Shown here piece by piece: positions 1 through 64,000 of a stretch of 64,000 bases of DNA. Position numbers and translations under genes: made by a program. The notes beneath the pieces are model-generated. The model searched no databases. It saw only the letters and a list, made by a program, of their open reading frames with translations, and was not told the origin of the DNA. The stretch covers positions 248,001 to 312,000 of the forward strand of contig WYBC01000038.1 of the NCBI GenBank assembly GCA_011526085.1, read 5' to 3'. The stretch's first letter is position 1, and the number at the start of each line of letters is the position of its first letter. The stretch comes from Lysobacter sp. GTDB lineage: Bacteria > Pseudomonadota > Gammaproteobacteria > Xanthomonadales > Xanthomonadaceae.

Positions 1-2
1 TC

Positions 3-263
3 TTCGGCTCCATCGGCGGCTTCGGCGCCTATGTCTGGCTGTTGAACCACGTGCGGCCGGCGCTGGCCGCGAGCTACGCCTACGTCAATCCGCCGATCGC
101 GGTGCTGCTGGGCGCATCGCTCGGCGGCGAGCATTTCGGTCTGCACGATCTCGGCGCGATGGCCATCATCCTGGTCGGCGTGATCGTCATCAGCCGCGCG
201 AAGGCGCGCGCGCCGGCGGCGACACCGACAACGGCGACGGCAGCGACGGAGTCGCGACGATGA
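3..263 (+). CDS. EamA-family transporter, C-terminal part (cut by window start)
   Basis: The visible 86 codons are the end of a drug/metabolite transporter. Two or three hydrophobic helices are separated by short loops, including VNPPIAVLLGA, the usual penultimate segment of EamA (DMT superfamily) proteins, and a short basic/Ala-Thr tail follows. The reading frame is open to the window edge, so the true start lies upstream. Its stop overlaps the start of the next gene (ATGA), so the two transporters are translationally coupled. The substrate cannot be inferred; YedA-like exporters are the closest recollection. Confidence 0.8.
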   Translation, partial: FGSIGGFGAYVWLLNHVRPALAASYAYVNPPIAVLLGASLGGEHFGLHDLGAMAIILVGVIVISRAKARAPAATPTTATAATESRR

Positions 264-1195
264 GCGCGTCGCCATTGTCCGATGCCGCGCGCGCCGATAC
301 CCGCGCCGGGCTGTGGATGGCCACCGGCGCATTCGTGCTGTGGGGCCTGATGCCGCTGTACTGGCATCTGCTGAAGACGGTGCCGTCGCTGCAGATCGTC
401 GCCCATCGCGTGGTCTGGAGCGCGCTGCTGGTCGCGGTGTGGCTGTTCTGGAAACAGGGCCGCGGCTGGTTCGCGGCGGTGATGGCGCAGCCGCGGCTGG
501 CGCGCCTGCTCGCGCTCAGCGGGCTGTGCATCGGCGTCAACTGGGGGCTGTACATCTGGGCGGTGAACGCCGGCCACGTGGTCGAAACCAGTCTCGGCTA
601 TTTCATCAATCCGCTGCTCAACGTGGTGATCGGCACGCTGTTCCTGCGCGAACGCCTGAATCCGGTGCAATGGACGTCGGTCGGCATCGCCGCGGCCGGC
701 GTGCTCTGGCTGACCTTCAACTACGGCAGTTTTCCGTGGATCGCGCTGGCGCTGGCCGCGTCCTTCGGCGTGTACGGGCTGATCCGCAAACTCGCGGCGG
801 TCGAATCGGTGACCGGCCTCGGGGTCGAGAACGCGGTGCTGCTGCTGCCGGCGCTCGGCTATCTGCTGTGGGCGGAAACCGTCGGAAGCGGCGGTTTTTT
901 CGGCGGCGGCGCGACCGCGGGCTGGGGACTCGGCATCGATGCGCTGCTGATCTTCGGCGGTGCGCTCACCGCGCTGCCGCTGATCGGGTTCTCGTTCGCG
1001 GTGCGCCGCGTGCCGCTGTCGACCATCGGCCTGATGCAGTACATCGCACCGACGATGCAGTTCCTGATCGGCGTGCTGGTGTTCCGCGAAGTCTTCGATC
1101 TTGATCGCGCGATCGGCTTCGGCTTCATCTGGGCGGCGCTGGCGCTGTTCATGACCGACAGCCTGCGCCGCGCGCGACGCGCGGCCGCGAGCTGA
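260..1195 (+). CDS. rarD: EamA-family transporter RarD
   Basis: A 311-residue inner-membrane protein with about ten hydrophobic helices and two EamA halves. The N-terminal signature WGLMPLYWHLLK and the segment WGLYIWAVNAGHVVETSLGY match the RarD branch of the DMT superfamily (E. coli RarD, annotated as chloramphenicol-sensitive protein). The later segment LIGFSFAVRRVPLSTIGLMQYI is also typical. Length is close to the family norm of about 300. The ATG overlaps the preceding stop by 4 nt. RarD's true substrate is not established, so the name is by homology only. The gene converges on the efflux operon that ends at 1331. Confidence 0.88.
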   Translation: MSASPLSDAARADTRAGLWMATGAFVLWGLMPLYWHLLKTVPSLQIVAHRVVWSALLVAVWLFWKQGRGWFAAVMAQPRLARLLALSGLCIGVNWGLYIWAVNAGHVVETSLGYFINPLLNVVIGTLFLRERLNPVQWTSVGIAAAGVLWLTFNYGSFPWIALALAASFGVYGLIRKLAAVESVTGLGVENAVLLLPALGYLLWAETVGSGGFFGGGATAGWGLGIDALLIFGGALTALPLIGFSFAVRRVPLSTIGLMQYIAPTMQFLIGVLVFREVFDLDRAIGFGFIWAALALFMTDSLRRARRAAAS

Positions 1196-1255
1196 TCGCG
1201 GGACTGTCCGCGTCCTCGAACCCGCAGGCCGAGGCGGCGCGTGCCGCCGGTCCGC

Positions 1256-1291
1256 GCCTTCCCCCGCGTGCGGGGAAAGGCCGGCATGCGG
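1256..1291. repeat. Intergenic palindromic repeat, CCTTCCCCCGC type
   Basis: In the gap between convergent genes lies an imperfect palindrome, CCTTCCCCCGC-GTGCGGGGAAAGG, followed by CCGGCATGCGG. A very similar element (CCTTCCCCCGCGCGCGGGGG then AAGGCCGGGATGG) sits at 51464-51501, so this is a dispersed repeat rather than a chance hairpin. It may also act as a transcription end signal between the convergent genes. Confidence 0.6.
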
Positions 1292-1330
1292 AGCGCTCCG
1301 GCGACTCCGGTGCCGTCTCCGTGGCGCCGA

Positions 1331-2647
1331 TCATGCTCCGCGCAACGCCTCGGTCACCGGCAGCCGCGCGGCGCGCAGCGCCGGGAACAGGCCACCGACC
1401 AGGCCGATGCCCAGCGCCCATTTCAGCCCACTCCACAGCAGTTCCGGCGAGACCCTGAACTGGAACACCACCTGGCTGAAGTTGCTGCCCAGGGTCGACA
1501 CCTGGTAGCCGTTGAACACCAGCCAGGCGATCGCCGCGCCGAGCAGGCCGCCGAGCAGCGCCAGCAGCATGGTTTCCATCATCACCGCGATCACCACCGG
1601 CACGCCGCGGAAGCCCAGCGCGCGCATCGTCGCGATCTCGCGCGCGCGACCGGCGACCGCCGCGAACATGGTGTTGAGCGCACCGAACACGGCGCCGACC
1701 GCCATGATCGAACCGATCACGAGGCCCAGGATCCGGATCAGCGTGCTGAGCTGCTCGGACTGTTTCGAGTAGTAATCGCGCGTGGTCAGCACGTCCAGCT
1801 TCAGCCGCGGATCGGCGGCGAGCGCGGCCTTCAGGCGCTTGAAGCCGTCCTTGCCGTCGAGCTTCACCGTCGCCGACTGGAAGGACTGGCGGTTGTAGGT
1901 CGACGCCAGCACTTCGCCGTCCGCCCACAGCTCGGAATCGTGCGAGTCGCCGCTGGCGAACTTGCCGACCACCGTCCAGCTCTGGTTGGCCAGCTGCAGT
2001 TGCTGGCCCACCGTGATGCCGCGGAACTGCTGCATCGCGCCCTGGCCGACCACCAGTTCGCGCAGTCCGGGCCTGAACTTGCGGCCCTCCACGATCTTCA
2101 ACTGCGGGCGCAGTTCCCAGGCCTGCTCGCCGACGCCGCGCAATTGCGCGTTGGCGTCGGTACCGTCGCTCCTGCTCGGCAGGTTGACGACCTGCGACAG
2201 TTCCGCCGACACCAGCGCGCGTCCGCTGCTGTCCTTGGCGATGCCGTCGAGCGCCGAGATCAGCGGCACCTGGTCGCGGACGATCACCGAATTGGTTTCG
2301 GCCTGCGAACCGCCGCGCAGGATGATCGCGCGGTCGTCGCTGCCGGTGCCCTTGAGCGTGGCCTGGAAGCCTTCGCCCATCGCCAGCATCGCCACCAGCA
2401 CGCCGACCACCCCGGCGATGCCGATGACGACCACGCTGGAGGCGCCCCAGCGCCGAGGCAGGCTGCTGATGCCGATGCCGGTCACCGCGAGGGTCTGCCG
2501 ACCGCGGCGGCTCAGAAAAAGCCACAGCGTCAACAGCGCCGCGGCCGCGAGCAGGCCGTACCAGGGCAGCCAGATCCACGCGACCAGGCCGGCGCCCAGC
2601 AGCAGCGTGATCCCGATGTTGCCCAACCAATGTTTGATGCGATTCAT
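1331..2647 (-). CDS. MacB-like ABC transporter permease (FtsX domain), second of two
   Basis: A 438-residue inner-membrane permease. Two hydrophobic segments lie near the N-terminus, followed by a long soluble periplasmic domain (about residues 80-310) and three C-terminal helices with the FtsX pattern (LVIGSIMAVGAVFGALNTMFA, then REIATMRALGF). This is the MacB periplasmic core plus FtsX topology, here without a fused ATPase. The ATG at 2647 has AAGGA upstream and lies 26 nt after the stop of the sister permease. Last gene of an adaptor-ATPase-permease-permease operon. The exported substrate is unknown. Confidence 0.85.
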   Translation of the reverse strand: MNRIKHWLGNIGITLLLGAGLVAWIWLPWYGLLAAAALLTLWLFLSRRGRQTLAVTGIGISSLPRRWGASSVVVIGIAGVVGVLVAMLAMGEGFQATLKGTGSDDRAIILRGGSQAETNSVIVRDQVPLISALDGIAKDSSGRALVSAELSQVVNLPSRSDGTDANAQLRGVGEQAWELRPQLKIVEGRKFRPGLRELVVGQGAMQQFRGITVGQQLQLANQSWTVVGKFASGDSHDSELWADGEVLASTYNRQSFQSATVKLDGKDGFKRLKAALAADPRLKLDVLTTRDYYSKQSEQLSTLIRILGLVIGSIMAVGAVFGALNTMFAAVAGRAREIATMRALGFRGVPVVIAVMMETMLLALLGGLLGAAIAWLVFNGYQVSTLGSNFSQVVFQFRVSPELLWSGLKWALGIGLVGGLFPALRAARLPVTEALRGA

Positions 2648-2673
2648 GAGGGTGTCCTTGGAGGGGGCTCGCC

Positions 2674-3831
2674 TCAACGCCCGGCCAGGGCGTCGACGAT
2701 GTTGAGACGCATCGCGCGGATCGCCGGCAGCAGGCCGACGATCGCGCCGATCGCCAGCATCAGCGCCAGACCGAGGCCCCAGGTCTGCAGCGGCACGGTC
2801 GGCAGCTGGATCATGCCGTTGCTCGCGCTGCTGAGGACGGGCATCAGCAGCGCGGCGATGCCCAGTCCGATCGAACCGCCGATCACGATCAGCAGCATCG
2901 ACTCGGCCAGCACCAGCCACAGCACCGAAGGGTTGGAGAATCCGATCGTCTTGAGCACCGCCAGCTCCGGAATGCGCTCGCGCACCGCCTGGGCCATGGT
3001 GTTGCCGGTGAGCAGCAGCAGGGTGAAGAACACCGCGCCCATGATCGCGGTGACGATCAGGCCGACGTCGGCGAACTGTTTGGCGAAGGCCTGGTTGAAC
3101 GCCTGTTCGGTCTGGGTCTTGGTCTCGTGGTCGGAATTCGCGGACAGCGCGTCGATCGCCTTGGCCACGCGGTCGGCCTGGTCCGGATCGTCCAGCTTGA
3201 CCATGTACCAGCCGACGCGGCTCTTCACGTAGTCGTTGGATTCGTCGAAGTATTTCCAGTGGAACCAGAGCTGGTTTTCCTCGCCCTTGCGCTTGCTGTC
3301 GCGGACCTTGTAGATGCCGGCGAGCTTGAATTCCCAGTTGTTGCTGCCCTTGGTCGGGAAGATCGTGGCCTGCATCGGAATGGTGTCGCCGATCTTCCAG
3401 CCGTGGCGCTCGGCCAGCGATTCGCCGACGACCGCGGCGGTGCGGTCGGCGTCGAAGGCCTTGCGCTGCGCGGCCGTCAATTCGTATTCCGGATACATGT
3501 CCAGCATGGTCGGGCCGACCGCGAAATTCGGGAAGAAATTCTTGGGGTCTCGGTAGATGCCGCCGAACCACGCGGCGTACGCCACGCTCTTCACGCCGGG
3601 CGTGCCCGCGATCTTGCTTTCGAGGCTGTAGGGCAGCATCTGGGTGATGGACAGCCGCGACGACACCACCATGCGGTTGGCGCCGGAGATCGGGCCGCCG
3701 GAAGCGAACGTCAGGCGGACCGAATCGAGCATGCCGAACAGCAGGAATGCGGCGATCACCGAGAGCAGGGTCAGCGAGGTGCGGGTCTTGCTGCGGAACA
3801 GCGCGGCCCAGATCAGGTGCAGGTATTTCAT
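2674..3831 (-). CDS. MacB-like ABC transporter permease (FtsX domain), first of two
   Basis: A 385-residue permease with one N-terminal helix (TLLSVIAAFLLFGMLDSV), a large periplasmic domain, and three C-terminal helices. The cytoplasmic loop IPELAVLKTIGFS is the FtsX coupling region, and the end NIVDALAGR resembles other MacB-type permeases. It is probably the heterodimer partner of the next permease, together replacing a MacB homodimer. It lies 40 nt downstream of the ATPase gene in the same operon. In this family such pumps act as mechanotransmitters that drive substrate from periplasm to outside through an outer-membrane channel; no channel gene is present here. Confidence 0.85.
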   Translation of the reverse strand: MKYLHLIWAALFRSKTRTSLTLLSVIAAFLLFGMLDSVRLTFASGGPISGANRMVVSSRLSITQMLPYSLESKIAGTPGVKSVAYAAWFGGIYRDPKNFFPNFAVGPTMLDMYPEYELTAAQRKAFDADRTAAVVGESLAERHGWKIGDTIPMQATIFPTKGSNNWEFKLAGIYKVRDSKRKGEENQLWFHWKYFDESNDYVKSRVGWYMVKLDDPDQADRVAKAIDALSANSDHETKTQTEQAFNQAFAKQFADVGLIVTAIMGAVFFTLLLLTGNTMAQAVRERIPELAVLKTIGFSNPSVLWLVLAESMLLIVIGGSIGLGIAALLMPVLSSASNGMIQLPTVPLQTWGLGLALMLAIGAIVGLLPAIRAMRLNIVDALAGR

Positions 3832-3871
3832 GGCGACCTCGGAAAGGTTGCGGATGGCCGGCGGTGCGGCA

Positions 3872-4573
<702 letters not shown>

Positions 4574-4643
4574 CGGCGGTGTCCTCGTGGAATGCGGGAG
4601 AGTGAAGGCGGAACGGGGATGCGGAATATGCGATGACGTGCGG

Positions 4644-5900
4644 TTATTCGTCGTCCGCGGCCGGCTCTTCGGACGCCGGGTCGGCAACGCGCACCTCGGC
4701 GCCGTCGGCGAGCGCCTCCGGGGGATCGAGCACCACCGTGTCGCCGCCGGCGAGGCCTTCCAGCACTTCGCGATCGTCGCCGAGGGTGCGCCCGAGCTTG
4801 AGCGCGCGCCGGCGGGCGATGTTGTCCTCGATCACGAACGCCACGTCGTCGCCGTCGCGCGCGACGATCGCGGCGGCCGGCGCCAGCACGCCGGGCCTGG
4901 CCTCCGGCGCCGCCGGCTTCACGGCTTCGAGGAAGCTCACGCGCACGCCCATGTCCGGGACGATCCGGGCATCGCGCTGCTTCAGCGCGATGCGCACCTT
5001 CACCGTGGCCTTGCCGCGGTCGGCGGTGGGGATGATCGCGATCACCTCCGCGGGGATCTTCCAGTCGGGATAGGCGTTGAGCACCGCTTCCACCGGCATC
5101 TGCGGTTGCACCCGGCCGATGAAGGATTCGCCCACGTCCACTTCCACTTCCAGCGAATCCATGTCGACGATGGTGCCGATGCCGGTACGGGTGAAGCCGC
5201 CGCCCGCGGACAGCGGCGAGACGATCTCGCCCGGCTGCGCGGCCTTGGCGATCACCACGCCGGCGAACGGCGCGCGCACGATGGTGTTGTCGACGCCGTT
5301 CTCGGCGATGCTCAGCGAATCGGCGGCGACCTGCGCGTTGCGCTGCGCGGTCGCGAGCTGGGCGCGCAGCGAATCGCGCTGGGCCACGGCCTGATCGTAC
5401 TGCTGGCGCGAGATCAGTTTCTGGCCGACCAGCCGGCCGAGACGCGACGCGTTGGTTTCGGCTTCGGTCAACTGCGCGCGCACGCTGTCGGTCTGGCTGC
5501 GCGCGGCGCCGAGCTGGGATTGCGCCAGGGTGCGCTGGGCGGCGGCGTCGACCGGATCGAGCGTGGCCATGATCTGGCCGGCTTCGACCCGCTGGCCTTC
5601 TTCGATCAGTACCTCGCGGACCTTGCCGGTGATCTTGGCCGACACCGTCGCCTGGCGGCGGGCGACCACGTAGCCGGTGGCGTCCAGCACCGAGGCGCTG
5701 CCGCCGCCGTTGCCGATGGCGACCACGGACGCCGTGCGCACTTCGATGCGATCGTCGCGCCCGAACGCGAACCATGCGACCGCGCCGCCGACGACCACGG
5801 CCGCCAGGGCGAGGCCGATCCAGAGCCCATGTCGGCTCGGCGGCGGGGGGGCCTTGCGGTCGATGCGCAGTTCCTTCAGCAGATCGGCGTTGGTGTTCAT
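4644..5900 (-). CDS. Efflux periplasmic adaptor subunit (HlyD/MacA family)
   Basis: A 418-residue adaptor with a short cytoplasmic N-terminus, one membrane helix (about residues 22-44) and then the membrane-fusion-protein architecture: a split lipoyl-like half (VSAKITGKVREVLIEEGQRV), a long alpha-helical hairpin (residues about 110-190), the second lipoyl half (IVRAPFAGVVIAKAAQPGE), a beta-barrel and a membrane-proximal domain. The acidic tail EEPAADDE is unremarkable. The start MNTNADLLKEL is preferred over an upstream in-frame ATG because the extra 50 residues look like untranslated leader. First gene of the efflux operon, divergent from the ABC-2 exporter at 6128. Confidence 0.88.
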   Translation of the reverse strand: MNTNADLLKELRIDRKAPPPPSRHGLWIGLALAAVVVGGAVAWFAFGRDDRIEVRTASVVAIGNGGGSASVLDATGYVVARRQATVSAKITGKVREVLIEEGQRVEAGQIMATLDPVDAAAQRTLAQSQLGAARSQTDSVRAQLTEAETNASRLGRLVGQKLISRQQYDQAVAQRDSLRAQLATAQRNAQVAADSLSIAENGVDNTIVRAPFAGVVIAKAAQPGEIVSPLSAGGGFTRTGIGTIVDMDSLEVEVDVGESFIGRVQPQMPVEAVLNAYPDWKIPAEVIAIIPTADRGKATVKVRIALKQRDARIVPDMGVRVSFLEAVKPAAPEARPGVLAPAAAIVARDGDDVAFVIEDNIARRRALKLGRTLGDDREVLEGLAGGDTVVLDPPEALADGAEVRVADPASEEPAADDE

Positions 5901-6127
5901 GTTGTCCGGGAAAAGGGCGCGGGAGACGGCCGGAGCGGTCCGGGCAGGTTCCTGCGGCTTGAGGGGGAGGGCGAGGTGGCCGCGGCGGTGCGGCACGAAC
6001 GGGACAAGCGTAATGCTTCGCGGGGCCCGGCGACAGCTGACGAATGTCATGTCCGATGGTTGACGCTTCCGACTGCCGGCCGCGACCCGGCCTGCCTAGT
6101 CTGGCGCCATCGTCACAGGAGCCCGCC

Positions 6128-7102
6128 ATGTCCCCCGAATCGCCCCCGCTCGCGCAACTCCGCGGCGTCCACCACCGTTACGGCCGCACCCTCGCCCTGG
6201 ACGGCATCGATCTGTCGCTGCGCGGCGGCGAGGTGCTGGCCCTGCTCGGCGCCAACGGCGCCGGCAAATCCACCGCGGTCGCGGCGATGCTGGGGCTGCT
6301 GAAGCCCGACGCCGGCGAGGCCCTGCTGTTCGGCCGTTCGCCGGGCCTGCTGGCCGCGCGCCGTCGCGCCGGGGTGATGCTGCAGTCCGCCGGCATTCCC
6401 GAGAACAGCCGCGTCGCCGAACTGCTGGCGCTGACCCGCAGCTATTACTCGTCCCCGCGCACCGTCGCCGACTGCGTCGCGCTCGCCGGGCTGGAAGGCC
6501 TGCTCGATCGCCGCTACGGCAAGCTGTCCGGCGGCCAGCAGCGCCGGGTGCAGTTCGCGCTGGCGATCTGCGGCAATCCCGACGTGCTGTTCCTCGACGA
6601 ACCCACCACCGGCCTCGACATCGACGCCCGCCAGCGGATGTGGACCACGATCCGCGCGATCGTCGCCGACGGGGCCGCGGTGCTGCTGACCACGCATTAC
6701 CTCGAAGAAGCCGAAGCATTGGCCGACCGCGTGGTCGTGCTCAATCGCGGCCGCGTCGCCGCCGCGGGTCGCCTGCACGAGGTTCGCGCGCTGGTCTCGC
6801 AGCGGCGGATCAGCTGCCTGTCGGCGCTGGACGCCGCGCGCATCGCGACCTGGCCCGGCGTGCGCAGCGCCAGCCGCGGCGCCGACGGCAATCCGGCGCG
6901 GATCGAGGTGCTGGCCGACGACGCCGAAACCGTGGTCCGCCGGCTGCTGGCCGAAGACGCCGCGCTGAGCGATCTCGACGTGCGCCGCGCCGGCCTCGCC
7001 GACGCCTTTCTCGAGATCACCCGGGTCGACAGCGCCCGCATCGACAGCGCCCGCTCCGACATTACCGATCGCGACGCCGACGTCGCCAGGGAAGCCGCAT
7101 GA
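6128..7102 (+). CDS. ABC-2 exporter ATP-binding protein (CcmA/DrrA type)
   Basis: A 324-residue ATPase with Walker A GANGAGKST, signature LSGGQQRRVQFALA, Walker B VLFLDEPTTGLD and switch His in TTHYLEEAE. The C-terminal extension after residue 220 is typical of drug/lipid exporter ATPases. Start supported by AGGAG 7 nt before the ATG at 6128. The tail ARIDSARSDITDRDADVAREAA is highly charged. The stop overlaps the ATG of the permease (ATGA). First gene of a transporter plus two-component operon; the substrate is unknown, but this arrangement is common for antibiotic or membrane-stress detoxification. Confidence 0.9.
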   Translation: MSPESPPLAQLRGVHHRYGRTLALDGIDLSLRGGEVLALLGANGAGKSTAVAAMLGLLKPDAGEALLFGRSPGLLAARRRAGVMLQSAGIPENSRVAELLALTRSYYSSPRTVADCVALAGLEGLLDRRYGKLSGGQQRRVQFALAICGNPDVLFLDEPTTGLDIDARQRMWTTIRAIVADGAAVLLTTHYLEEAEALADRVVVLNRGRVAAAGRLHEVRALVSQRRISCLSALDAARIATWPGVRSASRGADGNPARIEVLADDAETVVRRLLAEDAALSDLDVRRAGLADAFLEITRVDSARIDSARSDITDRDADVAREAA

Positions 7103-7887
7103 ACACGACCGCCGTCCATCCGCACGCCGTCGACCGCGCCGCCGCCGCGGCCGCGCATTCGCCGCTGCGCAGCTATGCGCTCGAAGCCCGCTACGAATTC
7201 ATGCGCCTGCTGCGCACGCCGTCGTTCGCGATTCCCTCGCTGCTGTTTCCGGCGCTGTTCTACCTGCTGTTCGGCGTGCTGCTGAACAAGTCCAACGGCG
7301 ACGCCGCGCGCTATCTGCTCGCGACCTACGGCGTGTTCGGGGTGATGGGCGCGGGCCTGTTCGCGTTCGGCGTGACCGTGGCGATGGAGCGCGACCAGGG
7401 CTTCCTGGTCTACAAGCGCGCGCTGCCGATGCCGCCCGGCGCGTATCTGCTGGCGAAGATGGCGATGGCGATGCTGTTCGCGATGATGATCTCGATCCTG
7501 CTGATGGCGCTGGCCGCCAGCGTGGGCGGCGTATCGCTGCGGCCGGCGCAGTGGGCGCTGCTGTTCGCCGTGAATCTCGCCGGCGTGCTGCCGTTCGCCG
7601 CGCTGGGCCTGTACATCGGCACGCTGGTCGGCGGCCAGGGCGCGCCGGCGGTGGTCAACATGCTGTACCTGCCGATGGCCTTCCTCTCCGGCCTGTGGCT
7701 GCCGCTGAAGCTGCTGCCCGCGTGGATCGGCGGCATGGCGCCGGTGTGGCCGTCCTATCATCATTCGCAGATCGCGCTGAAGGTGATCGGCATGGATGCC
7801 GGCGGCAATCTCTTCGTGCACCTCGGCGTGCTGTCCGGCATCACCGCGCTGTTCTTCGCGCTGGCGCGGCGCCGGCTCGCGGCCTGA
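7099..7887 (+). CDS. ABC-2 type transporter permease
   Basis: A 262-residue membrane protein with six predicted helices. The N-terminus is cytoplasmic and the first helix is FAIPSLLFPALFYLLFGVLL. The segment LPMAFLSGLWLPLKLLPAWI is the conserved ABC-2 membrane motif (the permease equivalent of the P-L-S-G-x-x-x-P signature) and PVWPSYHHSQIAL follows. Translationally coupled to the ATPase by a 4-nt overlap, so the two form the exporter. The sensor kinase follows after a 75-bp gap. Confidence 0.88.
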   Translation: MNTTAVHPHAVDRAAAAAAHSPLRSYALEARYEFMRLLRTPSFAIPSLLFPALFYLLFGVLLNKSNGDAARYLLATYGVFGVMGAGLFAFGVTVAMERDQGFLVYKRALPMPPGAYLLAKMAMAMLFAMMISILLMALAASVGGVSLRPAQWALLFAVNLAGVLPFAALGLYIGTLVGGQGAPAVVNMLYLPMAFLSGLWLPLKLLPAWIGGMAPVWPSYHHSQIALKVIGMDAGGNLFVHLGVLSGITALFFALARRRLAA

Positions 7888-7962
7888 CCGCACCCTGATT
7901 ACGCCCTGAGCACCCCCTGCTACCCTCACCGCGCACACCGCGATCCGGACGACGAGACTGCC

Positions 7963-9186
7963 ATGCCGAGAACACTGATGCCCATCCTCCTGCAATGGCG
8001 CGCCCGGCTGGTGCCGGAAGCGCTGGGGCTGGGCTGGATGCCGTTCTTCACCCTCGGCTATCTCGCCTTCCTGTTCCTGCCGTTCGTACTGGGCTGGTTC
8101 GGCGATGCCCGCGGCGGCTGGGTCGGCCCGGCGCGCGAGGTGCTCGGCCCCACGCTGTTGTCGATCGCGGTGTTCCTGCCGCTGTATTTCGCCGCCTACC
8201 GGCTCGAAGACACCGGGACGCGCCTGTGCATGGTGGCGATCGCGGCGATCGGTTACGCGCTGTTTCCGGTGAATCCGTTCGCCAACGCCTACATCATCTA
8301 CGCGATCGCGTTCGCCGCCACCCTCGGGCGTTCGCTGTGGCCGCAGCTGGCGTGGACGTTCGCGATCCTCGCCGGCCTGCTGCTGGAAACGCTGCTGCTG
8401 GACTACCCGGTCTTCGTGTTCCTGATCACGCTGCTGGTGTCGGTGGGCGTGTTCTTCGGCAACTACCAGTTCGCGATCAGCACCCGCAAGCGCGCCGAAC
8501 TGAAACTGTCCCACGACGAAGTGCGGCGACTCGCCACCGTGGCCGAGCGCGAGCGCATCGGCCGCGATCTGCACGATCTGCTCGGGCACACGCTGTCGCT
8601 GGTCGCGCTCAAGAGCGATCTCGCCGCGAAGCTGCTGCAGCGCGGCGATTCGCCCGAAGCCCGCGAAGCCGCGCAGCGCGAGATCGCCGAGGTCAGCCGG
8701 GTGGCGCGTGACGCCCTCGCGCAGGTGCGGACCGCGGTCACCGGCATCCGCGCCGCGGGCTTCGCCGCCGAACTGGTGTCGGCGCGGCTGCTGCTGGACA
8801 GCGACGGCATCGCCTTCGACACCGCGATCGCGCGCGGCGCGCTCGACGGCGGGGTGCTGTCGCCGGCGGTGGAAAGCGCGCTGGCGCTGACCCTGCGCGA
8901 AGCCATCACCAACCTGCAGCGCCATGCGCGTGCGCGGACGGCGCGGGTGGAACTCGCGCTGGAATGGGGCGAAGCCGTGCTGCGGGTGTCCGACGACGGC
9001 CGTGGCGGTGCGGTGGTGCCGGGCAACGGCCTCACCGGCATGCGCGAACGGATCGAAGCGCTCGGCGGTCGCCTGAAGGTCGACGCGCGCAAGGGCGAAG
9101 GCACGCGGATCGAAGCGCGGCTGCCGCTGGCGATGCCCGTGGGCGGCGATGCCGGCGACGAAGCCGCGCCGGCGGTGCGCGCATGA
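7963..9186 (+). CDS. DesK/NarX-like sensor histidine kinase
   Basis: A 407-residue membrane kinase. The N-terminal 170 residues hold about five hydrophobic helices with hardly any periplasmic loop, so a membrane-embedded sensor as in DesK or LiaS is likely. The HisKA_3 dimerisation box ERERIGRDLHDLLGHTLS gives His204 as the phosphorylated residue, and the HATPase_c domain has the N box EAITNLQRHARA and the G box NGLTGMRERIEALGG. It overlaps the response regulator by 4 nt. Position behind an ABC-2 exporter suggests it senses the exported compound or membrane stress and controls the pump. Confidence 0.9.
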   Translation: MPRTLMPILLQWRARLVPEALGLGWMPFFTLGYLAFLFLPFVLGWFGDARGGWVGPAREVLGPTLLSIAVFLPLYFAAYRLEDTGTRLCMVAIAAIGYALFPVNPFANAYIIYAIAFAATLGRSLWPQLAWTFAILAGLLLETLLLDYPVFVFLITLLVSVGVFFGNYQFAISTRKRAELKLSHDEVRRLATVAERERIGRDLHDLLGHTLSLVALKSDLAAKLLQRGDSPEAREAAQREIAEVSRVARDALAQVRTAVTGIRAAGFAAELVSARLLLDSDGIAFDTAIARGALDGGVLSPAVESALALTLREAITNLQRHARARTARVELALEWGEAVLRVSDDGRGGAVVPGNGLTGMRERIEALGGRLKVDARKGEGTRIEARLPLAMPVGGDAGDEAAPAVRA

Positions 9187-9785
9187 TCCGCATCCTGCTG
9201 GCCGAGGACCAGGCGATGGTGCGCGGCGCGCTGACCGCGCTGCTGTCGCTGGAAACCGACATCGAGGTGCTCGGCGCCGCGCCCGACGGCGAAACCGCGT
9301 GGCGCGAGCTGCAGCGGCTGAAGCCCGACCTGCTGGTGACCGACATCGAGATGCCCGGCCTCAGCGGCCTGGAACTGGCGCAGCGCATCCAGCGCCACGA
9401 GATGCCGACGAAGGTCGTGATCGTGACCACCTTCGCCCGCGCCGGCTTCCTGCGTCGCGCCCTCGATGCCGGCGTCTGCGGTTATCTGCTGAAGGACGCG
9501 CCGGCCGAGGATCTCGCCGAAGCGCTGCGCAAGGTCCATCGCGGCGGTCGCGCCATCGATCCGCAGCTGGCGCTGGAAGCGTGGTCCGAACAGGACCCGC
9601 TGAACGATCGCGAGCGCCAGGTGCTGCGGCTCGCCGGCGAGGGCCTGTCCGCGAACGAGATCGCGACCCAGCTCAGCCTCTCGCACGGCACCGTGCGCAA
9701 TTACCTGTCCGAAGCCATCGGCAAGCTCGGCGTCGGCAACCGCATCGAAGCCTACCGGTTGGCCCGGCAGAAGGGCTGGCTGTGA
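9183..9785 (+). CDS. NarL/LuxR-family response regulator
   Basis: A 200-residue regulator with a receiver domain (acidic pair E8-D9, phosphoacceptor D54 in LLVTDIEMPG, Thr in VIVTTFAR, Lys in GYLLKDAPAED) and a C-terminal LuxR helix-turn-helix (LNDRERQVLRLAGEGLSANEIA to the end). Partner of the overlapping DesK-like kinase. It ends with an Arg/Lys-Gly-Trp-Leu tail usual for DesR-like regulators. Targets are probably the exporter genes just upstream, an inference from gene order only. Confidence 0.92.
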   Translation: MIRILLAEDQAMVRGALTALLSLETDIEVLGAAPDGETAWRELQRLKPDLLVTDIEMPGLSGLELAQRIQRHEMPTKVVIVTTFARAGFLRRALDAGVCGYLLKDAPAEDLAEALRKVHRGGRAIDPQLALEAWSEQDPLNDRERQVLRLAGEGLSANEIATQLSLSHGTVRNYLSEAIGKLGVGNRIEAYRLARQKGWL

Positions 9786-9962
9786 AGATCACCGGCCCGC
9801 CCCGCGACTTCGACGACCGCTGATCCGGTCGCTCGACGCCTCATCCGCCCATGGTCCCCATCCGCTGCCGTCACATCGGCGGTGCCGGATCGTCCTGTCC
9901 CCCCATCCCCCTTTTCATCGCCTTTCCATCCCGCTGTCCGCATCCCCCGAAGGAGTTCCGCC

Positions 9963-11807
9963 ATGACCCTCTGCAAACGCCGTACCGGCGCCCCGCTCGC
10001 GATCGCCGTCGCCATCGCCGTCGCGTGTATTGCGTCCCCGTCGCACGCGGCCGGCGACAACGATCCCGCCAACGATGTCCTGATCCGCGACGTGCGCGTG
10101 TTCGACGGCGCGCGCGTGCGCCAGCACCAGCAGGTGCTGGTTCGCGACGGCCGCATCGTCGCCATCGGCACGACGGTGAAGGCGCCGGCGGACATCGCCA
10201 CCGTCGACGGCCGCGGCAAGACCCTGCTGCCGGGCCTGATCGACAGCCACGTGCACAGTTGGGGCGATGCGCAGCGCGATGCGCTGCGTTTCGGCGTCAC
10301 CACCGAGCTCGACATGCTCGGCGACTGGCACCGGCTGCCGGCGCTGAAGACGGCCCGCGCCTCGCTCGCGCGCACCGAAGACGCCGACCTCTGGAGCGCG
10401 GGCGCCGCGGTCACCGCGCCGGGCGGTCACGGCACTCAATACGGCATGCAGGTGCCGGTGCTGGAACCCGGCGCCGATGCCGGCGCCTTCGTCGCCGCGC
10501 GTCTTGCCGAAGGCTCCGATTACATCAAGATCATCGTCGAGGATTTCAGCGCGCACAGCGAGACCCGGCGCATTCCCACGATCTCGCCCGAGCAGGTCCG
10601 CGCCGCGATCGCCGCCGCGCATCGGCGCAAGGCGCTGGCGGTGGTCCATGTCTCGCGCCTGCGCGATGGCCGGATCGCCGTCGACGGCGGCGCGGACGGA
10701 CTGGTGCACATGTTCGGCGAACCCGGCGACGCCGCCTTCGTCTCTGCGGCGAAACGGCGCAAGGCGTTCGTGGTGCCCACGCTCTCGGTGCTCGCGACCA
10801 TGGCCCAGGCCGGCGAGGGCGGCAAGCTCGGCGGGGACGCGCGCCTGCGGCCCTGGCTCACCGCCGCGCAGGCCGATGCGCTGAAGGCGTCCTTCGGCGC
10901 GGCGGAACCGAAGCCCGCGGTGCTCACCGACGCGATGAAGAACGTGCGCGACCTGCACGCGGCCGGCGTCGACATTCTCGCCGGCACCGACGCCGGCAAT
11001 CCCGGCACCGCGCACGGCGTCAGCATGCATGGCGAACTCGATCTGCTGGTGCGTTCCGGCCTGACGCCGGTGCAGGCGCTGGCGGCGGCGACCTCGGTGC
11101 CAGCGCGCCGTTTCCGCCTCGACGATCGCGGCCGCATCGCGCCGGGCCTGCGCGCCGATCTGGTGCTGGTCGACGGCGATCCGACCACCGACATCGTCGC
11201 CACCCGCAACATCGCCACGGTGTGGAAGAACGGCTACGCCGTCGCCCGTCCGCAGCCGCAGGTCGCCGCCGCACCGGTGGGCGAAGCGATGCCCGCCGCC
11301 ACGCTGGTCGACGATTTCGAAGGCGATGCCGCTGCCGCGGCGAATGCCGGCGCGGGCGGCATGTTGCCCGCGAAGATCGGCGCCGGCTGGATGCAGACCA
11401 CCGACCAGATGGCCGGCGGCGCTTCGGTCGTGACGATGACGCGCGCGAACGGCGCGCTCGCCGTGTCCGGCGAGATCAAGGCCGGTTTCGCGTTCCCGTG
11501 GTCCGGCGCGATGTTCTTTCCCGCCAGGGCCGCGATGCAGCCGGCCGATCTGTCGGCGCGCACGGAACTCGTCTTCCGCGTCCGCGGCGACGGCCGCAAT
11601 TACAGCGTGATGCTGTTCTCCGGCGCGCAGATGCAGTCGATGCCGAGCATGAAGCCGTTCGTCGCCGGCCCGGAATGGACCGAAGTGCGCATCCCGCTGA
11701 ACGGATTCAACGGCGCAGATCTCGCCCGCGTGCGCGCCTTCGCGTTCACCGCCGGCCAGCCGCAGGGCGCGTTCCGATTCGAGATCGACGATGTCGAGGT
11801 GAAGTAG
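9963..11807 (+). CDS. Secreted metal-dependent amidohydrolase with C-terminal CIA30-like domain
   Basis: A 614-residue exported protein. A signal peptide ends near SHAAG (residue about 31). The amidohydrolase barrel follows: metal motif LIDSHVHSWG, possible carboxylated Lys in SDYIKIIVEDF, His in ALAVVHVSR and LVHMFGEPG, and catalytic Asp in ILAGTDAGNPGTAHG, then the standard GLRADLVLVDGDP end (about residue 420). The last 165 residues begin VDDFEGDA and read like a CIA30/galactose-binding-type beta-sandwich (RVRGDGRNYSVMLFSG, WTEVRIPLNGF, FEIDDVEV). ATG at 9963 has AAGGAG upstream. The substrate may be a peptide or lactone-like compound; not determinable. Confidence 0.85.
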   Translation: MTLCKRRTGAPLAIAVAIAVACIASPSHAAGDNDPANDVLIRDVRVFDGARVRQHQQVLVRDGRIVAIGTTVKAPADIATVDGRGKTLLPGLIDSHVHSWGDAQRDALRFGVTTELDMLGDWHRLPALKTARASLARTEDADLWSAGAAVTAPGGHGTQYGMQVPVLEPGADAGAFVAARLAEGSDYIKIIVEDFSAHSETRRIPTISPEQVRAAIAAAHRRKALAVVHVSRLRDGRIAVDGGADGLVHMFGEPGDAAFVSAAKRRKAFVVPTLSVLATMAQAGEGGKLGGDARLRPWLTAAQADALKASFGAAEPKPAVLTDAMKNVRDLHAAGVDILAGTDAGNPGTAHGVSMHGELDLLVRSGLTPVQALAAATSVPARRFRLDDRGRIAPGLRADLVLVDGDPTTDIVATRNIATVWKNGYAVARPQPQVAAAPVGEAMPAATLVDDFEGDAAAAANAGAGGMLPAKIGAGWMQTTDQMAGGASVVTMTRANGALAVSGEIKAGFAFPWSGAMFFPARAAMQPADLSARTELVFRVRGDGRNYSVMLFSGAQMQSMPSMKPFVAGPEWTEVRIPLNGFNGADLARVRAFAFTAGQPQGAFRFEIDDVEVK

Positions 11808-11877
11808 AACGCATTGCGCGGTGTGCGACTGTCGCACGCCGTGCTTTTCGGCAGTCTGCCGGCGGTGGCCCGGCGAT

Positions 11878-11918
11878 GCCCGCGAACGCAGCTTCGCGTT
11901 CGCGGGCACGCCCGTTTT
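11878..11918 (+). terminator. Rho-independent terminator after the amidohydrolase gene
   Basis: A perfect 12-bp stem (GCCCGCGAACGC, loop AGCTTC, GCGTTCGCGGGC, 11878-11907) is followed by a short T run at 11915-11918. It lies 70 bp past the amidohydrolase stop and just before the convergent small gene. Confidence 0.7.
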
Positions 11919-11933
11919 CACGGATGCCTCGCC

Positions 11934-12368
11934 TCAGAAATACGCCCAGGGATCGAATGTGTTCCAGTCCACCCAGCCGTAGGGGCGTCCCATGTAGACA
12001 AGGCCGAGGGGCGTGCCGGACGGGGTCGTCGTCACCGCGAAGTAGAGGGTGTCCGGCAGGGCCTTGCGCGGGCCGGCGTCGGGACCATCGGCATCGATCG
12101 CGATCCGCGACAGGGCAGCTTCATTCACGCCGTTCTGGATCAGCAGCGATCTGACGCCGTCGTCGTAGCGGGCCGCGACCGCTTCGAACAGCGTCGAGTT
12201 CGCGTCCGGGGACGCGCTGATTCTGTACAGCGCCGTTCTGATGGAGGCCTGCAGGTCGGCAGGAATGGACGCCGTGCGCTCGGTGTTCCGGGTCTGTGCG
12301 GCGACGGGCAGGGCAGTGACCGCAGAGAATGCGAATGCGGTTGCGATAAGAGCGGATTTCAGGTTCAT
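11934..12368 (-). CDS. Exported protein of unknown function
   Basis: A 144-residue protein I do not recognise. The first 25 residues are a clear signal peptide (MNLKSALIATAFAFSAVTA then LPVAAQ), so it is periplasmic or secreted. The mature part has short alpha-helical stretches (DLQASIRTALYRIS, LFEAVAARYDDGV) and ends in an aromatic-rich tail PYGWVDWNTFDPWAYF. No Cys in the mature part and no known motif. It has its own promoter region (12369 onward) and converges on the amidohydrolase gene. Confidence 0.6.
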   Translation of the reverse strand: MNLKSALIATAFAFSAVTALPVAAQTRNTERTASIPADLQASIRTALYRISASPDANSTLFEAVAARYDDGVRSLLIQNGVNEAALSRIAIDADGPDAGPRKALPDTLYFAVTTTPSGTPLGLVYMGRPYGWVDWNTFDPWAYF

Positions 12369-12893
12369 GTCGATCTCCGTGACTGATTGGATTTCCGTGT
12401 TCGACGATCCACCTCGTCGCCTTGGCCGCGTGCAGAAAGCCGGGCGATGGGCGTATCGAGCTTACACCCGATGCCACGCCGCAGGCGGGCGATCTGTCGG
12501 CCCGCAAAAAACGCGCCGCGCGCGTCCGCGGCGACTGCGGCCATGATGTCGAGGTGAAGCGGGATCGACGCGATGTCCGTGCATGTCGATGCCGTTGCAG
12601 CCCGGTGCCAGGCACCTTGCCGGAACATCGGCAGGCGCATGCTGCGATGCAATGCACGTCCGTGCATCAGCAACGCATGCACCATGCTGCATCGCCGCAT
12701 CGATCGTCGCATTCGGGAACGAGGCTGAACGCGTTCGATTGCCGGCGCGCAGCAAACGAACCATACTCGAAACGCGGGCGGACAACGCCGGCCGCCTGCC
12801 GGCCTTCGACGCGTGCGAAGCCGTATCGCGCGATGCGCCGTATACCACAGGCTCTTCCTCCGGCGACTTCAACGGATCGAACAGGAGAATGCT
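12369..12893. other. Gene-poor stretch between two small secreted-protein genes
   Basis: This 525-bp stretch holds no ORF I would defend. Composition is slightly less GC-rich than the flanks. Between 12620 and 12710 ATGCA/TGCAT words recur (GCATGC, CATGCTGC, GATGCAATGCACG, CGTGCATC, GCATGCACCATGC), which could be decayed sequence or a protein-binding cluster. The right end carries the promoter given separately. Confidence 0.5.
12739..12767 (+). promoter_or_regulatory. Likely sigma-70 promoter of the small Cys-rich protein gene
   Basis: TTGCCG (12739-12744), a 17-nt spacer, then CATACT (12762-12767), about 127 bp upstream of the ATG at 12894. Both hexamers are near consensus in an otherwise GC-rich stretch. 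Not experimentally supported. Confidence 0.45.
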
Positions 12894-13121
12894 ATGAAGC
12901 AGGGACTCATGAAGGGTGTCGCGATCGCGGTGTTCGCGGCGGCGATGTCGCTCAGCAGCACGGCCAGCGCCGCGGCGCCGAACATCGCATGCACCGCCAG
13001 CCTCGAAGGTCGCGTGGTCTACACGCAGAGCAGCACGTATCGCTATTACTACCAGTGCAGGAGTACGGTCTGGATCTTCCTGCGCGCATGCCCGATCGGC
13101 GGCGGCTCCTGCATCTACTGA
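12894..13121 (+). CDS. Small secreted four-cysteine protein
   Basis: A 75-residue protein, unrecognised. MKQGLMKGVAIAVFAAAMSL followed by SSTASAAA is a strong Sec signal peptide; the mature part is about 48 residues. It has exactly four Cys (in NIACTAS, YYQCRS, LRACPIG and GSCIY), which would allow two disulfides, and an aromatic cluster YRYYYQ. AGGAG lies 5 nt before the ATG, and a plausible promoter lies upstream. It is compact enough to be a structural envelope protein, an inhibitor or a toxin-like peptide, but there is no evidence to choose. Confidence 0.65.
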   Translation: MKQGLMKGVAIAVFAAAMSLSSTASAAAPNIACTASLEGRVVYTQSSTYRYYYQCRSTVWIFLRACPIGGGSCIY

Positions 13122-13337
13122 TCGAGACGCGGCCCGGCGATGGGTGCGGGGCGGGGTCGCCGAAGGCGATTCCGCCCTTCTTGCACCAGCAGCGCGACGT
13201 TCACGTCATGCGCGGCACGTACCTGATGCACATTGCGGATGCTGCTCGCTGCAGCCGCGCGATCCGCGACACTCGCTCCCCGCGACACTTCACGCAGCAT
13301 TCCATCACGCGATATTCGGAAAGCAAAACGGCAACAG

Positions 13338-13363
13338 CTGGATCCCGGCCTTCGCCGGGATGA
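13338..13363. repeat. CCCGGCCTTCGCCGGG palindromic repeat
   Basis: GCTGGATCCCGGCCTTCGCC then GGGATGAC: a short palindrome with a GATCCCGG head and GGGATGAC tail, a repeat type common in intergenic DNA of many proteobacteria. Only one copy was noticed in this window. Confidence 0.5.
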
Positions 13364-13392
13364 CGGCCGAAGCGCATCAAGCGCCGTTTCGC

Positions 13393-13423
13393 GTAGCCCG
13401 GGTAGAGCGCAGCGAAACCCGGG
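13393..13423 (+). repeat. REP-like element, GTAGCCCGGG family, copy 1
   Basis: GTAGCCCGGGTAGAGCGCAG followed by CGAAACCCGGG: a GTAG head and an imperfect palindrome (CCCGGGT ... ACCCGGG). The inverted partner is at 13528-13558. Confidence 0.7.
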
Positions 13424-13527
13424 GCTGTTGACGAAGTGCCGGAATTTCAATCGTCATCCGTGTAGTGCCTGTTCTTGCGAGAATCCGTCCGCACCGAGCG
13501 CCTTCTGACTGACATGCGCGTCATCGT

Positions 13528-13558
13528 CCCGGGTTTCGCTGCGCTCTAACCGGGCTAC
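13528..13558 (-). repeat. REP-like element, GTAGCCCGGG family, copy 2 (inverted)
   Basis: Read on the minus strand it is GTAGCCCGGTTAGAGCGCAG followed by CGAAACCCGGG, matching the copy at 13393-13423 at all but about one position. Its GTAG head overlaps the TAG stop of the truncated ORF at 13555-13746, which places the junction exactly at the repeat end. Confidence 0.75.
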
Positions 13559-13746
13559 GACACTTTTGAAATCTGGTTGTAGATTCGGTCGAGCATCGAG
13601 CCCAAGAAGATCTGCTCGTCGACTCTTTCGCAATAGATGCCGGCGTCTTCGCAGGCGCCCTTGATCCCGAATTGGTAGATGTCGGTGAAGCCGGCGTCGA
13701 AAGGCATCAGAACGAAGCAAAAAGGCTTTGGTTTCGTGACTTGCAC
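13555..13746 (-). pseudogene. Truncated TIR-like/nucleotide-binding-like protein, N-terminal fragment
   Basis: A 63-codon fragment beginning at a GTG. Residues about 7-60 (FCFVLMPFDAGFTDIYQFGI, then GACEDAGIYCERVDEQIF and LDRIYNQISK) resemble the first strand-helix-strand unit of a family of TIR-like or deoxyribosyltransferase-like proteins, whose next segment would normally be a DVVVADMTG strand. That continuation is missing: after ISK the frame reads V-S and stops at TAG, which belongs to the GTAG head of an inverted REP element. Codon use is less GC-biased than in neighbours, suggesting acquired DNA. I read it as a remnant; the family name is by recollection. Confidence 0.5.
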
Positions 13747-13971
13747 AAGGGCCTCGGATGGAAGGCTGAGCCATCGCTTGACTCAAAATGGTGGCGGTCA
13801 CGATGTGCGCTGAGCAGGATGGCCGTCAACTCGGAAGCACCTGTCAAACCCGACAGCCGCATCCATCCCCCCGTCCGCCTCGTACCCCTGCCATCGGTTG
13901 GGGTCCGCACACCCTTGCGTTCCCCCCCGCCCCGCCCAATATCGACCCTTCGTCCCCCACCGACGTCCCCC

Positions 13972-14706
13972 ATGACCCTGCATCCGGTTGAATCCCCTGT
14001 GGCCGGCGAGTCCGCCGAGACCGCGTCCCCCGCCGCGCCGCTGGCGCTCTCCGTCGAAGGCCTCGGCAAGCGCGTGCGCCTGCCGACCGGCGAACTGACC
14101 ATTCTCGACGGCATCGATTTCGGCATCGCCCGCGGCGAGCGGATCGCGGTGGTCGGCGCGTCCGGCTCCGGCAAGAGCACGCTGCTGGCGCTGATGGCCG
14201 GGCTGGACACGCCCAGTGATGGCCGGGTGCTGCTCGACGGCGCACCGCTGTCGACGCTGGACGAGGACGGGCGCGCGAAGGTGCGCGGCGAGAAGGTCGG
14301 CTTCGTGTTCCAGAGCTTCCAACTGCTGCCTTCATTGACGGCGCTGGAGAACGTGATGCTGCCGCTGGAACTGCGTGGCGACGCCGACGTGGAAGGCCCG
14401 GCGCGCGAGATTCTCGACAAGGTCGGCCTGAGCGAGCGTCTCGACCACTATCCGCGCCAGCTGTCCGGCGGCGAACAGCAGCGCGTCGCCCTGGCGCGTG
14501 CGTTCGTGACCCGGCCGGCGCTGTTGTTCGCGGACGAGCCCACCGGCAATCTCGACACCCGCACCGGGCAGGCGATCATCGAACTGCTGTTCGGCCTGAA
14601 CGCGGATGCCGGCACCACGCTCGTGCTGGTCACCCATGACGATCATCTGGCCGTGCGCTGCGATCGCGCGCTACGGCTCGACGGCGGCCGACTGGTGTCG
14701 GCATGA
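13972..14706 (+). CDS. ABC transporter ATP-binding protein (YbbA/LolD type)
   Basis: A 244-residue ATPase with Walker A GASGSGKST, Q-loop FVFQSFQLLPSL, signature LSGGEQQRVALARA, Walker B ALLFADEPTGNLD and switch TLVLVTHDDHLA. The ADEPTGNLD and QSFQLLPS motifs place it with YbbA/LolD. The start is MTLHPVESP; residues 1-25 are a poorly conserved leader. The next gene, a large FtsX-type permease, overlaps by 4 nt, giving a YbbAP-like pair. In E. coli YbbAP has been linked with lipid or hydrophobic-compound handling and sits near the esterase TesA; no esterase gene is adjacent here. Confidence 0.88.
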   Translation: MTLHPVESPVAGESAETASPAAPLALSVEGLGKRVRLPTGELTILDGIDFGIARGERIAVVGASGSGKSTLLALMAGLDTPSDGRVLLDGAPLSTLDEDGRAKVRGEKVGFVFQSFQLLPSLTALENVMLPLELRGDADVEGPAREILDKVGLSERLDHYPRQLSGGEQQRVALARAFVTRPALLFADEPTGNLDTRTGQAIIELLFGLNADAGTTLVLVTHDDHLAVRCDRALRLDGGRLVSA

Positions 14707-17210
14707 AGCTGCTGCCGCTCGCCTGGCGCCAACTGCGACGCGACCTCGCGGCCGGCGATATCCGCATCCTCGTCGCCGCGCTGGTGCTGGCGGTGGTCGC
14801 GGTCACGTCGGTCGGCTTCGTCACCGATCGCGCCGGCCGTGCGCTGGCCATCGAGGCCAATCGCCTGCTCGGCGGCGACGCGGTGGTGCGCAGCGACACG
14901 CCGATCGCCGGCCGCATCCGCGAAGCCGCGCAAGCGGAGGGATTGAAACGCACCGAGACCATCGAGCTGCCGACGATGATCCGTCTCGGCCAGGGCGATG
15001 CCGCACAGTTGAAGCTCGGTGAGCTGCGCGCGCTGGGCGAAGGGTTCCCACTGCGAGGCGCGTTCCGCATCGCCGATGCCGCCGGCGAGCGTACGGTCGA
15101 GGGCGTGCCCGCCCCGGGCACGCTGTGGCTCAGTCGCGCCGGCGCCGATGCGCTGGGCGCCAAACCGGGCGACACGATCGGCATCGGCAGCGTCGAACTG
15201 CGCCTGTCCGGGCTGGTGCTGCAGGAACCCGATGGCGCCATCGATTATTTCAACGTCGCGCCGAAGGTGTTCATCGCGCTGCAGGATCTTCCGGCCACCG
15301 GCCTGATCCAGCCCGGCAGCCGCGCCGCCTACAAGCTCGTGATCGCCGGCGATGCGCCTGCGGTCGAAGCGTTCGCCGATGCTTCGCGCGCCGCGCTCGG
15401 TCGCGGGCAGCGCCTCGAAACCATCGCCGATGCGCGCCCCGAAATCCGCTCCGCGCTGGACGGCGCGGGCCGTTTCCTCGGACTCGCCGCGCTGATCTCG
15501 GTGGTGCTGGCCGCGGTGGCGGTGGCGATGGCCGCGCGCCGTCACAGCGAGCGCCATCTGTCCGGCGCGGCGGTGATGCGCTGCCTCGGTGCGAGCCAGA
15601 AGACGCTGGTCGCGATCCATATCGGCGAACTGCTGATCCTCGGCGTGCTGGCGAGCCTGACCGGCGTCGCCGTCGCGTTCGCGCTGCAGTGGGCGGTCGG
15701 TGCATGGCTGTCGGCCGAACTGAAGATCGACATTCCGCCGGCCAGCGTGTGGCCGGCGCTGCAGGGCATGGCGGTGGGGCTGGTGGTGCTGCTGTCGTTC
15801 GGCGCGCCGCCGGTGCTGGCGCTGCGCCGCGTGCCTGCTTTGCGCGTGCTGCGTCGCGATCTCGACGCCACCGAGCCCAGCGCCTGGCTGGTCGCGCTCG
15901 CGGGTTTCGGCGGGCTGGCCGCGCTGCTGTGGTGGCAGGCGGGCTCGGCGACGCTCGGGTTGACGATGCTCGCGGGCATCGCGCTCACGCTCGCGGCGCT
16001 GGCGCTGATCGCGTACGCGCTGATCCTGCTCGTGCGCCGGTTGCGTTCGCGGCTGCGCGGCAGTCTGCGCTATGGCCTGGCGAACGTGAGTCGTCGCGCC
16101 GGCACCAGCATCGCGCAGGTGTCCGCGCTCGGGCTCGGGCTGATGGCGCTGCTGCTGCTCACCTTCGTGCGCACCGATCTGCTCGACCGCTGGCGGCTCT
16201 CGCTGTCGCCGGATGCGCCGAATCGCTTCATCATCAACGTGCAGCCGGAGCAGATGGAAGACGTGCGCGCGTACATCGCGTCGCAGGGCGTGGCCGCGCC
16301 GGAGCTGTATCCGATGATCCGCGGCCGCCTGATCGAGCGCAACGGCAAGCCGGTCACCGGCGCGGATTACGCCGAAGAGGGCGAGCGTGCGCGTCGTCTC
16401 GCCGAGCGCGAGTTCAACCTGTCGTCGGCCGAACGTTTCGGCGACGACAACAAGATCGTCGCCGGCAAGCCCTGGTCGGCGCAGGGGACGGCGAAGCCCG
16501 AGCTGTCGGTGGAGGAGGACTTCGCCAAATCGCTGGGCTGGAAGGTCGGCGACCGCATCGCCTTCGACATCGCCGGGCAGCGCCTCGATGCGACCGTCAC
16601 CAGCCTGCGCAAGGTCGACTGGCAGAGCTTCAGGCCGAATTTCTTCGTGGTGGTGTCGCCGGGCGCGCTCGCCGGTTATCCCGCGAGCTACATCACCGCG
16701 GTGAAGGTGCCGCCGGAAGCGACGAAGTTCACCGCCGGTCTGGTGTCGCGCCATCCGAACCTGTCGGTGATCGACGTCGACGCGATCATCACCCAGGTGA
16801 AGAGCATCGGCGACCAGGTGGCGATGGTGGTGCAGGTGGTGTTCTGGTTCTCGCTCGCGGCCGGCGTGCTGGTGCTGATGGCCGCGGTCAGCGCGAGCCA
16901 GGACGAGCGCCTGCGCGAAGGCGGCGTGATGCGCGCGCTGGGCGGCAGCCGTCGCCAGCTGCGGATGGCGCAGGCGTCGGAATTCGCGGCGATCGGAGTG
17001 TTGTCGGGACTCGTCGCCGCGGTCGCCGCGAGCGTCCTCGCCGGCGTCGTTTCGGTGCAGGTTTTCGATCTGCCCTGGGAACCCGACTGGGCGATGGCCG
17101 CGACCGGTGCCGCCATCGGCATGCTCGCCGCGCTGCTGGCCGGTCTGTTCGCGACCCGGCGCGTGCTGGACGTGCCGCCGTCGCTGGTGTTGCGGGAGCT
17201 GGACGCCTGA
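14703..17210 (+). CDS. YbbP-like ABC transporter permease (duplicated FtsX domains)
   Basis: An 835-residue permease with ten predicted helices: one at the N-terminus (IRILVAALVLAVVAVTSVGF), a periplasmic domain, a first FtsX group (about residues 255-370), a central pair (about 400-445), a second periplasmic domain and a second FtsX group (about 705-830). The coupling helices MRCLGASQKTL and RALGGSRRQLRM occur once in each half. This duplicated architecture matches YbbP. Its start overlaps the ATPase stop. It ends ahead of a strong hairpin shared with the convergent PLP-enzyme gene. Confidence 0.87.
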   Translation: MKLLPLAWRQLRRDLAAGDIRILVAALVLAVVAVTSVGFVTDRAGRALAIEANRLLGGDAVVRSDTPIAGRIREAAQAEGLKRTETIELPTMIRLGQGDAAQLKLGELRALGEGFPLRGAFRIADAAGERTVEGVPAPGTLWLSRAGADALGAKPGDTIGIGSVELRLSGLVLQEPDGAIDYFNVAPKVFIALQDLPATGLIQPGSRAAYKLVIAGDAPAVEAFADASRAALGRGQRLETIADARPEIRSALDGAGRFLGLAALISVVLAAVAVAMAARRHSERHLSGAAVMRCLGASQKTLVAIHIGELLILGVLASLTGVAVAFALQWAVGAWLSAELKIDIPPASVWPALQGMAVGLVVLLSFGAPPVLALRRVPALRVLRRDLDATEPSAWLVALAGFGGLAALLWWQAGSATLGLTMLAGIALTLAALALIAYALILLVRRLRSRLRGSLRYGLANVSRRAGTSIAQVSALGLGLMALLLLTFVRTDLLDRWRLSLSPDAPNRFIINVQPEQMEDVRAYIASQGVAAPELYPMIRGRLIERNGKPVTGADYAEEGERARRLAEREFNLSSAERFGDDNKIVAGKPWSAQGTAKPELSVEEDFAKSLGWKVGDRIAFDIAGQRLDATVTSLRKVDWQSFRPNFFVVVSPGALAGYPASYITAVKVPPEATKFTAGLVSRHPNLSVIDVDAIITQVKSIGDQVAMVVQVVFWFSLAAGVLVLMAAVSASQDERLREGGVMRALGGSRRQLRMAQASEFAAIGVLSGLVAAVAASVLAGVVSVQVFDLPWEPDWAMAATGAAIGMLAALLAGLFATRRVLDVPPSLVLRELDA

Positions 17211-17217
17211 TCCGCGT

Positions 17218-17247
17218 GCCTGCCTGCGTCTCAGCACGCAGGCAGGC
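17218..17247. terminator. Bidirectional hairpin between convergent genes
   Basis: A perfect 12-bp stem (GCCTGCCTGCGT / ACGCAGGCAGGC) with a 6-nt loop CTCAGC lies exactly in the 49-bp gap between ybbP-like and the PLP-enzyme gene. No T run, so it is probably a weak or Rho-assisted terminator serving both strands. Confidence 0.5.
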
Positions 17248-17259
17248 GTCGCGCGGAGA

Positions 17260-18714
17260 TCAGGGGCTGCGCCAGAGATTCATCGATTCGACCGCGCGAT
17301 CGATGTCCGCTTCGGTGTTGTAGATGTGCGGGCACAGGCGGAAGGTTTCGTCTCCCAGTCGTCCGCCGCCGGAGCCGCCGAACCGGTGCGGCCGCCGCGG
17401 GTCGTACATCCAGTCGTAGAGCGATTCCCGGGGCGGATGGCTCGGCGCTTCGACGCGCACGATGCCCCAGCTTTTCCAGTCTTCCAGCGGTGTCCTCAGC
17501 CGCCAGCCGCTGTCCAGCAGCTTGCCCTTCAGGCGCGTCGCGAGATGGCGCACGCGCCCATACGGATTCCGCGGCATCAGCGCATCCCACACCACCTGGG
17601 TCAGGTCGAGCGTGATCAGATTGACGTCGTCGCGCTGGCCCAGCATCTCGAAGCGCAGCGCATTCGCGGGCATCGCGTCCCAGTGGCCGATCTGGATCCG
17701 GTAGTCGTAGGCGAAGATGCTCGGCTGGAAATTGGCGACCTTGTCCTTGTGCATGTAGAAGATCGCCGTCTCCTTGGGTCCCAGGAACCATTTGTGCGCG
17801 CTGGAGACGAAGCTGTGGCAGTGCGGCCTGCCGAGATTCACCGGCCGCGCGCCCCAGCTCATCGTGCCGTCGATGTGGATGTGGCACTGGTCGTAACCGT
17901 TGCCGGCGACATGATTCCAGATCGATTCGATCGCCGATTCCGGGATCCGCATGCCGTTGCCGTTGCTGGTTTCGCTGAAGGTGACGAAACGGGTGCGGGC
18001 ATCGATGTGGTCGGTGAACTTCCGCGCGATCGTTTCCGCGCTGTCTTCGCGGTCGAGATGGACCAGGATCAGCCGGAAGGGATCGCCCGGCCGGGGCGCG
18101 TCGTCGTCGTGGCGGATGCCGCGATGCGCATCGCGGCGCAGGCGCCAGGCTTCGAGATTGGTGGGATGGTTCTCGTCCCACACGATCACGGTGTCGAGCT
18201 GCGCGGGATCGTCGGTGCGGGTCCAGTGTCGATAGCCGGCGTTGATCGCATTGTTGCCTTCGGAGCTGTTGCGGATCAGCGCCAGGTCGTGCGGGTCGGA
18301 CAATCCCAGCGAGCGCGCCAGGCGCGCGCGCATCGCCGCCAGTTGCCGGACGCGCAGGCCATCGGCGGTGCGCACCTGCTGGGCCACGTTGCGGTTGTAG
18401 GCGCTGCGCAGGAGATTGGCCGCGTTGATCAGTCCGGTCGGCTCCGGGCAGAGGTTCGCGGCGTTCATCGGCACGATCTTCGGCGTGGCGCCCGCGAAGC
18501 CGAAATGCTGCTGGAACAGTTCCCAGAAGCGCTCGCCGTGGATCGTGCTGCGGATCAGGCCGAGCAGCGGCTCGAGTTGCCGCAGCATCGCCTGGCGCTC
18601 ATCGTCGTCGATGAGATCGGCCTCGACGTAACCGTCGAGCAGATCGCGAACATAGGCGGGCGTGATGCGGGCGGCGCGATCCAGCGCGCGGTCGTGATCG
18701 AGCGGATCGAACAT
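17260..18714 (-). CDS. PLP-dependent aminotransferase class V-fold enzyme
   Basis: A 484-residue fold-type I PLP enzyme of the aminotransferase class V group (isopenicillin N epimerase/cysteine desulfurase-like). The probable Schiff-base lysine is K308 in SFVSSAHKWFLGPKET. The ring-stacking region holds CHIHIDGTMSWGARP (D282), and a phosphate-binding stretch RNSSEGNNAINAGY lies near residues 148-161. It has no signal peptide or membrane segment, so it is cytoplasmic. It stands alone between the YbbAP pair and the sigma-factor pair, so substrate and pathway cannot be assigned. Confidence 0.82.
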   Translation of the reverse strand: MFDPLDHDRALDRAARITPAYVRDLLDGYVEADLIDDDERQAMLRQLEPLLGLIRSTIHGERFWELFQQHFGFAGATPKIVPMNAANLCPEPTGLINAANLLRSAYNRNVAQQVRTADGLRVRQLAAMRARLARSLGLSDPHDLALIRNSSEGNNAINAGYRHWTRTDDPAQLDTVIVWDENHPTNLEAWRLRRDAHRGIRHDDDAPRPGDPFRLILVHLDREDSAETIARKFTDHIDARTRFVTFSETSNGNGMRIPESAIESIWNHVAGNGYDQCHIHIDGTMSWGARPVNLGRPHCHSFVSSAHKWFLGPKETAIFYMHKDKVANFQPSIFAYDYRIQIGHWDAMPANALRFEMLGQRDDVNLITLDLTQVVWDALMPRNPYGRVRHLATRLKGKLLDSGWRLRTPLEDWKSWGIVRVEAPSHPPRESLYDWMYDPRRPHRFGGSGGGRLGDETFRLCPHIYNTEADIDRAVESMNLWRSP

Positions 18715-18919
18715 GGCGTGATCCTCCTGTCCATGGCGGATGTCGATGCCGATCCGGCCCGTGCGCCGGGAACGTCGGCAGGACGCGATGCGAAGCGGAT
18801 GCGGGCGATGGCATCCGGAAGATTGCGGCGGTTCCCCCTCGCTTCTGCAGGATGCGACCGGCGATTTTCGGTGTCAAGGCGGCGCATGCGACCGGACGGA
18901 TCGCAGCGCCGCTTTGTGC

Positions 18920-19609
18920 TCACTCCTCGCCGTAACGCTGCAACGCGTCCAGCTCGGCCTGCGCTTTGCGCAGGCTGCCGCCGGCGGCGCCGTCGTCGAG
19001 CTTTTTCCCCAGTGCGGCGCGGCTGGGATGCCGCGACCAGCGATGGAAGATCCAGGTGCCGATCAGGCCGAGCACGCCGACGGCGATGCCGATGTTCAGC
19101 CAATTCGCCAACGGCGAAGACGACTGCGCGACAGCGTAGATGTCGATGCCGGTCGCCGACATCGCGAGGGTCATCATGAAGGGCACCCACATCACCCACC
19201 ACGGCAGGCCCACGCACATGCCGCCGAGCACATAGGCCCTGCGCAGTCGCGCCAGCCTGCGCTGCAGTTCGAGCACCGGCGCGGCATGGTCGATGCGGGC
19301 GATGCCGCCGCAGACGACGCCGGCGGCGATGATGGTCGCGACGCCATAGGCGTGCACGACGAGGCCGGCGAGCAGCAGGTGCAGCGTGTCGCGATGCGAG
19401 GCCCACGCGTCGACGCCGATCAGCACCATCCAGACGCCGAACAGGATCTGGATGATCTGCCCCCAGAACAGCGGGCGCAGGCGGGAGCGGATCCTGCCAA
19501 CCTTGCGTTCGTGCAGCGCTTCGAGCTGCATCCTGTTCTGCAGCGTCAGCCGCGCGTCGAGGGTTTTCCAGGCTTGCTTGAGTTCGTCGAGTTCCATGGG
19601 GGTGTCCAT
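18920..19609 (-). CDS. Membrane protein downstream of an ECF sigma factor
   Basis: A 229-residue protein with a soluble N-terminus (MELDELKQAWKTLDARL), four hydrophobic segments (two at about residues 50-95, two at about 125-190) and a charged C-terminal helix (RKAQAELDALQRYGEE). The stop of the sigma gene lies 38 bp upstream, so it is in the same operon and may act as its regulator. No zinc-binding anti-sigma (ZAS) motif is visible. ATG codons at 19609 and 19597 are both possible starts; neither has a clear Shine-Dalgarno. Function unknown. Confidence 0.7.
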   Translation of the reverse strand: MDTPMELDELKQAWKTLDARLTLQNRMQLEALHERKVGRIRSRLRPLFWGQIIQILFGVWMVLIGVDAWASHRDTLHLLLAGLVVHAYGVATIIAAGVVCGGIARIDHAAPVLELQRRLARLRRAYVLGGMCVGLPWWVMWVPFMMTLAMSATGIDIYAVAQSSSPLANWLNIGIAVGVLGLIGTWIFHRWSRHPSRAALGKKLDDGAAGGSLRKAQAELDALQRYGEE

Positions 19610-19647
19610 CGTGGGAGTTGCCTCGCAGAGCGGCCTCGTGGGGGAGG

Positions 19648-20178
19648 TCAGGAAGGGTCGGCGTCCGCGAGTTGTTCGCGGATGCGTTGTTTGAGCCGGT
19701 TGAGCTTGGTCGAGACGTTGCTTTCGGTGATGCCCAGCACGTCGGCGATCTCGCGCTGGGTGCGTTCTTCCAGCCACAGCAGCAACAGCGCGCGATCCAG
19801 CGGCGCCTGGCGATCGATCACCGCGTACAGCGCGCGGATGCGCTGGTCGCTTTCGTGCCGTGCGGCGCCGTCCTCGACCGCGAGCCCGTCGTGGGCGTCG
19901 TGGTGGTTGCCATGGTGATCGTCCAGTGGCACGTCGCGCGCGCGTCCGCCGGCGGTGCGGACGTGCGAGATCGCCACGTTCAGCGCGATCCGGTACATCC
20001 AGGTGGAGAACGGCCGCGCCGGGTCGTAGCCCGGAAACGCGCGCCACAACTGCGCGGCGATCTCCTGCGCGAGATCCTGGCGGTCCTCGGCGTGCCGGCA
20101 ATAGGTGTTCGCCACCTTGAACACGATGCCGCGATGCGCGTCGAGCAGGGCGGCGAAGCGGGCGCGGGGCGAATCCAT
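19648..20178 (-). CDS. ECF-type RNA polymerase sigma factor
   Basis: A 176-residue sigma-70 family protein. Region 2 includes AEDRQDLAQEIAAQLWRAFP and STWMYRIALNVAISHVR; region 4 includes LLLWLEERTQREIADVLGIT, a helix-turn-helix. The linker DDHHGNHHDAHDG is unusually His-rich. A GTG seven codons upstream (20199) could also start translation; ATG 20178 is preferred because the extra residues are not sigma-like. Followed closely by a four-helix membrane protein that may hold or release it. Targets are unknown; no obvious matching promoter pair was found in front of the gene. Confidence 0.88.
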   Translation of the reverse strand: MDSPRARFAALLDAHRGIVFKVANTYCRHAEDRQDLAQEIAAQLWRAFPGYDPARPFSTWMYRIALNVAISHVRTAGGRARDVPLDDHHGNHHDAHDGLAVEDGAARHESDQRIRALYAVIDRQAPLDRALLLLWLEERTQREIADVLGITESNVSTKLNRLKQRIREQLADADPS

Positions 20179-20303
20179 GGAGGTGTCGGTGGCGATCACG
20201 GCGGCGGGTCTTGTCGAGGATGCTCACATGATTCGCGGCGGGGCGGGAAACCTCACACCGGCCGGTTAAAATGCGTCGATGCCTGCCGAATCCGATCTCC
20301 GCC

Positions 20304-21386
20304 ATGGCCGCTGACCGCGGCGACGCCGCGCTCGAAGTCCTGTTCCTGCCCTTCGCCACGGGCGCGCTGGCGTGGCCGCGCGCCGGGGGCGTGCCGTTCC
20401 TGCGCGCGCGCGACGGCTGGCCGCTGCGCGAAGCGGCGCGCCCCGGATTGATCTGCGAACAGAGCTTCAGGCCGGAGGCCGATGCGCTGGCGCGTTCCGG
20501 CTGGCGCGTGCGCGATGCCGAAACGGTCGATGCCGAAGCGGGCGATGCCGAAGCGGTCGATGACGCGGCGTCGCATCCGCTGGTGCTGCTGTTGCCGCCG
20601 CGGCAGCGCGACGAAGCGCGCGCGCTGTTCGCCCGCGCGGTTGCGTCCTGCGCGCCCGGTGGCGTCGTGGTCGCCTGCATGCCGAACGACGAAGGCGCGA
20701 AATCCGGCGAAGCCGATCTGAAGGCGCTCGCGGGCCTGTCCGGCAGCCTGTCGAAGCATCACTGCCGCGTGTTCTGGGCGACGGTCGGCGCGTCGACCAC
20801 TGATGCGGCGCTGCTCGCCGGATGGCGCGCGCTGGATGCGCCGCGTCCGATCCTCGACGGACGGTTCGTCAGCCGTCCCGGCGTCTTCGCCTGGGATCGC
20901 ATCGATGCGGCGTCCGCACTGCTCGCCGCGCATCTGCCCGACGATCTGCACGGCCGCGCCGCGGACCTGGGCTGCGGTTACGGCTATCTCTCGGTCGAAC
21001 TGCTGCGGCGCTGCCCCGGCATCGTGTCCCTGGATCTGTACGAGGCCGAAGCGCGCGCGCTGGCGCTGGCGAAGCGCAATCTCGACGCCTTCGCCGCGCG
21101 TCTGCCGCTCGGCTTCCACTGGCACGATGTCGCCGCCGGCTTGCCGCAGCGCTACGACGTCATCGTGACCAATCCACCGTTCCATGCGCAGGGCCGCGCG
21201 GAGCGTCCGGACATTGGCCGCGCGTTCATCGCCGCCGCGGCCGATGCGCTGCATCCGGGCGGCCGCCTCTGGCTGGTCGCGAACCGCCATCTGCCCTACG
21301 AGCAGGTGCTGGATGCGCGCTTCGGCACGGTGCGCACGGTGGCCCAGGCGGAGGGCTTCAAGATCATCGAGGCGGTGAACGCATGA
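20304..21386 (+). CDS. rsmC: Class I methyltransferase, RsmC/RlmG-like 16S rRNA guanine-N2 methyltransferase
   Basis: A 360-residue protein with a degenerate N-terminal methyltransferase domain and an active C-terminal one, the RsmC layout. The SAM-binding motif I is AADLGCGYGYLSVELL (around residue 220). The catalytic motif is VIVTNPPFH, then HPGGRLWLVANRHLPYE, which matches the RsmC/RlmG family that methylates guanine N2 in rRNA (G1207 of 16S rRNA for RsmC). The stretch RDAETVDAEAGDAEAVDDAA is a short repeat-like insertion. ATG 20304 is chosen over 20271 since the upstream residues MRRCLPNPISA are not conserved in type. It precedes rsuA by 24 bp, so two rRNA-modifying enzymes are paired. 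Confidence 0.8.
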   Translation: MAADRGDAALEVLFLPFATGALAWPRAGGVPFLRARDGWPLREAARPGLICEQSFRPEADALARSGWRVRDAETVDAEAGDAEAVDDAASHPLVLLLPPRQRDEARALFARAVASCAPGGVVVACMPNDEGAKSGEADLKALAGLSGSLSKHHCRVFWATVGASTTDAALLAGWRALDAPRPILDGRFVSRPGVFAWDRIDAASALLAAHLPDDLHGRAADLGCGYGYLSVELLRRCPGIVSLDLYEAEARALALAKRNLDAFAARLPLGFHWHDVAAGLPQRYDVIVTNPPFHAQGRAERPDIGRAFIAAAADALHPGGRLWLVANRHLPYEQVLDARFGTVRTVAQAEGFKIIEAVNA

Positions 21387-21410
21387 GGATGAAATCATGG
21401 TGGTGAAATC

Positions 21411-22136
21411 GTGAAACTGCTCAGACTCATCGCCAATCTCGGCTACGGCAGCCGCAAGCAGGTGACCGCGCTGTTCCGCGAGGGCCGCATCACCGACGCC
21501 GACGGCGAGGTGCTGTACGCCGACGACGAACTCGGCGTGCACGCGACCCACGACGCCGTGCGCGTCGACGGCGAGCCGCTGGACCCGGCGCCGGGCCTGC
21601 TGCTGATGCTGCACAAACCGGCGGGCTATACCTGTTCGACCAGGGACCAGGGCCGGTTGATCTACGACCTGCTGCCGCCGCGTTTCCGCCTGCGCGATCC
21701 GGTGCTGTCGACGGTGGGCCGGCTCGATCGCGAGACCAGCGGCCTGCTGCTGATGACCGACGACGGCGCGCTGCTGCACCGGATCATTTCGCCGAAAGCG
21801 GAAATCCCCAAGGTCTACGAGGCCACGCTGGCGCGACCGCTGCGCGGCGACGAAGCGGCGTTGTTCGCCAGCGGCACGCTGATGCTCGAATCCGAACAGA
21901 AACCGCTGCTGCCCGCGGAACTCGAGACGCTCGATCCGCAGCGCGCGCGGCTGACGCTGCACGAAGGCCGCTACCACCAAGTGCGGCGCATGTTCGCGGC
22001 GGTCGACAATCACGTCGAGACGCTGCATCGCGTGTCGGTCGGCGGCCTGTCGCTCGACGGTCTCGAAGCCGGGCGCTGGCGCGCACTGGACGATGCGGAC
22101 CAGGCGCGGTTGTTCGCCGGGCCGCCGCAGGCATGA
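21411..22136 (+). CDS. rsuA: 16S rRNA pseudouridine synthase (RsuA family)
   Basis: A 241-residue protein starting at GTG (21411). An S4 RNA-binding domain (KLLRLIANLGYGSRKQVTAL) is followed by the pseudouridine synthase core, with catalytic Asp106 in VGRLDRETSGLLLMT and the LHKPAGYTCS motif. The segment LTLHEGRYHQVRRMF is the usual family motif III. RsuA isomerises U516 of 16S rRNA. It lies 24 bp behind the RsmC-like gene and probably shares its transcript. Confidence 0.88.
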   Translation: MKLLRLIANLGYGSRKQVTALFREGRITDADGEVLYADDELGVHATHDAVRVDGEPLDPAPGLLLMLHKPAGYTCSTRDQGRLIYDLLPPRFRLRDPVLSTVGRLDRETSGLLLMTDDGALLHRIISPKAEIPKVYEATLARPLRGDEAALFASGTLMLESEQKPLLPAELETLDPQRARLTLHEGRYHQVRRMFAAVDNHVETLHRVSVGGLSLDGLEAGRWRALDDADQARLFAGPPQA

Positions 22137-22142
22137 TGGAGC

Positions 22143-22164
22143 GATGACGCGTCGCCGCGTCATC
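22143..22164 (+). terminator. Possible weak terminator after rsuA
   Basis: Stem GATGACGCG, loop TCGC, stem CGCGTCATC, 7 bp after the stop codon. No T run follows, so function is uncertain. Confidence 0.35.
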
Positions 22165-22254
22165 CGTTCGCGACACGGCAGCCGGCCTGCCGGCCTGGCG
22201 ATACCCGGTTTGCCGGGGGCGCCGTTTCCGTTCAGGAAGATCGGTGGCGAGACA

Positions 22255-22270
22255 CTGTCAGAAATGACAG
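22255..22270. promoter_or_regulatory. Inverted repeat upstream of the VirB5-like gene
   Basis: CTGTCA-GAAA-TGACAG, a perfect 6-bp inverted repeat with a GAAA centre, about 245 bp ahead of the VirB5-like start. It could be an operator or a small RNA hairpin; nothing else supports either reading. Confidence 0.3.
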
Positions 22271-22514
22271 CTGGCCGCGGCGGGGCGACAGGTTGTGAAC
22301 TGGACCCGCATTCCGTTCATCGGAATGTGCGGGCCCCCGACCGCCTTGTCGTTCGAGACGATCGAGCGACATCAGCCATATCGATCAGAGCGTGGATCGA
22401 CGATCGCTCGCGTGGACGCGAGGCGTCGGGCATGCCGCCGCAATGAGCGCATGGCGCCACGGGGACGCAGTCGACCGTCGATGTCCCAGATGCCCGCCCG
22501 TGCGAGGAGTGCCC

Positions 22515-23264
22515 ATGCGAGTCGATCGAACATTTCCTGCGAACCGCGCCGTCGCCGGTGTCGTCCTCGTCGTCGCGCTGGCCTCCGGTCTCTCGGCCGG
22601 TCCCGCGCATGCGCTTGGCGGGATCGTGCACGATCCGATCCAGACCGCCAGGCATCTGGCCGAGTTCAGGGAACAATTGGCGCGATGGCGCGCCACCGTG
22701 GCGCACTATCAGCAGCAGCTGATCCGCCTGCGCGGCATGGAATTCGCGCCGACCGCGATGGACGCAGCGTTTCCCGAAGTGCCGGAGGAATACGGCGTGG
22801 AGGATGCCTGCCGCAAGGGCGATACCGGCGTGATCGGCGAGATCACCGAATTCTTCCGGCCCAGCGCGGATGCCGAGATCATCGAGCAGCAGTTGCTGAT
22901 CTGCAAGCGCATCGTCAAGGCCGAGAACATGAAGTACAACGAAACCGTGCGATTCCTCAACAACATGCGCGCACGGCAGCAGGCGTTGGCGCGGATCGAC
23001 ACCGCGCGCGCCGGCGTCGGCACCGAGCAGGGCCGGCTGCAATCGATCAATTTCGATCTGGAGCGCTACGAGAAAAGCACGAAGATGGACCACGATCGCT
23101 GGAGCGCCATGATCGTGGCCTACGACAATTACATCGCATCGTTGAACCGGTTCCAGGTACGGCTGAGCGAACGGGCATTGAAGGGCAAGCAGCCCGATGT
23201 GTTCAGCGCCGTCGTCCAGGGCGAGGTGCTGCGGCGCACCCTTCGCGAGATGCGCGAGCCGTAA
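22515..23264 (+). CDS. VirB5/TrbJ-like type IV secretion protein
   Basis: A 249-residue exported protein: a signal peptide (about residues 1-33, ending near AHALGG), then long amphipathic helices (TARHLAEFREQLARWRATVA and RIDTARAGVGTEQGRLQS) typical of VirB5/TrbJ minor pilins that bridge T4SS pilus and membrane. Two Cys (DACRKGD and LLICKRIV) may form a disulfide. GAGGAG 5 nt before the ATG supports the start. A VirB6/TrbL-like gene follows at 78 bp, so the pair looks like a partial T4SS. No VirB4, VirB8-11 or VirD4 in the window. Confidence 0.7.
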   Translation: MRVDRTFPANRAVAGVVLVVALASGLSAGPAHALGGIVHDPIQTARHLAEFREQLARWRATVAHYQQQLIRLRGMEFAPTAMDAAFPEVPEEYGVEDACRKGDTGVIGEITEFFRPSADAEIIEQQLLICKRIVKAENMKYNETVRFLNNMRARQQALARIDTARAGVGTEQGRLQSINFDLERYEKSTKMDHDRWSAMIVAYDNYIASLNRFQVRLSERALKGKQPDVFSAVVQGEVLRRTLREMREP

Positions 23265-23341
23265 TCCCCCGGCGCGGCGCACCCGTCCGGTGGCGCCGAA
23301 TTCGCCGGGGATCGAGATCCGGGCGAACAACAGGAAACGCG

Positions 23342-24547
23342 ATGGACAGCCAGACGATGCTGATGGCGGTGGAGAGTGCGTTCGGCGCCGATGGCGCCTG
23401 GTCCGGCATGCGGCCGTTGGCGGGCACGGTCACCGATCTGGGCAATCTCTTCTTTTTCTACGAGATCAAGGAATTCGTCAATTACCGGATCGACCGTTTC
23501 ATGGAAGGCTTCATCGGCCGGACGATGTCGCTGGCCGGCGCGGTCGCGCTGGTCCTGATGACGCTCTGGGTCATGTTCAAGGGGATCCGCATCCTGACCG
23601 GCAAGAGCCAGGAATCGATGATGGCGCTGGTGATGGATTCGTTGCGCGCCACGCTGATCGTGGCTGCGGCCACGACGGTGGCGGCCGGCGGCTCGTCGGT
23701 CGTCACGCTGATGGCCGACGAAATGACCGACGCCATCTATCAGACGGTCACCGGCGAAGTCGAGGACAACCCGTACAGCGCGATCGACAAGAGCCTGGGC
23801 TACATGCAGTTGGCGATGCTCAGCATCGACGCGCTGCAGATCAGCGGCGACCAGACGGTCGCGGCCGCGAAGACGCGCGCGCAGGTGTTCACCGGCGTGG
23901 GCATCGCCGGCCCGGCGCTCGTCGGCGGCACCCTGTTGATGCTCAACCGGATCGCGATCGCGCTGTTCGTTGGGCTCGGGCCCATTTTCATCCTGTGCCT
24001 GCTGTTCGACGCCACCAAGCAACTCTTCAGCAAGTGGCTGCTGTTCGGCATCGGCACGATGTTTTCGCTGGGCGTGCTGAGCGTGATGGTCAGTCTCGCG
24101 CTGGACGTGGTGCTGGCGGTGGCGGCCTCGTTCTGGGTCGGCAATTTTCTCGGCACCCGCACCGAAGGCATCAGCAGCATGGCGCTGCAGCAGGGCGGCC
24201 TCGGGCTGGTGATGACCATGCTGATCGTGACCGTGCCGCCGATGGCCGCATCGTTCTTCCAGGGTACGCTGGGCCAGTTCTCGGCGGCCAACGCGTTCAT
24301 GCTGCCGGGCGGTTTCGGTGGCCGCAGACAGGACAGCCATCTTCATGCCGTGTCGCAGTCGCGTCACGAGGGTCATGACCGGCAGGCGGCGCCGCAGAAC
24401 ACGGCCCAGGGCGGGCATGTCGGCCATCAGCCGCCTCCGAAGATGGGCAGCTACAATGATCCCGCCACGTCTCCCAGGTTCGATTCGCCCGAGACGGCGC
24501 AGGACACGATCAAGACCGAATCCTTCCGTCAGCGCGATCGCACATGA
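23342..24547 (+). CDS. VirB6/TrbL-like type IV secretion membrane protein
   Basis: A 401-residue polytopic protein with about six hydrophobic segments between residues 60 and 310. The segments LVLMTLWVMFKGIRILTGKS and IALFVGLGPIFILCLLFDAT are characteristic of VirB6/TrbL inner-membrane channel components. The last 90 residues are hydrophilic, His/Gln/Pro-rich (HLHAVSQSRHEGHDRQAA) and probably cytoplasmic or periplasmic tail, unlike the compact core. The ATG follows the VirB5-like gene by 77 bp. The TGA stop overlaps an ATG of the next frame. Confidence 0.8.
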   Translation: MDSQTMLMAVESAFGADGAWSGMRPLAGTVTDLGNLFFFYEIKEFVNYRIDRFMEGFIGRTMSLAGAVALVLMTLWVMFKGIRILTGKSQESMMALVMDSLRATLIVAAATTVAAGGSSVVTLMADEMTDAIYQTVTGEVEDNPYSAIDKSLGYMQLAMLSIDALQISGDQTVAAAKTRAQVFTGVGIAGPALVGGTLLMLNRIAIALFVGLGPIFILCLLFDATKQLFSKWLLFGIGTMFSLGVLSVMVSLALDVVLAVAASFWVGNFLGTRTEGISSMALQQGGLGLVMTMLIVTVPPMAASFFQGTLGQFSAANAFMLPGGFGGRRQDSHLHAVSQSRHEGHDRQAAPQNTAQGGHVGHQPPPKMGSYNDPATSPRFDSPETAQDTIKTESFRQRDRT

Positions 24548-24615
24548 TTCCGGACAACATCGAACACATTCCATCCGCGCGCGCCTCTCGCCGGCCCGGA
24601 TGGCGGAGGAAGGCG

Positions 24616-25125
24616 ATGATCGGCAAAGCCATGCATGCGCTGCTGTGGGCGACATTGGGTTTCGCCGCACACGCGGAAAACGGTTGCCCCGCGGGGTACG
24701 AGCCCTGGAAGGTTCCGGTCCAGAGCATGAGCGACTGCATGGCGATTCCCGACTACGGGCAGCCGCAGGCGACAGCCCCGCCCGAAGGCGCCGCGACGCG
24801 ATGGATCAGCCGCTGGGGCGCGATCGCGATCGGCTCCACGGCCGGTGGTGGCGGGGTGGGCGTGTCCGTCGACCAGAGCAGTCGCCGCAAGGCCGAATCC
24901 GCGGCCATGAAGACCTGCCGCGACACCGGTGGCGGCAAGGCATGCGAGGTGTTTTCCTACCGCGACCAGTGCGCCGTGGTGGCATGGGGCCAGACCAGTT
25001 ACGTGGTGCGCAGCGCGGAATCGGTGGACGTGGCCTCCGGCGTCGCGCTCGACCAGTGCCGCCGGATCACGGACGGATGTCGGATCTTCTACAGCGCCTG
25101 CAGCCTGCCGCAGCCTTCGCGCTGA
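24616..25125 (+). CDS. DUF4189-domain exported protein
   Basis: A 169-residue exported protein. The signal peptide MIGKAMHALLWATLGFAAHA precedes ENGCPAGYEPW. The C-terminal 95 residues fit DUF4189: RWGAIAIGSTAGG, AMKTCRDTGGGKACEVF, DQCAVVAWG and paired Cys near the end. The ATG at 24616 has GGAGGAAGG 4-5 nt upstream; an earlier in-frame ATG (24544) overlaps the VirB6 stop but would bury the signal peptide. DUF4189 proteins lie next to VirB6-like genes in Xanthomonadaceae as I recall, so it may be a partner or immunity-type protein; unproven. Confidence 0.75.
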   Translation: MIGKAMHALLWATLGFAAHAENGCPAGYEPWKVPVQSMSDCMAIPDYGQPQATAPPEGAATRWISRWGAIAIGSTAGGGGVGVSVDQSSRRKAESAAMKTCRDTGGGKACEVFSYRDQCAVVAWGQTSYVVRSAESVDVASGVALDQCRRITDGCRIFYSACSLPQPSR

Positions 25126-25137
25126 CGCCTGCGCAGA

Positions 25138-25701
25138 TCAGGGCGCATCGAGCAACGCACGGAACCCTTCGAGGCCGAGGGTCTCCATCGTCCGCAGATT
25201 GCGCTCGACGATGATGTCGGCGTCCGGATAGGCCGCCACCGCGCGATCGAGGCTGTCCTCGCGCAGCAGGTGCAGGGTCGGGTAGGGCGCGCGGTTGGTG
25301 CCGTTGCCCGGATCGTCGGGATCGCTGTCGGCGAACTGGTACTGCGGGTGGAAACTCGCCACCTGCAGCACGCCGTCGAGTTCGAGCGCCTCGATCAGCG
25401 CATCGACGCGATCGAGGAAATCGTTGTAGTCGAGGAAGTCGGTCAGCACCCGCGGATGGACCAGCAGGGTGGTGTCGATCGCGTCCGGGGGCGTATCGCG
25501 CAGGCGCAGCAGTTCTTCTCCCAACTCTTCCAGCAGATCGTCCTCGAGTTCGGCGTCGCTGAGCACGAAGCGCACCTGCCGCTTGACGTACACCGCCTTC
25601 GCGAAGGGGCAGAGATTCAGCCCGATCACCGCGCGTTCCAGCCAGCGGCGGGTGGCGAGGAGTTCGGCGGGCTCCGATGTCTGGTCGACCGGGTCGTGCA
25701 T
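25138..25701 (-). CDS. DUF1415 family protein
   Basis: A 187-residue cytoplasmic protein matching DUF1415: early motif VIGLNLCPFAKAVYV, then TLLVHPRVLTDFLDYNDFLD and FHPQYQFADSDPDDPGN, with APYPTLHLLREDSLD near the end. The function of this family is not established. It is co-oriented with yajQ, 5 bp downstream of its stop, so the two share an operon. Its 3' end lies 12 bp from the convergent DUF4189 gene. Confidence 0.85.
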   Translation of the reverse strand: MHDPVDQTSEPAELLATRRWLERAVIGLNLCPFAKAVYVKRQVRFVLSDAELEDDLLEELGEELLRLRDTPPDAIDTTLLVHPRVLTDFLDYNDFLDRVDALIEALELDGVLQVASFHPQYQFADSDPDDPGNGTNRAPYPTLHLLREDSLDRAVAAYPDADIIVERNLRTMETLGLEGFRALLDAP

Positions 25702-25706
25702 CGCGC

Positions 25707-26189
25707 TCAGTCGCGGAAATTGTCGAACTGCAGCGGCCGTTCGAACTCCATCCCGCGGAGCAGGGCGATGGCGGCCTGCAGGTCGTCGCGCTTCTTGCCA
25801 TTGACGCGGAGCTTGTCGCCGTTGATCTGCGAGTCGACCTTGAGCTTGGCATCCTTCAGCGCAGCCTGGATCTTCTTCGCCAGTTCGCGTTCGATGCCCT
25901 GCTTGACGGTGACCTTCTGGCGGCTGCCGGCGAGATTGGTTTCGACATCGCCGAAGTCCAGGCAGCGGGCGTCGATGCTGCGGGCGATCAGGCGCGCGCG
26001 CAGGATGTCGGTCATCTGCTTGAGCTGGAATTCGCTGGGCGCCGACTGCGTGACCAGGGTGTCTTCGAGCACGAATTTCGCGTCCACGCCCTTGAAGTCG
26101 AAGCGGGTGGACAGTTCGCGGTTGGCCTGGTCGACGGCGTTGGTCAGCTCGTGGACGTCGACTTCGGACACGATATCGAAAGAGGGCAT
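25707..26189 (-). CDS. yajQ: YajQ family cyclic-di-GMP-binding protein
   Basis: A 160-residue protein starting MPSFDIVSEVDVHELTNAVD, with ISTRFDFKG-like LSTRFDFKGVDAKF, DFGDVETNLAGSRQKVTVKQ and INGDKLRVNGKKRDDLQ, all standard for YajQ (two ferredoxin-like folds). In Xanthomonas campestris a YajQ protein binds c-di-GMP and, with a transcription factor, controls virulence genes. The ATG at 26189 is preferred over an in-frame ATG nine codons earlier, since MPSFDIV is the family start. Followed directly by the DUF1415 gene. Confidence 0.92.
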   Translation of the reverse strand: MPSFDIVSEVDVHELTNAVDQANRELSTRFDFKGVDAKFVLEDTLVTQSAPSEFQLKQMTDILRARLIARSIDARCLDFGDVETNLAGSRQKVTVKQGIERELAKKIQAALKDAKLKVDSQINGDKLRVNGKKRDDLQAAIALLRGMEFERPLQFDNFRD

Positions 26190-26282
26190 GGCGGCGGCAC
26201 GTGGGGCGGGGCGCACAGGTTAACCGATCGTGTTCGGCGATCGTGTCCGTTGATCGTGCGCGGATCGCGGCGCGGATCGCGT

Positions 26283-26309
26283 CCCGCCATCCCGGATCGG
26301 GAGGGCGGG
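26283..26309 (-). terminator. Likely hairpin terminator after the OmpA-family gene
   Basis: CCCGCCATCCCG-GAT-CGGGAGGGCGGG: a 12-bp stem with one A/G mismatch, lying 20 bp beyond the stop of the minus-strand OmpA gene. No clear T run. Confidence 0.4.
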
Positions 26310-26328
26310 CAACGCGACCGGTCGCGCC

Positions 26329-27375
26329 TCAGATCTTCACCAGTTCCACCCGGCGGTTCTTCGCGCGGCCGTCTTCGCTGGCGTTGTCGGCCAGCGGTTT
26401 GTCCTGGCCGAAGCCCCTGGATTGCAGGCGCGCCGGGTCGACGCCCAGGCCGACCAGGGCGCCGAGCACGCTGCGGGCGCGCGCGGCGGAGAGGGTCTGG
26501 TTGTGGTCCGGCGCACCGGTGTTGTCGGTGTGGCCCTCGATCGACAGCTTCAGCGCGGGATCGACCTGCAGCAGTTTGTCGATCTCGGCGAGGATCGGCT
26601 GCGCGTCGGGACGCAGGGTGGCCTTGTCCACGTCGAAGTTGATGTACAGCGCGACGCGGCCGTCCTTGTCGATCGCCTGCTTCATCGCCGCGGCGTCGAG
26701 GAAGCCGAGCGACTGCTTCATGCCTTCGCGTTCCAGCACGACCACGTAGCCGTGCAGCGGGAACGCGCCGGTGCTGACATCGATCCACCACTCCTTGCCG
26801 CCCTGGCGGATCAGATAGATGTCGTGCGGCGCGTCGGGGTTCATCGGCCCGGCGTAATTCGTCTTCTCCAGCGCGTCGCGACCGCCGGCGGCGTCCATCA
26901 CCGCGTAGGTGTATTGGCTGGTGTTGATCTTCCTTCCGCCCAGCGCCTGGATCGCGTTCTCGTAGTTGCGGCGGAATTCGATGTCGGAGTACTTGCGCGC
27001 GCCGCCGTCGAGGTTGAAGCGGTCGTGGAAGATCCGGCCTTCGACCGCCACGGCCTTGTCGCCGGCGATGAAGAAGTGGCGATCGAAGTTCACGAGCTTG
27101 TCCTTCTCGTCGAAGGTGCTGTCCAGCCCGTCGGGCGATTTGAAGAACGGGAACGGCGGCAGCGACGCGGTGCTGTCCGGCACGCTGGCGGGATCGAAAT
27201 CGGCGGGTGCGGCCGGGGTTTCGGCCACCGGGGCCGGCGCGGCCGGGGCGGTGGTCGCCGCAGGCGTCGGTGCGGGTGCGGGCGTGTCCGCGGGCGCTTC
27301 GCGCTGGCAGGCGGACAACCACAGGACGCCGATCAGCAGGCAGGCGAGGGGCAACGCACGGGAGACGGCTGGCAT
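26329..27375 (-). CDS. OmpA-family outer-membrane lipoprotein
   Basis: A 348-residue lipoprotein: signal peptide with lipobox LSAC (Cys23), then a Pro/Ala/Thr-rich linker (about residues 24-75), a middle domain of unknown type, and a C-terminal OmpA domain (about residues 235-348). Peptidoglycan-binding motifs are visible: NFDVDKATLRPDAQPILAEI, IEGHTDNTGAPDHNQTLSAA, RARSVLGAL and GRAKNRRVEL. It should anchor the outer membrane to peptidoglycan. The start MPAVSRALPL is chosen to give a proper signal peptide; CGGAG lies upstream. Confidence 0.88.
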   Translation of the reverse strand: MPAVSRALPLACLLIGVLWLSACQREAPADTPAPAPTPAATTAPAAPAPVAETPAAPADFDPASVPDSTASLPPFPFFKSPDGLDSTFDEKDKLVNFDRHFFIAGDKAVAVEGRIFHDRFNLDGGARKYSDIEFRRNYENAIQALGGRKINTSQYTYAVMDAAGGRDALEKTNYAGPMNPDAPHDIYLIRQGGKEWWIDVSTGAFPLHGYVVVLEREGMKQSLGFLDAAAMKQAIDKDGRVALYINFDVDKATLRPDAQPILAEIDKLLQVDPALKLSIEGHTDNTGAPDHNQTLSAARARSVLGALVGLGVDPARLQSRGFGQDKPLADNASEDGRAKNRRVELVKI

Positions 27376-27518
27376 CACGGCAACACTCCGGTCGGGTCGG
27401 GGCGGACGGAGTGTAGAACGCCGGAAGCGCCCGCGTCGGGTCAGGGCCAGGGCGGGCGGGACTCGGTGTCCCGCGGGCACGGCTGGCCGGCGCCGACCGC
27501 AGCCGGCATCCTAGCCGG

Positions 27519-28412
27519 ATGTCCCCGCACGCCCCCATCGGCCGCCGCTCCTGGCGCGCGGCCCTGCTCATGCTCGCCGCCGTCCTCTTCTTCTCGCTGA
27601 TGGACGCCGGCCTGAAGTCGCTCTCGGCCCACTATCCGCCGTTCCAGGTCGCGGCGCTGCGCGGCGCGTCCTCGCTGCCGTTCGTGCTGGTCTGGGCGCT
27701 GGCCACGGTCGGGCCGATGCCATTGCTGCGGGTGCGCTGGCCGCTGCACCTGATGCGCGGCGTGATGGGCGTGCTGATGATGGCCGCCTTCGTCTACGCG
27801 CTGCGCACGCTGCCGCTGTCGACCGCCTACACGATCTTCTTCGTCGCGCCGCTGCTGATCACCGCGCTGTCGGTGCCGGTGCTGGGCGAGAAGGTCGGCC
27901 CGCGGCGCTGGATCGCGATCGCGATCGGTTTCGTCGGGGTGCTGGTGGTGCTGCGGCCCACGGGCGAGGGCGTGATGACCCTCGCCGGGCTGGCGGTGCT
28001 GCTGTCGGCGCTGGGGTATTCGGTGTCGGCGATCACCGTGCGGGTGCTGGCGCGCACCGACAGCACCCAGTCGATGGTGGTCTGGCTGCTGGCCTGCATC
28101 GCGCTCGGCGCGGGGGCGCTGGCCCTGCCGGACTGGCGCCCGGTGGCCGCGGCGGATGCCTGGCTGATCGCCGGGGTCGGCGTCGCCGGCGCGCTCGGCC
28201 AGTACACCGTGACCGAGGCCTTCCGCCACGGCGAGGCGTCCTCGATCGCGCCGCTCGAATACACCGCGCTGCTCTGGGGCCTGATCCTGGATTACAGCCT
28301 GTGGCACGTCCTGCCCGACGGCGTCACCTGGGTGGGCGCCGCGATCATCGTGCTCAGCGGCCTGTACCTGCTGCACCGGGAGCGCGTGCACATGGAGGCG
28401 GAGCGGCCCTGA
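27519..28412 (+). CDS. EamA-family (DMT) transporter
   Basis: A 297-residue protein with ten hydrophobic helices in two EamA repeats. Motifs include LFFSLMDAGLKSLSAHYPPF in the first helix pair, TIFFVAPLLITALSVPVLGE and, in the second half, APLEYTALLWGLILDYSLW. These fit DMT superfamily carriers; the family contains exporters and importers (including SAM or purine/pyrimidine carriers), so the substrate is left open. A third EamA gene in this window, not adjacent to the first two. Confidence 0.85.
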   Translation: MSPHAPIGRRSWRAALLMLAAVLFFSLMDAGLKSLSAHYPPFQVAALRGASSLPFVLVWALATVGPMPLLRVRWPLHLMRGVMGVLMMAAFVYALRTLPLSTAYTIFFVAPLLITALSVPVLGEKVGPRRWIAIAIGFVGVLVVLRPTGEGVMTLAGLAVLLSALGYSVSAITVRVLARTDSTQSMVVWLLACIALGAGALALPDWRPVAAADAWLIAGVGVAGALGQYTVTEAFRHGEASSIAPLEYTALLWGLILDYSLWHVLPDGVTWVGAAIIVLSGLYLLHRERVHMEAERP

Positions 28413-28509
28413 GCCTGCCCGCCGCCGCGGTTGTCCTGCGGGCCGTCCGTCCTGCGTATGGCTTTGGGTGTCCGTCACCGACTTCACCCAACCTCCGGAG
28501 CCCCGCCCC

Positions 28510-29382
28510 ATGCAGCGCAAGCACCTCCTCGGCCTGGCCATCGCCGTCGCCGCCATCGCGTCCGTGACCGCCTATGCCCAGCGCGGTCTGTTCACCCGCG
28601 ACGACGCCATCCGCGGCGTGTCCGCCGACGTCCAGAACTATTCCGGCCTGCAGCCCGCCCGCGGCAAGATCGCGCGCGTGCCGACGGCCGCGTCGGCGCC
28701 CATCGCCGCCAAGCTCGCGCCGCCGATCTATCCGGTGACCGAGGCCGAGGTCTACGACGTCGACAGCTTCGGCCGCGACGTGAAGTGGCTGGGCCTCGCC
28801 AGCGCCTTCATCAGCGTGCAGAGCGGCTGCCCCAAGCCGACCTCCCCGGACGAATACTGCCAGGAACTCAGTCCCACGACCGGTGCGGTCACCGGTTTCG
28901 CCTTCAACGACGCGGCGCGCATCGTCCTGCCGAAGTACGCCAGCAACTCGATCCTGTGCTACTGGTTCTCGCCGGTGCTGAACTACACGTGGCACAACCC
29001 GACCACGTCGCGCGTGACCGGCCGCCTCTATTACAACCCGACGCTCACCATCGAGAATCCGGTGCTGGCCGATCCGTCGCTGATCGATCCGACCACCGGC
29101 GCGCCGTTCGGCGGCCAACTGATGACCAGCATGACGTCGAGCGAACGCTTCCAGGAATCGCTCGAACCCGGCGTGACCCTGATGGAGCGCACCCGCGATT
29201 CCACCGTCTGCATGGCCGGCTTCATCAGCCACAAGTCGCTGATCCAGAACTACGGCCTGACCCCGTCGCAGGCGGACGACTTCTTCGCCAGCCCGACCAC
29301 CGTGCGCCTGAACGTGAGTGGCAGCGTGCAGTACGTCAGCTCGGCGTCGTTCGTGTTCGGCCTGCGGGTGGTGGGCGACTGA
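28510..29382 (+). CDS. Exported protein, tandem paralogue 1
   Basis: A 290-residue protein I cannot assign. The signal peptide begins MQRKHLLGLAIAVAAIASVT and probably ends at AYAQ. Three Cys-containing segments (VQSGCPKPTSPDEYCQEL, NSILCYWFSP, DSTVCMAGF) and the blocks AEVYDVDSF, TIENPVLADPSLIDPTTGAP and NLYGLTPSQA-like QNYGLTPSQADDFF are shared with the next gene. GGAG lies about 9 nt before the ATG. No membrane anchor beyond the signal peptide is seen, so it is probably periplasmic or secreted. A strong GC hairpin follows. Confidence 0.7.
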   Translation: MQRKHLLGLAIAVAAIASVTAYAQRGLFTRDDAIRGVSADVQNYSGLQPARGKIARVPTAASAPIAAKLAPPIYPVTEAEVYDVDSFGRDVKWLGLASAFISVQSGCPKPTSPDEYCQELSPTTGAVTGFAFNDAARIVLPKYASNSILCYWFSPVLNYTWHNPTTSRVTGRLYYNPTLTIENPVLADPSLIDPTTGAPFGGQLMTSMTSSERFQESLEPGVTLMERTRDSTVCMAGFISHKSLIQNYGLTPSQADDFFASPTTVRLNVSGSVQYVSSASFVFGLRVVGD

Positions 29383-29392
29383 TCCCGCACGC

Positions 29393-29425
29393 CCCCGGGC
29401 GGAGCGCTGTCCGCTCCGCCCGGGG
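29393..29425 (+). terminator. GC-rich hairpin between the two secreted paralogues
   Basis: A 14-bp perfect stem CCCCGGGCGGAGCG / CGCTCCGCCCCG-type (29393-29406 with 29412-29425), loop CTGTC, 10 bp past the stop. No T run, so it may be a partial terminator or mRNA stabiliser. Confidence 0.55.
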
Positions 29426-29483
29426 GGCCGCGTTGTGTTCCGGTACGTGTCGTCCGTCCCGCCAACCTCCGGAGCGCATCACC

Positions 29484-30344
29484 ATGCAACGCAAGCATTT
29501 CCTCGGCCTCGGCATCGCCGCGGCCCTCGTGTCCGTCGGCGTCTACGCCCAGCAGGGCGGCCTGTCGAAACACGATGTCATCGAAGCCGTTTCCCCCGAT
29601 CTGCCCGCCAGCCGGCACGCGCAGCGTCCGGCGCAGGCCGCGCGCAGCCTGTCGGTCGCCAGGGCCGGCACCGCGAAGGCCGCGCGCGCGCCCAGCGAAG
29701 AAGACGTCTACGACGTCGATTCCTTCAAGCGCAACCTCGTCTGGCTGGGCCTGGCCAGCGCCTTCATCAACCTCAGCGACACCTGCCCGACCGATCCGGC
29801 CAATCCGGACGAACTGTGCCAGGTGCTCGCGCCCGCGCCGGGGTTCACGCCCTTCACGTTCGACGATGCCGCGCACATCACGTTGCCGGGCAAGTCCGCG
29901 AACTCGCTGCTGTGCTACTGGTTCTCGCCGGTGCTCAACGTCAACTACGTCAACAGCGGCGCCACGCCGACCTACGGCCGCCTGCGCTACACGCCGACGC
30001 TGACCATCGAGAATCCGGTGCTGGACGATCCGGCGCTGATCGACCCGACCACCGGCGCGCCGTTCGGCGGCCAGTTCATGACCAGCATGACCGCGAGCGA
30101 AAGCTTCGTGGTGCCGCTGGACGTGGGCGTCAACTTCACCGAACGCACCCGCGATTCGGCGGTGTGCATGGCCGGCTTCGTCTCGAAGAAGGCGCTGATC
30201 GAAAGCTACGGCCTGACCGACGCCCAGGCGAAGGAATTCTTCAAACAGCCGACCACGATCCGCCTCAACGTCACCGGTTCGGCCCAGAACGTCGGCTTCG
30301 CCTCGATGGTCTTCGGCCTGCGCGTGGTGGGCGACGAGCGCTGA
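29484..30344 (+). CDS. Exported protein, tandem paralogue 2
   Basis: A 286-residue paralogue of the preceding gene. Signal peptide MQRKHFLGLGIAAALVSVGV then YAQQGG. Nearly identical blocks: EDVYDVDSF, WLGLASAFI, CYWFSPVLN, TLTIENPVL, LIDPTTGAPFGGQ, SMTASESF, RTRDSAVCMAGF, then FGLRVVGD at the end. The spacer from about residue 32 to 68 differs completely. The upstream CCTCCGGAGC ribosome-binding region is also conserved between the two copies. Function unknown. Confidence 0.7.
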   Translation: MQRKHFLGLGIAAALVSVGVYAQQGGLSKHDVIEAVSPDLPASRHAQRPAQAARSLSVARAGTAKAARAPSEEDVYDVDSFKRNLVWLGLASAFINLSDTCPTDPANPDELCQVLAPAPGFTPFTFDDAAHITLPGKSANSLLCYWFSPVLNVNYVNSGATPTYGRLRYTPTLTIENPVLDDPALIDPTTGAPFGGQFMTSMTASESFVVPLDVGVNFTERTRDSAVCMAGFVSKKALIESYGLTDAQAKEFFKQPTTIRLNVTGSAQNVGFASMVFGLRVVGDER

Positions 30345-30370
30345 ATACCCGTTCGGACCCGCGCGACCCC

Positions 30371-30403
30371 GCGAAGCCCGGCCCCGCGCCGGGCTTCGCC
30401 TTT
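30371..30403 (+). terminator. Rho-independent-type terminator after paralogue 2
   Basis: Perfect 12-bp stem GCGAAGCCCGGC / GCCGGGCTTCGC (30371-30382, 30388-30399), loop CCCGC, followed by CTTT. Confidence 0.6.
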
Positions 30404-30544
30404 GGCGGACGCCGAAGACGGGCGCGACCGCGCGCTGCGCCGCATCGTGACCCCGCTGGCGTCCCGGTGTAGCGTCGACAGGCCCGGATCGACGACCTGC
30501 ATGGCGTCGGAATCCGGCCATCCGTTCCGTCGAAGGCGTTCGAA

Positions 30545-31144
30545 ATGGTCACCAGCACCGCCACCACCGTCGATGCCTATCTCGCCGCACTGCCGCCCGA
30601 ACGCCGCGAGGTGGCGGCGGCGCTGCGCGCGCTGATCCGCCGGCATCTGCCCGAAGGCTATGCCGAAGCCATGACCTGGGGCATGCCGACCTACGAGGTC
30701 CCGCTGGACCGTCATCCCGACACCTACAACGGGAAGCCGCTGGCCTACGTCGGCTTCGCCGTGCAGAAGAACAACTACGCGCTGTACCTGATGTGCGTGT
30801 ATTCGGACGGCACGCAGGAACGCATGCTGCGCGACGCCGCGGCGGCGATGGGCATCACCCTGGACATGGGCAAGTCCTGCGTGCGCTTCCGCGCGCTCGA
30901 CCGTTTGCCGCTCGATGCCATCGGCAAAGTGATCGCCAGCCATCCGGTCGACGAGTACATCGCGCTGTACGAAGCGTCGCGCGCGACCAGCGGATCCGCC
31001 GGCGTCGCGAGGAACACGGCGGCCAAGAAAGCGGTGGCGAAGAAAGTCGCGAAGAAGACGGCCGCCAGCAAGCCGGCCGCGAAGAAGACACCTGCCGCGG
31101 CGAAGCCTCCAGCCAGGGCGAAGGCCGTGTCGAAGCGCGGATGA
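30545..31144 (+). CDS. DUF1801 domain protein with Lys/Ala-rich tail
   Basis: A 199-residue protein. Residues about 10-135 match DUF1801: VDAYLAALPPERREVAAALR, EAMTWGMPTYEVP, VGFAVQKNNYALYLM, and MGKSCVRFRALDRLPLDAIG. The last 50 residues are a histone H1-like run of Ala/Lys/Pro (VAKKVAKKTAASKP and repeats), a tail often seen in nucleoid or nucleic-acid-associated proteins. Function of DUF1801 is unknown. A cytoplasmic protein standing between the secreted paralogues and the pyruvate dehydrogenase genes. Confidence 0.82.
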   Translation: MVTSTATTVDAYLAALPPERREVAAALRALIRRHLPEGYAEAMTWGMPTYEVPLDRHPDTYNGKPLAYVGFAVQKNNYALYLMCVYSDGTQERMLRDAAAAMGITLDMGKSCVRFRALDRLPLDAIGKVIASHPVDEYIALYEASRATSGSAGVARNTAAKKAVAKKVAKKTAASKPAAKKTPAAAKPPARAKAVSKRG

Positions 31145-31342
31145 TGCGCCCGTGCCGAAGGCGCGCGTCGCCGTTCGCCGGCGTATGGCGCCGCGGAGCG
31201 CCGACGTGAATACGTTTTCCCCTGCCGGGCGCGCGCGCATGCACGCTCCGGAGCGTTGCCGTGGTTGGCGCGGGGCGCATCCCCGGCCACAATAGCCCGA
31301 TCCTTTCGCCCCCCGGCGCAGGCACGACCACAAGGCCCGCAC

Positions 31343-32710
31343 ATGACAGTTCTGAAGGAAGCCCGCGTTCCCGACATCGGCGATTTCACCGACATTCCGG
31401 TGATCGAAATCCTGGTGGCCGTCGGCGATGCCGTCGCCCGCGACCAGAGTCTGGTGACGCTGGAATCGGACAAGGCGACCATGGAAGTGCCGGCGCCGTT
31501 CGCAGGCATCGTCCGCGAACTGAAGGTCAAGCTCGGCGACAACCTCTCCGAAGGCAGCGTGGTCGCGATGATCGAACCGACCGATGCCGAACCCGCCGCA
31601 GCCGCCGCACCTGCGCCCGCCGCGCCCGCCGCGCCCGCCGCGCCGCCGGCGCCGCCGAAACCCGAGGCGCCCGCGCCGGCCGTGGCTGCACCTGCACCCG
31701 TCGCCTCCGCGCCTGCGCCGGCAGCCGCCGCGCCGATGGGCGCCGGTCTGCCGCCGGTCCGGTTCGAGGCCGACGCCGTGCTGCCGGACAAGGTGCCCTA
31801 CGCCAGCCCGGCGGTGCGCCTGTTCGCGCGCGAACTCGGCGTGGATCTGTCGCGCGTGACCGGCACCGCCCGCGCCGGCCGGATCAGCCGGGAAGACGTG
31901 CAGAACTTCGTCAAGGCCGCGATGCAGGGGGGCGCCACGGGCGCCGCGCCCGCGCCCGCCGGTGGCGGCGGTGGCCTCAATCTGTTGCCGTGGCCGAAGG
32001 TCGACTTCTCGAAGTTCGGCGAGATCGAAGTCCGCGAACTGTCGCGGATCAAGAAGATTTCCGGCGCCAACCTCGCCCGCAACTGGGCGATGATCCCGCA
32101 CGTCACCCAGCACGACGATGCCGACATCACCGATCTGGAAGCGCTGCGCGTCGCATTGAACAAAGAGAACGAGAAGGCGGGCATCAAGCTCACCATGCTC
32201 GCTTTCCTGATGAAGGCATCGGTTTCGGCCTTGAAGAAGTATCCCGACTTCAACGCATCGCTCGACACCGACGGCAACCTCGTCCTCAAGAAGTATTTCC
32301 ACATCGGTTTCGCCGCCGACACGCCGAACGGCCTGGTCGTGCCGGTGGTGCGCGATGTCGACAGGAAGGGCGTGATCGAGATCGCGCAGGAAACCGGCGA
32401 ACTGGCGAAGAAGGCGCGCGACGGCAAGCTCGGCCCGGCCGAGATGAGCGGCGGTTGTTTCTCGATCAGTTCGCTCGGCGGCATCGGCGGCACCGGCTTC
32501 ACGCCGATCGTCAACGCGCCGGAAGTCGCGATCCTTGGTGTCTCGAAATCGGCGATCAAGCCGGTGTGGGACGGCCAGCAGTTCGCGCCGCGCCTGATCC
32601 TGCCGCTGTCTCTGTCCTACGACCATCGCGTGATCGACGGTGCCGCCGCCGCGCGCTTCACCGCATATCTGGCCGCGCTGCTGGCCGACATGCGCCGCGT
32701 GCTGCTGTGA
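31343..32710 (+). CDS. aceF: Pyruvate dehydrogenase complex E2, dihydrolipoyllysine-residue acetyltransferase
   Basis: A 455-residue E2. One lipoyl domain (residues 1-80; lipoyl Lys44 in TLESDKATMEVP), a long Ala/Pro linker, a peripheral subunit-binding domain (YASPAVRLFARELGVDLSRV, ARAGRISREDV) and the C-terminal acetyltransferase domain with catalytic SYDHRVIDGA. A short Ala/Gly linker (GGATGAAPAPAGGGGG) precedes the catalytic domain. It transfers acetyl from E1 to CoA. The only partner gene present is E3, 10 bp downstream; no E1 (aceE) gene is adjacent upstream. The ATG at 31343 has no clear Shine-Dalgarno. Confidence 0.92.
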   Translation: MTVLKEARVPDIGDFTDIPVIEILVAVGDAVARDQSLVTLESDKATMEVPAPFAGIVRELKVKLGDNLSEGSVVAMIEPTDAEPAAAAAPAPAAPAAPAAPPAPPKPEAPAPAVAAPAPVASAPAPAAAAPMGAGLPPVRFEADAVLPDKVPYASPAVRLFARELGVDLSRVTGTARAGRISREDVQNFVKAAMQGGATGAAPAPAGGGGGLNLLPWPKVDFSKFGEIEVRELSRIKKISGANLARNWAMIPHVTQHDDADITDLEALRVALNKENEKAGIKLTMLAFLMKASVSALKKYPDFNASLDTDGNLVLKKYFHIGFAADTPNGLVVPVVRDVDRKGVIEIAQETGELAKKARDGKLGPAEMSGGCFSISSLGGIGGTGFTPIVNAPEVAILGVSKSAIKPVWDGQQFAPRLILPLSLSYDHRVIDGAAAARFTAYLAALLADMRRVLL

Positions 32711-32720
32711 CCGGGGAACG

Positions 32721-34523
32721 ATGATGACGACGATGGTTGAAGTGAAGGTCCCCGACATCGGCGACTTCGAAGGCATTCCGGTGATCGAGATCCTGGTGAA
32801 GCCCGGCGACACCGTGGCGAAGGACCAGGGCCTGGTCACGCTCGAGTCGGACAAGGCGACGATGGAAGTGCCGTCGTCCGCCGCGGGAGTGGTGAAGGAA
32901 CTGAAAGTGAAGCTCGGCGACAGCGTGTCCGAGGGCAGCGTGATCGCGGTCCTCGAGAGCGCCGACAGCACCGCTGCGGTCGTAGGAGGGGCTTCAGCCC
33001 CGAGCCCTGCCGCACCGGCCCCTGCGCCCGCTGCAGCACCTGCGCCGGCCGTCGCCTCGCCCGCACCCACCGCCGCCGCATCGAGCGGCCGCAAGGCCGA
33101 CATCGAATGCCGCATGCTGGTGCTCGGCGCCGGTCCCGGCGGCTACACCGCCGCGTTCCGCAGCGCCGACCTCGGCCTCGACACCGTGCTGGTCGAGCGC
33201 TACGCCGCGCTCGGCGGCGTGTGTCTCAATGTCGGCTGCATTCCATCGAAGGCGCTGCTGCACGCCGCCAACGTCATCGACGAAGCCGCGCATGCGAAGG
33301 ATTACGGCATCGATTTCGGCGCGCCGAAGATCGCGCTCGACACCCTGCGCGGCTACAAGGAAAAAGTCGTCGGCCAGCTCACCAAGGGCCTGAGCGGGAT
33401 GGCGAAGCAGCGCAAGGTGCGGGTGGTGCAGGGCGCCGGCCGGTTCGTGTCGCCGAACGAAATCGAAGTCGCCGGCGACGCCGGCACCCAGCTCGTCCGC
33501 TTCGAGCAATGCATCATCGCCGCCGGTTCGCAGCCGGTGAAGCTGCCGGCGTTTCCATGGGTCAATGGGGATGTTGGCGATCCGCGGGTGATGGATTCGA
33601 CCGACGCGCTCGAACTCAAGGACATCCCGAAATCATTGCTGGTCGTTGGCGGCGGCATCATCGGCCTGGAAATGGCGACGGTGTATCGCGCGCTCGGCAG
33701 CGCGGTGACCGTGGTCGAGTTCATGGACCAGATCATGCCCGGCGCCGACGCCGATCTGATCAAGCCGCTCGCCGACCGCCTGAAGAAGCAGGGCGTGGCG
33801 ATCCATCTGAAAACCAAAGTCGTCGAGGCCAAGGCGACGAAGGCCGGCATCGTCTGCGGCTTCGATGGCGCCAGCATTCCGGCCAGCGACACCTACGAGC
33901 GCGTGCTGGTCGCCGTGGGCCGCGCGCCGAACGGAAAGAAGATCGATGCCGACAAGGCCGGCGTCGCCGTGACCGAGCGCGGCTTCATCGAGGTCGACCG
34001 GCAGATGCGCACCAACGTGCCGCACATCTTCGCCATCGGCGACATCATCGGCCAGCCGATGCTCGCGCACAAAGCCACCCACGAGGGCAAGCTCGCCGCT
34101 GAAGTCGCGGCGGGCGAGAAGAAAGAGTGGGTCGCGCGGGTCATCCCGTCGGTGGCCTACACCGATCCGGAAATCGCCTGGGTCGGCGTCACCGAGACCG
34201 AGGCGAAGGCCAAGGGTCTGAAGATCGGCGTCGGCAAGTTCCCGTGGGCCGCTTCGGGTCGCGCGATCGGCATCGGCCGCACCGAAGGCTTCACGAAACT
34301 CATTTTCGACGAGGCCAGCCATCGCATCATCGGCGCCGGCATCGTCGGCGTGCATGCCGGCGATCTGATCGCCGAAGTCGCGCTCGCGATCGAGATGGGC
34401 TGCGAGGTCGCCGACATCGGCCACACGATCCATCCGCACCCCACGCTCAGCGAATCGGTGGGCATGGCGGCGGAAGTCTTCGATGGCACGATCACCGATC
34501 TCTACATCCCGAAGAAGAAGTGA
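32721..34523 (+). CDS. lpdA: Dihydrolipoyl dehydrogenase (E3) with N-terminal lipoyl domain
   Basis: A 600-residue enzyme. The lipoyl domain (residues 1-80; Lys45 in TLESDKATMEVP) is followed by an Ala/Pro linker (about 82-125) and a full E3: FAD motif LVLGAGPGGYTAAF, redox disulfide Cys168/Cys173 in GGVCLNVGC, NAD motif LLVVGGGIIGLEM and the His/Glu pair in HTIHPHPTLSESV. It reoxidises dihydrolipoyl groups of the adjacent E2. Fusion of a lipoyl domain to E3 is known in some beta/gammaproteobacteria. Residues 88-95 are encoded by a REP-like sequence identical to intergenic copies elsewhere (see repeat feature). The Shine-Dalgarno is GGGGA. Confidence 0.95.
   Translation: MMTTMVEVKVPDIGDFEGIPVIEILVKPGDTVAKDQGLVTLESDKATMEVPSSAAGVVKELKVKLGDSVSEGSVIAVLESADSTAAVVGGASAPSPAAPAPAPAAAPAPAVASPAPTAAASSGRKADIECRMLVLGAGPGGYTAAFRSADLGLDTVLVERYAALGGVCLNVGCIPSKALLHAANVIDEAAHAKDYGIDFGAPKIALDTLRGYKEKVVGQLTKGLSGMAKQRKVRVVQGAGRFVSPNEIEVAGDAGTQLVRFEQCIIAAGSQPVKLPAFPWVNGDVGDPRVMDSTDALELKDIPKSLLVVGGGIIGLEMATVYRALGSAVTVVEFMDQIMPGADADLIKPLADRLKKQGVAIHLKTKVVEAKATKAGIVCGFDGASIPASDTYERVLVAVGRAPNGKKIDADKAGVAVTERGFIEVDRQMRTNVPHIFAIGDIIGQPMLAHKATHEGKLAAEVAAGEKKEWVARVIPSVAYTDPEIAWVGVTETEAKAKGLKIGVGKFPWAASGRAIGIGRTEGFTKLIFDEASHRIIGAGIVGVHAGDLIAEVALAIEMGCEVADIGHTIHPHPTLSESVGMAAEVFDGTITDLYIPKKK
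32982..33003 (+). repeat. REP-like element inside the lpdA linker
   Basis: GTAGGAGGGGCTTCAGCCCC then GA (32982-33003) matches, over the full element, the intergenic copies at 43309-43331, 43345-43367 and 43396-43418. It is read as V88-G-G-A-S-A-P-S of LpdA without disturbing the frame, in the flexible region between lipoyl and FAD domains. Confidence 0.8.
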
Positions 34524-34533
34524 TCGAGATCTC

Positions 34534-34600
34534 CGGCAGAGCGGCCTTCAGGCCGCTGCTTCTCCTGCAAAGATCAGCGGCCTGAAGGCCGCTCTACCGG
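34534..34600. repeat. Inverted REP pair, AGAGCGGCCTTCAGGCCGCT family
   Basis: Left copy 34534-34558 (CGGCAGAGCGGCCTTCAGGC then CGCTG) and right copy 34575-34600 in reverse orientation (CAGCGGCCTGAAGGCCGCTC then TACCGG), separated by 16 bp, between lpdA and the racemase gene. On the minus strand the right copy reads GTAGAGCGG-like (CGGTAGAGCGG), matching the head of other families here. Confidence 0.75.
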
Positions 34601-34607
34601 CATTGCC

Positions 34608-35300
34608 ATGAAAACCCTCGGTCTCATCGGCGGCATGAGCTGGGAATCGACGATTCCCTACTACCGCATCGTCAACGATCGGATGCGCGAGCGCCTCGGC
34701 GGCCTGCATTCGGCGAAGCTGGTGCTGCACAGCGTCGACTTCGCGGAGATCGAAGCGATGCAGCATCGCGGCGAATGGGAGACGGCGGGCGCCGTGCTCG
34801 CCGAGGCGGCGCGCGGGCTCCAGGCCGCCGGCGCCGAGGCCATCGTGATCTGCACCAACACCATGCATCGGGTCGCGCCGCAGGTGCAGGCGGCGGTCGA
34901 TCTGCCGCTGCTGCACATCGCCGACGCCACCGCCGCACGCATCCGCGCGTCGGGACTGACACGGGTCGCGCTGCTCGGCACCCGCTTCACGATGGAGCAG
35001 GCGTTCTATCGCGATCGCATCGCGGTGGCCGGGATCGAGGTGATCACGCCCGATGCGGCGCAGCGCGACCGCGTGCATCGGGTGATCTACGACGAACTGT
35101 GCCTCGGCCGCATCCTCGACGCTTCGCGCGACGACTACAGGGCGATCATCACCGACCTCGTCGGCCGCGGCGCCCAGGGCGTGATTCTCGGCTGCACCGA
35201 GATCGGCCTGCTGGTCGGCGCGGGCGACGCCAGCGTGCCGCTGTTCGATACCGCCCGCATCCACGCCGAAGCCGCGGCGGACTGGGCGCTGGCCGGCTGA
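34608..35300 (+). CDS. Aspartate/glutamate racemase family protein
   Basis: A 230-residue protein of the Asp/Glu/hydantoin racemase family (YgeA-like). Start MKTLGLIGGMSWESTIPYY contains the family phosphate-binding-type signature; catalytic Cys residues are in VICTNTMH (first) and ILGCTEIGLL (second), both present. ALLGTRFTMEQAFY lies between. PLP-independent amino-acid racemase activity on Asp or Glu is likely by homology. It lies 84 bp past lpdA across a REP pair, and is likely its own transcript. Confidence 0.88.
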   Translation: MKTLGLIGGMSWESTIPYYRIVNDRMRERLGGLHSAKLVLHSVDFAEIEAMQHRGEWETAGAVLAEAARGLQAAGAEAIVICTNTMHRVAPQVQAAVDLPLLHIADATAARIRASGLTRVALLGTRFTMEQAFYRDRIAVAGIEVITPDAAQRDRVHRVIYDELCLGRILDASRDDYRAIITDLVGRGAQGVILGCTEIGLLVGAGDASVPLFDTARIHAEAAADWALAG

Positions 35301-35327
35301 GGCGGCGGGCGACGCCCGCAAAGACGA

Positions 35328-35350
35328 AGCCCCGGCTTGGGACCGGGGCT
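35328..35350. terminator. Hairpin after the racemase gene
   Basis: AGCCCCGG, loop CTTGGGA, CCGGGGCT, 28 bp past the racemase stop and ahead of the convergent DUF2061 gene. Followed by CCGGAGCC rather than T; a modest terminator at best. Confidence 0.4.
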
Positions 35351-35447
35351 CCGGAGCCTGCGCGTCGCCGAGGGACGACGGGAAATCGCAGGTCGCCAGC
35401 GAAGGACAGGCGCCGCGCCGCGAAGTTCCCGGAAGCCGGAGGACCGT

Positions 35448-35651
35448 TCAGACCTGCAGCGGTGGCGGGACGGCGGATCGTCTGGTCTCGATGCGTTTCC
35501 ACACTTTCTCGTGGAAGTGGAAAACGACGGTATTGCAGGCGGGTTCGACCAAGGCCAGCGCCCCGCCGACCCACGGGTTTCCGGTCATCGCGTAGCCCAC
35601 ACCGAAGGCCACGCCCATGTGCAGGCCGGCGAAACTGAGGGTCTTGGCCAT
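35448..35651 (-). CDS. DUF2061 small membrane protein
   Basis: A 67-residue protein matching DUF2061: MAKTLSFAGLHMGVAFGVGY, then GNPWVGGALALVEPACNTVV and FHFHEKVWKRIE. Two hydrophobic segments indicate a small membrane protein. Function of the family is unknown. Faces the racemase gene and is divergent from the ATP synthase operon. Confidence 0.82.
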   Translation of the reverse strand: MAKTLSFAGLHMGVAFGVGYAMTGNPWVGGALALVEPACNTVVFHFHEKVWKRIETRRSAVPPPLQV

Positions 35652-35776
35652 GTCGGGTTTCCGAGGGCAGGGGAGATCAGCCTCGGGTCAGCCGGGGCAA
35701 TGGTCAAATCGATTGTTATGGCGATAATGATTGATCACGACTATCGATCGGGTTCCGGGTTTCAGACCTTCGTCGG

Positions 35777-35806
35777 TTGCCCCGGAAAACGGCCGGCTGC
35801 TATACT
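35777..35806 (+). promoter_or_regulatory. Likely sigma-70 promoter of the ATP synthase operon
   Basis: TTGCCC (35777-35782), an 18-nt spacer, then TATACT (35801-35806), about 80 bp before the atpI start. The -10 hexamer differs from TATAAT at one position and stands out in GC-rich sequence. Confidence 0.55.
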
Positions 35807-35887
35807 TTTGCGGCTTCGCGGGGTGGTTTTCGATGTGTGCCGAGCATCCGGCCGCCCTGCCGCTTCTGCCAACTCCCCGGGTGCCGC

Positions 35888-36265
35888 GTGCTGAATTCTG
35901 TCGCTGCGGGCCGTCGGCTGGCGCGACGCATGGTGCTGTTCCAGGCCGTGGCCACGTTGCTCGCCGCCGTGGTCTGCCTGTCGTTCGGACGTCCGGCCGC
36001 CCTCGGCGCGCTGGTCGGAGGCGCCGCGATGACCCTCGGCAGCGCCTTGGCCGCCTGGGGGGCGTTCTCGGGCGGGGTGGTCGGCGCCGAAATGGCGTTC
36101 GGCCGGCTGCTGCTGGGGCTGGCGGCGAAGTGGATCGTGGTGGCCGCGGGGCTGTTCTTCGCGATCGCCGTCTGGAAATTGCCGGCCCTGCCGGCGCTCG
36201 CCGGCGCGGCCGTGGCCGCGGCGGGGTTGTTGTTCTCCGCGAGAGGCGGGTTGCGCCGAGGCTGA
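35888..36265 (+). CDS. atpI: ATP synthase subunit I (AtpI)
   Basis: A 125-residue membrane protein with four hydrophobic segments (LFQAVATLLAAVVCLSF, LGALVGGAAMTLGSALAAWG, LGLAAKWIVVAAGLFFAIAV, AGAAVAAAGLLF). This size and its place just before atpB fit AtpI, the assembly helper of the c-ring in proteobacteria. The GTG at 35888 (MLNSVAAGRRLARRM) is chosen; a longer frame upstream is rich in Cys/Pro and not AtpI-like. It is the least conserved gene in the operon. Confidence 0.8.
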   Translation: MLNSVAAGRRLARRMVLFQAVATLLAAVVCLSFGRPAALGALVGGAAMTLGSALAAWGAFSGGVVGAEMAFGRLLLGLAAKWIVVAAGLFFAIAVWKLPALPALAGAAVAAAGLLFSARGGLRRG

Positions 36266-36292
36266 GCGCGACCGGATCGTGCGGACGCTTGA

Positions 36293-37561
<1,269 letters not shown>

Positions 37562-37670
37562 TCGGTACCGGCGCGGACCGTCCATACGGTCCGCGTCTCC
37601 GTTCGCGCATGCCGTGGCCTGAAGCCGCGGCGTGCGCCGATTCGCAGGACACGCATCCGCAGGGTACGTC

Positions 37671-38141
37671 ATGAATCCGAATATCACCTTGCTGGGCCAG
37701 ATGATCTCGTTCGCGATCCTCATCTGGTTCACCGTCAAGTTCATCTGGCCGCCGTTGATGAAGGCGATCGAGGAGCGTCAGCAGAAGATCGCTGAAGGCC
37801 TCGCCGCGGCCGACAACGCGCAGAAGAACCTCGCCCAGGCCGAAGAGAAGGTCAACGAGGAACTGAAGCTCGCGCGCACCAAGGCCAACGAGATCATCGA
37901 ACAGGCCCACCAGCGCGCCAACCAGATCGTCGATCAGGCCAAGAACGACGCCGTCGCCGAAGCCGGTCGGCAGAAGGCGCTGGCCGAGGCCGAGATCGCC
38001 GCCGCCGCCAACCGCGCCAAGGAAGACCTGCGCAAGCAGGTGTCCGCCCTGGCCGTGTCGGGCGCCGAAAAGCTGCTCAAGCGCGAAATCGACGCCAACG
38101 CCCACAAGGCGCTGATCGACGAACTCGCCGCGCAGCTCTGA
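37671..38141 (+). CDS. atpF: F1Fo ATP synthase subunit b
   Basis: A 156-residue subunit b: one N-terminal membrane helix ([20 protein letters not shown]) followed by a long charged coiled coil of the peripheral stalk and the C-terminal [20 protein letters not shown] that contacts subunit delta. A single b gene is present, as in E. coli type. It follows atpE by 109 bp and precedes atpH by 19 bp. Confidence 0.95.
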
Positions 38142-38160
38142 CGGCACGACGGAGACTCCG

Positions 38161-38688
38161 ATGAGCCAGGCTCTCACTCTCGCCCGCCCCTACGCCCGCG
38201 CCGCATTCGCGATCGCGCGCGAGGCCGGCGCCGCCGCGCAGTGGTCCGACGCGTTCGGCTTCGCCGCACGCGTCGCCGCCGATCCGCGCGTGCAGTCGCT
38301 GCTCGGCCATCCCCAGCTCGGCCGCGGCGACGCGGTCATGCTGCTCTCGCCTGAAGGCGCTTCCGAAGCGTTCGGCAATTTCCTCTCGGTGCTGGCGGAG
38401 AACCGCCGCCTCGCCTTGCTGCCGGAAATCGCCGGGCTGTTCGAGGAACTGCGCGCCGAGGCCGAGCGCATCGTCAAGGCCAGGGTCACGTCGGCGACGA
38501 CGCTGCCCGCGACCGAACTCGACAGCATCAAGGCCGCGCTGAAGCGCCGCTTCGGCCGCGACGTCGAGATCGAGACCGCGGTCGACGAGAGCCTGATCGG
38601 CGGCGCGGTGATCGATGCCGGCGACGTGGTCATCGACGGCTCGCTGAAAAGCAAGCTCGCCCGCCTGCAGTCGGCCCTCGCCCACTAA
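38161..38688 (+). CDS. atpH: F1Fo ATP synthase subunit delta
   Basis: A 175-residue soluble subunit with the OSCP/delta fold: N-terminal helices [19 protein letters not shown] and the conserved end [21 protein letters not shown]-type (residues about 140-160). It joins subunit b to the alpha crown. Confidence 0.95.
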
Positions 38689-38738
38689 ACACGCATTCAT
38701 TTCATCGTCGGCGCTCGCGTCGGCACAAGGGAACCACC

Positions 38739-40289
38739 ATGGCCAGCACCCAGCTCAACCCGTCCGAAATCAGCGAACTGATCAAGACCCGCATCGAAAA
38801 GGTCAAGCTCGCCGCCGAAGCGCGCAACGAAGGCACCGTGACCTCGGTGTCCGACGGCATCGTGCGCATCCACGGTCTCGCCGACGTGATGCAGGGCGAA
38901 ATGATCGAGCTGCCGGGCGGCACCACCGCGCTGGCGCTCAACCTCGAGCGCGACTCGGTCGGCGCCGTGGTCCTCGGCGACTACGAGCACCTGCGCGAAG
39001 GCGACACCGCCAAGACCACCGGCCGCATCCTCGAAGTGCCGACCGGTCCGGAAATGCTCGGCCGCGTCGTCAACGCGCTGGGCGAAGCCATCGACGGCAA
39101 GGGCCCGATCGAAGCCAAGGTCAGCGCGCCGGTGGAAACCATCGCCCCGGGCGTGATCTGGCGCAAGTCGGTGTCGCAGCCGGTGCAGACCGGTTACAAG
39201 TCGGTCGACTCGATGATCCCGATCGGCCGCGGCCAGCGCGAACTGATCATCGGCGACCGCCAGACCGGCAAGACCGCGCTCGCCATCGACGCGATCATCA
39301 ACCAGAAGCATTCCGGCATCAAATGCATCTACGTGGCGATCGGTCAGAAGAACTCGACCATCGCCAACATCGTGCGCAAGCTCGAAGCCAACGGCGCGAT
39401 GGCCTACACCACCGTCGTCGCCGCCTCCGCCTCCGAATCGGCCGCGATGCAGTACATCGCCGCCTACTCGGGCTGCACCATGGGCGAGTACTTCCGCGAT
39501 CGCGGCGAAGACGCGCTGATCATCTACGACGATCTGTCGAAGCAGGCCGTGGCCTACCGCCAGATCTCGCTGCTGCTGCGCCGTCCGCCGGGCCGCGAGG
39601 CGTACCCGGGCGACGTGTTCTACCTGCACAGCCGCCTGCTCGAGCGCGCCGCGCGCGTGTCCGAGGACTACGTCGAGAAGTTCACCAACGGTGCGGTGAA
39701 GGGCAAGACCGGTTCGCTGACCGCGCTGCCGATCATCGAAACCCAGGCCGGCGACGTGTCGGCGTTCGTGCCCACCAACGTGATCTCGATCACTGACGGC
39801 CAGATCTTCCTCGAAACCGACCTGTTCAACGCCGGCATCCGCCCGGCCGTGAACGCCGGCATCTCGGTGTCGCGCGTCGGTGGCGCCGCCCAGACCAAGA
39901 TCATGAAGAAGCTGTCGGGCGGCATCCGCATCGCGCTCGCCCAGTACCGTGAGCTGGCCGCGTTCGCGCAGTTCGCCTCGGACCTCGACGAAGCCACCCG
40001 CAAGCAGCTGGAGCGCGGTCAGCGCGTGACCGAGCTGATGAAGCAGAAGCAGTACGCCCCGATGTCGGTCGCCGAGCAGTCGCTGTCGATCTACGCCGTG
40101 GACAAGGGCTACATGGACGAGGTGCCGGTCGCCAAGATCGGTGCGTTCGAAGACGCCCTGCATGCGCACTTCTTCAACACCAAGGGCGAAGTGCTGGCGA
40201 AGATCAACGAGAGCGGCGACTGGAACGACGAGCTCGAAGCGGCGTTCAAGGCCGGCATCGAAGAGTTCGTGAAGACCGGCAGCTGGTGA
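38739..40289 (+). CDS. atpA: F1Fo ATP synthase subunit alpha
   Basis: A 516-residue subunit with the Walker A motif GDRQTGKT (172-179) on non-catalytic sites and the usual beta-barrel N-domain ([14 protein letters not shown]). The C-terminal helical domain ends KTGSW. It forms the F1 head with beta. The downstream gap carries an inverted REP pair (40294-40361). Confidence 0.97.
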
Positions 40290-40293
40290 TGTC

Positions 40294-40361
40294 GTAGGGC
40301 GGGCCCCGGCCCGCCTCCGGATGCGTCGTAATCGGTCATGGCGGGCTTGAGCCCGCCCTAC
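40294..40361. repeat. Inverted REP pair, GTAGGGCGGGC family, between atpA and atpG
   Basis: Copy 1 (plus) 40294-40314: GTAGGGCGGGCCCCGGCCCG then CC. Copy 2 (minus) 40340-40361 reads GTAGGGCGGGCTCAAGCCCG then CC. Both begin GTAG and enclose a GC-rich palindrome. The same family occurs in the atpD-atpC gap. Confidence 0.8.
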
Positions 40362-40372
40362 GGGAAAAGAAG

Positions 40373-41236
40373 ATGGCAGGCGGCAGAGAAATCAAAACCA
40401 AGATCAAGTCGGTGCAGAACACCCGCAAGGTGACGCGCGCCCTCGAAATGGTCTCGGCTTCCAAGATCCGCAAGGCGCAGGACCGGATGAAGGCCTCGCG
40501 TCCGTACGCGCGCGCGATGAAGCAGGTCATCGGCCACCTCGCGCAGGCGAACTCCGAGTTCCACCATCCGTACCTGGTGGAACGCAAGGAGATCAAGCGC
40601 GTCGGCTACGTCATCGTCTCCTCCGACCGCGGCCTCGCCGGCGGCCTCAACAACAACCTGTTCCGCAAGCTGCTCGGCGACATCCGCAACTGGCAGCAGC
40701 AGGGCGTCGATGTCGACGTGGTCACCATCGGCCAGAAGGCCACGGTGTTCTTCCGCCGCATCAAGGTCGGCATGCTGGCGTCGGTGACGCATCTGGGCGA
40801 CACCCCGCACGTGGACCAGCTGGTCGGCGTGATCAAGGTGATGCTGGATGCGTACAGCAGCGGCCAGGTCGACAAGGTGTTCCTGGTCTACAACGACTTC
40901 GTGAACACCATGACCCAGCGCGCGGCGTTCGATCAGTTGCTGCCGCTGCCGCCGTCCGACACCAGCGTCGCCCAGCACGACTGGGATTACATCTACGAGC
41001 CCGATGCGCAGACCGTGCTGGAGCACGTGCTCACGCGCTACATCGAATCGCTGGTGTACCAGGCGGTGATGGAGAACGTGGCCTCCGAGCACGCCGCGCG
41101 CATGGTGGCGATGAAGGCCGCCAGCGACAACGCGACCAAGCTGATCGGCACCCTGAACCTCGTCTACAACAAGGCGCGCCAAGCGGCGATCACCCAGGAA
41201 ATTTCCGAAATCGTCGGCGGCGCGGCGGCGGTCTAA
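40373..41236 (+). CDS. atpG: F1Fo ATP synthase subunit gamma
   Basis: A 287-residue rotor subunit. N-terminal [20 protein letters not shown] and C-terminal [20 protein letters not shown] are the two long coiled-coil helices that rotate inside the alpha/beta head; [17 protein letters not shown] is the typical core block. It follows an atpA-atpG gap with REPs. Confidence 0.96.
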
Positions 41237-42712
<1,476 letters not shown>

Positions 42713-42713
42713 T

Positions 42714-42806
42714 GTAGGGCGGGCCCAGGGCCCGCCATTGCGAGGCATCGGGCGTCGGAAGACGCCCGACGTTGCGATAAAGGCGGTGGGCCGAGGCCCA
42801 CCCTAC
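42714..42806. repeat. Inverted REP pair, GTAGGGCGGGC family, between atpD and atpC
   Basis: Copy 1 (plus) 42714-42736: GTAGGGCGGGCCCAGGGCCC then GCC. Copy 2 (minus) 42785-42806 reads GTAGGGTGGGCCTCGGCCCA then CC, with a compensated T-A pair in the stem. Same family as in the atpA-atpG gap. Confidence 0.8.
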
Positions 42807-42820
42807 AGGAATCGAAATCC

Positions 42821-43243
42821 ATGGCCACCATCCGTTGCGACATCGTCAGCGCCGAAGCCGAGATCTTCCACGGCGAAGCCACGCTGGTCGTCGCCACCGG
42901 CGAGCAGGGCGAACTCGGCATCGCGCCGCGCCACGCGCCGCTGATCACCCGCCTCAAGCCGGGCAAGGTCGTCGTCACCCAGGCGAACGGCGAAGTGCTC
43001 GACTTCGCGATCTCCGGCGGCATCCTCGAAGTGCAGCCGCAGGTCGTGACCGTGCTGGCCGACACCGCAGTGCGCGCGCAGGACATCGACGAAGCGGCGG
43101 TCCGCGCGGCGATGGAAGAAGCGCAGCGCGCGCTCGCCCACAAGGATCCGAAGATGAGCGCCGAGGAAGCCCAGTCGCAGCTGGCGATGAGCCTCGCCCA
43201 GCTGAGCGCGCTGGAGCGCCTGCGCAAGAACCTCAAGCACTGA
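42821..43243 (+). CDS. atpC: F1Fo ATP synthase subunit epsilon
   Basis: A 140-residue subunit: N-terminal beta-sandwich ([37 protein letters not shown]) and two C-terminal helices ([32 protein letters not shown]) that regulate hydrolysis. Last gene of the ATP synthase operon; a strong terminator follows. Confidence 0.95.
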
Positions 43244-43269
43244 GGTCATCGCATCGCGATGCATCCGAG

Positions 43270-43299
43270 ACGCCGGCGAAAGCCGGCGTTTTCGTTTTT
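43270..43299 (+). terminator. Rho-independent terminator of the atp operon
   Basis: ACGCCGGC-GAAA-GCCGGCGT (43270-43289): an 8-bp stem capped by a GAAA tetraloop, followed by TTTCGTTTTT. A near-ideal intrinsic terminator 26 bp after atpC. Confidence 0.88.
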
Positions 43300-43308
43300 C
43301 GGCGCTCC

Positions 43309-43418
43309 TGCAGGAGGGGCTTCAGCCCCGATCTTTTCAGAAACTCGGGGCTGAAGCCCCTCCTACAGAAACGATGATCCGTAGATTTGAAAAGATCGGG
43401 GCTGAAGCCCCTCCTACA
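43309..43418. repeat. Three REP copies, GTAGGAGGGGCTTCAG family
   Basis: Copies at 43309-43331 (plus; CAGG in place of TAGG), 43345-43367 (minus) and 43396-43418 (minus), each GTAGGAGGGGCTTCAGCCCC-like. The flanks of copies 1 and 3 share GATCTTTTCA in inverse orientation. Copy 3 ends 3 bp before the stop of the GtrA gene. A copy of the same family lies inside lpdA. Confidence 0.8.
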
Positions 43419-43421
43419 AGA

Positions 43422-43805
43422 TCAGGCCTTGTAGACCCAATGCCGCGACAGCAGGAAGCCGAACACGCCGAGCAGGAGTTCCACCGCCGGCTTGGCCAGC
43501 CACGCCCACTGCAGGCCGAACACATCGTCGATGCCGCCCATCGCGATGGTGCTGAGGGCGGTCGTGCCGAGCCACATCAGCACGAAGCGCCGCAGCTGGG
43601 TGCCGCCGATGCGGGTGTCGTCGCCGGCGAAGGTGAACCGTCCGTTGAGCCAGAAGCCGAGGGTCGCGCCGCTGATGCGTCCGCAGATGTTGGCGATCTC
43701 CACCGCCAGACCGAGATGGCTGAGCAGCACCATCACGCCCCAGTCGACCAGCCATTGGACGCAGCCGATCATCAGATAGCGGCGCCCCTGACGATGCAGG
43801 CTCAT
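43422..43805 (-). CDS. GtrA-family membrane protein
   Basis: A 127-residue protein with four helices; the family signature is seen in RYLMIGCVQWLVDWGVMVLL, ISGATLGFWLNGRFTFAG and KPAVELLLGVFGFLLSRHWV. GtrA-like proteins are thought to move undecaprenyl-linked sugars across the membrane for glycan or O-antigen modification. Its start (ATG 43805) overlaps the stop of the upstream glycosyltransferase-like gene by 4 nt, tying both to one pathway. Confidence 0.82.
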   Translation of the reverse strand: MSLHRQGRRYLMIGCVQWLVDWGVMVLLSHLGLAVEIANICGRISGATLGFWLNGRFTFAGDDTRIGGTQLRRFVLMWLGTTALSTIAMGGIDDVFGLQWAWLAKPAVELLLGVFGFLLSRHWVYKA

Positions 43806-45847
43806 GGCTGCGTCCCCGTCGCCGTGCCGGTCGGGAGGCGCCACAGTTCGATCCCGCCCAGCGCTTCGATGCGCGTCGCGCCCGCGGCGGCGAGCGCAGC
43901 GCGCAGCGCGGGCGATGCGGTGTCGGCATTCACCAGCACCCAGCGGATGCGTTCGCGTCCGAACAATGCGGCCCAGCCCGCGCCGCTGGCGTCGCCGTCG
44001 GCGATCTGCGCGTCGGCGTGCAGCGATGGATCGTGCGGCGATACGGTGCGACCGCGCCCGGCGAGTTCCGCGACCATGTTGCGCGCGGGATCGGCGGCGA
44101 GCACGAGATCGCCGGCGTCGTCCGGAATGCGCCGGACCAGCACCCGCTCGGCGACATAGGCCGACAACACCGCGTCGGCATCGCCGCCGCTGCGGATCGT
44201 GCGCTTCACCGCCGCCGCGTGATGCAGCCAGCTCGCATTCGCCTGGTACGCGAGGTTGAGCGCGCACAGCGTCGCGAACAGCCAGACGAATGCGCGCCGC
44301 CCGAGCGCGGCCTCGCTGCCGGCGATCAGCAGCGCGAGCAGCAGCACGATGCCCGGCCAGGCATAGCGGGCGTACTGCATCGGCAGCAGCGGCAGCAGCA
44401 CGCACACGGTGGTTGCAAGCAACAGCAGGCGCCGGCCCGGCCGCGCGAGCCGCAGCAGCCACAGCCCTGCGAGCGCGATCAGGCCGAAGCCGAGGCCGCC
44501 GTTCCAGCCTTCGACGTATCGCGCGGTGAGGAAGGTCATGCGCCAGAGGATGTCGGCGCCGACGCCGGCATGCCAGCGCGGGTCGTGGAACTGTTCGCGC
44601 GGGAAATACGATGAGCCGAACACGTGGTTGAACATCGGCAGCACCGGGTTGCCGGTCGCCAGCCAGGCCTGCACGTGGCTCGACGCCATCAACAGGACGC
44701 CGGCGACCAGCGCGAGCGGCAGCCAGCGCCACGCCAGATGCGCGCGCTGCGTCCACAGCGCGCAAGCCAGCAGCGGCAGTGCGGCCATGCCATGCACGAG
44801 CTTGAGCGCGAACAGTCCGGCGAACAGCACGGTGCCGGCGAACAGCGCGCGCGGCGCGCCGGACAGGCCCGGCAGCGCGAGCGACACGGCGACGAAGGCG
44901 CAGAGCGCCGCGATCGAGGCGAGTTCGGTCTGCAGGCCCGCGGCCATCCAGACCAGCGGCGGAAACGACGCGAACAGCGCGATCGCGGTCCAGCGTTCGA
45001 GGACGCTCGCGCGCAGCGGCGTCAGCAACGCCCACAGCGCACCGGCGATCAGGATGATCCACAGCGCGTTGAGCGCGCCGTGCGCATCGCGGCGCGACAA
45101 CACGAAGGCGATGCCGTGCAGCGCATCGCCCGCCCATGGCGCGTACGACCACACCTGGTACTCCGCGTCCGGCGCGTAACGCGCGTGCAGCAGCAACTGC
45201 GTGGGCAGGCCGAGGTGATAGCCGAGGTCGTCCGACTGCATCGTCGGGACCCAGCACGCCACCGAGGCGATGCCGAGCAGCAGCACCGCGCCGGCGGCCG
45301 CACGCGGCGCCGCGGCGACCGCCGCACGCCAGCCCGCGCCGGCGTCTCGCAAGCCTGTCGCGAGCGCGCGCCGCTGCAGCAGGACCGGCAGCGCCAGCAG
45401 CGCGAACCACACCCATGGATGATGGATCGGCCAGGTCAGCGTCCAGCCGGCGAGCAGCGCGATCGCGAACAGGCCGACGACGGTGGCGATCGCGGCGCGG
45501 GCGGCGAGTCCGGTCGGCGTCAGCCACAGCCCGATCGCGAGCGCGCCGGCGCCGAGCAGCGCGACCGCCAGGACCGCAGGAATGCCGACGTAGACCGTCA
45601 GCGCGGCCAGCCACACCGCCGCCAGCGCCGAGGCCCGGGTCCAGCGCAGCAGGCGCTGCAGCGGCCAGGCCAGCGCCAGCGCGATCGCGGCCAGCACCAG
45701 CGACAGCGCGAAGCGTTCCGCCGGCAGCGCCCGCCAGGTCGCGTGGACGATCAGTCCGGCGAGCGTGGCCATCGCGCCCGCGGCCGCCGCGAAGCGCGCT
45801 GCGCGGGAAGACTGTGTCGCGTCGGCGATGGCGGGGGCTGCGGGCAT
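43802..45847 (-). CDS. Polytopic membrane protein, glycosyltransferase (GT-C-like)
   Basis: A 681-residue protein with about fourteen hydrophobic helices. A short loop after the sixth helices holds WVPTMQSDDLGYHLGLP, whose Asp residues resemble the active-site DD/DE of GT-C glycosyltransferases; a soluble C-terminal domain (about residues 540-681) follows. With the overlapping GtrA gene it probably adds a sugar to a lipid- or polymer-linked glycan in the periplasm. The acceptor is unknown. Divergent from glmU. Confidence 0.72.
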   Translation of the reverse strand: MPAAPAIADATQSSRAARFAAAAGAMATLAGLIVHATWRALPAERFALSLVLAAIALALAWPLQRLLRWTRASALAAVWLAALTVYVGIPAVLAVALLGAGALAIGLWLTPTGLAARAAIATVVGLFAIALLAGWTLTWPIHHPWVWFALLALPVLLQRRALATGLRDAGAGWRAAVAAAPRAAAGAVLLLGIASVACWVPTMQSDDLGYHLGLPTQLLLHARYAPDAEYQVWSYAPWAGDALHGIAFVLSRRDAHGALNALWIILIAGALWALLTPLRASVLERWTAIALFASFPPLVWMAAGLQTELASIAALCAFVAVSLALPGLSGAPRALFAGTVLFAGLFALKLVHGMAALPLLACALWTQRAHLAWRWLPLALVAGVLLMASSHVQAWLATGNPVLPMFNHVFGSSYFPREQFHDPRWHAGVGADILWRMTFLTARYVEGWNGGLGFGLIALAGLWLLRLARPGRRLLLLATTVCVLLPLLPMQYARYAWPGIVLLLALLIAGSEAALGRRAFVWLFATLCALNLAYQANASWLHHAAAVKRTIRSGGDADAVLSAYVAERVLVRRIPDDAGDLVLAADPARNMVAELAGRGRTVSPHDPSLHADAQIADGDASGAGWAALFGRERIRWVLVNADTASPALRAALAAAGATRIEALGGIELWRLPTGTATGTQP

Positions 45848-45965
45848 GCAGGTGTCCGGTGGGGGCGCCGATGGTGGGCGCCGGAGTGAGAGCCGCGCGC
45901 GGATCGGCCGGCATCGTAGCAGCCGGTCTCGCTAGAATGCCGGCAACCCTGGTTCCGGAGTTCCC

Positions 45966-47336
45966 ATGCGCGCGCCCCTCCATGTCGTCGTCCTCGCCGC
46001 GGGCGAGGGCAAGCGGATGAAATCCGCGTTGCCGAAGGTGCTGCAGAAGATCGCCGGGGTGCCGATGCTGGCGCACGTCATCGACAGCGCGCGCGCGCTC
46101 GATCCGGCCGGCATCCACGTGGTCTACGGCCACGGCGGCGACCAGGTGCGCGCGGCCTTCGAAGGCCAGCCCGATCTGCACTGGGCCGAACAGGCGCAGC
46201 AGTTGGGGACCGGTCATGCGGTGCAGCAGGCGATGCCCGGCGTGCCCGACGACGCCCGCGTGCTGGTGCTGTACGGCGATGTGCCGCTGATCCGCAGCGA
46301 GACCCTGCAGCGGCTGCTCGATGCGCCGGGCCGGCTCGCGGTGCTGGCCGCCGAGCTGCACGACGCCACCGGCTACGGCCGCATCGTGCGCGACGCCGAA
46401 GGCCGCGTCGCCGCGATCGTCGAGCACAAGGACGCCAGCGACGACCAGCGCCACATCCGCATCGTCAACACCGGGGTCATCGCCGGCGAAGCCGCATCGC
46501 TCAAACGCTGGCTCGCCAACCTTTCGAACGGCAACGCCCAGGGCGAGTACTACCTCACCGACGTGTTCGCGATGGCCGCGCACGAATACGCCGGCGCCGA
46601 GATCGTGATCGCCGCGGACGCGCAGGAAACCGAGGGCGCCAACGACCCGTGGCAGCTGGCGCAGCTCGAACGCGCGTTCCAGCTGCGACGGGTGCGCGCA
46701 CTGTGCGTGGCCGGCGCGCGCTTCGCCGACGTGAACCGGGTCGATGTCCGCGGGACGGTCGAGGTCGGCAGCGATGTCGAAATCGACATCGACGTGATCT
46801 TCGAGGGCCGCGTCGTGCTCGGCGACGGCGTGCGCATCGGCCCGTTCTGCCGGCTGAAGGACGTGACGCTCGCCGCCGGCACCGAGGTCCGCGCGCATTG
46901 CGATCTGGACGGCGCGCGCAGCGAAGGCGCGGCGCACATCGGCCCCTATGCGCGGCTGCGCCCGGGCACCGTGCTTGCCGACGGCGTGCACGTCGGCAAT
47001 TTCGTCGAGACCAAGAACGCGAAGATCGGCGTCGGCAGCAAGGCCAACCATCTCAGCTATCTCGGCGATGCCGTCGTCGGCGCGGGCGTGAATGTCGGCG
47101 CCGGCACCATCACCTGCAACTACGACGGCGCCAACAAATCCACCACCACCATCCACGACGGCGCCTTCATCGGCTCGAACGCGGCGCTGGTGGCGCCGGT
47201 GACGATCGGCGAGGGCGCGACCATCGCCGCCGGTTCGGTGATCAACAAGGACGCCGCGGCGGGCAAGCTCACCGTCGCGCGCGCCAAACAGGTGACGGTG
47301 GACGGCTGGAAGCGGCCGGTGAAAAAGCCGAAATAA
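45966..47336 (+). CDS. glmU: Bifunctional UDP-GlcNAc pyrophosphorylase / glucosamine-1-phosphate acetyltransferase
   Basis: A 456-residue enzyme. N-terminal uridyltransferase has AAGEGKRM (11-18) and the Lys of [11 protein letters not shown]; the C-terminal left-handed beta-helix carries hexapeptide repeats ([55 protein letters not shown]). It makes UDP-GlcNAc for peptidoglycan and lipopolysaccharide. GlmS, the first enzyme of the route, is about 8 kb away. Confidence 0.97.
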
Positions 47337-47344
47337 GCCGCGTT

Positions 47345-47486
47345 TGCAGGAGGGGCTTCTGCCCCGAGCGTTTTGTCGGCAGCAGGCACGATCGAAACCG
47401 GGGTTTCATTCCCGTCAGCCGTAGGCACGGCCCGGTTGTCGTCGTACTTCAAGTTCTATCGGGGCCGGCCTGAAGCCCCTCCTACG
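47345..47486. repeat. Inverted REP pair, degenerate GTAGGAGGGGC family
   Basis: Copy 1 (plus) 47345-47367: TGCAGGAGGGGCTTCTGCCC then CGA. Copy 2 (minus) 47459-47486 reads CGTAGGAGGGGCTTCAGGCC then GGCCCCGA. The copies are about 90 bp apart, between convergent glmU and the sensor-kinase gene. Copy 2 carries extra bases compared with the lpdA/atp copies. Confidence 0.7.
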
Positions 47487-47504
47487 AAAAGCGTTGCCCG
47501 AACA

Positions 47505-48818
47505 TCACCGCGCCGGCAGCGTCAGACTCACCCACAGCCCGCCGCCATCGCGGTTCTGCAGCGCGATGCGTCCGCCGTGGGCTTCGACGATATCGCGGGT
47601 CAGCGCCAGCCCCAGCCCGGTGCCGTGGCGCTTGGTCGAATAGAACGGCAGCAGCGCCTGCGCCAGCACCGCGTCGCTCATGCCGGTGCCGCGGTCGAGG
47701 ATGTCGATCCGCCATTGCTCCGGAAGCCGGCGCAGCAGCAGTTGCACCTCGTGCGCGGGCGAGCCGGATTCGTGCGCGTTCTTGACCAGATTCAGCATCG
47801 CCTGTTCCAGCTGCGCGGCGTCGGCCTGGACCACGCCGTCGCCGTGCTGGCCGTTCCAGGCGAATTCCACCTGGCTGCGCAACTGGGCGAGGAACCGCTC
47901 CCATTCCAGCGGCTCCAGTCGCGGCGCCGGCAGTTTGGCGAAGCGCGCGTAGTCGCGGATGAAGCCTTCGAGATGGCGCGCGCGCTCCTCGATGGTGGCC
48001 AGCGCGATCGGCAGGCGCTCCAGCTGCCCGCGCTTCAGCAGTTCGGCGCTGGAGTGCGCGAGCGAAGCGATCGGCGCCAGCGAATTGTTGAGTTCGTGGC
48101 TGATCACCCGGATCACCTTCTTCCAGGTCTGCACTTCCTGTCGCCGCAGTTCCGCGGTGAGCTGGCGCAGCAGGATGAGTTCGTGGCGGCGGCCGTTGAG
48201 GCGGAAGCCGCGGCGCGAGAGATGGAAGATCTCCTCGTTGTCCTCGTCGCCGACCGCGAAGATGCCGTCGCCGCCGCGTTCGAACGCATCGCGCAGCGCC
48301 TGCGGCACGCGTTCGAGGATCGACGGGAAACTCTGGCCTTCCAGCCTGCGGCCTTCGCCCAGCAGTTTGCGCGCGGCCAGATTGCCCAGCACGATGCGCT
48401 CCGATTCGTCGACCAGGGTCATCGCCACCGGGGTGTTCTGCACCATCGTGTCGAGCAGCAGCTCGCGCTGCACCAGCGATACCCGCTGGTCGCGCAGCGC
48501 ATCGCCCAGCGCGTTGTGCGCGTTCACCAGTTCCACCAGATCGCTGTACTTGTCCCAGGTGATGCCGAAACTGAAATCGCCGTCGCGATAACTGGCGACG
48601 GTGCCGGCCAGCGCGCGGAACAGCGCGCGCATCGGCGCGACCGTGCGCCAGATGATGCTGCCGATGAGTGCGCCCACGATCGCCGCCGCGACCAGGGGCG
48701 CGGCCCAGTCCGGCATCCAGCGCATCAGCAGCGCGGTGGCCGCCGCCGCGAGCACGACGCCGAGCACGGCCAGCACGATCAGGCGGATCGCCAGCGGCAG
48801 CACGCGGAGGATCTGCAT
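47505..48818 (-). CDS. NtrY-like membrane sensor histidine kinase
   Basis: A 437-residue kinase. Two helices at the N-terminus (VLPLAIRLIVLAVLGVVLAA and LVAAAIVGALIGSIIW) enclose a tiny periplasmic loop; a HAMP-like linker and PAS-like domain (residues about 110-220) follow. H box ISHELNNSLAPIASLAH gives His241; G boxes are DRGTGMSD and GTGLGLALTRDI. Directly behind (13 bp) the NtrC-type regulator, its probable partner, at the end of the efflux operon. Confidence 0.9.
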   Translation of the reverse strand: MQILRVLPLAIRLIVLAVLGVVLAAAATALLMRWMPDWAAPLVAAAIVGALIGSIIWRTVAPMRALFRALAGTVASYRDGDFSFGITWDKYSDLVELVNAHNALGDALRDQRVSLVQRELLLDTMVQNTPVAMTLVDESERIVLGNLAARKLLGEGRRLEGQSFPSILERVPQALRDAFERGGDGIFAVGDEDNEEIFHLSRRGFRLNGRRHELILLRQLTAELRRQEVQTWKKVIRVISHELNNSLAPIASLAHSSAELLKRGQLERLPIALATIEERARHLEGFIRDYARFAKLPAPRLEPLEWERFLAQLRSQVEFAWNGQHGDGVVQADAAQLEQAMLNLVKNAHESGSPAHEVQLLLRRLPEQWRIDILDRGTGMSDAVLAQALLPFYSTKRHGTGLGLALTRDIVEAHGGRIALQNRDGGGLWVSLTLPAR

Positions 48819-48831
48819 CGTCGTGGGCCCG

Positions 48832-50175
48832 TCAGTCGCGGGCGATGCCGAGGCGCTCGATGCGCCGGTACAGCGCCTGGCGCGACATGCCGAGGTCCTG
48901 CGCGGCCTGCGCGAGCACGCCGCCGGCGCGCGAAAGCGCGGCCTCGATCGCCGGACGATCCGGTTCCGCGGCATCGGCAGTCGTCGACGCGCTCGATGCG
49001 ACGGGGGCGGGCAGGCCCAGGTCGGCTGCCGCGATGCGCGGCTGTCGCGCCAGCAGCGCGGCGCGCTGGATGGTGTTGCGCAGTTCGCGCACGTTGCCGG
49101 GCCAGCGATGCGCCAGCAGGGCGCGCTCGGCCGAGGCATCGAGGGTCTTGTCGGCCGGCAGGAAATGCCGTGCGAGGGGCAGGATGTCGTCCGGGCGCTG
49201 CGCCAGCGCCGGCAGGCGCACTTCGATCGCGTTGAGCCGGTAGTACAGATCCTCGCGGAACTGGCCCGCGGCGATCAGCGCCGGCAGATCGGCGTTCGTC
49301 GCGCTGACCACGCGCACCTTGACCGTGCGCTCGCGGTTGCTGCCGAGGCGCTGGAACTGCCCGGTTTCGAGCACGCGCAGCAGTTTCACCTGCCCGGCCA
49401 ACGGCAGCGTGCCGATTTCGTCGAGGAACAGGGTGCCGCCGTCCGCGGCCTCGAACTTGCCTTCGCGTGCGCGGTTCGCGCCGGTGTAGGCGCCGGCCTC
49501 GGCGCCGAACAGTTCGGCTTCGATCAGATCCGCGGGCAGCGCGCCGCAGTTCAGCGCGACGAACGGCGCGTGGCGCACCGCCGAGTTCGCGTGCACGATC
49601 TCCGCGAGCCGTTCCTTGCCGCTGCCGTTCGGTCCGGTGATCAGCACCGGCAGATCGGAACGCGCGATCTGGCAGGCCAGTTGCAGGGTCGAGCCGGTGA
49701 GCGCATCGGCGTGGATGAAACCGCGCAGATCGTAATCGTCGAGCGCTTCGCGGCGACGGCGGTCGCCGGCTTCGCGGCGCGCCAGCTGCTGGCGCGTCTG
49801 CGACAGTTCCAGCAGGTTGTTCACCGTCGCCATCAGCTTGCGGTCGTCCCACGGCTTGGCGAGGTAATCGGCGGCGCCGGCCTTCACCAGCTCCACCGCG
49901 GACGCCAGATGCGTCCATGCGGTGAGCAGGATCACCGGCAGATCCGGATGCCGCGCGCGGATCTCGCGGAACAGCGCTTCGCCTTCTTCGCCGGAGGTGG
50001 TGTCGGCCTCGAAATTCATGTCCTGCACCACGAGATCCACCGGCGCCTCGGCGAGCGCGTCCAGCCCGGCCTGCGGGCTGGACGCGGTGCGGGTATCGAT
50101 GTCGTGCAGCGAGAACAGCGTCTCGAGCGCGGTGGCGACCGCGGGGTTGTCGTCGATGACGAGGATGGTCGGCAT
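48832..50175 (-). CDS. NtrC-family sigma-54-dependent response regulator
   Basis: A 447-residue activator: receiver domain with D9/D10 and phosphoacceptor D52 (DLVVQDMNFEAD), K107 in YLAKPWDD; AAA+ domain with Walker A GPNGSGKE (181-188); the sigma-54 contact loop reads GAYTGA (228-233) rather than GAFTGA; the C-terminal Fis HTH is GGVLAQAAQDLGMSRQALYR. It probably activates the -24/-12 promoter at 55213-55228 in front of the efflux operon that carries it. Confidence 0.92.
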   Translation of the reverse strand: MPTILVIDDNPAVATALETLFSLHDIDTRTASSPQAGLDALAEAPVDLVVQDMNFEADTTSGEEGEALFREIRARHPDLPVILLTAWTHLASAVELVKAGAADYLAKPWDDRKLMATVNNLLELSQTRQQLARREAGDRRRREALDDYDLRGFIHADALTGSTLQLACQIARSDLPVLITGPNGSGKERLAEIVHANSAVRHAPFVALNCGALPADLIEAELFGAEAGAYTGANRAREGKFEAADGGTLFLDEIGTLPLAGQVKLLRVLETGQFQRLGSNRERTVKVRVVSATNADLPALIAAGQFREDLYYRLNAIEVRLPALAQRPDDILPLARHFLPADKTLDASAERALLAHRWPGNVRELRNTIQRAALLARQPRIAAADLGLPAPVASSASTTADAAEPDRPAIEAALSRAGGVLAQAAQDLGMSRQALYRRIERLGIARD

Positions 50176-50230
50176 GCGCGCAGCCTAGCAAATTGTCCGC
50201 GGAATCAAATCGTTCTCCGGGCCGCGCGCG

Positions 50231-51445
50231 TCACACGCTGCGCGTGGCGATCGCCGGCGGCACCGCCGCCGCGCGCCGGGCCGGGCCGAAGACGGCGATC
50301 TGGCCGAGCAGCCACAGCGCCACCGCACCGATCGGCAGGTAGTACGCGGGCAGCCGCGGCAGTTCGTAATGGGTCATCAGCAACTGGTTCAGGCCGAAGG
50401 CGCCGAGCATGCCGAGGATGATGCCGAGTGTGGCGAGCAGGAAATTCTCGGTCTGGAAATAGCGCAGGATCTGGCCGCGGGTCGCGCCCAGCGCACGACG
50501 CACGCCGATCTGCTTCGTGCGCTGCTGCACCCAGAAGCTCGCGAGACCGACGATGCCCAGCGCGGTCACCACCAGCAGCGCGACGCACACCGCGCCCAAC
50601 AGCCACACCATCGCCTTGTCCTGGCGGTAGTACTTCGCCTTCACGTCGGAGAAGCTGTTCTCGTCGAGGATGATGCGGTTCGGATTGGTGCGCTTGAGGC
50701 TCGCGACCGCGGCCTTGAGCACTTCGTCGCGTCGGGCCGGTTCGGTGCGCAGGGCGAAACGCCCGAACGTGGGCCGGATCGGCAGCACCATCGAGTAGTA
50801 GGCGCCGGCCGGACCTTCGTTGTCGTTCGGACGGATCAGCGTGTCGACCACGCCCACGATCGGAATCGGCTTGCTGCCCCAGCTGTCGTGCAGCAGCTTG
50901 CCGATCGCGCTCTCGCCGGGATACAGCTTCTCCGCCATCGCGCGGGTCACGATCGCCGCGGGAACCGCGACGTCCGCGCCTTCCATCTGTCCCCAGTCGA
51001 GATATTCGCCGGGAAGAAAATTGCGACCGGCGACGATGCGCGCGCCGAAGGTCTGCAGCAGTTGTTCGTCGCCGAGGTAGGTCGCGGTGTTGAGGCTGGG
51101 ATTGGGCTGATCGGGTTTGATGCTGACCGAGGTGTTCCAGGAGGAATTGTCGAACGGCACGTGATTGGTGGTGGTGGCGGCCTTCACGCCCGGAATCGCG
51201 CGCAGCGCGGCGACATCGACCTTGTAGCGGGCGTCGGCGTCGTCGCTGCTGCCGATGCCGGCGGTGTTGATGCGCACGATCTCGTCCTCGGCCATGCCGG
51301 TCGGACGATCCATGCGCTCGATGCGCGAACCGATCAGGAACATCGCGTTGCAGACGATCGCGCAACTGAGCGCGATTTCGAGCACGATCAGCGCGGAGGC
51401 GGTCTTGTGCCGGCGCAGCGTGGACAGGATGGGACGGATATCCAT
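50231..51445 (-). CDS. MacB-like ABC permease (FtsX), second of two
   Basis: A 404-residue permease: N-terminal helix (TASALIVLEIALSCAIVCNA), periplasmic domain, then three C-terminal helices starting VCVALLVVTALGIVGLASFW, followed by the coupling region RTKQIGVRRALGATRGQIL. Between this gene and the next permease (upstream in transcription) lies a palindromic repeat. Part of the adaptor-small ORF-ATPase-permease-permease-RR-HK operon. Confidence 0.86.
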   Translation of the reverse strand: MDIRPILSTLRRHKTASALIVLEIALSCAIVCNAMFLIGSRIERMDRPTGMAEDEIVRINTAGIGSSDDADARYKVDVAALRAIPGVKAATTTNHVPFDNSSWNTSVSIKPDQPNPSLNTATYLGDEQLLQTFGARIVAGRNFLPGEYLDWGQMEGADVAVPAAIVTRAMAEKLYPGESAIGKLLHDSWGSKPIPIVGVVDTLIRPNDNEGPAGAYYSMVLPIRPTFGRFALRTEPARRDEVLKAAVASLKRTNPNRIILDENSFSDVKAKYYRQDKAMVWLLGAVCVALLVVTALGIVGLASFWVQQRTKQIGVRRALGATRGQILRYFQTENFLLATLGIILGMLGAFGLNQLLMTHYELPRLPAYYLPIGAVALWLLGQIAVFGPARRAAAVPPAIATRSV

Positions 51446-51463
51446 GGGAACCTCGGCGATATC

Positions 51464-51501
51464 GCCTTCCCCCGCGCGCGGGGGAAGGCCGGGATGGGGG
51501 C
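51464..51501. repeat. Palindromic repeat, CCTTCCCCCGC type, between two permease genes
   Basis: CGCCTTCCCCCGCGCGCGGG then GGAAGGCCGGGATGGGGG, a near-perfect palindrome similar to 1256-1291. It sits in the 58-bp gap between the permease genes and could attenuate transcription of the downstream permease and regulators. Confidence 0.65.
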
Positions 51502-51503
51502 GG

Positions 51504-52826
51504 TTACTGCGACTTGAGCTGGATCGCCGGTGCGATCTGGCAGGCGCGCCACGCGGGCAGCAGACCGGCCACGAGGCTCGCCGCCAGGCTCAGGCCGATC
51601 GCGGCGAACAACATCGTGCCGTCGATGCTCGCCAGCGCGGCGTAATCGGTGGGTTGCTGGCGCACCGCCCACAGACCGAGCAGGGCCAGGGCGATGCCCA
51701 GGGTGCCGCCGGCCAGACCGATCACGCCGGCTTCCACCAGATACTGATGGAAGATCGTCCGGCGGGTGGCGCCCAGCGCGCGGCGCACGCCGATCTCGGC
51801 GGAACGGCGCAGGAACTTCGCCAGCAGCAGACCGATGGTGTTGAGCAGGCACACGAACAGGAAGCCGAACGCCAGCCAGCTCTGCAGGCGCACATCCGCG
51901 GGCACGACGCCGTTGACGTCCAGCCAGGCCATCACGTCGTCGAGACGGACGTTGTTCGGGCGCTCGAACCGGCCGGCGGCGCGCTGCTGGTTGGAATAAT
52001 TCTCGAGATAGGCGCGATAGGCCGCGGCCTTCGCGGGCGTGTCGAGTTCCACCCAGTACTGCAGCCAGGAACAGCGCGCGTTGATGCCGTAATTGCCTTC
52101 CTTGTCGTCGTTGTCCGGGTCGCTGCTGGTGCCCCAGCAGTTCATGTTGCCGCTGGGCGACATCTCGACGTCGCGCGACGTCCAGAACGGCACGAACAGC
52201 TGTTCGTCGCTGCCGAACTGGCTCTGCGAGGTGTCGTAGAACCGCGGCGTCGGCTTCCACGCGCCCAGCACGCCGATCACCTTGAAGCTGTGCTCTTCCA
52301 GGCGCAGGGTCTTGCCGATCGCGGCGGCGTCGCCGAAGAGCTTTTCCTTCAGTTCCTTCGAGATCACCACCACCCGCGCGCGCGCCTTGTCTTCCGCCGC
52401 GGTCCAGGCGCGGCCTTCGGCGAGCGGCACGTCGAACATCGGGAAGAAATCCGCGGTGGTGAAGCGCGAGCTGACGTAGAACGGATCCAGGCCGGCCTTG
52501 TCCGGGACCAGCGCGACGTTGCCCGCGCTCATGATCGCCTGGCGGTCGCCCTTCGCGTCGCGCAGCAGTGCTTCGGCGTCGTAGCGCGACATCTGCCATT
52601 CGGGCTCGTCGCCGGGGGTGAAGCCGGTCTTGCCGCGCGGGTCGATGCGCGGATAGAAAAGCTTGTCGCTCTTCTGCGGAATCGGATCGCCCGACAGCAC
52701 ATGGAACACGGTCAGCGTGGTCATGCTGGCGCCGATGCCGAGCGCGATCGCCAGCACCATCAGCGCGGTCAGCGCGCGGTTGCGCCTGAAACTGCGGAAG
52801 GCGAGATTGAGGTAATAGCCGAACAT
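51504..52826 (-). CDS. MacB-like ABC permease (FtsX), first of two
   Basis: A 440-residue permease. N-terminal helix LTALMVLAIALGIGASMTTL, a large periplasmic domain (about residues 45-300, Cys in MNCWGTSS), and a C-terminal FtsX group (SWLAFGFLFVCLLNTIGLLL, then EIGVRRALGATRRTIFHQYL). With the paired permease and the ATPase at 52873 it should form a MacB-like motor of type IV/VII ABC proteins. The ATG at 52826 lies 46 nt past the ATPase stop. Confidence 0.87.
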   Translation of the reverse strand: MFGYYLNLAFRSFRRNRALTALMVLAIALGIGASMTTLTVFHVLSGDPIPQKSDKLFYPRIDPRGKTGFTPGDEPEWQMSRYDAEALLRDAKGDRQAIMSAGNVALVPDKAGLDPFYVSSRFTTADFFPMFDVPLAEGRAWTAAEDKARARVVVISKELKEKLFGDAAAIGKTLRLEEHSFKVIGVLGAWKPTPRFYDTSQSQFGSDEQLFVPFWTSRDVEMSPSGNMNCWGTSSDPDNDDKEGNYGINARCSWLQYWVELDTPAKAAAYRAYLENYSNQQRAAGRFERPNNVRLDDVMAWLDVNGVVPADVRLQSWLAFGFLFVCLLNTIGLLLAKFLRRSAEIGVRRALGATRRTIFHQYLVEAGVIGLAGGTLGIALALLGLWAVRQQPTDYAALASIDGTMLFAAIGLSLAASLVAGLLPAWRACQIAPAIQLKSQ

Positions 52827-52872
52827 GGCGGGCTCCGGAAGTCGGTCTCGGGATGCGCGTTCGCGCGGGCGG

Positions 52873-53601
52873 TCAGGCGTCGGACTGCGCGACGCCGGCG
52901 GTCGCCGGACGCGCGCTCACCAGCGCCGGTTCGGAACGCAGGTCGGTGACCATGCCGTCGACGATGTGCACGTTGCGCTGCGCGCGCGCGGCCAGTTCGG
53001 GATCGTGGGTGACCATGATGATCGTGGTGCCCTGGCTGTTGATCTCTTCCAGCAGCTCCATGACGCTGCGCGCCATCTGCGAATCGAGATTGCCGGTGGG
53101 TTCGTCGGCCAGCAGCAGGCGCGGGCTGCCGGCGAGGGCGCGGGCGATCGCGGCGCGCTGCTGCTGGCCGCCGGACAGTTCCGACGGATAGTGGCGCATG
53201 CGCGAGCCCAGACCGACCCGGGTCAGGGCTTCCTCGATGCGCTGCCGGCGTTCCGCCGACGACATGCCGCGATAGCGCAGCGGCGCGTCGACGTTGTCGA
53301 ACAGGTTCAGGTCCGGAATCAGGTTGAAGCTCTGGAAGATGAAGCCGATCTTGCGGTTCCGCAGCTTCGAGCGCGCGTCGTCGCCGAGTCTGCTCACGTC
53401 CTCGCCGTCGAGCAGGTAGCTGCCGCCGGTGAATTCTTCCAGCAGCCCCGCGATGTTGAGGAACGTGGTCTTGCCCGAACCCGACGGCCCGGTGACCGCG
53501 ACGAATTCGCCGTCGCGGACGTGCAGGTCGAGCGATCGCAGCGCGTGGGTTTCGACCAGTTCGGTGCGATAGACCTTGGTGACGCCTTGCATGTGCAGCA
53601 T
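52873..53601 (-). CDS. ABC transporter ATP-binding protein (MacB/LolD type)
   Basis: A 242-residue ATPase: Walker A GPSGSGKTTFLNI, Q-loop FIFQSFNLIPDL, signature [14 protein letters not shown], Walker B LLLADEPTGNLD, switch MVTHD. The [11 protein letters not shown] and EPTGNLD motifs fit MacB/LolD. A 20-residue C-terminal tail (SEPALVSARPATAGVAQSDA) is poorly conserved. Downstream of the small ORF at 53683-53886 in the operon. Confidence 0.92.
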   Translation of the reverse strand: MLHMQGVTKVYRTELVETHALRSLDLHVRDGEFVAVTGPSGSGKTTFLNIAGLLEEFTGGSYLLDGEDVSRLGDDARSKLRNRKIGFIFQSFNLIPDLNLFDNVDAPLRYRGMSSAERRQRIEEALTRVGLGSRMRHYPSELSGGQQQRAAIARALAGSPRLLLADEPTGNLDSQMARSVMELLEEINSQGTTIIMVTHDPELAARAQRNVHIVDGMVTDLRSEPALVSARPATAGVAQSDA

Positions 53602-53682
53602 GGGAGACTCCGGAGTGTCGTGGGCGCGGCGTCGGCCGCGATGTTCGTTGTGGGCGATGGCGCCAGTGAGCGGGAACGCGCC

Positions 53683-53886
53683 TCAGCCGCCGATGCGGAA
53701 ATGCGACGGCAGCGGCGATGCGGGCAGGAAACCCGCGTCGCGTCGCGGCCGGTGCGGCGCGTCGTCGTTGGCCGGAGGCGCGAAATCGAAGGTGTGCAGC
53801 GGCGGCAGCGGCAGGCGCACCGCGGCGGCCAGTTCGTCGGCGTTCCAGTGCGGCGGGAAGGGGAAATCGTCGGGGGCGATGTGCAT
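53683..53886 (-). CDS. Small protein of unknown function within the efflux operon
   Basis: A 67-residue protein starting MHIAPDDFPFPPHWNADELA and ending in LPASPLPSHFRIGG; Pro, Phe and His are abundant, Cys is absent, and there is no signal peptide. It starts 2 nt after the adaptor's stop (GGAGA 8 nt upstream; the upstream ATG at 53892 overlaps that stop), so it is translationally coupled to the adaptor. ATPase gene follows at 81 bp. I do not recognise it. It could be a small regulator of the pump. Confidence 0.55.
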   Translation of the reverse strand: MHIAPDDFPFPPHWNADELAAAVRLPLPPLHTFDFAPPANDDAPHRPRRDAGFLPASPLPSHFRIGG

Positions 53887-53888
53887 GA

Positions 53889-55178
53889 TCATTCTCCGGA
53901 GATGCGGATGCGTTCGGCGTCGCCGAACTGGTCGCTGCCGGAGACCACGATGCGGTCGCCGGCGTTCGCGCCATCGAGGATCTCGACGGCGCCGAGGCTG
54001 CTGACGCCGGTGCGGATCCGGCGCTTGACGGCGATGTTGCCGTCCATCACGTAGGCGGACTGCCCGCCGCCCTGTTCCAGGAACGGACCGCGCTCGACGT
54101 TGAGCACGTCGCGCCGCGTATCCATCACGATCCGCGCGCTGAGCCGCTGGTTCTGGCGCAGGCCCGGCGGCTGCGTGTCCTTGAAGCGCAGGCGCGCGGC
54201 CACTTCGCCGTTCACCACTTCCGGCGACACCGCCGAGATCGCGGCCGCGAAGGTGCCGCCGCCGGCACCGGTGTTGGCGACGATCTCGGCCGGAATGCCG
54301 ATGCCCAGATCGCGGGCGAAGCTTTCCGGCACCTTGATCTCGACCTCGAACACCGACAGGTCCACCAGGCTCAGCACGGGGGCGTTGGCGGCGACGTTGG
54401 CGCGCTGCGCGATCATCAGCTGGCCGATCTGGCCGTCGAACGGCGCGCGCAGGGTCAGCGCGTCGACCTGCCGCTGCAGTTCGGCGACCACCGCGCGCTG
54501 GCGATCGGCCTGCAGCCGCTTGTTGCGGCTGTCGATGCCGGCGCCGCGTCCCTGCAGGGTGAATTCCTGCTGCGCGGCCGCGAGCGCGAGCTCGGCCTTC
54601 TTCAACTGGTCCTGCGCGCGGGCCACGTCCACCTGGGCGACGGCGCCGCCTTCGTAGGCGCGACGGTTGCGCTCCAGGTCGCGCACCGCGGCAGTGCGGT
54701 CGACCGTGGCCTGATCCAGCAGCTTGCGCGCGTTGGCGCGGGTCAGCTCGCCGTCGAGTTCGGCGCGCGCGGCCTCGGCTTCCAGGCTGGCGAGGGTCGC
54801 TTCTTCCTGCGCCAGCCGGCTGCGCAATTCGGGGCTGTCGATCTCGGCCAGCGCCTGATCCTTCTTCACCACGTCGCCGGCGACGACCTGCAGGGTCACG
54901 GTGCCGGCGGCGATGGTGTAGAGGGTCGGACTGTTCGCGGAGATCACCCGGCCTTCCGCCGACAGGTCGCGCACCAGATCGCCGCGCCGGACTTCGGCGA
55001 TGCGCAGGCGCTTGGCGTCGACCGAGCGGCCGCCCGCGTTCCAGGCGGAGAGGGTGGCGACGATGGCGCCGCCGAGGCCGAGCGCGAGTGCGCCGGCCAC
55101 CAGCCAGCGGCGGCGTTTCGCGGTCGCGGCCGGCGTGGCGAGGGTGCGGTCCTGTGCGGAGGTGTCGCGAATGCTCAT
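53889..55178 (-). CDS. Efflux periplasmic adaptor subunit (HlyD/MacA family)
   Basis: A 429-residue adaptor: membrane helix at about 26-46 ([19 protein letters not shown]), lipoyl halves ([20 protein letters not shown] and [20 protein letters not shown]), a long coiled-coil hairpin between (about 95-205) and a beta-barrel plus membrane-proximal region. Start MSIRDTS at 55178 is preferred to an in-frame ATG at 55235, which lies upstream of the sigma-54 promoter at 55213-55228 and would not be in the transcript. No good Shine-Dalgarno is visible. Heads the efflux operon. Confidence 0.87.
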
Positions 55179-55212
55179 GGGGCGGACGGTGATGGGGGTT
55201 GCCCATGGTCCA

Positions 55213-55228
55213 TGCAAGCTGCGTGCCA
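55213..55228 (-). promoter_or_regulatory. Sigma-54 (-24/-12) promoter of the efflux operon
   Basis: On the minus strand: TGGCACG-CAGC-TTGCA, a full match to the consensus TGGCACG-N4-TTGCW, preceded by a T. The -12 end lies 35 bp upstream of the adaptor ATG (55178); transcription should begin near 55200. The operon encodes a sigma-54 activator, which fits. Confidence 0.85.
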
Positions 55229-55273
55229 ATCGCAACGGATTGTTTTCGTTGGAATTTGTAGCGGTAAAAAGAT

Positions 55274-55306
55274 GTCCGCGCGCTGTCCGGACGTGTCCGC
55301 GCGGAC
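55274..55306. promoter_or_regulatory. Probable upstream activator sites for the efflux operon's NtrC-type regulator
   Basis: Three GTCCG elements: half-site GTCCGCGC (55274-55281), palindrome GTCCGGAC (55285-55292) and palindrome GTCCGCGCGGAC (55295-55306). They lie about 70-105 bp upstream of the inferred sigma-54 start site, the usual distance for enhancer-like sites. The region also precedes glmS on the other strand, so divergent effects are possible. Confidence 0.6.
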
Positions 55307-55406
55307 GCTCCGGCCGGGTTTCGCCGTTACACTAGCGAACCCCTGCCGCACCCCCGGAACCGCGCGTTCCGCGGCTCCGAACAGACCCAACGAGGACTCC
55401 CAACGT

Positions 55407-57269
<1,863 letters not shown>

Positions 57270-57308
57270 CGCCGCGCCGGCCTCGATGGCCGCGCACGCG
57301 TCGCCGGT

Positions 57309-58667
57309 TCACTCGCTGCCCGGCTTCGCCTTCAGTCTTCGATACAGGGTCCGCTCGCTGATGCCCAGCTGCACGGCGAGCGCCTTGCGGCTGCCGTGGT
57401 GGGCGGCCAGCGCCGCCTGCAGCAGTTCGGACTCGACGAGTTTCAACGGCCGCGTCGGCGCGGCGGGGGGCTGGATGTCCGGCGCATCGTTGCGGGGCCC
57501 CGGCGATGCGGGCAACCGCAGCCCATCGAGCGCGAATGCGATGTGTTCCGCGGTGAGTCGCGTGCCGTCGGCCATGATCGAGGCGCGTTCCAGCACGTTG
57601 CGCAACTCGCGCACGTTGCCGGGAAAGTCGTACTGCCGCAGTCGATCGAGCGCCGCGGGCGCGAGGGTCAGATCGCGTCGTCCCGGCAGCCGTCGCAGCA
57701 GGGTTTTCGCCAGCGGTTCCAGGTCTTCCATGCGCTCGCGCAGAGGCGGGATGCGGATCGGGAACGTGCTCAGTCGATAGAACAGATCCTGGCGGAAGGT
57801 CCCGGCGGCCACCATCGCGCGGAGATCGCGGTGCGTGGCCGAGACGATGCGCAGGTCGGTGTGCCGCAGCTCGGTGCTGCCGACGCGGCGATAACACCCG
57901 GTTTCGAGCAGTCGCAGCAGCTTGACCTGCATCGACAGCGGAATGTCGCCGACTTCGTCCAGGAACAGGGTTCCACCGTTCGCGGATTCGACCAGCCCCT
58001 TGCGCACCGAGGTCGCGCCGGTGAACGCGCCTTTTTCGTGTCCGAACAGTTCGCTTTCGAACAGGCTCTCCGCGAAGCTGCTGCATTCCACCACCACGAA
58101 CGGCCGCGCCCGCCGCGCGCCGATGTCGTGCAGCGCCAGCGCCACGAGTTCCTTGCCCGCGCCCGATTCGCCCAGCAGCAGCACGCTCGCTTCGGTTTCG
58201 CCCACCCGCGACACCAGTTCCAGCATCGCGCGGAACGCGGGTGCGCGGCCGACCAGGCTGTGGTCGGGGCCGCCCGGCGTCGCGATCTGCAGCGGCTCCA
58301 TCTTCTCGATGAAGTGGGTCGCTTCGCCGTCGGCGCCGCGTACCGGCGTCAGTTCGACGTTGACGTACTCCTGCCCGCCGCCGACATGGTGGAGATGCAC
58401 GACGCGCTCGCGCTGTCCGCTGAGCCGGGCCGCGGCCAGCGGACAGGATTCGCCGGCCTGGTCGCAGGGCACGTGCGAGCGATGCGAGACGAAATGGCAG
58501 GTCTGTCCGATCGCGGGCGCGTCCGCGGCGTAACGCGCGCGATAGGCGGTGTTGGCGGCGACGATCCGATAGTGCCGGTCGAACAGGATGTGCGGCTCCG
58601 GCAGGCCATCGAGATAGGCCACCAGCAGGGCGATGTCGGGATGCTTCGAGGTGCGGTCTCGGGTCAT
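57309..58667 (-). CDS. Sigma-54-dependent activator with Cys/His-rich PAS domain
   Basis: A 452-residue activator with no receiver domain. The N-terminal PAS-like domain (about 10-130) contains CHFVSHRSHVPCDQAGESCP (Cys57, His58, His62, His65, Cys68, Cys75), a possible metal or redox site. AAA+ domain: Walker A GESGAGKE (166-173), GAFTGA (213-218) intact, then the usual Walker B ESANGGTLFLDEVGDI. Fis-type HTH at the C-terminus (GSRKALAVQLGISERTLYRR). Divergent from the cytochrome bd operon, which has a -24/-12 promoter, so it is the likely activator of that operon. Confidence 0.9.
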   Translation of the reverse strand: MTRDRTSKHPDIALLVAYLDGLPEPHILFDRHYRIVAANTAYRARYAADAPAIGQTCHFVSHRSHVPCDQAGESCPLAAARLSGQRERVVHLHHVGGGQEYVNVELTPVRGADGEATHFIEKMEPLQIATPGGPDHSLVGRAPAFRAMLELVSRVGETEASVLLLGESGAGKELVALALHDIGARRARPFVVVECSSFAESLFESELFGHEKGAFTGATSVRKGLVESANGGTLFLDEVGDIPLSMQVKLLRLLETGCYRRVGSTELRHTDLRIVSATHRDLRAMVAAGTFRQDLFYRLSTFPIRIPPLRERMEDLEPLAKTLLRRLPGRRDLTLAPAALDRLRQYDFPGNVRELRNVLERASIMADGTRLTAEHIAFALDGLRLPASPGPRNDAPDIQPPAAPTRPLKLVESELLQAALAAHHGSRKALAVQLGISERTLYRRLKAKPGSE

Positions 58668-58706
58668 GGCGCTGGCCTGCGGGCGATCGGCAGAAGCATG
58701 ACAGAG

Positions 58707-58724
58707 TGGCAGTTGTTTCTGCCA
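58707..58724. promoter_or_regulatory. Palindrome upstream of the cyd sigma-54 promoter
   Basis: TGGCAG-TTGTTT-CTGCCA, a perfect 6-bp inverted repeat with a 6-bp AT-rich centre, about 110-125 bp upstream of the inferred cyd transcription start. Candidate binding site for the divergent sigma-54 activator (whose own start is at 58667). Confidence 0.55.
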
Positions 58725-58805
58725 TCCGTGCCGGAAGTGGCGTCATTTTCAGCGCCGCGTGCCCGCAAGTCACTGATTTCGTGCGAATCCGCATCGGCCG
58801 AAACA

Positions 58806-58821
58806 TGGCACGGAATCTGCG
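58806..58821 (+). promoter_or_regulatory. Sigma-54 (-24/-12) promoter of the cytochrome bd operon
   Basis: TGGCACG-GAAT-CTGCG; the GG and GC dinucleotides are separated by the required 10 bp. The -24 half is perfect, the -12 half keeps TGC. Predicted start near 58832, giving an 80-nt leader before cydP. Confidence 0.7.
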
Positions 58822-58913
58822 GATACCGGGACGAAATGACCAATTCCGCCGATCGCAACGTCCGTCCCATGATGGCCGCCGCACCGTTCCCGGGCGCCGC
58901 ATCGCAGAACGCC

Positions 58914-59078
58914 ATGACCGCCAGCCACCTCCGCCGCCATCTGTATCTGATCGTCGCCGTGAAGCTCGCGCTGCTCGGCGCGATCTGGTGGTGCTTCGTC
59001 AGGGACGCCCGCGTGCCGGTCGATCCGGACGGCACCGCCACTCACCTGCTGACGCAACCCCGGGAGCCATCGAAGTGA
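58914..59078 (+). CDS. cydP: Small cytochrome bd accessory subunit CydP
   Basis: A 54-residue single-helix protein (MTASHLRRHLYLIVAVKLAL to IWWCFVRDARVP). The order basic N-terminus, VKLALLGAIWWCFVRD, then VDPDGTATHL matches the small proteins annotated CydP ahead of cydA in gammaproteobacteria. Its stop (TGA 59076-59078) overlaps the GTG start of cydA. In-frame ATGs upstream (58836, 58869, 58872) are less likely, since 58836 falls almost at the predicted transcription start. Confidence 0.72.
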   Translation: MTASHLRRHLYLIVAVKLALLGAIWWCFVRDARVPVDPDGTATHLLTQPREPSK

Positions 59079-60655
59079 TTTCCGAACAACTGGTCGATCT
59101 GTCGCGGCTGCAGTTCGCCGTGACCGCCATGTACCACTTCCTCTTCGTGCCCCTGACCCTGGGCATGGTCTGGTTGCTGGTGATCATGGAAAGCGTGTAC
59201 GTGATGACCGGCAAGGTCGTCTGGAAGGACATGACCCGGTTCTGGGGCAAGCTCTTCGGCATCAACTTCGCGCTCGGTGTGACGACCGGCATCACCCTCG
59301 AATTCCAGTTCGGCACCAACTGGGCGTACTACTCGCATTACGTCGGCGACATCTTCGGCGCGCCGCTCGCCATCGAAGGACTGATGGCCTTCTTCTTGGA
59401 ATCGACCTTCATCGGCCTGTTCTTCTTCGGCTGGGATCGCCTGAGCCGGCCGCAGCACCTGCTGGTGACGTTGCTGATGGCCATCGGCACCAATCTGTCC
59501 GCGCTGTGGATCCTGATCGCCAACGGCTGGATGCAGAATCCGGTCGGCGCGGAATTCAGCTACGAAACCATGCGCATGGAAATGACCGATTTCTGGGCGG
59601 TGGTGTTCAATCCCGATGCGCAGGCGAAGTTCGTGCACACCGTGTCGGCCGGTTATGTGACCGGCGCGATGTTCGTGCTCTCGATTTCCGCGTACTACCT
59701 GCTGCGCGGCCGCAACGTCGAATTCGCGAGGCGCAGCTTCCGGGTCGCGGCCGCGTTCGGACTGGCGTCGGTGCTGTCGGTGATCGTGCTCGGCGACGAG
59801 TCCGGTTACACCGTCGGCGAAGCGCAGCAGACCAAGATGGCGGCGATGGAAGCGATGTGGGAGACGCAGCCGGCACCCGCAGGCCTGGCGCTGGTCGCGG
59901 ACATCAATGAAGAGGCGCAGCGCAACGACTGGGAAATCCAGATCCCGTGGGTGCTGGGCCTGATCGGCACGCGTTCGGCGAGCGAAGCGATTCCGGGCAT
60001 CCACGAGATCAAGGCCAAAAACCGCGAACGCATCCTCAACGGCATCCGGGCGGTGACCGCGCTGGAGACGCTGCGCAGGCATCGCGACGATGCCGCCGCG
60101 AAAGTCGCGTTCGATCGCTACAAGGCCGATCTCGGCTTCGGTCTTCTGCTCAAAAAATACGTCGTCGACGTGCGCCAGGCCACGCCCGGGATGATCCAGC
60201 GCGCGGTCGACGACACCATTCCGCGGGTCACGCCGATGTTCTGGGCGTTCCGGTTGATGGTCGGCGCCGGGTTCGCGATGCTTGTCCTGTTCGCGATGGC
60301 GTTCTGGCAGACCGTGCGCGGCCGCTGCGACGGCAAGCGCTGGCTGCTGCACTGGGCGGTCTGGATGTTGCCGGTGCCGTGGATCGCGAGCGAACTGGGC
60401 TGGTTCGTCGCCGAATACGGCCGCCAGCCGTGGACGATCTACGGCGTGCTGCCGACGCATCTGTCGGTGTCGACGCTGACCGTCGGCAACCTCTACGGCT
60501 CGCTCGCCGGCTTCATCGGCTTCTACACATTGCTGCTGGTGGTCGAGGTCTACCTGATGGTCAGGTTCGCGCGTCAGGGGCCGGGCAGTCTCGGTACCGG
60601 TCGTTACGACCGCGAAGTCGATCACGCCGCCGTCCACGTCGCCTCCCGGGCCTGA
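59075..60655 (+). CDS. cydA: Cytochrome bd ubiquinol oxidase subunit I
   Basis: A 526-residue membrane subunit starting at GTG (MISEQLVDLSRLQFAVTAMY). Haem and quinol motifs: His in AMYHFLFVPLTLG (haem b595 ligand), the region EFSYETMRMEMTDFWAVVFN and the quinol-loop signature WFVAEYGRQPWTIYGVLPTH. Length is that of the long-Q-loop E. coli type. GTG overlaps the cydP stop; GGGAG lies 8 nt upstream. It reduces O2 with quinol electrons without pumping protons. Confidence 0.95.
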   Translation: MISEQLVDLSRLQFAVTAMYHFLFVPLTLGMVWLLVIMESVYVMTGKVVWKDMTRFWGKLFGINFALGVTTGITLEFQFGTNWAYYSHYVGDIFGAPLAIEGLMAFFLESTFIGLFFFGWDRLSRPQHLLVTLLMAIGTNLSALWILIANGWMQNPVGAEFSYETMRMEMTDFWAVVFNPDAQAKFVHTVSAGYVTGAMFVLSISAYYLLRGRNVEFARRSFRVAAAFGLASVLSVIVLGDESGYTVGEAQQTKMAAMEAMWETQPAPAGLALVADINEEAQRNDWEIQIPWVLGLIGTRSASEAIPGIHEIKAKNRERILNGIRAVTALETLRRHRDDAAAKVAFDRYKADLGFGLLLKKYVVDVRQATPGMIQRAVDDTIPRVTPMFWAFRLMVGAGFAMLVLFAMAFWQTVRGRCDGKRWLLHWAVWMLPVPWIASELGWFVAEYGRQPWTIYGVLPTHLSVSTLTVGNLYGSLAGFIGFYTLLLVVEVYLMVRFARQGPGSLGTGRYDREVDHAAVHVASRA

Positions 60656-60667
60656 GGAGAGATTCCG

Positions 60668-61813
60668 ATGTTGCTGGACTATCCAACCCTGAAATTGATC
60701 TGGTGGCTGCTCGTGGGCGTGCTGCTGGTGGGCTTCGCCATCATGGACGGCCACGACATGGGCGTCGGCACGCTGCTGCCCTTCGTCGGCAGGAATGACG
60801 AGGAGCGTCGCGTGGTGATCAACACCGTCGGCCCGCACTGGGACGGCAACCAGGTGTGGTTCATCACCGGCGGCGGCGCGATCTTCGCGGCCTGGCCGCT
60901 GGTCTACGCCACTGCGTTCAGCGGGTTCTACTGGGCGATGCTGGCGGTGCTGTGGGCGCTGTTCTTCCGCCCGGTGGGCTTCGATTACCGCAGCAAGATC
61001 CACAACGCCACCTGGCGCAGCACCTGGGACTGGGGGCTGTTCGTCGGCGGCGCGGTGCCGCCGCTGATCTTCGGCGTGGCGTTCGGCAACCTGTTCCAGG
61101 GCGTGCCGTTCCATTTCGACGATTCGCTGGTCTCGACCTACACCGGCAGCTTCTGGGCCTTGCTCAACCCGTTCGCGCTGCTGGTCGGCGTGGTGTCGAG
61201 CGCGATGATCACGATGCACGGCGGCATGTATCTGGCGCATCGCACCGAAGGCGACGTGCAGCGTCGCGCCATCCGCGGTGCGACGCTGGCGGCGGTGGCG
61301 ATGGTGGTCGCGTTCGCCGCGGCGGGCCTGTGCCTGCGCTACGGCGGCATCGACGGTTACGCGATCGCGTCGATGCCTGCCACCGATGCGCTGCCGGATC
61401 CGCTGGCGAAGACGGTGGTGCGCAGCGCGGATGCGTGGTGGGCGAACTACGCGCGCGTTCCAGCAATCTGGCTGCTGCCGATCCTCGGTTTCGCGGGTGC
61501 ATTGCTGGCGGTGTGGCAGGTGCGCGCAGGCCGCACGCTCACCGCCTTCGTGCTGTCGTCGCTGTCGATCGTCGGCGTGATCGGCACCGCGGGCGCTTCG
61601 CTGTTCCCCTTCGTGATGCCTTCGTCCACGCATCCGGGCGCCAGCCTGACGGTGTGGGACAGCGTGTCCAGCCATCTGACGCTGACGCTGATGTTCTGGG
61701 CGACCGTGCTGTTCATGCCGATCATCGTCGCGTACACCAGTTGGGCGTACCGGGTGATGCGCGGCAAGGTCACGGTGGAACAGATCCGCGCCAACGAACA
61801 CTCGGCGTACTGA
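60668..61813 (+). CDS. cydB: Cytochrome bd ubiquinol oxidase subunit II
   Basis: A 381-residue partner of CydA with eight helices. Signature early segment: LLVGFAIMDGHDMGVGTLLP, then NEVWFITGGGAIFAAWPLVY-like NQVWFITGGGAIFAAWPL and SSTHPGASLTVWDSVSSHLT. 12 bp after cydA. Confidence 0.96.
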   Translation: MLLDYPTLKLIWWLLVGVLLVGFAIMDGHDMGVGTLLPFVGRNDEERRVVINTVGPHWDGNQVWFITGGGAIFAAWPLVYATAFSGFYWAMLAVLWALFFRPVGFDYRSKIHNATWRSTWDWGLFVGGAVPPLIFGVAFGNLFQGVPFHFDDSLVSTYTGSFWALLNPFALLVGVVSSAMITMHGGMYLAHRTEGDVQRRAIRGATLAAVAMVVAFAAAGLCLRYGGIDGYAIASMPATDALPDPLAKTVVRSADAWWANYARVPAIWLLPILGFAGALLAVWQVRAGRTLTAFVLSSLSIVGVIGTAGASLFPFVMPSSTHPGASLTVWDSVSSHLTLTLMFWATVLFMPIIVAYTSWAYRVMRGKVTVEQIRANEHSAY

Positions 61814-61820
61814 GGCCCGC

Positions 61821-62234
61821 ATGGTCACCATCGCATGCACCACGCAGAACCGCCGGCACATCACCGCACATGCCGGCCGTTGCCGTCACTTCCTGGTCAA
61901 GCACGTGAATGCGGGCGTCATCAGCGACTGGGAAGGCCGCAGCCTGGGCAAGGACGAAACGCTCTGCACCCGGGGCGATGCCTTGCCGCCTGCATTGCAG
62001 GACATCGACATCCTCGTCACCGCCGGCGCGGGGCCGGGCCTGCGCTCCAGACTGGCGCGGCACGGCGTGCAGGTGATCATCACCGACATCCTGCTTCCGG
62101 ACCAGGCGCTCGCCGCATGGATGGCCGGCGCGCTGCGCGCCACGCCCGTGGAACCCGTCGCCCCCGCGGCGACGGTCCCGCATTGCACCGAAGCGCACGC
62201 ATGCGGTTGCCACGGCGGCAGGCATTCACACTGA
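61821..62234 (+). CDS. NifX/NafY-like FeMo-cofactor-type domain protein with metal-binding tail
   Basis: A 137-residue protein. Residues about 1-105 read like the dinitrogenase iron-molybdenum cofactor domain found in NifX/NafY/NifB C-termini (ITAHAGRCRHFLVKHV at 14-29, then DIDILVTAGAGPGLRSRLAR and VQVIITDILL). The tail HCTEAHACGCHGGRHSH is a Cys/His-rich metal-binding stretch. The ATG lies 7 bp past cydB (GAGG upstream), so it is in the cyd operon, between cydB and cydX. No nif genes in the window, so a role in nitrogen fixation is unlikely; metal or Fe-S handling for the oxidase is a guess. Confidence 0.7.
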   Translation: MVTIACTTQNRRHITAHAGRCRHFLVKHVNAGVISDWEGRSLGKDETLCTRGDALPPALQDIDILVTAGAGPGLRSRLARHGVQVIITDILLPDQALAAWMAGALRATPVEPVAPAATVPHCTEAHACGCHGGRHSH

Positions 62235-62249
62235 TCGGAGACACGAAAC

Positions 62250-62375
62250 ATGTGGTACTTCAGCTGGATTCTGGGCGTCGGATTCGCAGTGCTGCTGTCG
62301 ATCCTCAATGCGATGTGGGGCGAGAACGAAGAAAACCGCCGGCACTCGGAGGCCCATGATGACGATGTCCCCTGA
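62250..62375 (+). CDS. cydX: Cytochrome bd small subunit CydX
   Basis: A 41-residue single-helix protein starting MWYFSWILGVGFAVLLSILN followed by AMWGENEEN, the diagnostic CydX motif. GGAG lies before the ATG. The C-terminal tail (RRHSEAHDDDVP) extends 10 residues past the shortest family members. Its 3' end overlaps the start of the next gene by about 20 nt. Confidence 0.93.
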   Translation: MWYFSWILGVGFAVLLSILNAMWGENEENRRHSEAHDDDVP

Positions 62376-62655
62376 GCCCCGGGCCGCGACGACGCCCGCT
62401 GCCGCGCTGCACGTGCCGGCGCTGTTCGTCGGCATCGCGATAATGGTCGTCGGCACCGCTTTTCCGTTCGTGATGTCGGATGCCGGCGGCCGCGCCGACC
62501 ATGGCCTGGCGATGGCGCTGTTGTGGGCGATGGCGGCCGGGTTCGTTCGCGGCGTGGGATTCATTCCGCGTCATCGGATCTGGCGCTGGCTGTTCTCCGC
62601 CTGGGCCTGCGTCGCCGCGCTGAGCCTGTTCGCCGCGCTGCGCTGGGCCGGGTGA
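62356..62655 (+). CDS. ybgE: Cyd operon YbgE-family protein
   Basis: A 99-residue protein with three hydrophobic helices (LFVGIAIMVVGTAFPFVM, GLAMALLWAMAAGFVRGVGF, WLFSAWACVAALSLF). A small membrane protein after cydX is the usual place for YbgE. Starts are ambiguous: ATGs at 62356, 62359 and 62365, with GGAGG best spaced for the second. The start overlaps cydX, suggesting coupled translation. Confidence 0.78.
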   Translation: MMTMSPEPRAATTPAAALHVPALFVGIAIMVVGTAFPFVMSDAGGRADHGLAMALLWAMAAGFVRGVGFIPRHRIWRWLFSAWACVAALSLFAALRWAG

Positions 62656-62740
62656 ATCCGGCGTCTTTCCTGTCGTCGCCACACCCTCGTCGTCACGCCC
62701 GGTCTCGCGCGCCCTTCGCCTTCACGCACTGTCAACACGG

Positions 62741-63784
62741 ATGCCTCACATGCGCACACCTCTTCTGCCTCCTCTCGTTCTGGTCTGTCTCGTAACGGCC
62801 GCATTCGCCGCCGCGACGACGCCCGCCCAGCCTTCCGAACTGCCCACCGCCGAGACTGCGCGGGCGATCAAGCGCGCGGAGGCGGCGACCGCCGATCTCG
62901 GGCGCAGCCTGCGCAAAGCGCTGATGGCCGAGATGGCGGCCGGCGGCCCGGTCGGCGCGATCGATTTCTGTCACGACAAGGCGCCCGGCATCGCCGATGC
63001 GGTGGCGGCGCGACACGGCGTGAAGATCGGGCGCGTCGGCGTGCGCGTGCGCAATCCCGCCAATGCCGCAGGCGACTGGCAGGGCGCCATGCTGGAGGAT
63101 TTCTCGCGGCGCGCCGCCGCGGGAGAGGCACCGCAGGCGCTGCAGCAGTCGCGGACCGATACCCGGACGAACGTCCTGCGCCATGCCCGCGGCATCCGCA
63201 CCGAACCCGCATGCCTGCTGTGCCATGGTCCCGCGGTCGCGGCGCCGGTGCAGTCGGCGATTCGCGCGCGCTATCCGCAGGATGCGGCCACGGGTTTCGA
63301 GGAAGGTTCGCTGCGCGGTGCCTTCTGGGTGGAAGTGCCGATGTCGCCGACGGCGTCGGCGGCTGCGACGGCAACGCCAGCGACTGCACCACCCGTGACG
63401 GCAGCGCCTGTCGATCACCGCGTCGCCATCGCGCTGTCGCCGGCGCATGCCGCGGCGCTCCGCGAGGAAATGCGCGGACAACTGATGACCTTGCAGGGCA
63501 TCATCGGCGGTCTGGCGACACGGGACTGGAAGGCCGTCGAAACGCTGGCGGATGCGCGGGGCCCCGGCACGGGCGGCGGTCGCGGCCAAGGCTTCCGGGC
63601 GCAGTTGCCTGCCGCATGGTTCGACGTCGCCCGTCCGATGCACATGGAATACGCGGCGATCGCCGAAGAGGCCCGCAACGGCAAGCGCGTCGATGCGGCG
63701 CTGCAGACGCTCGAAGCCGTGGTCGCGCAATGCACGGCCTGCCATGCGACGTATCGCATCGAGGAGCGTACGAACGCGCCGTGA
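62741..63784 (+). CDS. Exported cytochrome: DUF3365/Tll0287-like plus cytochrome c'-like domain
   Basis: A 347-residue exported protein with a signal peptide ending near AFAAA (about residue 25). Two c-type haem sites: CLLCH (158-162) in the first domain, which matches DUF3365/Tll0287-like proteins (AIDFCHDKAPGIA, LRHARGIRTEPACLLCHG, LRGAFWVEVPM), and CTACH (331-335) near the C-terminus in a helical bundle (MHMEYAAIAEEARNGKRVDA, LEAVVAQCTACHATYR) similar to a cytochrome c'. The linker (about 203-225) is Ala/Thr/Pro-rich. 85 bp after ybgE, so it may belong to the respiratory cluster as an electron carrier or sensor. Confidence 0.78.
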   Translation: MPHMRTPLLPPLVLVCLVTAAFAAATTPAQPSELPTAETARAIKRAEAATADLGRSLRKALMAEMAAGGPVGAIDFCHDKAPGIADAVAARHGVKIGRVGVRVRNPANAAGDWQGAMLEDFSRRAAAGEAPQALQQSRTDTRTNVLRHARGIRTEPACLLCHGPAVAAPVQSAIRARYPQDAATGFEEGSLRGAFWVEVPMSPTASAAATATPATAPPVTAAPVDHRVAIALSPAHAAALREEMRGQLMTLQGIIGGLATRDWKAVETLADARGPGTGGGRGQGFRAQLPAAWFDVARPMHMEYAAIAEEARNGKRVDAALQTLEAVVAQCTACHATYRIEERTNAP

Positions 63785-63865
63785 CGCGATCCGTCCGCGG
63801 AGGCGTGCGCTCCGCGTGGATCCGATAACGGCCAGGCACGCGCCCGCCGATGCGGAACTGCGGAC

Positions 63866-63871
63866 TATACT
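63866..63871 (+). promoter_or_regulatory. Possible -10 element upstream of the last gene
   Basis: TATACT stands out in GC-rich sequence about 95 bp before the last ATG, but no matching -35 hexamer is visible. Confidence 0.3.
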
Positions 63872-63964
63872 GCCGCCTTCCTCGGGCGCGGCCCGCCTTC
63901 GCCATCGCAATGGCGACCGTCTCGCGTACCGGCCTCCATCTCGTCGTCACTTCGTTGAATTCCC

Positions 63965-64000
63965 ATGCCGCAACGCGCCTGGACCGCTTCCGCCATCCGC
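63965..64000 (+). CDS. Start of a gene cut by the window end
   Basis: The last 36 bases read MPQRAWTASAIR with no stop. The ATG follows TTGAATTCCC; no Shine-Dalgarno. Too short to identify; it could also be a chance frame. Confidence 0.3.
   Translation, partial: MPQRAWTASAIR

What the first reader, a model, noticed from the sequence alone, without database searches (positions are those of the whole stretch)
32982..33003. REP-like palindrome in frame inside the lpdA interdomain linker
GTAGGAGGGGCTTCAGCCCC-type sequence, otherwise intergenic (three copies at 43309-43418), encodes V-G-G-A-S-A-P-S between the lipoyl and FAD domains of LpdA. It looks like a repeat that landed in a tolerant linker and became coding sequence. 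REPs are normally excluded from genes.
Basis: seen in the sequence. Interest (0 to 1): 0.75.

Follow-up and report, generated by a model that had tools for sequence, protein, structure and literature searches.

The report
Mobile palindromes forming enzyme linkers
A short repeated DNA palindrome that normally sits between genes has become part of the flexible joint of a central metabolic enzyme, and in related bacteria the same few enzyme regions are often filled by other short palindromes.

Summary
GTAGGAGGGGCTTCAGCCCC (32982-33001) is an exact copy of a dispersed GTAG-type REP, in frame in lpdA, encoding VGGASAP between the lipoyl and FAD domains. It is not chance: shuffles give 0 matches, and five codons in a row are uncommon here. 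Two REP patterns give 68 clusters in this genome; 6 are inside genes by my test, in five multidomain enzymes (LpdA, MetG, an E2, a molybdopterin oxidoreductase, IcmF twice), between Pfam domain matches. In congeners, 19 of 19 forward coding copies found use one reading frame. The same sites are empty in some congeners and hold other palindromes in others; IcmF site 2 holds one of four kinds in all 9 genomes read in full. Across Lysobacteraceae, 18 of 76 LpdA linkers have long palindromes, against 1 of 50 AceF linkers and 1 of 380 FAD-part windows. Best reading: repeats keep inserting, and copies survive only in frame in permissive linkers. In-frame intragenic REPs are published (Rickettsia; Di Nocera 2013, who suggested linkers). 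Recurrence of several kinds at fixed sites, the single frame and the AceF contrast appear new.

The parts
32721..34523 (+). lpdA, dihydrolipoamide dehydrogenase with N-terminal lipoyl domain (600 aa)
   Evidence: translation; Pfam
32955..33113 (+). interdomain linker (residues 79-131) between lipoyl and FAD domains
   Evidence: Pfam boundaries; length and sequence variable in relatives
32982..33001 (+). GTAG-type REP core, in frame, encodes VGGASAP (with the next 7 nt VGGASAPSP, to 33008)
43310..43417 (.). cluster of three REP copies (+, -, -), no coding frame of 100 aa or more spans it
47346..47485 (.). two diverged copies in inverted orientation, probably intergenic by the same test

Best explanation
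The element is a copy of a GTAG-type REP, a short non-autonomous palindrome thought to be moved by RAYT (REP-associated tyrosine) transposases, that inserted into the lpdA linker. Shown: an exact multi-copy repeat lies in frame between two domains; such REPs are rare in genes; those found in genes lie between Pfam domain matches and, for forward copies, in one reading frame; the same sites in relatives are empty or carry other palindromes. Inferred: insertion happens widely. Copies that break a domain, a frame or a stop-free reading are lost. Copies that land in a flexible linker in the frame giving small residues (GTA GGA GGG GCT TCA GCC CCG = VGGASAP) are tolerated and drift. Because few genes offer such sites, the same linkers are used again and again, so repeats have become raw material of these linkers.
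For: Exact repeat, 0 in shuffles; 44 genome copies against 2 control. Uncommon codon run: GTA 1%, GGA 4%, GGG 7%, GCT 2%, TCA 1% of their synonyms. Census: 6 of 68 clusters in genes, between Pfam matches. 19 of 19 forward copies in one frame, though a second forward frame is stop-free (frames by hand). MetG linker occupied in 6 of 8 genomes (one decayed), empty in 2. E2 linker occupied in 7 of 10, by three kinds. IcmF site 1: REP pair in G009, another inverted repeat in G007 and G010, empty and same length in 6 of 10 read. IcmF site 2: occupied in 9 of 9 read in full, four kinds. LpdA long palindromes 18 of 76 against AceF 1 of 50 and FAD-part windows 1 of 380. At least 14 changes of state on a quick LpdA tree. 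RAYT-type genes in 10 of 11 genomes; 14 of 30 have GTAG-type repeats in the fetched locus.
Against: In this genome none of the 4 PF01797 matches has this REP family (A) beside it, and 2 of the 4 are below Pfam's cut-off; family A flanks matches only in congeners G003, G004 and G006. No clean empty site or target duplication was seen in lpdA. The parsimony count cannot tell gains from losses. Tolerance alone does not explain why AceF linkers, also Ala/Pro-rich and in the adjacent gene, are almost free of repeats. No transposase is shown for type B. Multi-copy status was not tested for two of the palindrome kinds (the CCTTCTCCCC and GGGGTCAGA types). The window's own copy has only 6-bp arms and is not among the 18 long palindromes.
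Confidence: 0.85

Rival explanations
1. Coincidence or convergence: Ala/Pro/Gly-rich linkers in GC-rich DNA happen to look like palindromes.
For: Four of the 18 LpdA palindromes of 10 bp or more (L103, L123, L124, L133) look like ordinary GC-rich sequence; codon shuffles reach them in 3-13% of draws.
Against: Exact 20-mer, uncommon codons, type-B elements with CCCTCACCCC heads, and AceF linkers of like make-up at 1 of 50. 13 of 76 LpdA linkers reach the lowest shuffle class, 1 in 60 or fewer.
Confidence: 0.03
2. The linkers are insertion hotspots, not just permissive: an element already there attracts or is replaced by another, by transposase targeting of palindromes or by recombination.
For: IcmF site 2 is occupied in 9 of 9 genomes read in full by four kinds. 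G009 IcmF site 1 shows a second GTAGGAGGGG head directly before a full REP. AceF linkers are nearly free.
Against: No other case of one element inside or beside another was examined; selection alone could also give recurrence.
Confidence: 0.25
3. The inserts are useful: they set linker length or flexibility, or slow translation between domains by rare codons and a hairpin so the first domain folds first.
For: Five uncommon codons in a row between two domains; recurrence in large multidomain enzymes.
Against: Local mRNA folding is not stronger than shuffles (z = -0.37); sequences and lengths vary freely; some congeners do without.
Confidence: 0.08
4. Assembly or contamination artefact.
For: Draft genome in 48 contigs; G003 IcmF breaks at contig ends at site 2.
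Against: The lpdA copy is mid-contig and in an open frame; coding repeats are also in the single-contig genome G004 and in the named isolate Lysobacter enzymogenes ATCC 29487 (type B).
Confidence: 0.01

Closest known systems
Intragenic GTAG REPs (Di Nocera 2013, PMC3733652)
   Same: GTAG-headed palindromes, inverted pairs, RAYT link, some inside ORFs, tRNA synthetases among them; different REPs at about the same place in recB of two Xanthomonas species; the authors suggest flexible linkers or loops would make them neutral
   Different: In the main text I searched (section 15 read, other passages by term) the words dehydrogenase, mutase and methionyl do not occur; I saw no linker control, no frame count and no site used by several families across a genus. 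Its supplement listing the cases was not read
Rickettsia palindromic elements (RPE), as described in PMC3733652; original papers recalled, not read
   Same: In-frame palindromes in genes that likely make functional proteins
   Different: Here short GTAG REPs and other repeats, in Lysobacteraceae, between Pfam domain matches in the cases found
Intrastrand triplex motifs (PMC4666352, passages seen)
   Same: Type-B repeats contain GAGGGCTGGGGTGAGGG, which the term search finds once in that paper (its context was not shown to me)
   Different: The paper reports the E. coli motif as always intergenic; here type B is in coding linkers. Triplex folding not tested
REPIN/RAYT systems (search listings only; mechanism recalled)
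   Same: Inverted REP pairs; RAYT-type matches beside families A, A2 and A3 in the genus
   Different: Usually described as extragenic (recalled)

Membership tests
GTAG-type REP | GTAG at one end of the palindrome | tested here: met
   GTAGGAGGGGCTTCAGCCCC
GTAG-type REP | stem 5-13 bp, loop 2-20 nt (Table 1 of PMC3733652 as shown) | tested here: met
   GGGGC-TTCA-GCCCC, folded as 5 bp with loop 4; 6-bp arms by symmetry
GTAG-type REP | many dispersed copies, often inverted pairs | tested here: met
   44 matches within 2 mismatches, many as inverted pairs
GTAG-type REP | mostly intergenic | tested here: met
   6 of 68 clusters in genes, two patterns together, by an open-frame and GC3 test
GTAG-type REP | linked to a RAYT gene | tested here: inconclusive
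   Family A flanks PF01797 matches in G003, G004, G006 but none of the 4 matches in this genome
Rickettsia-type coding palindromes (RPE-like behaviour) | in frame in genes for intact proteins | tested here: met
   ortholog rows show no stops inside; G003 IcmF is split over two contigs
Rickettsia-type coding palindromes (RPE-like behaviour) | homology to RPE sequences | not tested
   no RPE sequence was compared
Intrastrand triplex motif (type B only) | third strand pairs with the hairpin | not tested
   only a shared 17-mer string

The most novel reading that the evidence does not exclude
A small set of interdomain linkers are standing ports where populations of mobile palindromes live inside proteins. 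Several unrelated families replace each other there, and the repeats are shaped by selection so that one frame reads as a harmless, disordered linker peptide. Mobile repeats would then be both adapted to being translated and a main source of new linker sequence in these bacteria.
Probability: 0.25. Interest if true: 0.75.

Novelty: new variant of a known kind. Interest (0 to 1): 0.6.

Why it matters
Repetitive extragenic palindromes are named for staying outside genes. Here they are a recurrent source of protein linker sequence, in the same enzymes again and again and from several kinds of repeat. That gives natural replicate experiments on what a linker will tolerate, on how mobile repeats are filtered by selection, and on how new protein segments arise. 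It also offers an explanation for odd Pro/Ser/Gly-rich linkers in some Lysobacteraceae proteins.

Tried and rejected
Chance match or convergence: rejected by the exact repeat, codon use and controls. mRNA hairpin effect: local fold no better than shuffles. A clean insertion footprint in lpdA: the linkers are too variable to align. One of the 7 census candidates (C9:318819) was dropped because I read the frame as an extension upstream of a start codon. The census test (open frame with 40 codons on each side, GC3 at least 0.8) could miss genes of other composition. The repeat regex was written after seeing LpdA linkers, so I rely more on the palindrome-length test; one search's first version missed three linkers, and both miss the decayed G007 linker. 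A repeat-like stretch in a lipoyl-lipoyl linker of L104 is in none of the counts. Nine of the 80 named loci (L069-L077) were left out because their linkers are identical to those of the congeners; of the remaining 82 loci, 78 or 76 gave a usable LpdA linker and 50 an AceF linker. For the census, 5 of the 62 hits were left out as antisense reads of palindromes already listed. In the Fdh-like protein my markers read only 6 of 11 genomes; MetG was not found at the threshold in G003, G007 and G010, nor E2 in G002; IcmF sites were not read in G002. First passes that read one strand only or failed on spelling (5 of 10 E2, 9 of 11 Fdh-like) were redone. An AlphaFold job on the LpdA alignment had not finished at its last poll, so linker disorder is inferred, not modelled. 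Literature searches listed no report of LpdA or IcmF linkers with such repeats; the supplement of PMC3733652 that lists its intragenic cases could not be read.

Full report
Observation. The 20-mer GTAGGAGGGGCTTCAGCCCC is at 32982-33001 and is identical to two of the three intergenic copies near 43.3 kb, with one mismatch to the third. Six copies within 3 mismatches lie in the window and the shuffle mean is 0. lpdA starts at 32721 and the copy is in frame, encoding residues 88-94, VGGASAP, between the lipoyl (7-78) and FAD-binding (132-456) domains. The window lies in a 4.21 Mb draft genome. Its closest named LpdA relatives are mostly unclassified Lysobacteraceae and Lysobacter assemblies.

It looks like foreign DNA by codon use. 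In 14,564 codons from long coding-like frames of the window, GTA is 1% of valine codons, GGA 4% and GGG 7% of glycine, GCT 2% of alanine and TCA 1% of serine. These five follow each other in the repeat.

Census in this genome. Two REP patterns gave 44 and 62 matches. I merged 101 of them (5 antisense duplicates left out) into 68 clusters. Seven lie in coding-like frames and I accept six: LpdA; MetG; a lipoyl-containing 2-oxoacid dehydrogenase E2; a molybdopterin oxidoreductase (Fdh-like); and two places in IcmF (the name is recalled; the domains B12-binding, MeaB and methylmalonyl-CoA mutase are). Relative to Pfam matches, the MetG insert (500-522) is between the anticodon domain (ends 484) and the tRNA-binding domain (starts 558), the E2 insert (105-113) between lipoyl (ends 78) and E3-binding (starts 159), and the oxidoreductase insert (486-507) between the two molybdopterin domains, overlapping the start of the second (506) by two residues. 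IcmF site 2 is at 525-548 of the G009 protein; the MeaB match ends at 371 and the mutase match starts near 632, so the site is outside matched domains, but a short flexible linker is not proven there. The second IcmF place of this genome lies between the B12-binding and MeaB matches, judged by eye.

Presence and absence in the genus. LpdA linkers of 11 genomes: by eye 8 carry repeat-like DNA, 7 by the fixed regex: GTAG type in this genome and G002, and type B (CCCTCACCCCA..CCCTCTCCC with a hairpin), its relatives or a decayed form (G007) in the others. G005, G008 and G009 have plain Ala/Pro linkers. MetG (8 of 11 genomes found): occupied in 6, one of them decayed, and empty in G005 and G008. 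E2 (10 of 11 found): occupied in 7, by family A (G000, G006), a GTGGGAGCGGC variant (G003, G004) or type B (G001, G007, G010); empty in G005, G008 and G009. Fdh-like (found in 11, read in 6): occupied in 5, two of them by a reverse copy only. IcmF site 1 (10 read): a REP pair in G009, a GGGGTCAGAGTC inverted repeat in G007 and G010, a non-palindromic insert in G003, and six genomes empty with equal length. This is the cleanest evidence for insertion. IcmF site 2: occupied in all 9 genomes read in full, by four kinds: GTAGGGCGGGC (G000, G009), GTAGAGCGG (G001), type B or a close variant (G004, G005, G006) and a CCTTCTCCCC hairpin (G007, G008, G010). G003 breaks at contig ends there and G002 was not read.

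The repeats are repeats. Type B has 2 to 69 matches in 13 of 14 genomes with 0 in the reversed control everywhere (none in G002). The GTAG pattern has 2 to 127 matches in 13 of 14 genomes and its control 1 to 9; in G005 (2 against 3), G013 (0 against 2) and G008 (8 against 5) it is at or near control level. In this genome GTAGGGCGGGC has 62 matches against 0. The CCTTCTCCCC and GGGGTCAGA kinds were not counted genome-wide.

Reading frame. Of the coding GTAG-type forward copies found by a frame-blind pattern in hand-listed loci, 19 of 19 are in one phase (7 gene sites in 7 genomes, not all independent). Reverse copies use all three phases. By hand translation, the forward strand of family A has one frame with a stop (TAG), one reading CRRGFSP, and the one used.

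Wider family and controls. Among LpdA linkers of 82 loci (71 named relatives and 11 of the genus), 18 of 76 usable ones have a perfect palindrome arm of 10 bp or more, against 1 of 380 equal-length windows in the FAD part and 1 of 50 AceF linkers. Four of the 18 are probably ordinary GC-rich sequence, and the window's own copy, with 6-bp arms, is not among them. By repeat regex, which was written after seeing LpdA linkers, the numbers are 18 of 78, 1 of 468 and 1 of 50. In 48 loci with both linkers the repeat is in LpdA only in 11, in AceF only in 0, and in both in 1. A quick LpdA tree needs at least 14 changes of state (12 with the first regex); it cannot tell gain from loss.

Mobility. PF01797 (RAYT-type) matches are in 10 of 11 genomes; 3 of the 30 matches are below Pfam's cut-off. 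Of the 30, 14 have GTAG-type repeats in the fetched locus. Family A lies beside matches in G003, G004 and G006, and GTAGGGCGGGC beside one in this genome, which is a below-cut-off match. So a candidate mover for family A is seen in congeners but was not found here.

Mechanism. I think insertion is frequent and selection does the sorting: copies survive in genes only where an unstructured linker can take roughly 7-30 extra residues in a stop-free, small-residue frame. The AceF contrast shows that not every Ala/Pro linker will do. The swinging arm of AceF may be under more constraint (inference), or existing palindromes may attract new ones. An mRNA role is not supported.

What is known. Di Nocera 2013 (PMC3733652; I read section 15 and passages) reports GTAG REPs inside ORFs, cites the in-frame Rickettsia elements, notes tRNA synthetases in X. 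oryzae and different REPs at about the same place in recB of two Xanthomonas, and suggests that inserts may be neutral in flexible linkers or loops. Type B shares a 17-mer with PMC4666352 on intrastrand triplex motifs (passages only, not the one with the 17-mer), which reports the E. coli motif as always intergenic. So the kind is known. The recurrence of several kinds at the same sites across a genus, the single frame and the AceF control are, as far as my eight searches go, new.

Noticed in passing
L372 (G010:C165): IcmF site 2 holds four tandem copies of a unit encoding DIT[ED]KASATLASPSPR, an in-frame tandem expansion inside the inserted repeat.
   Followed up: no
window 40294-40361: Inverted pair of another REP family (GTAGGGCGGGC), with no coding frame of 100 aa or more across it.
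   Followed up: partly
window 13392-13559: Inverted pair GTAGCCCGGGTAGAGCGC..., outside coding frames by the same test, like repeats seen near two RAYT-type matches in congeners (L230, L236).
   Followed up: partly
window 1251-1281 and 51464-51500: Type-B-like (CCTTCCCCCGC hairpin) repeats, the second near a likely gene start on the minus strand.
   Followed up: partly
L235 (G000:C9:52358): A RAYT-type match (below Pfam's cut-off) with GTAGGGCGGGC repeats lies about 4 kb from IcmF, which carries two inserts of that same family.
   Followed up: partly
L274, L275 (G007, G010 IcmF): In-frame inverted repeat AAAAGTGGGGTCAGAGTC at IcmF site 1, a further repeat type in coding sequence.
   Followed up: no
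L099: LpdA of a record titled Tolypothrix campylonemoides groups with Lysobacteraceae; probably contamination in a cyanobacterial assembly.
   Followed up: no
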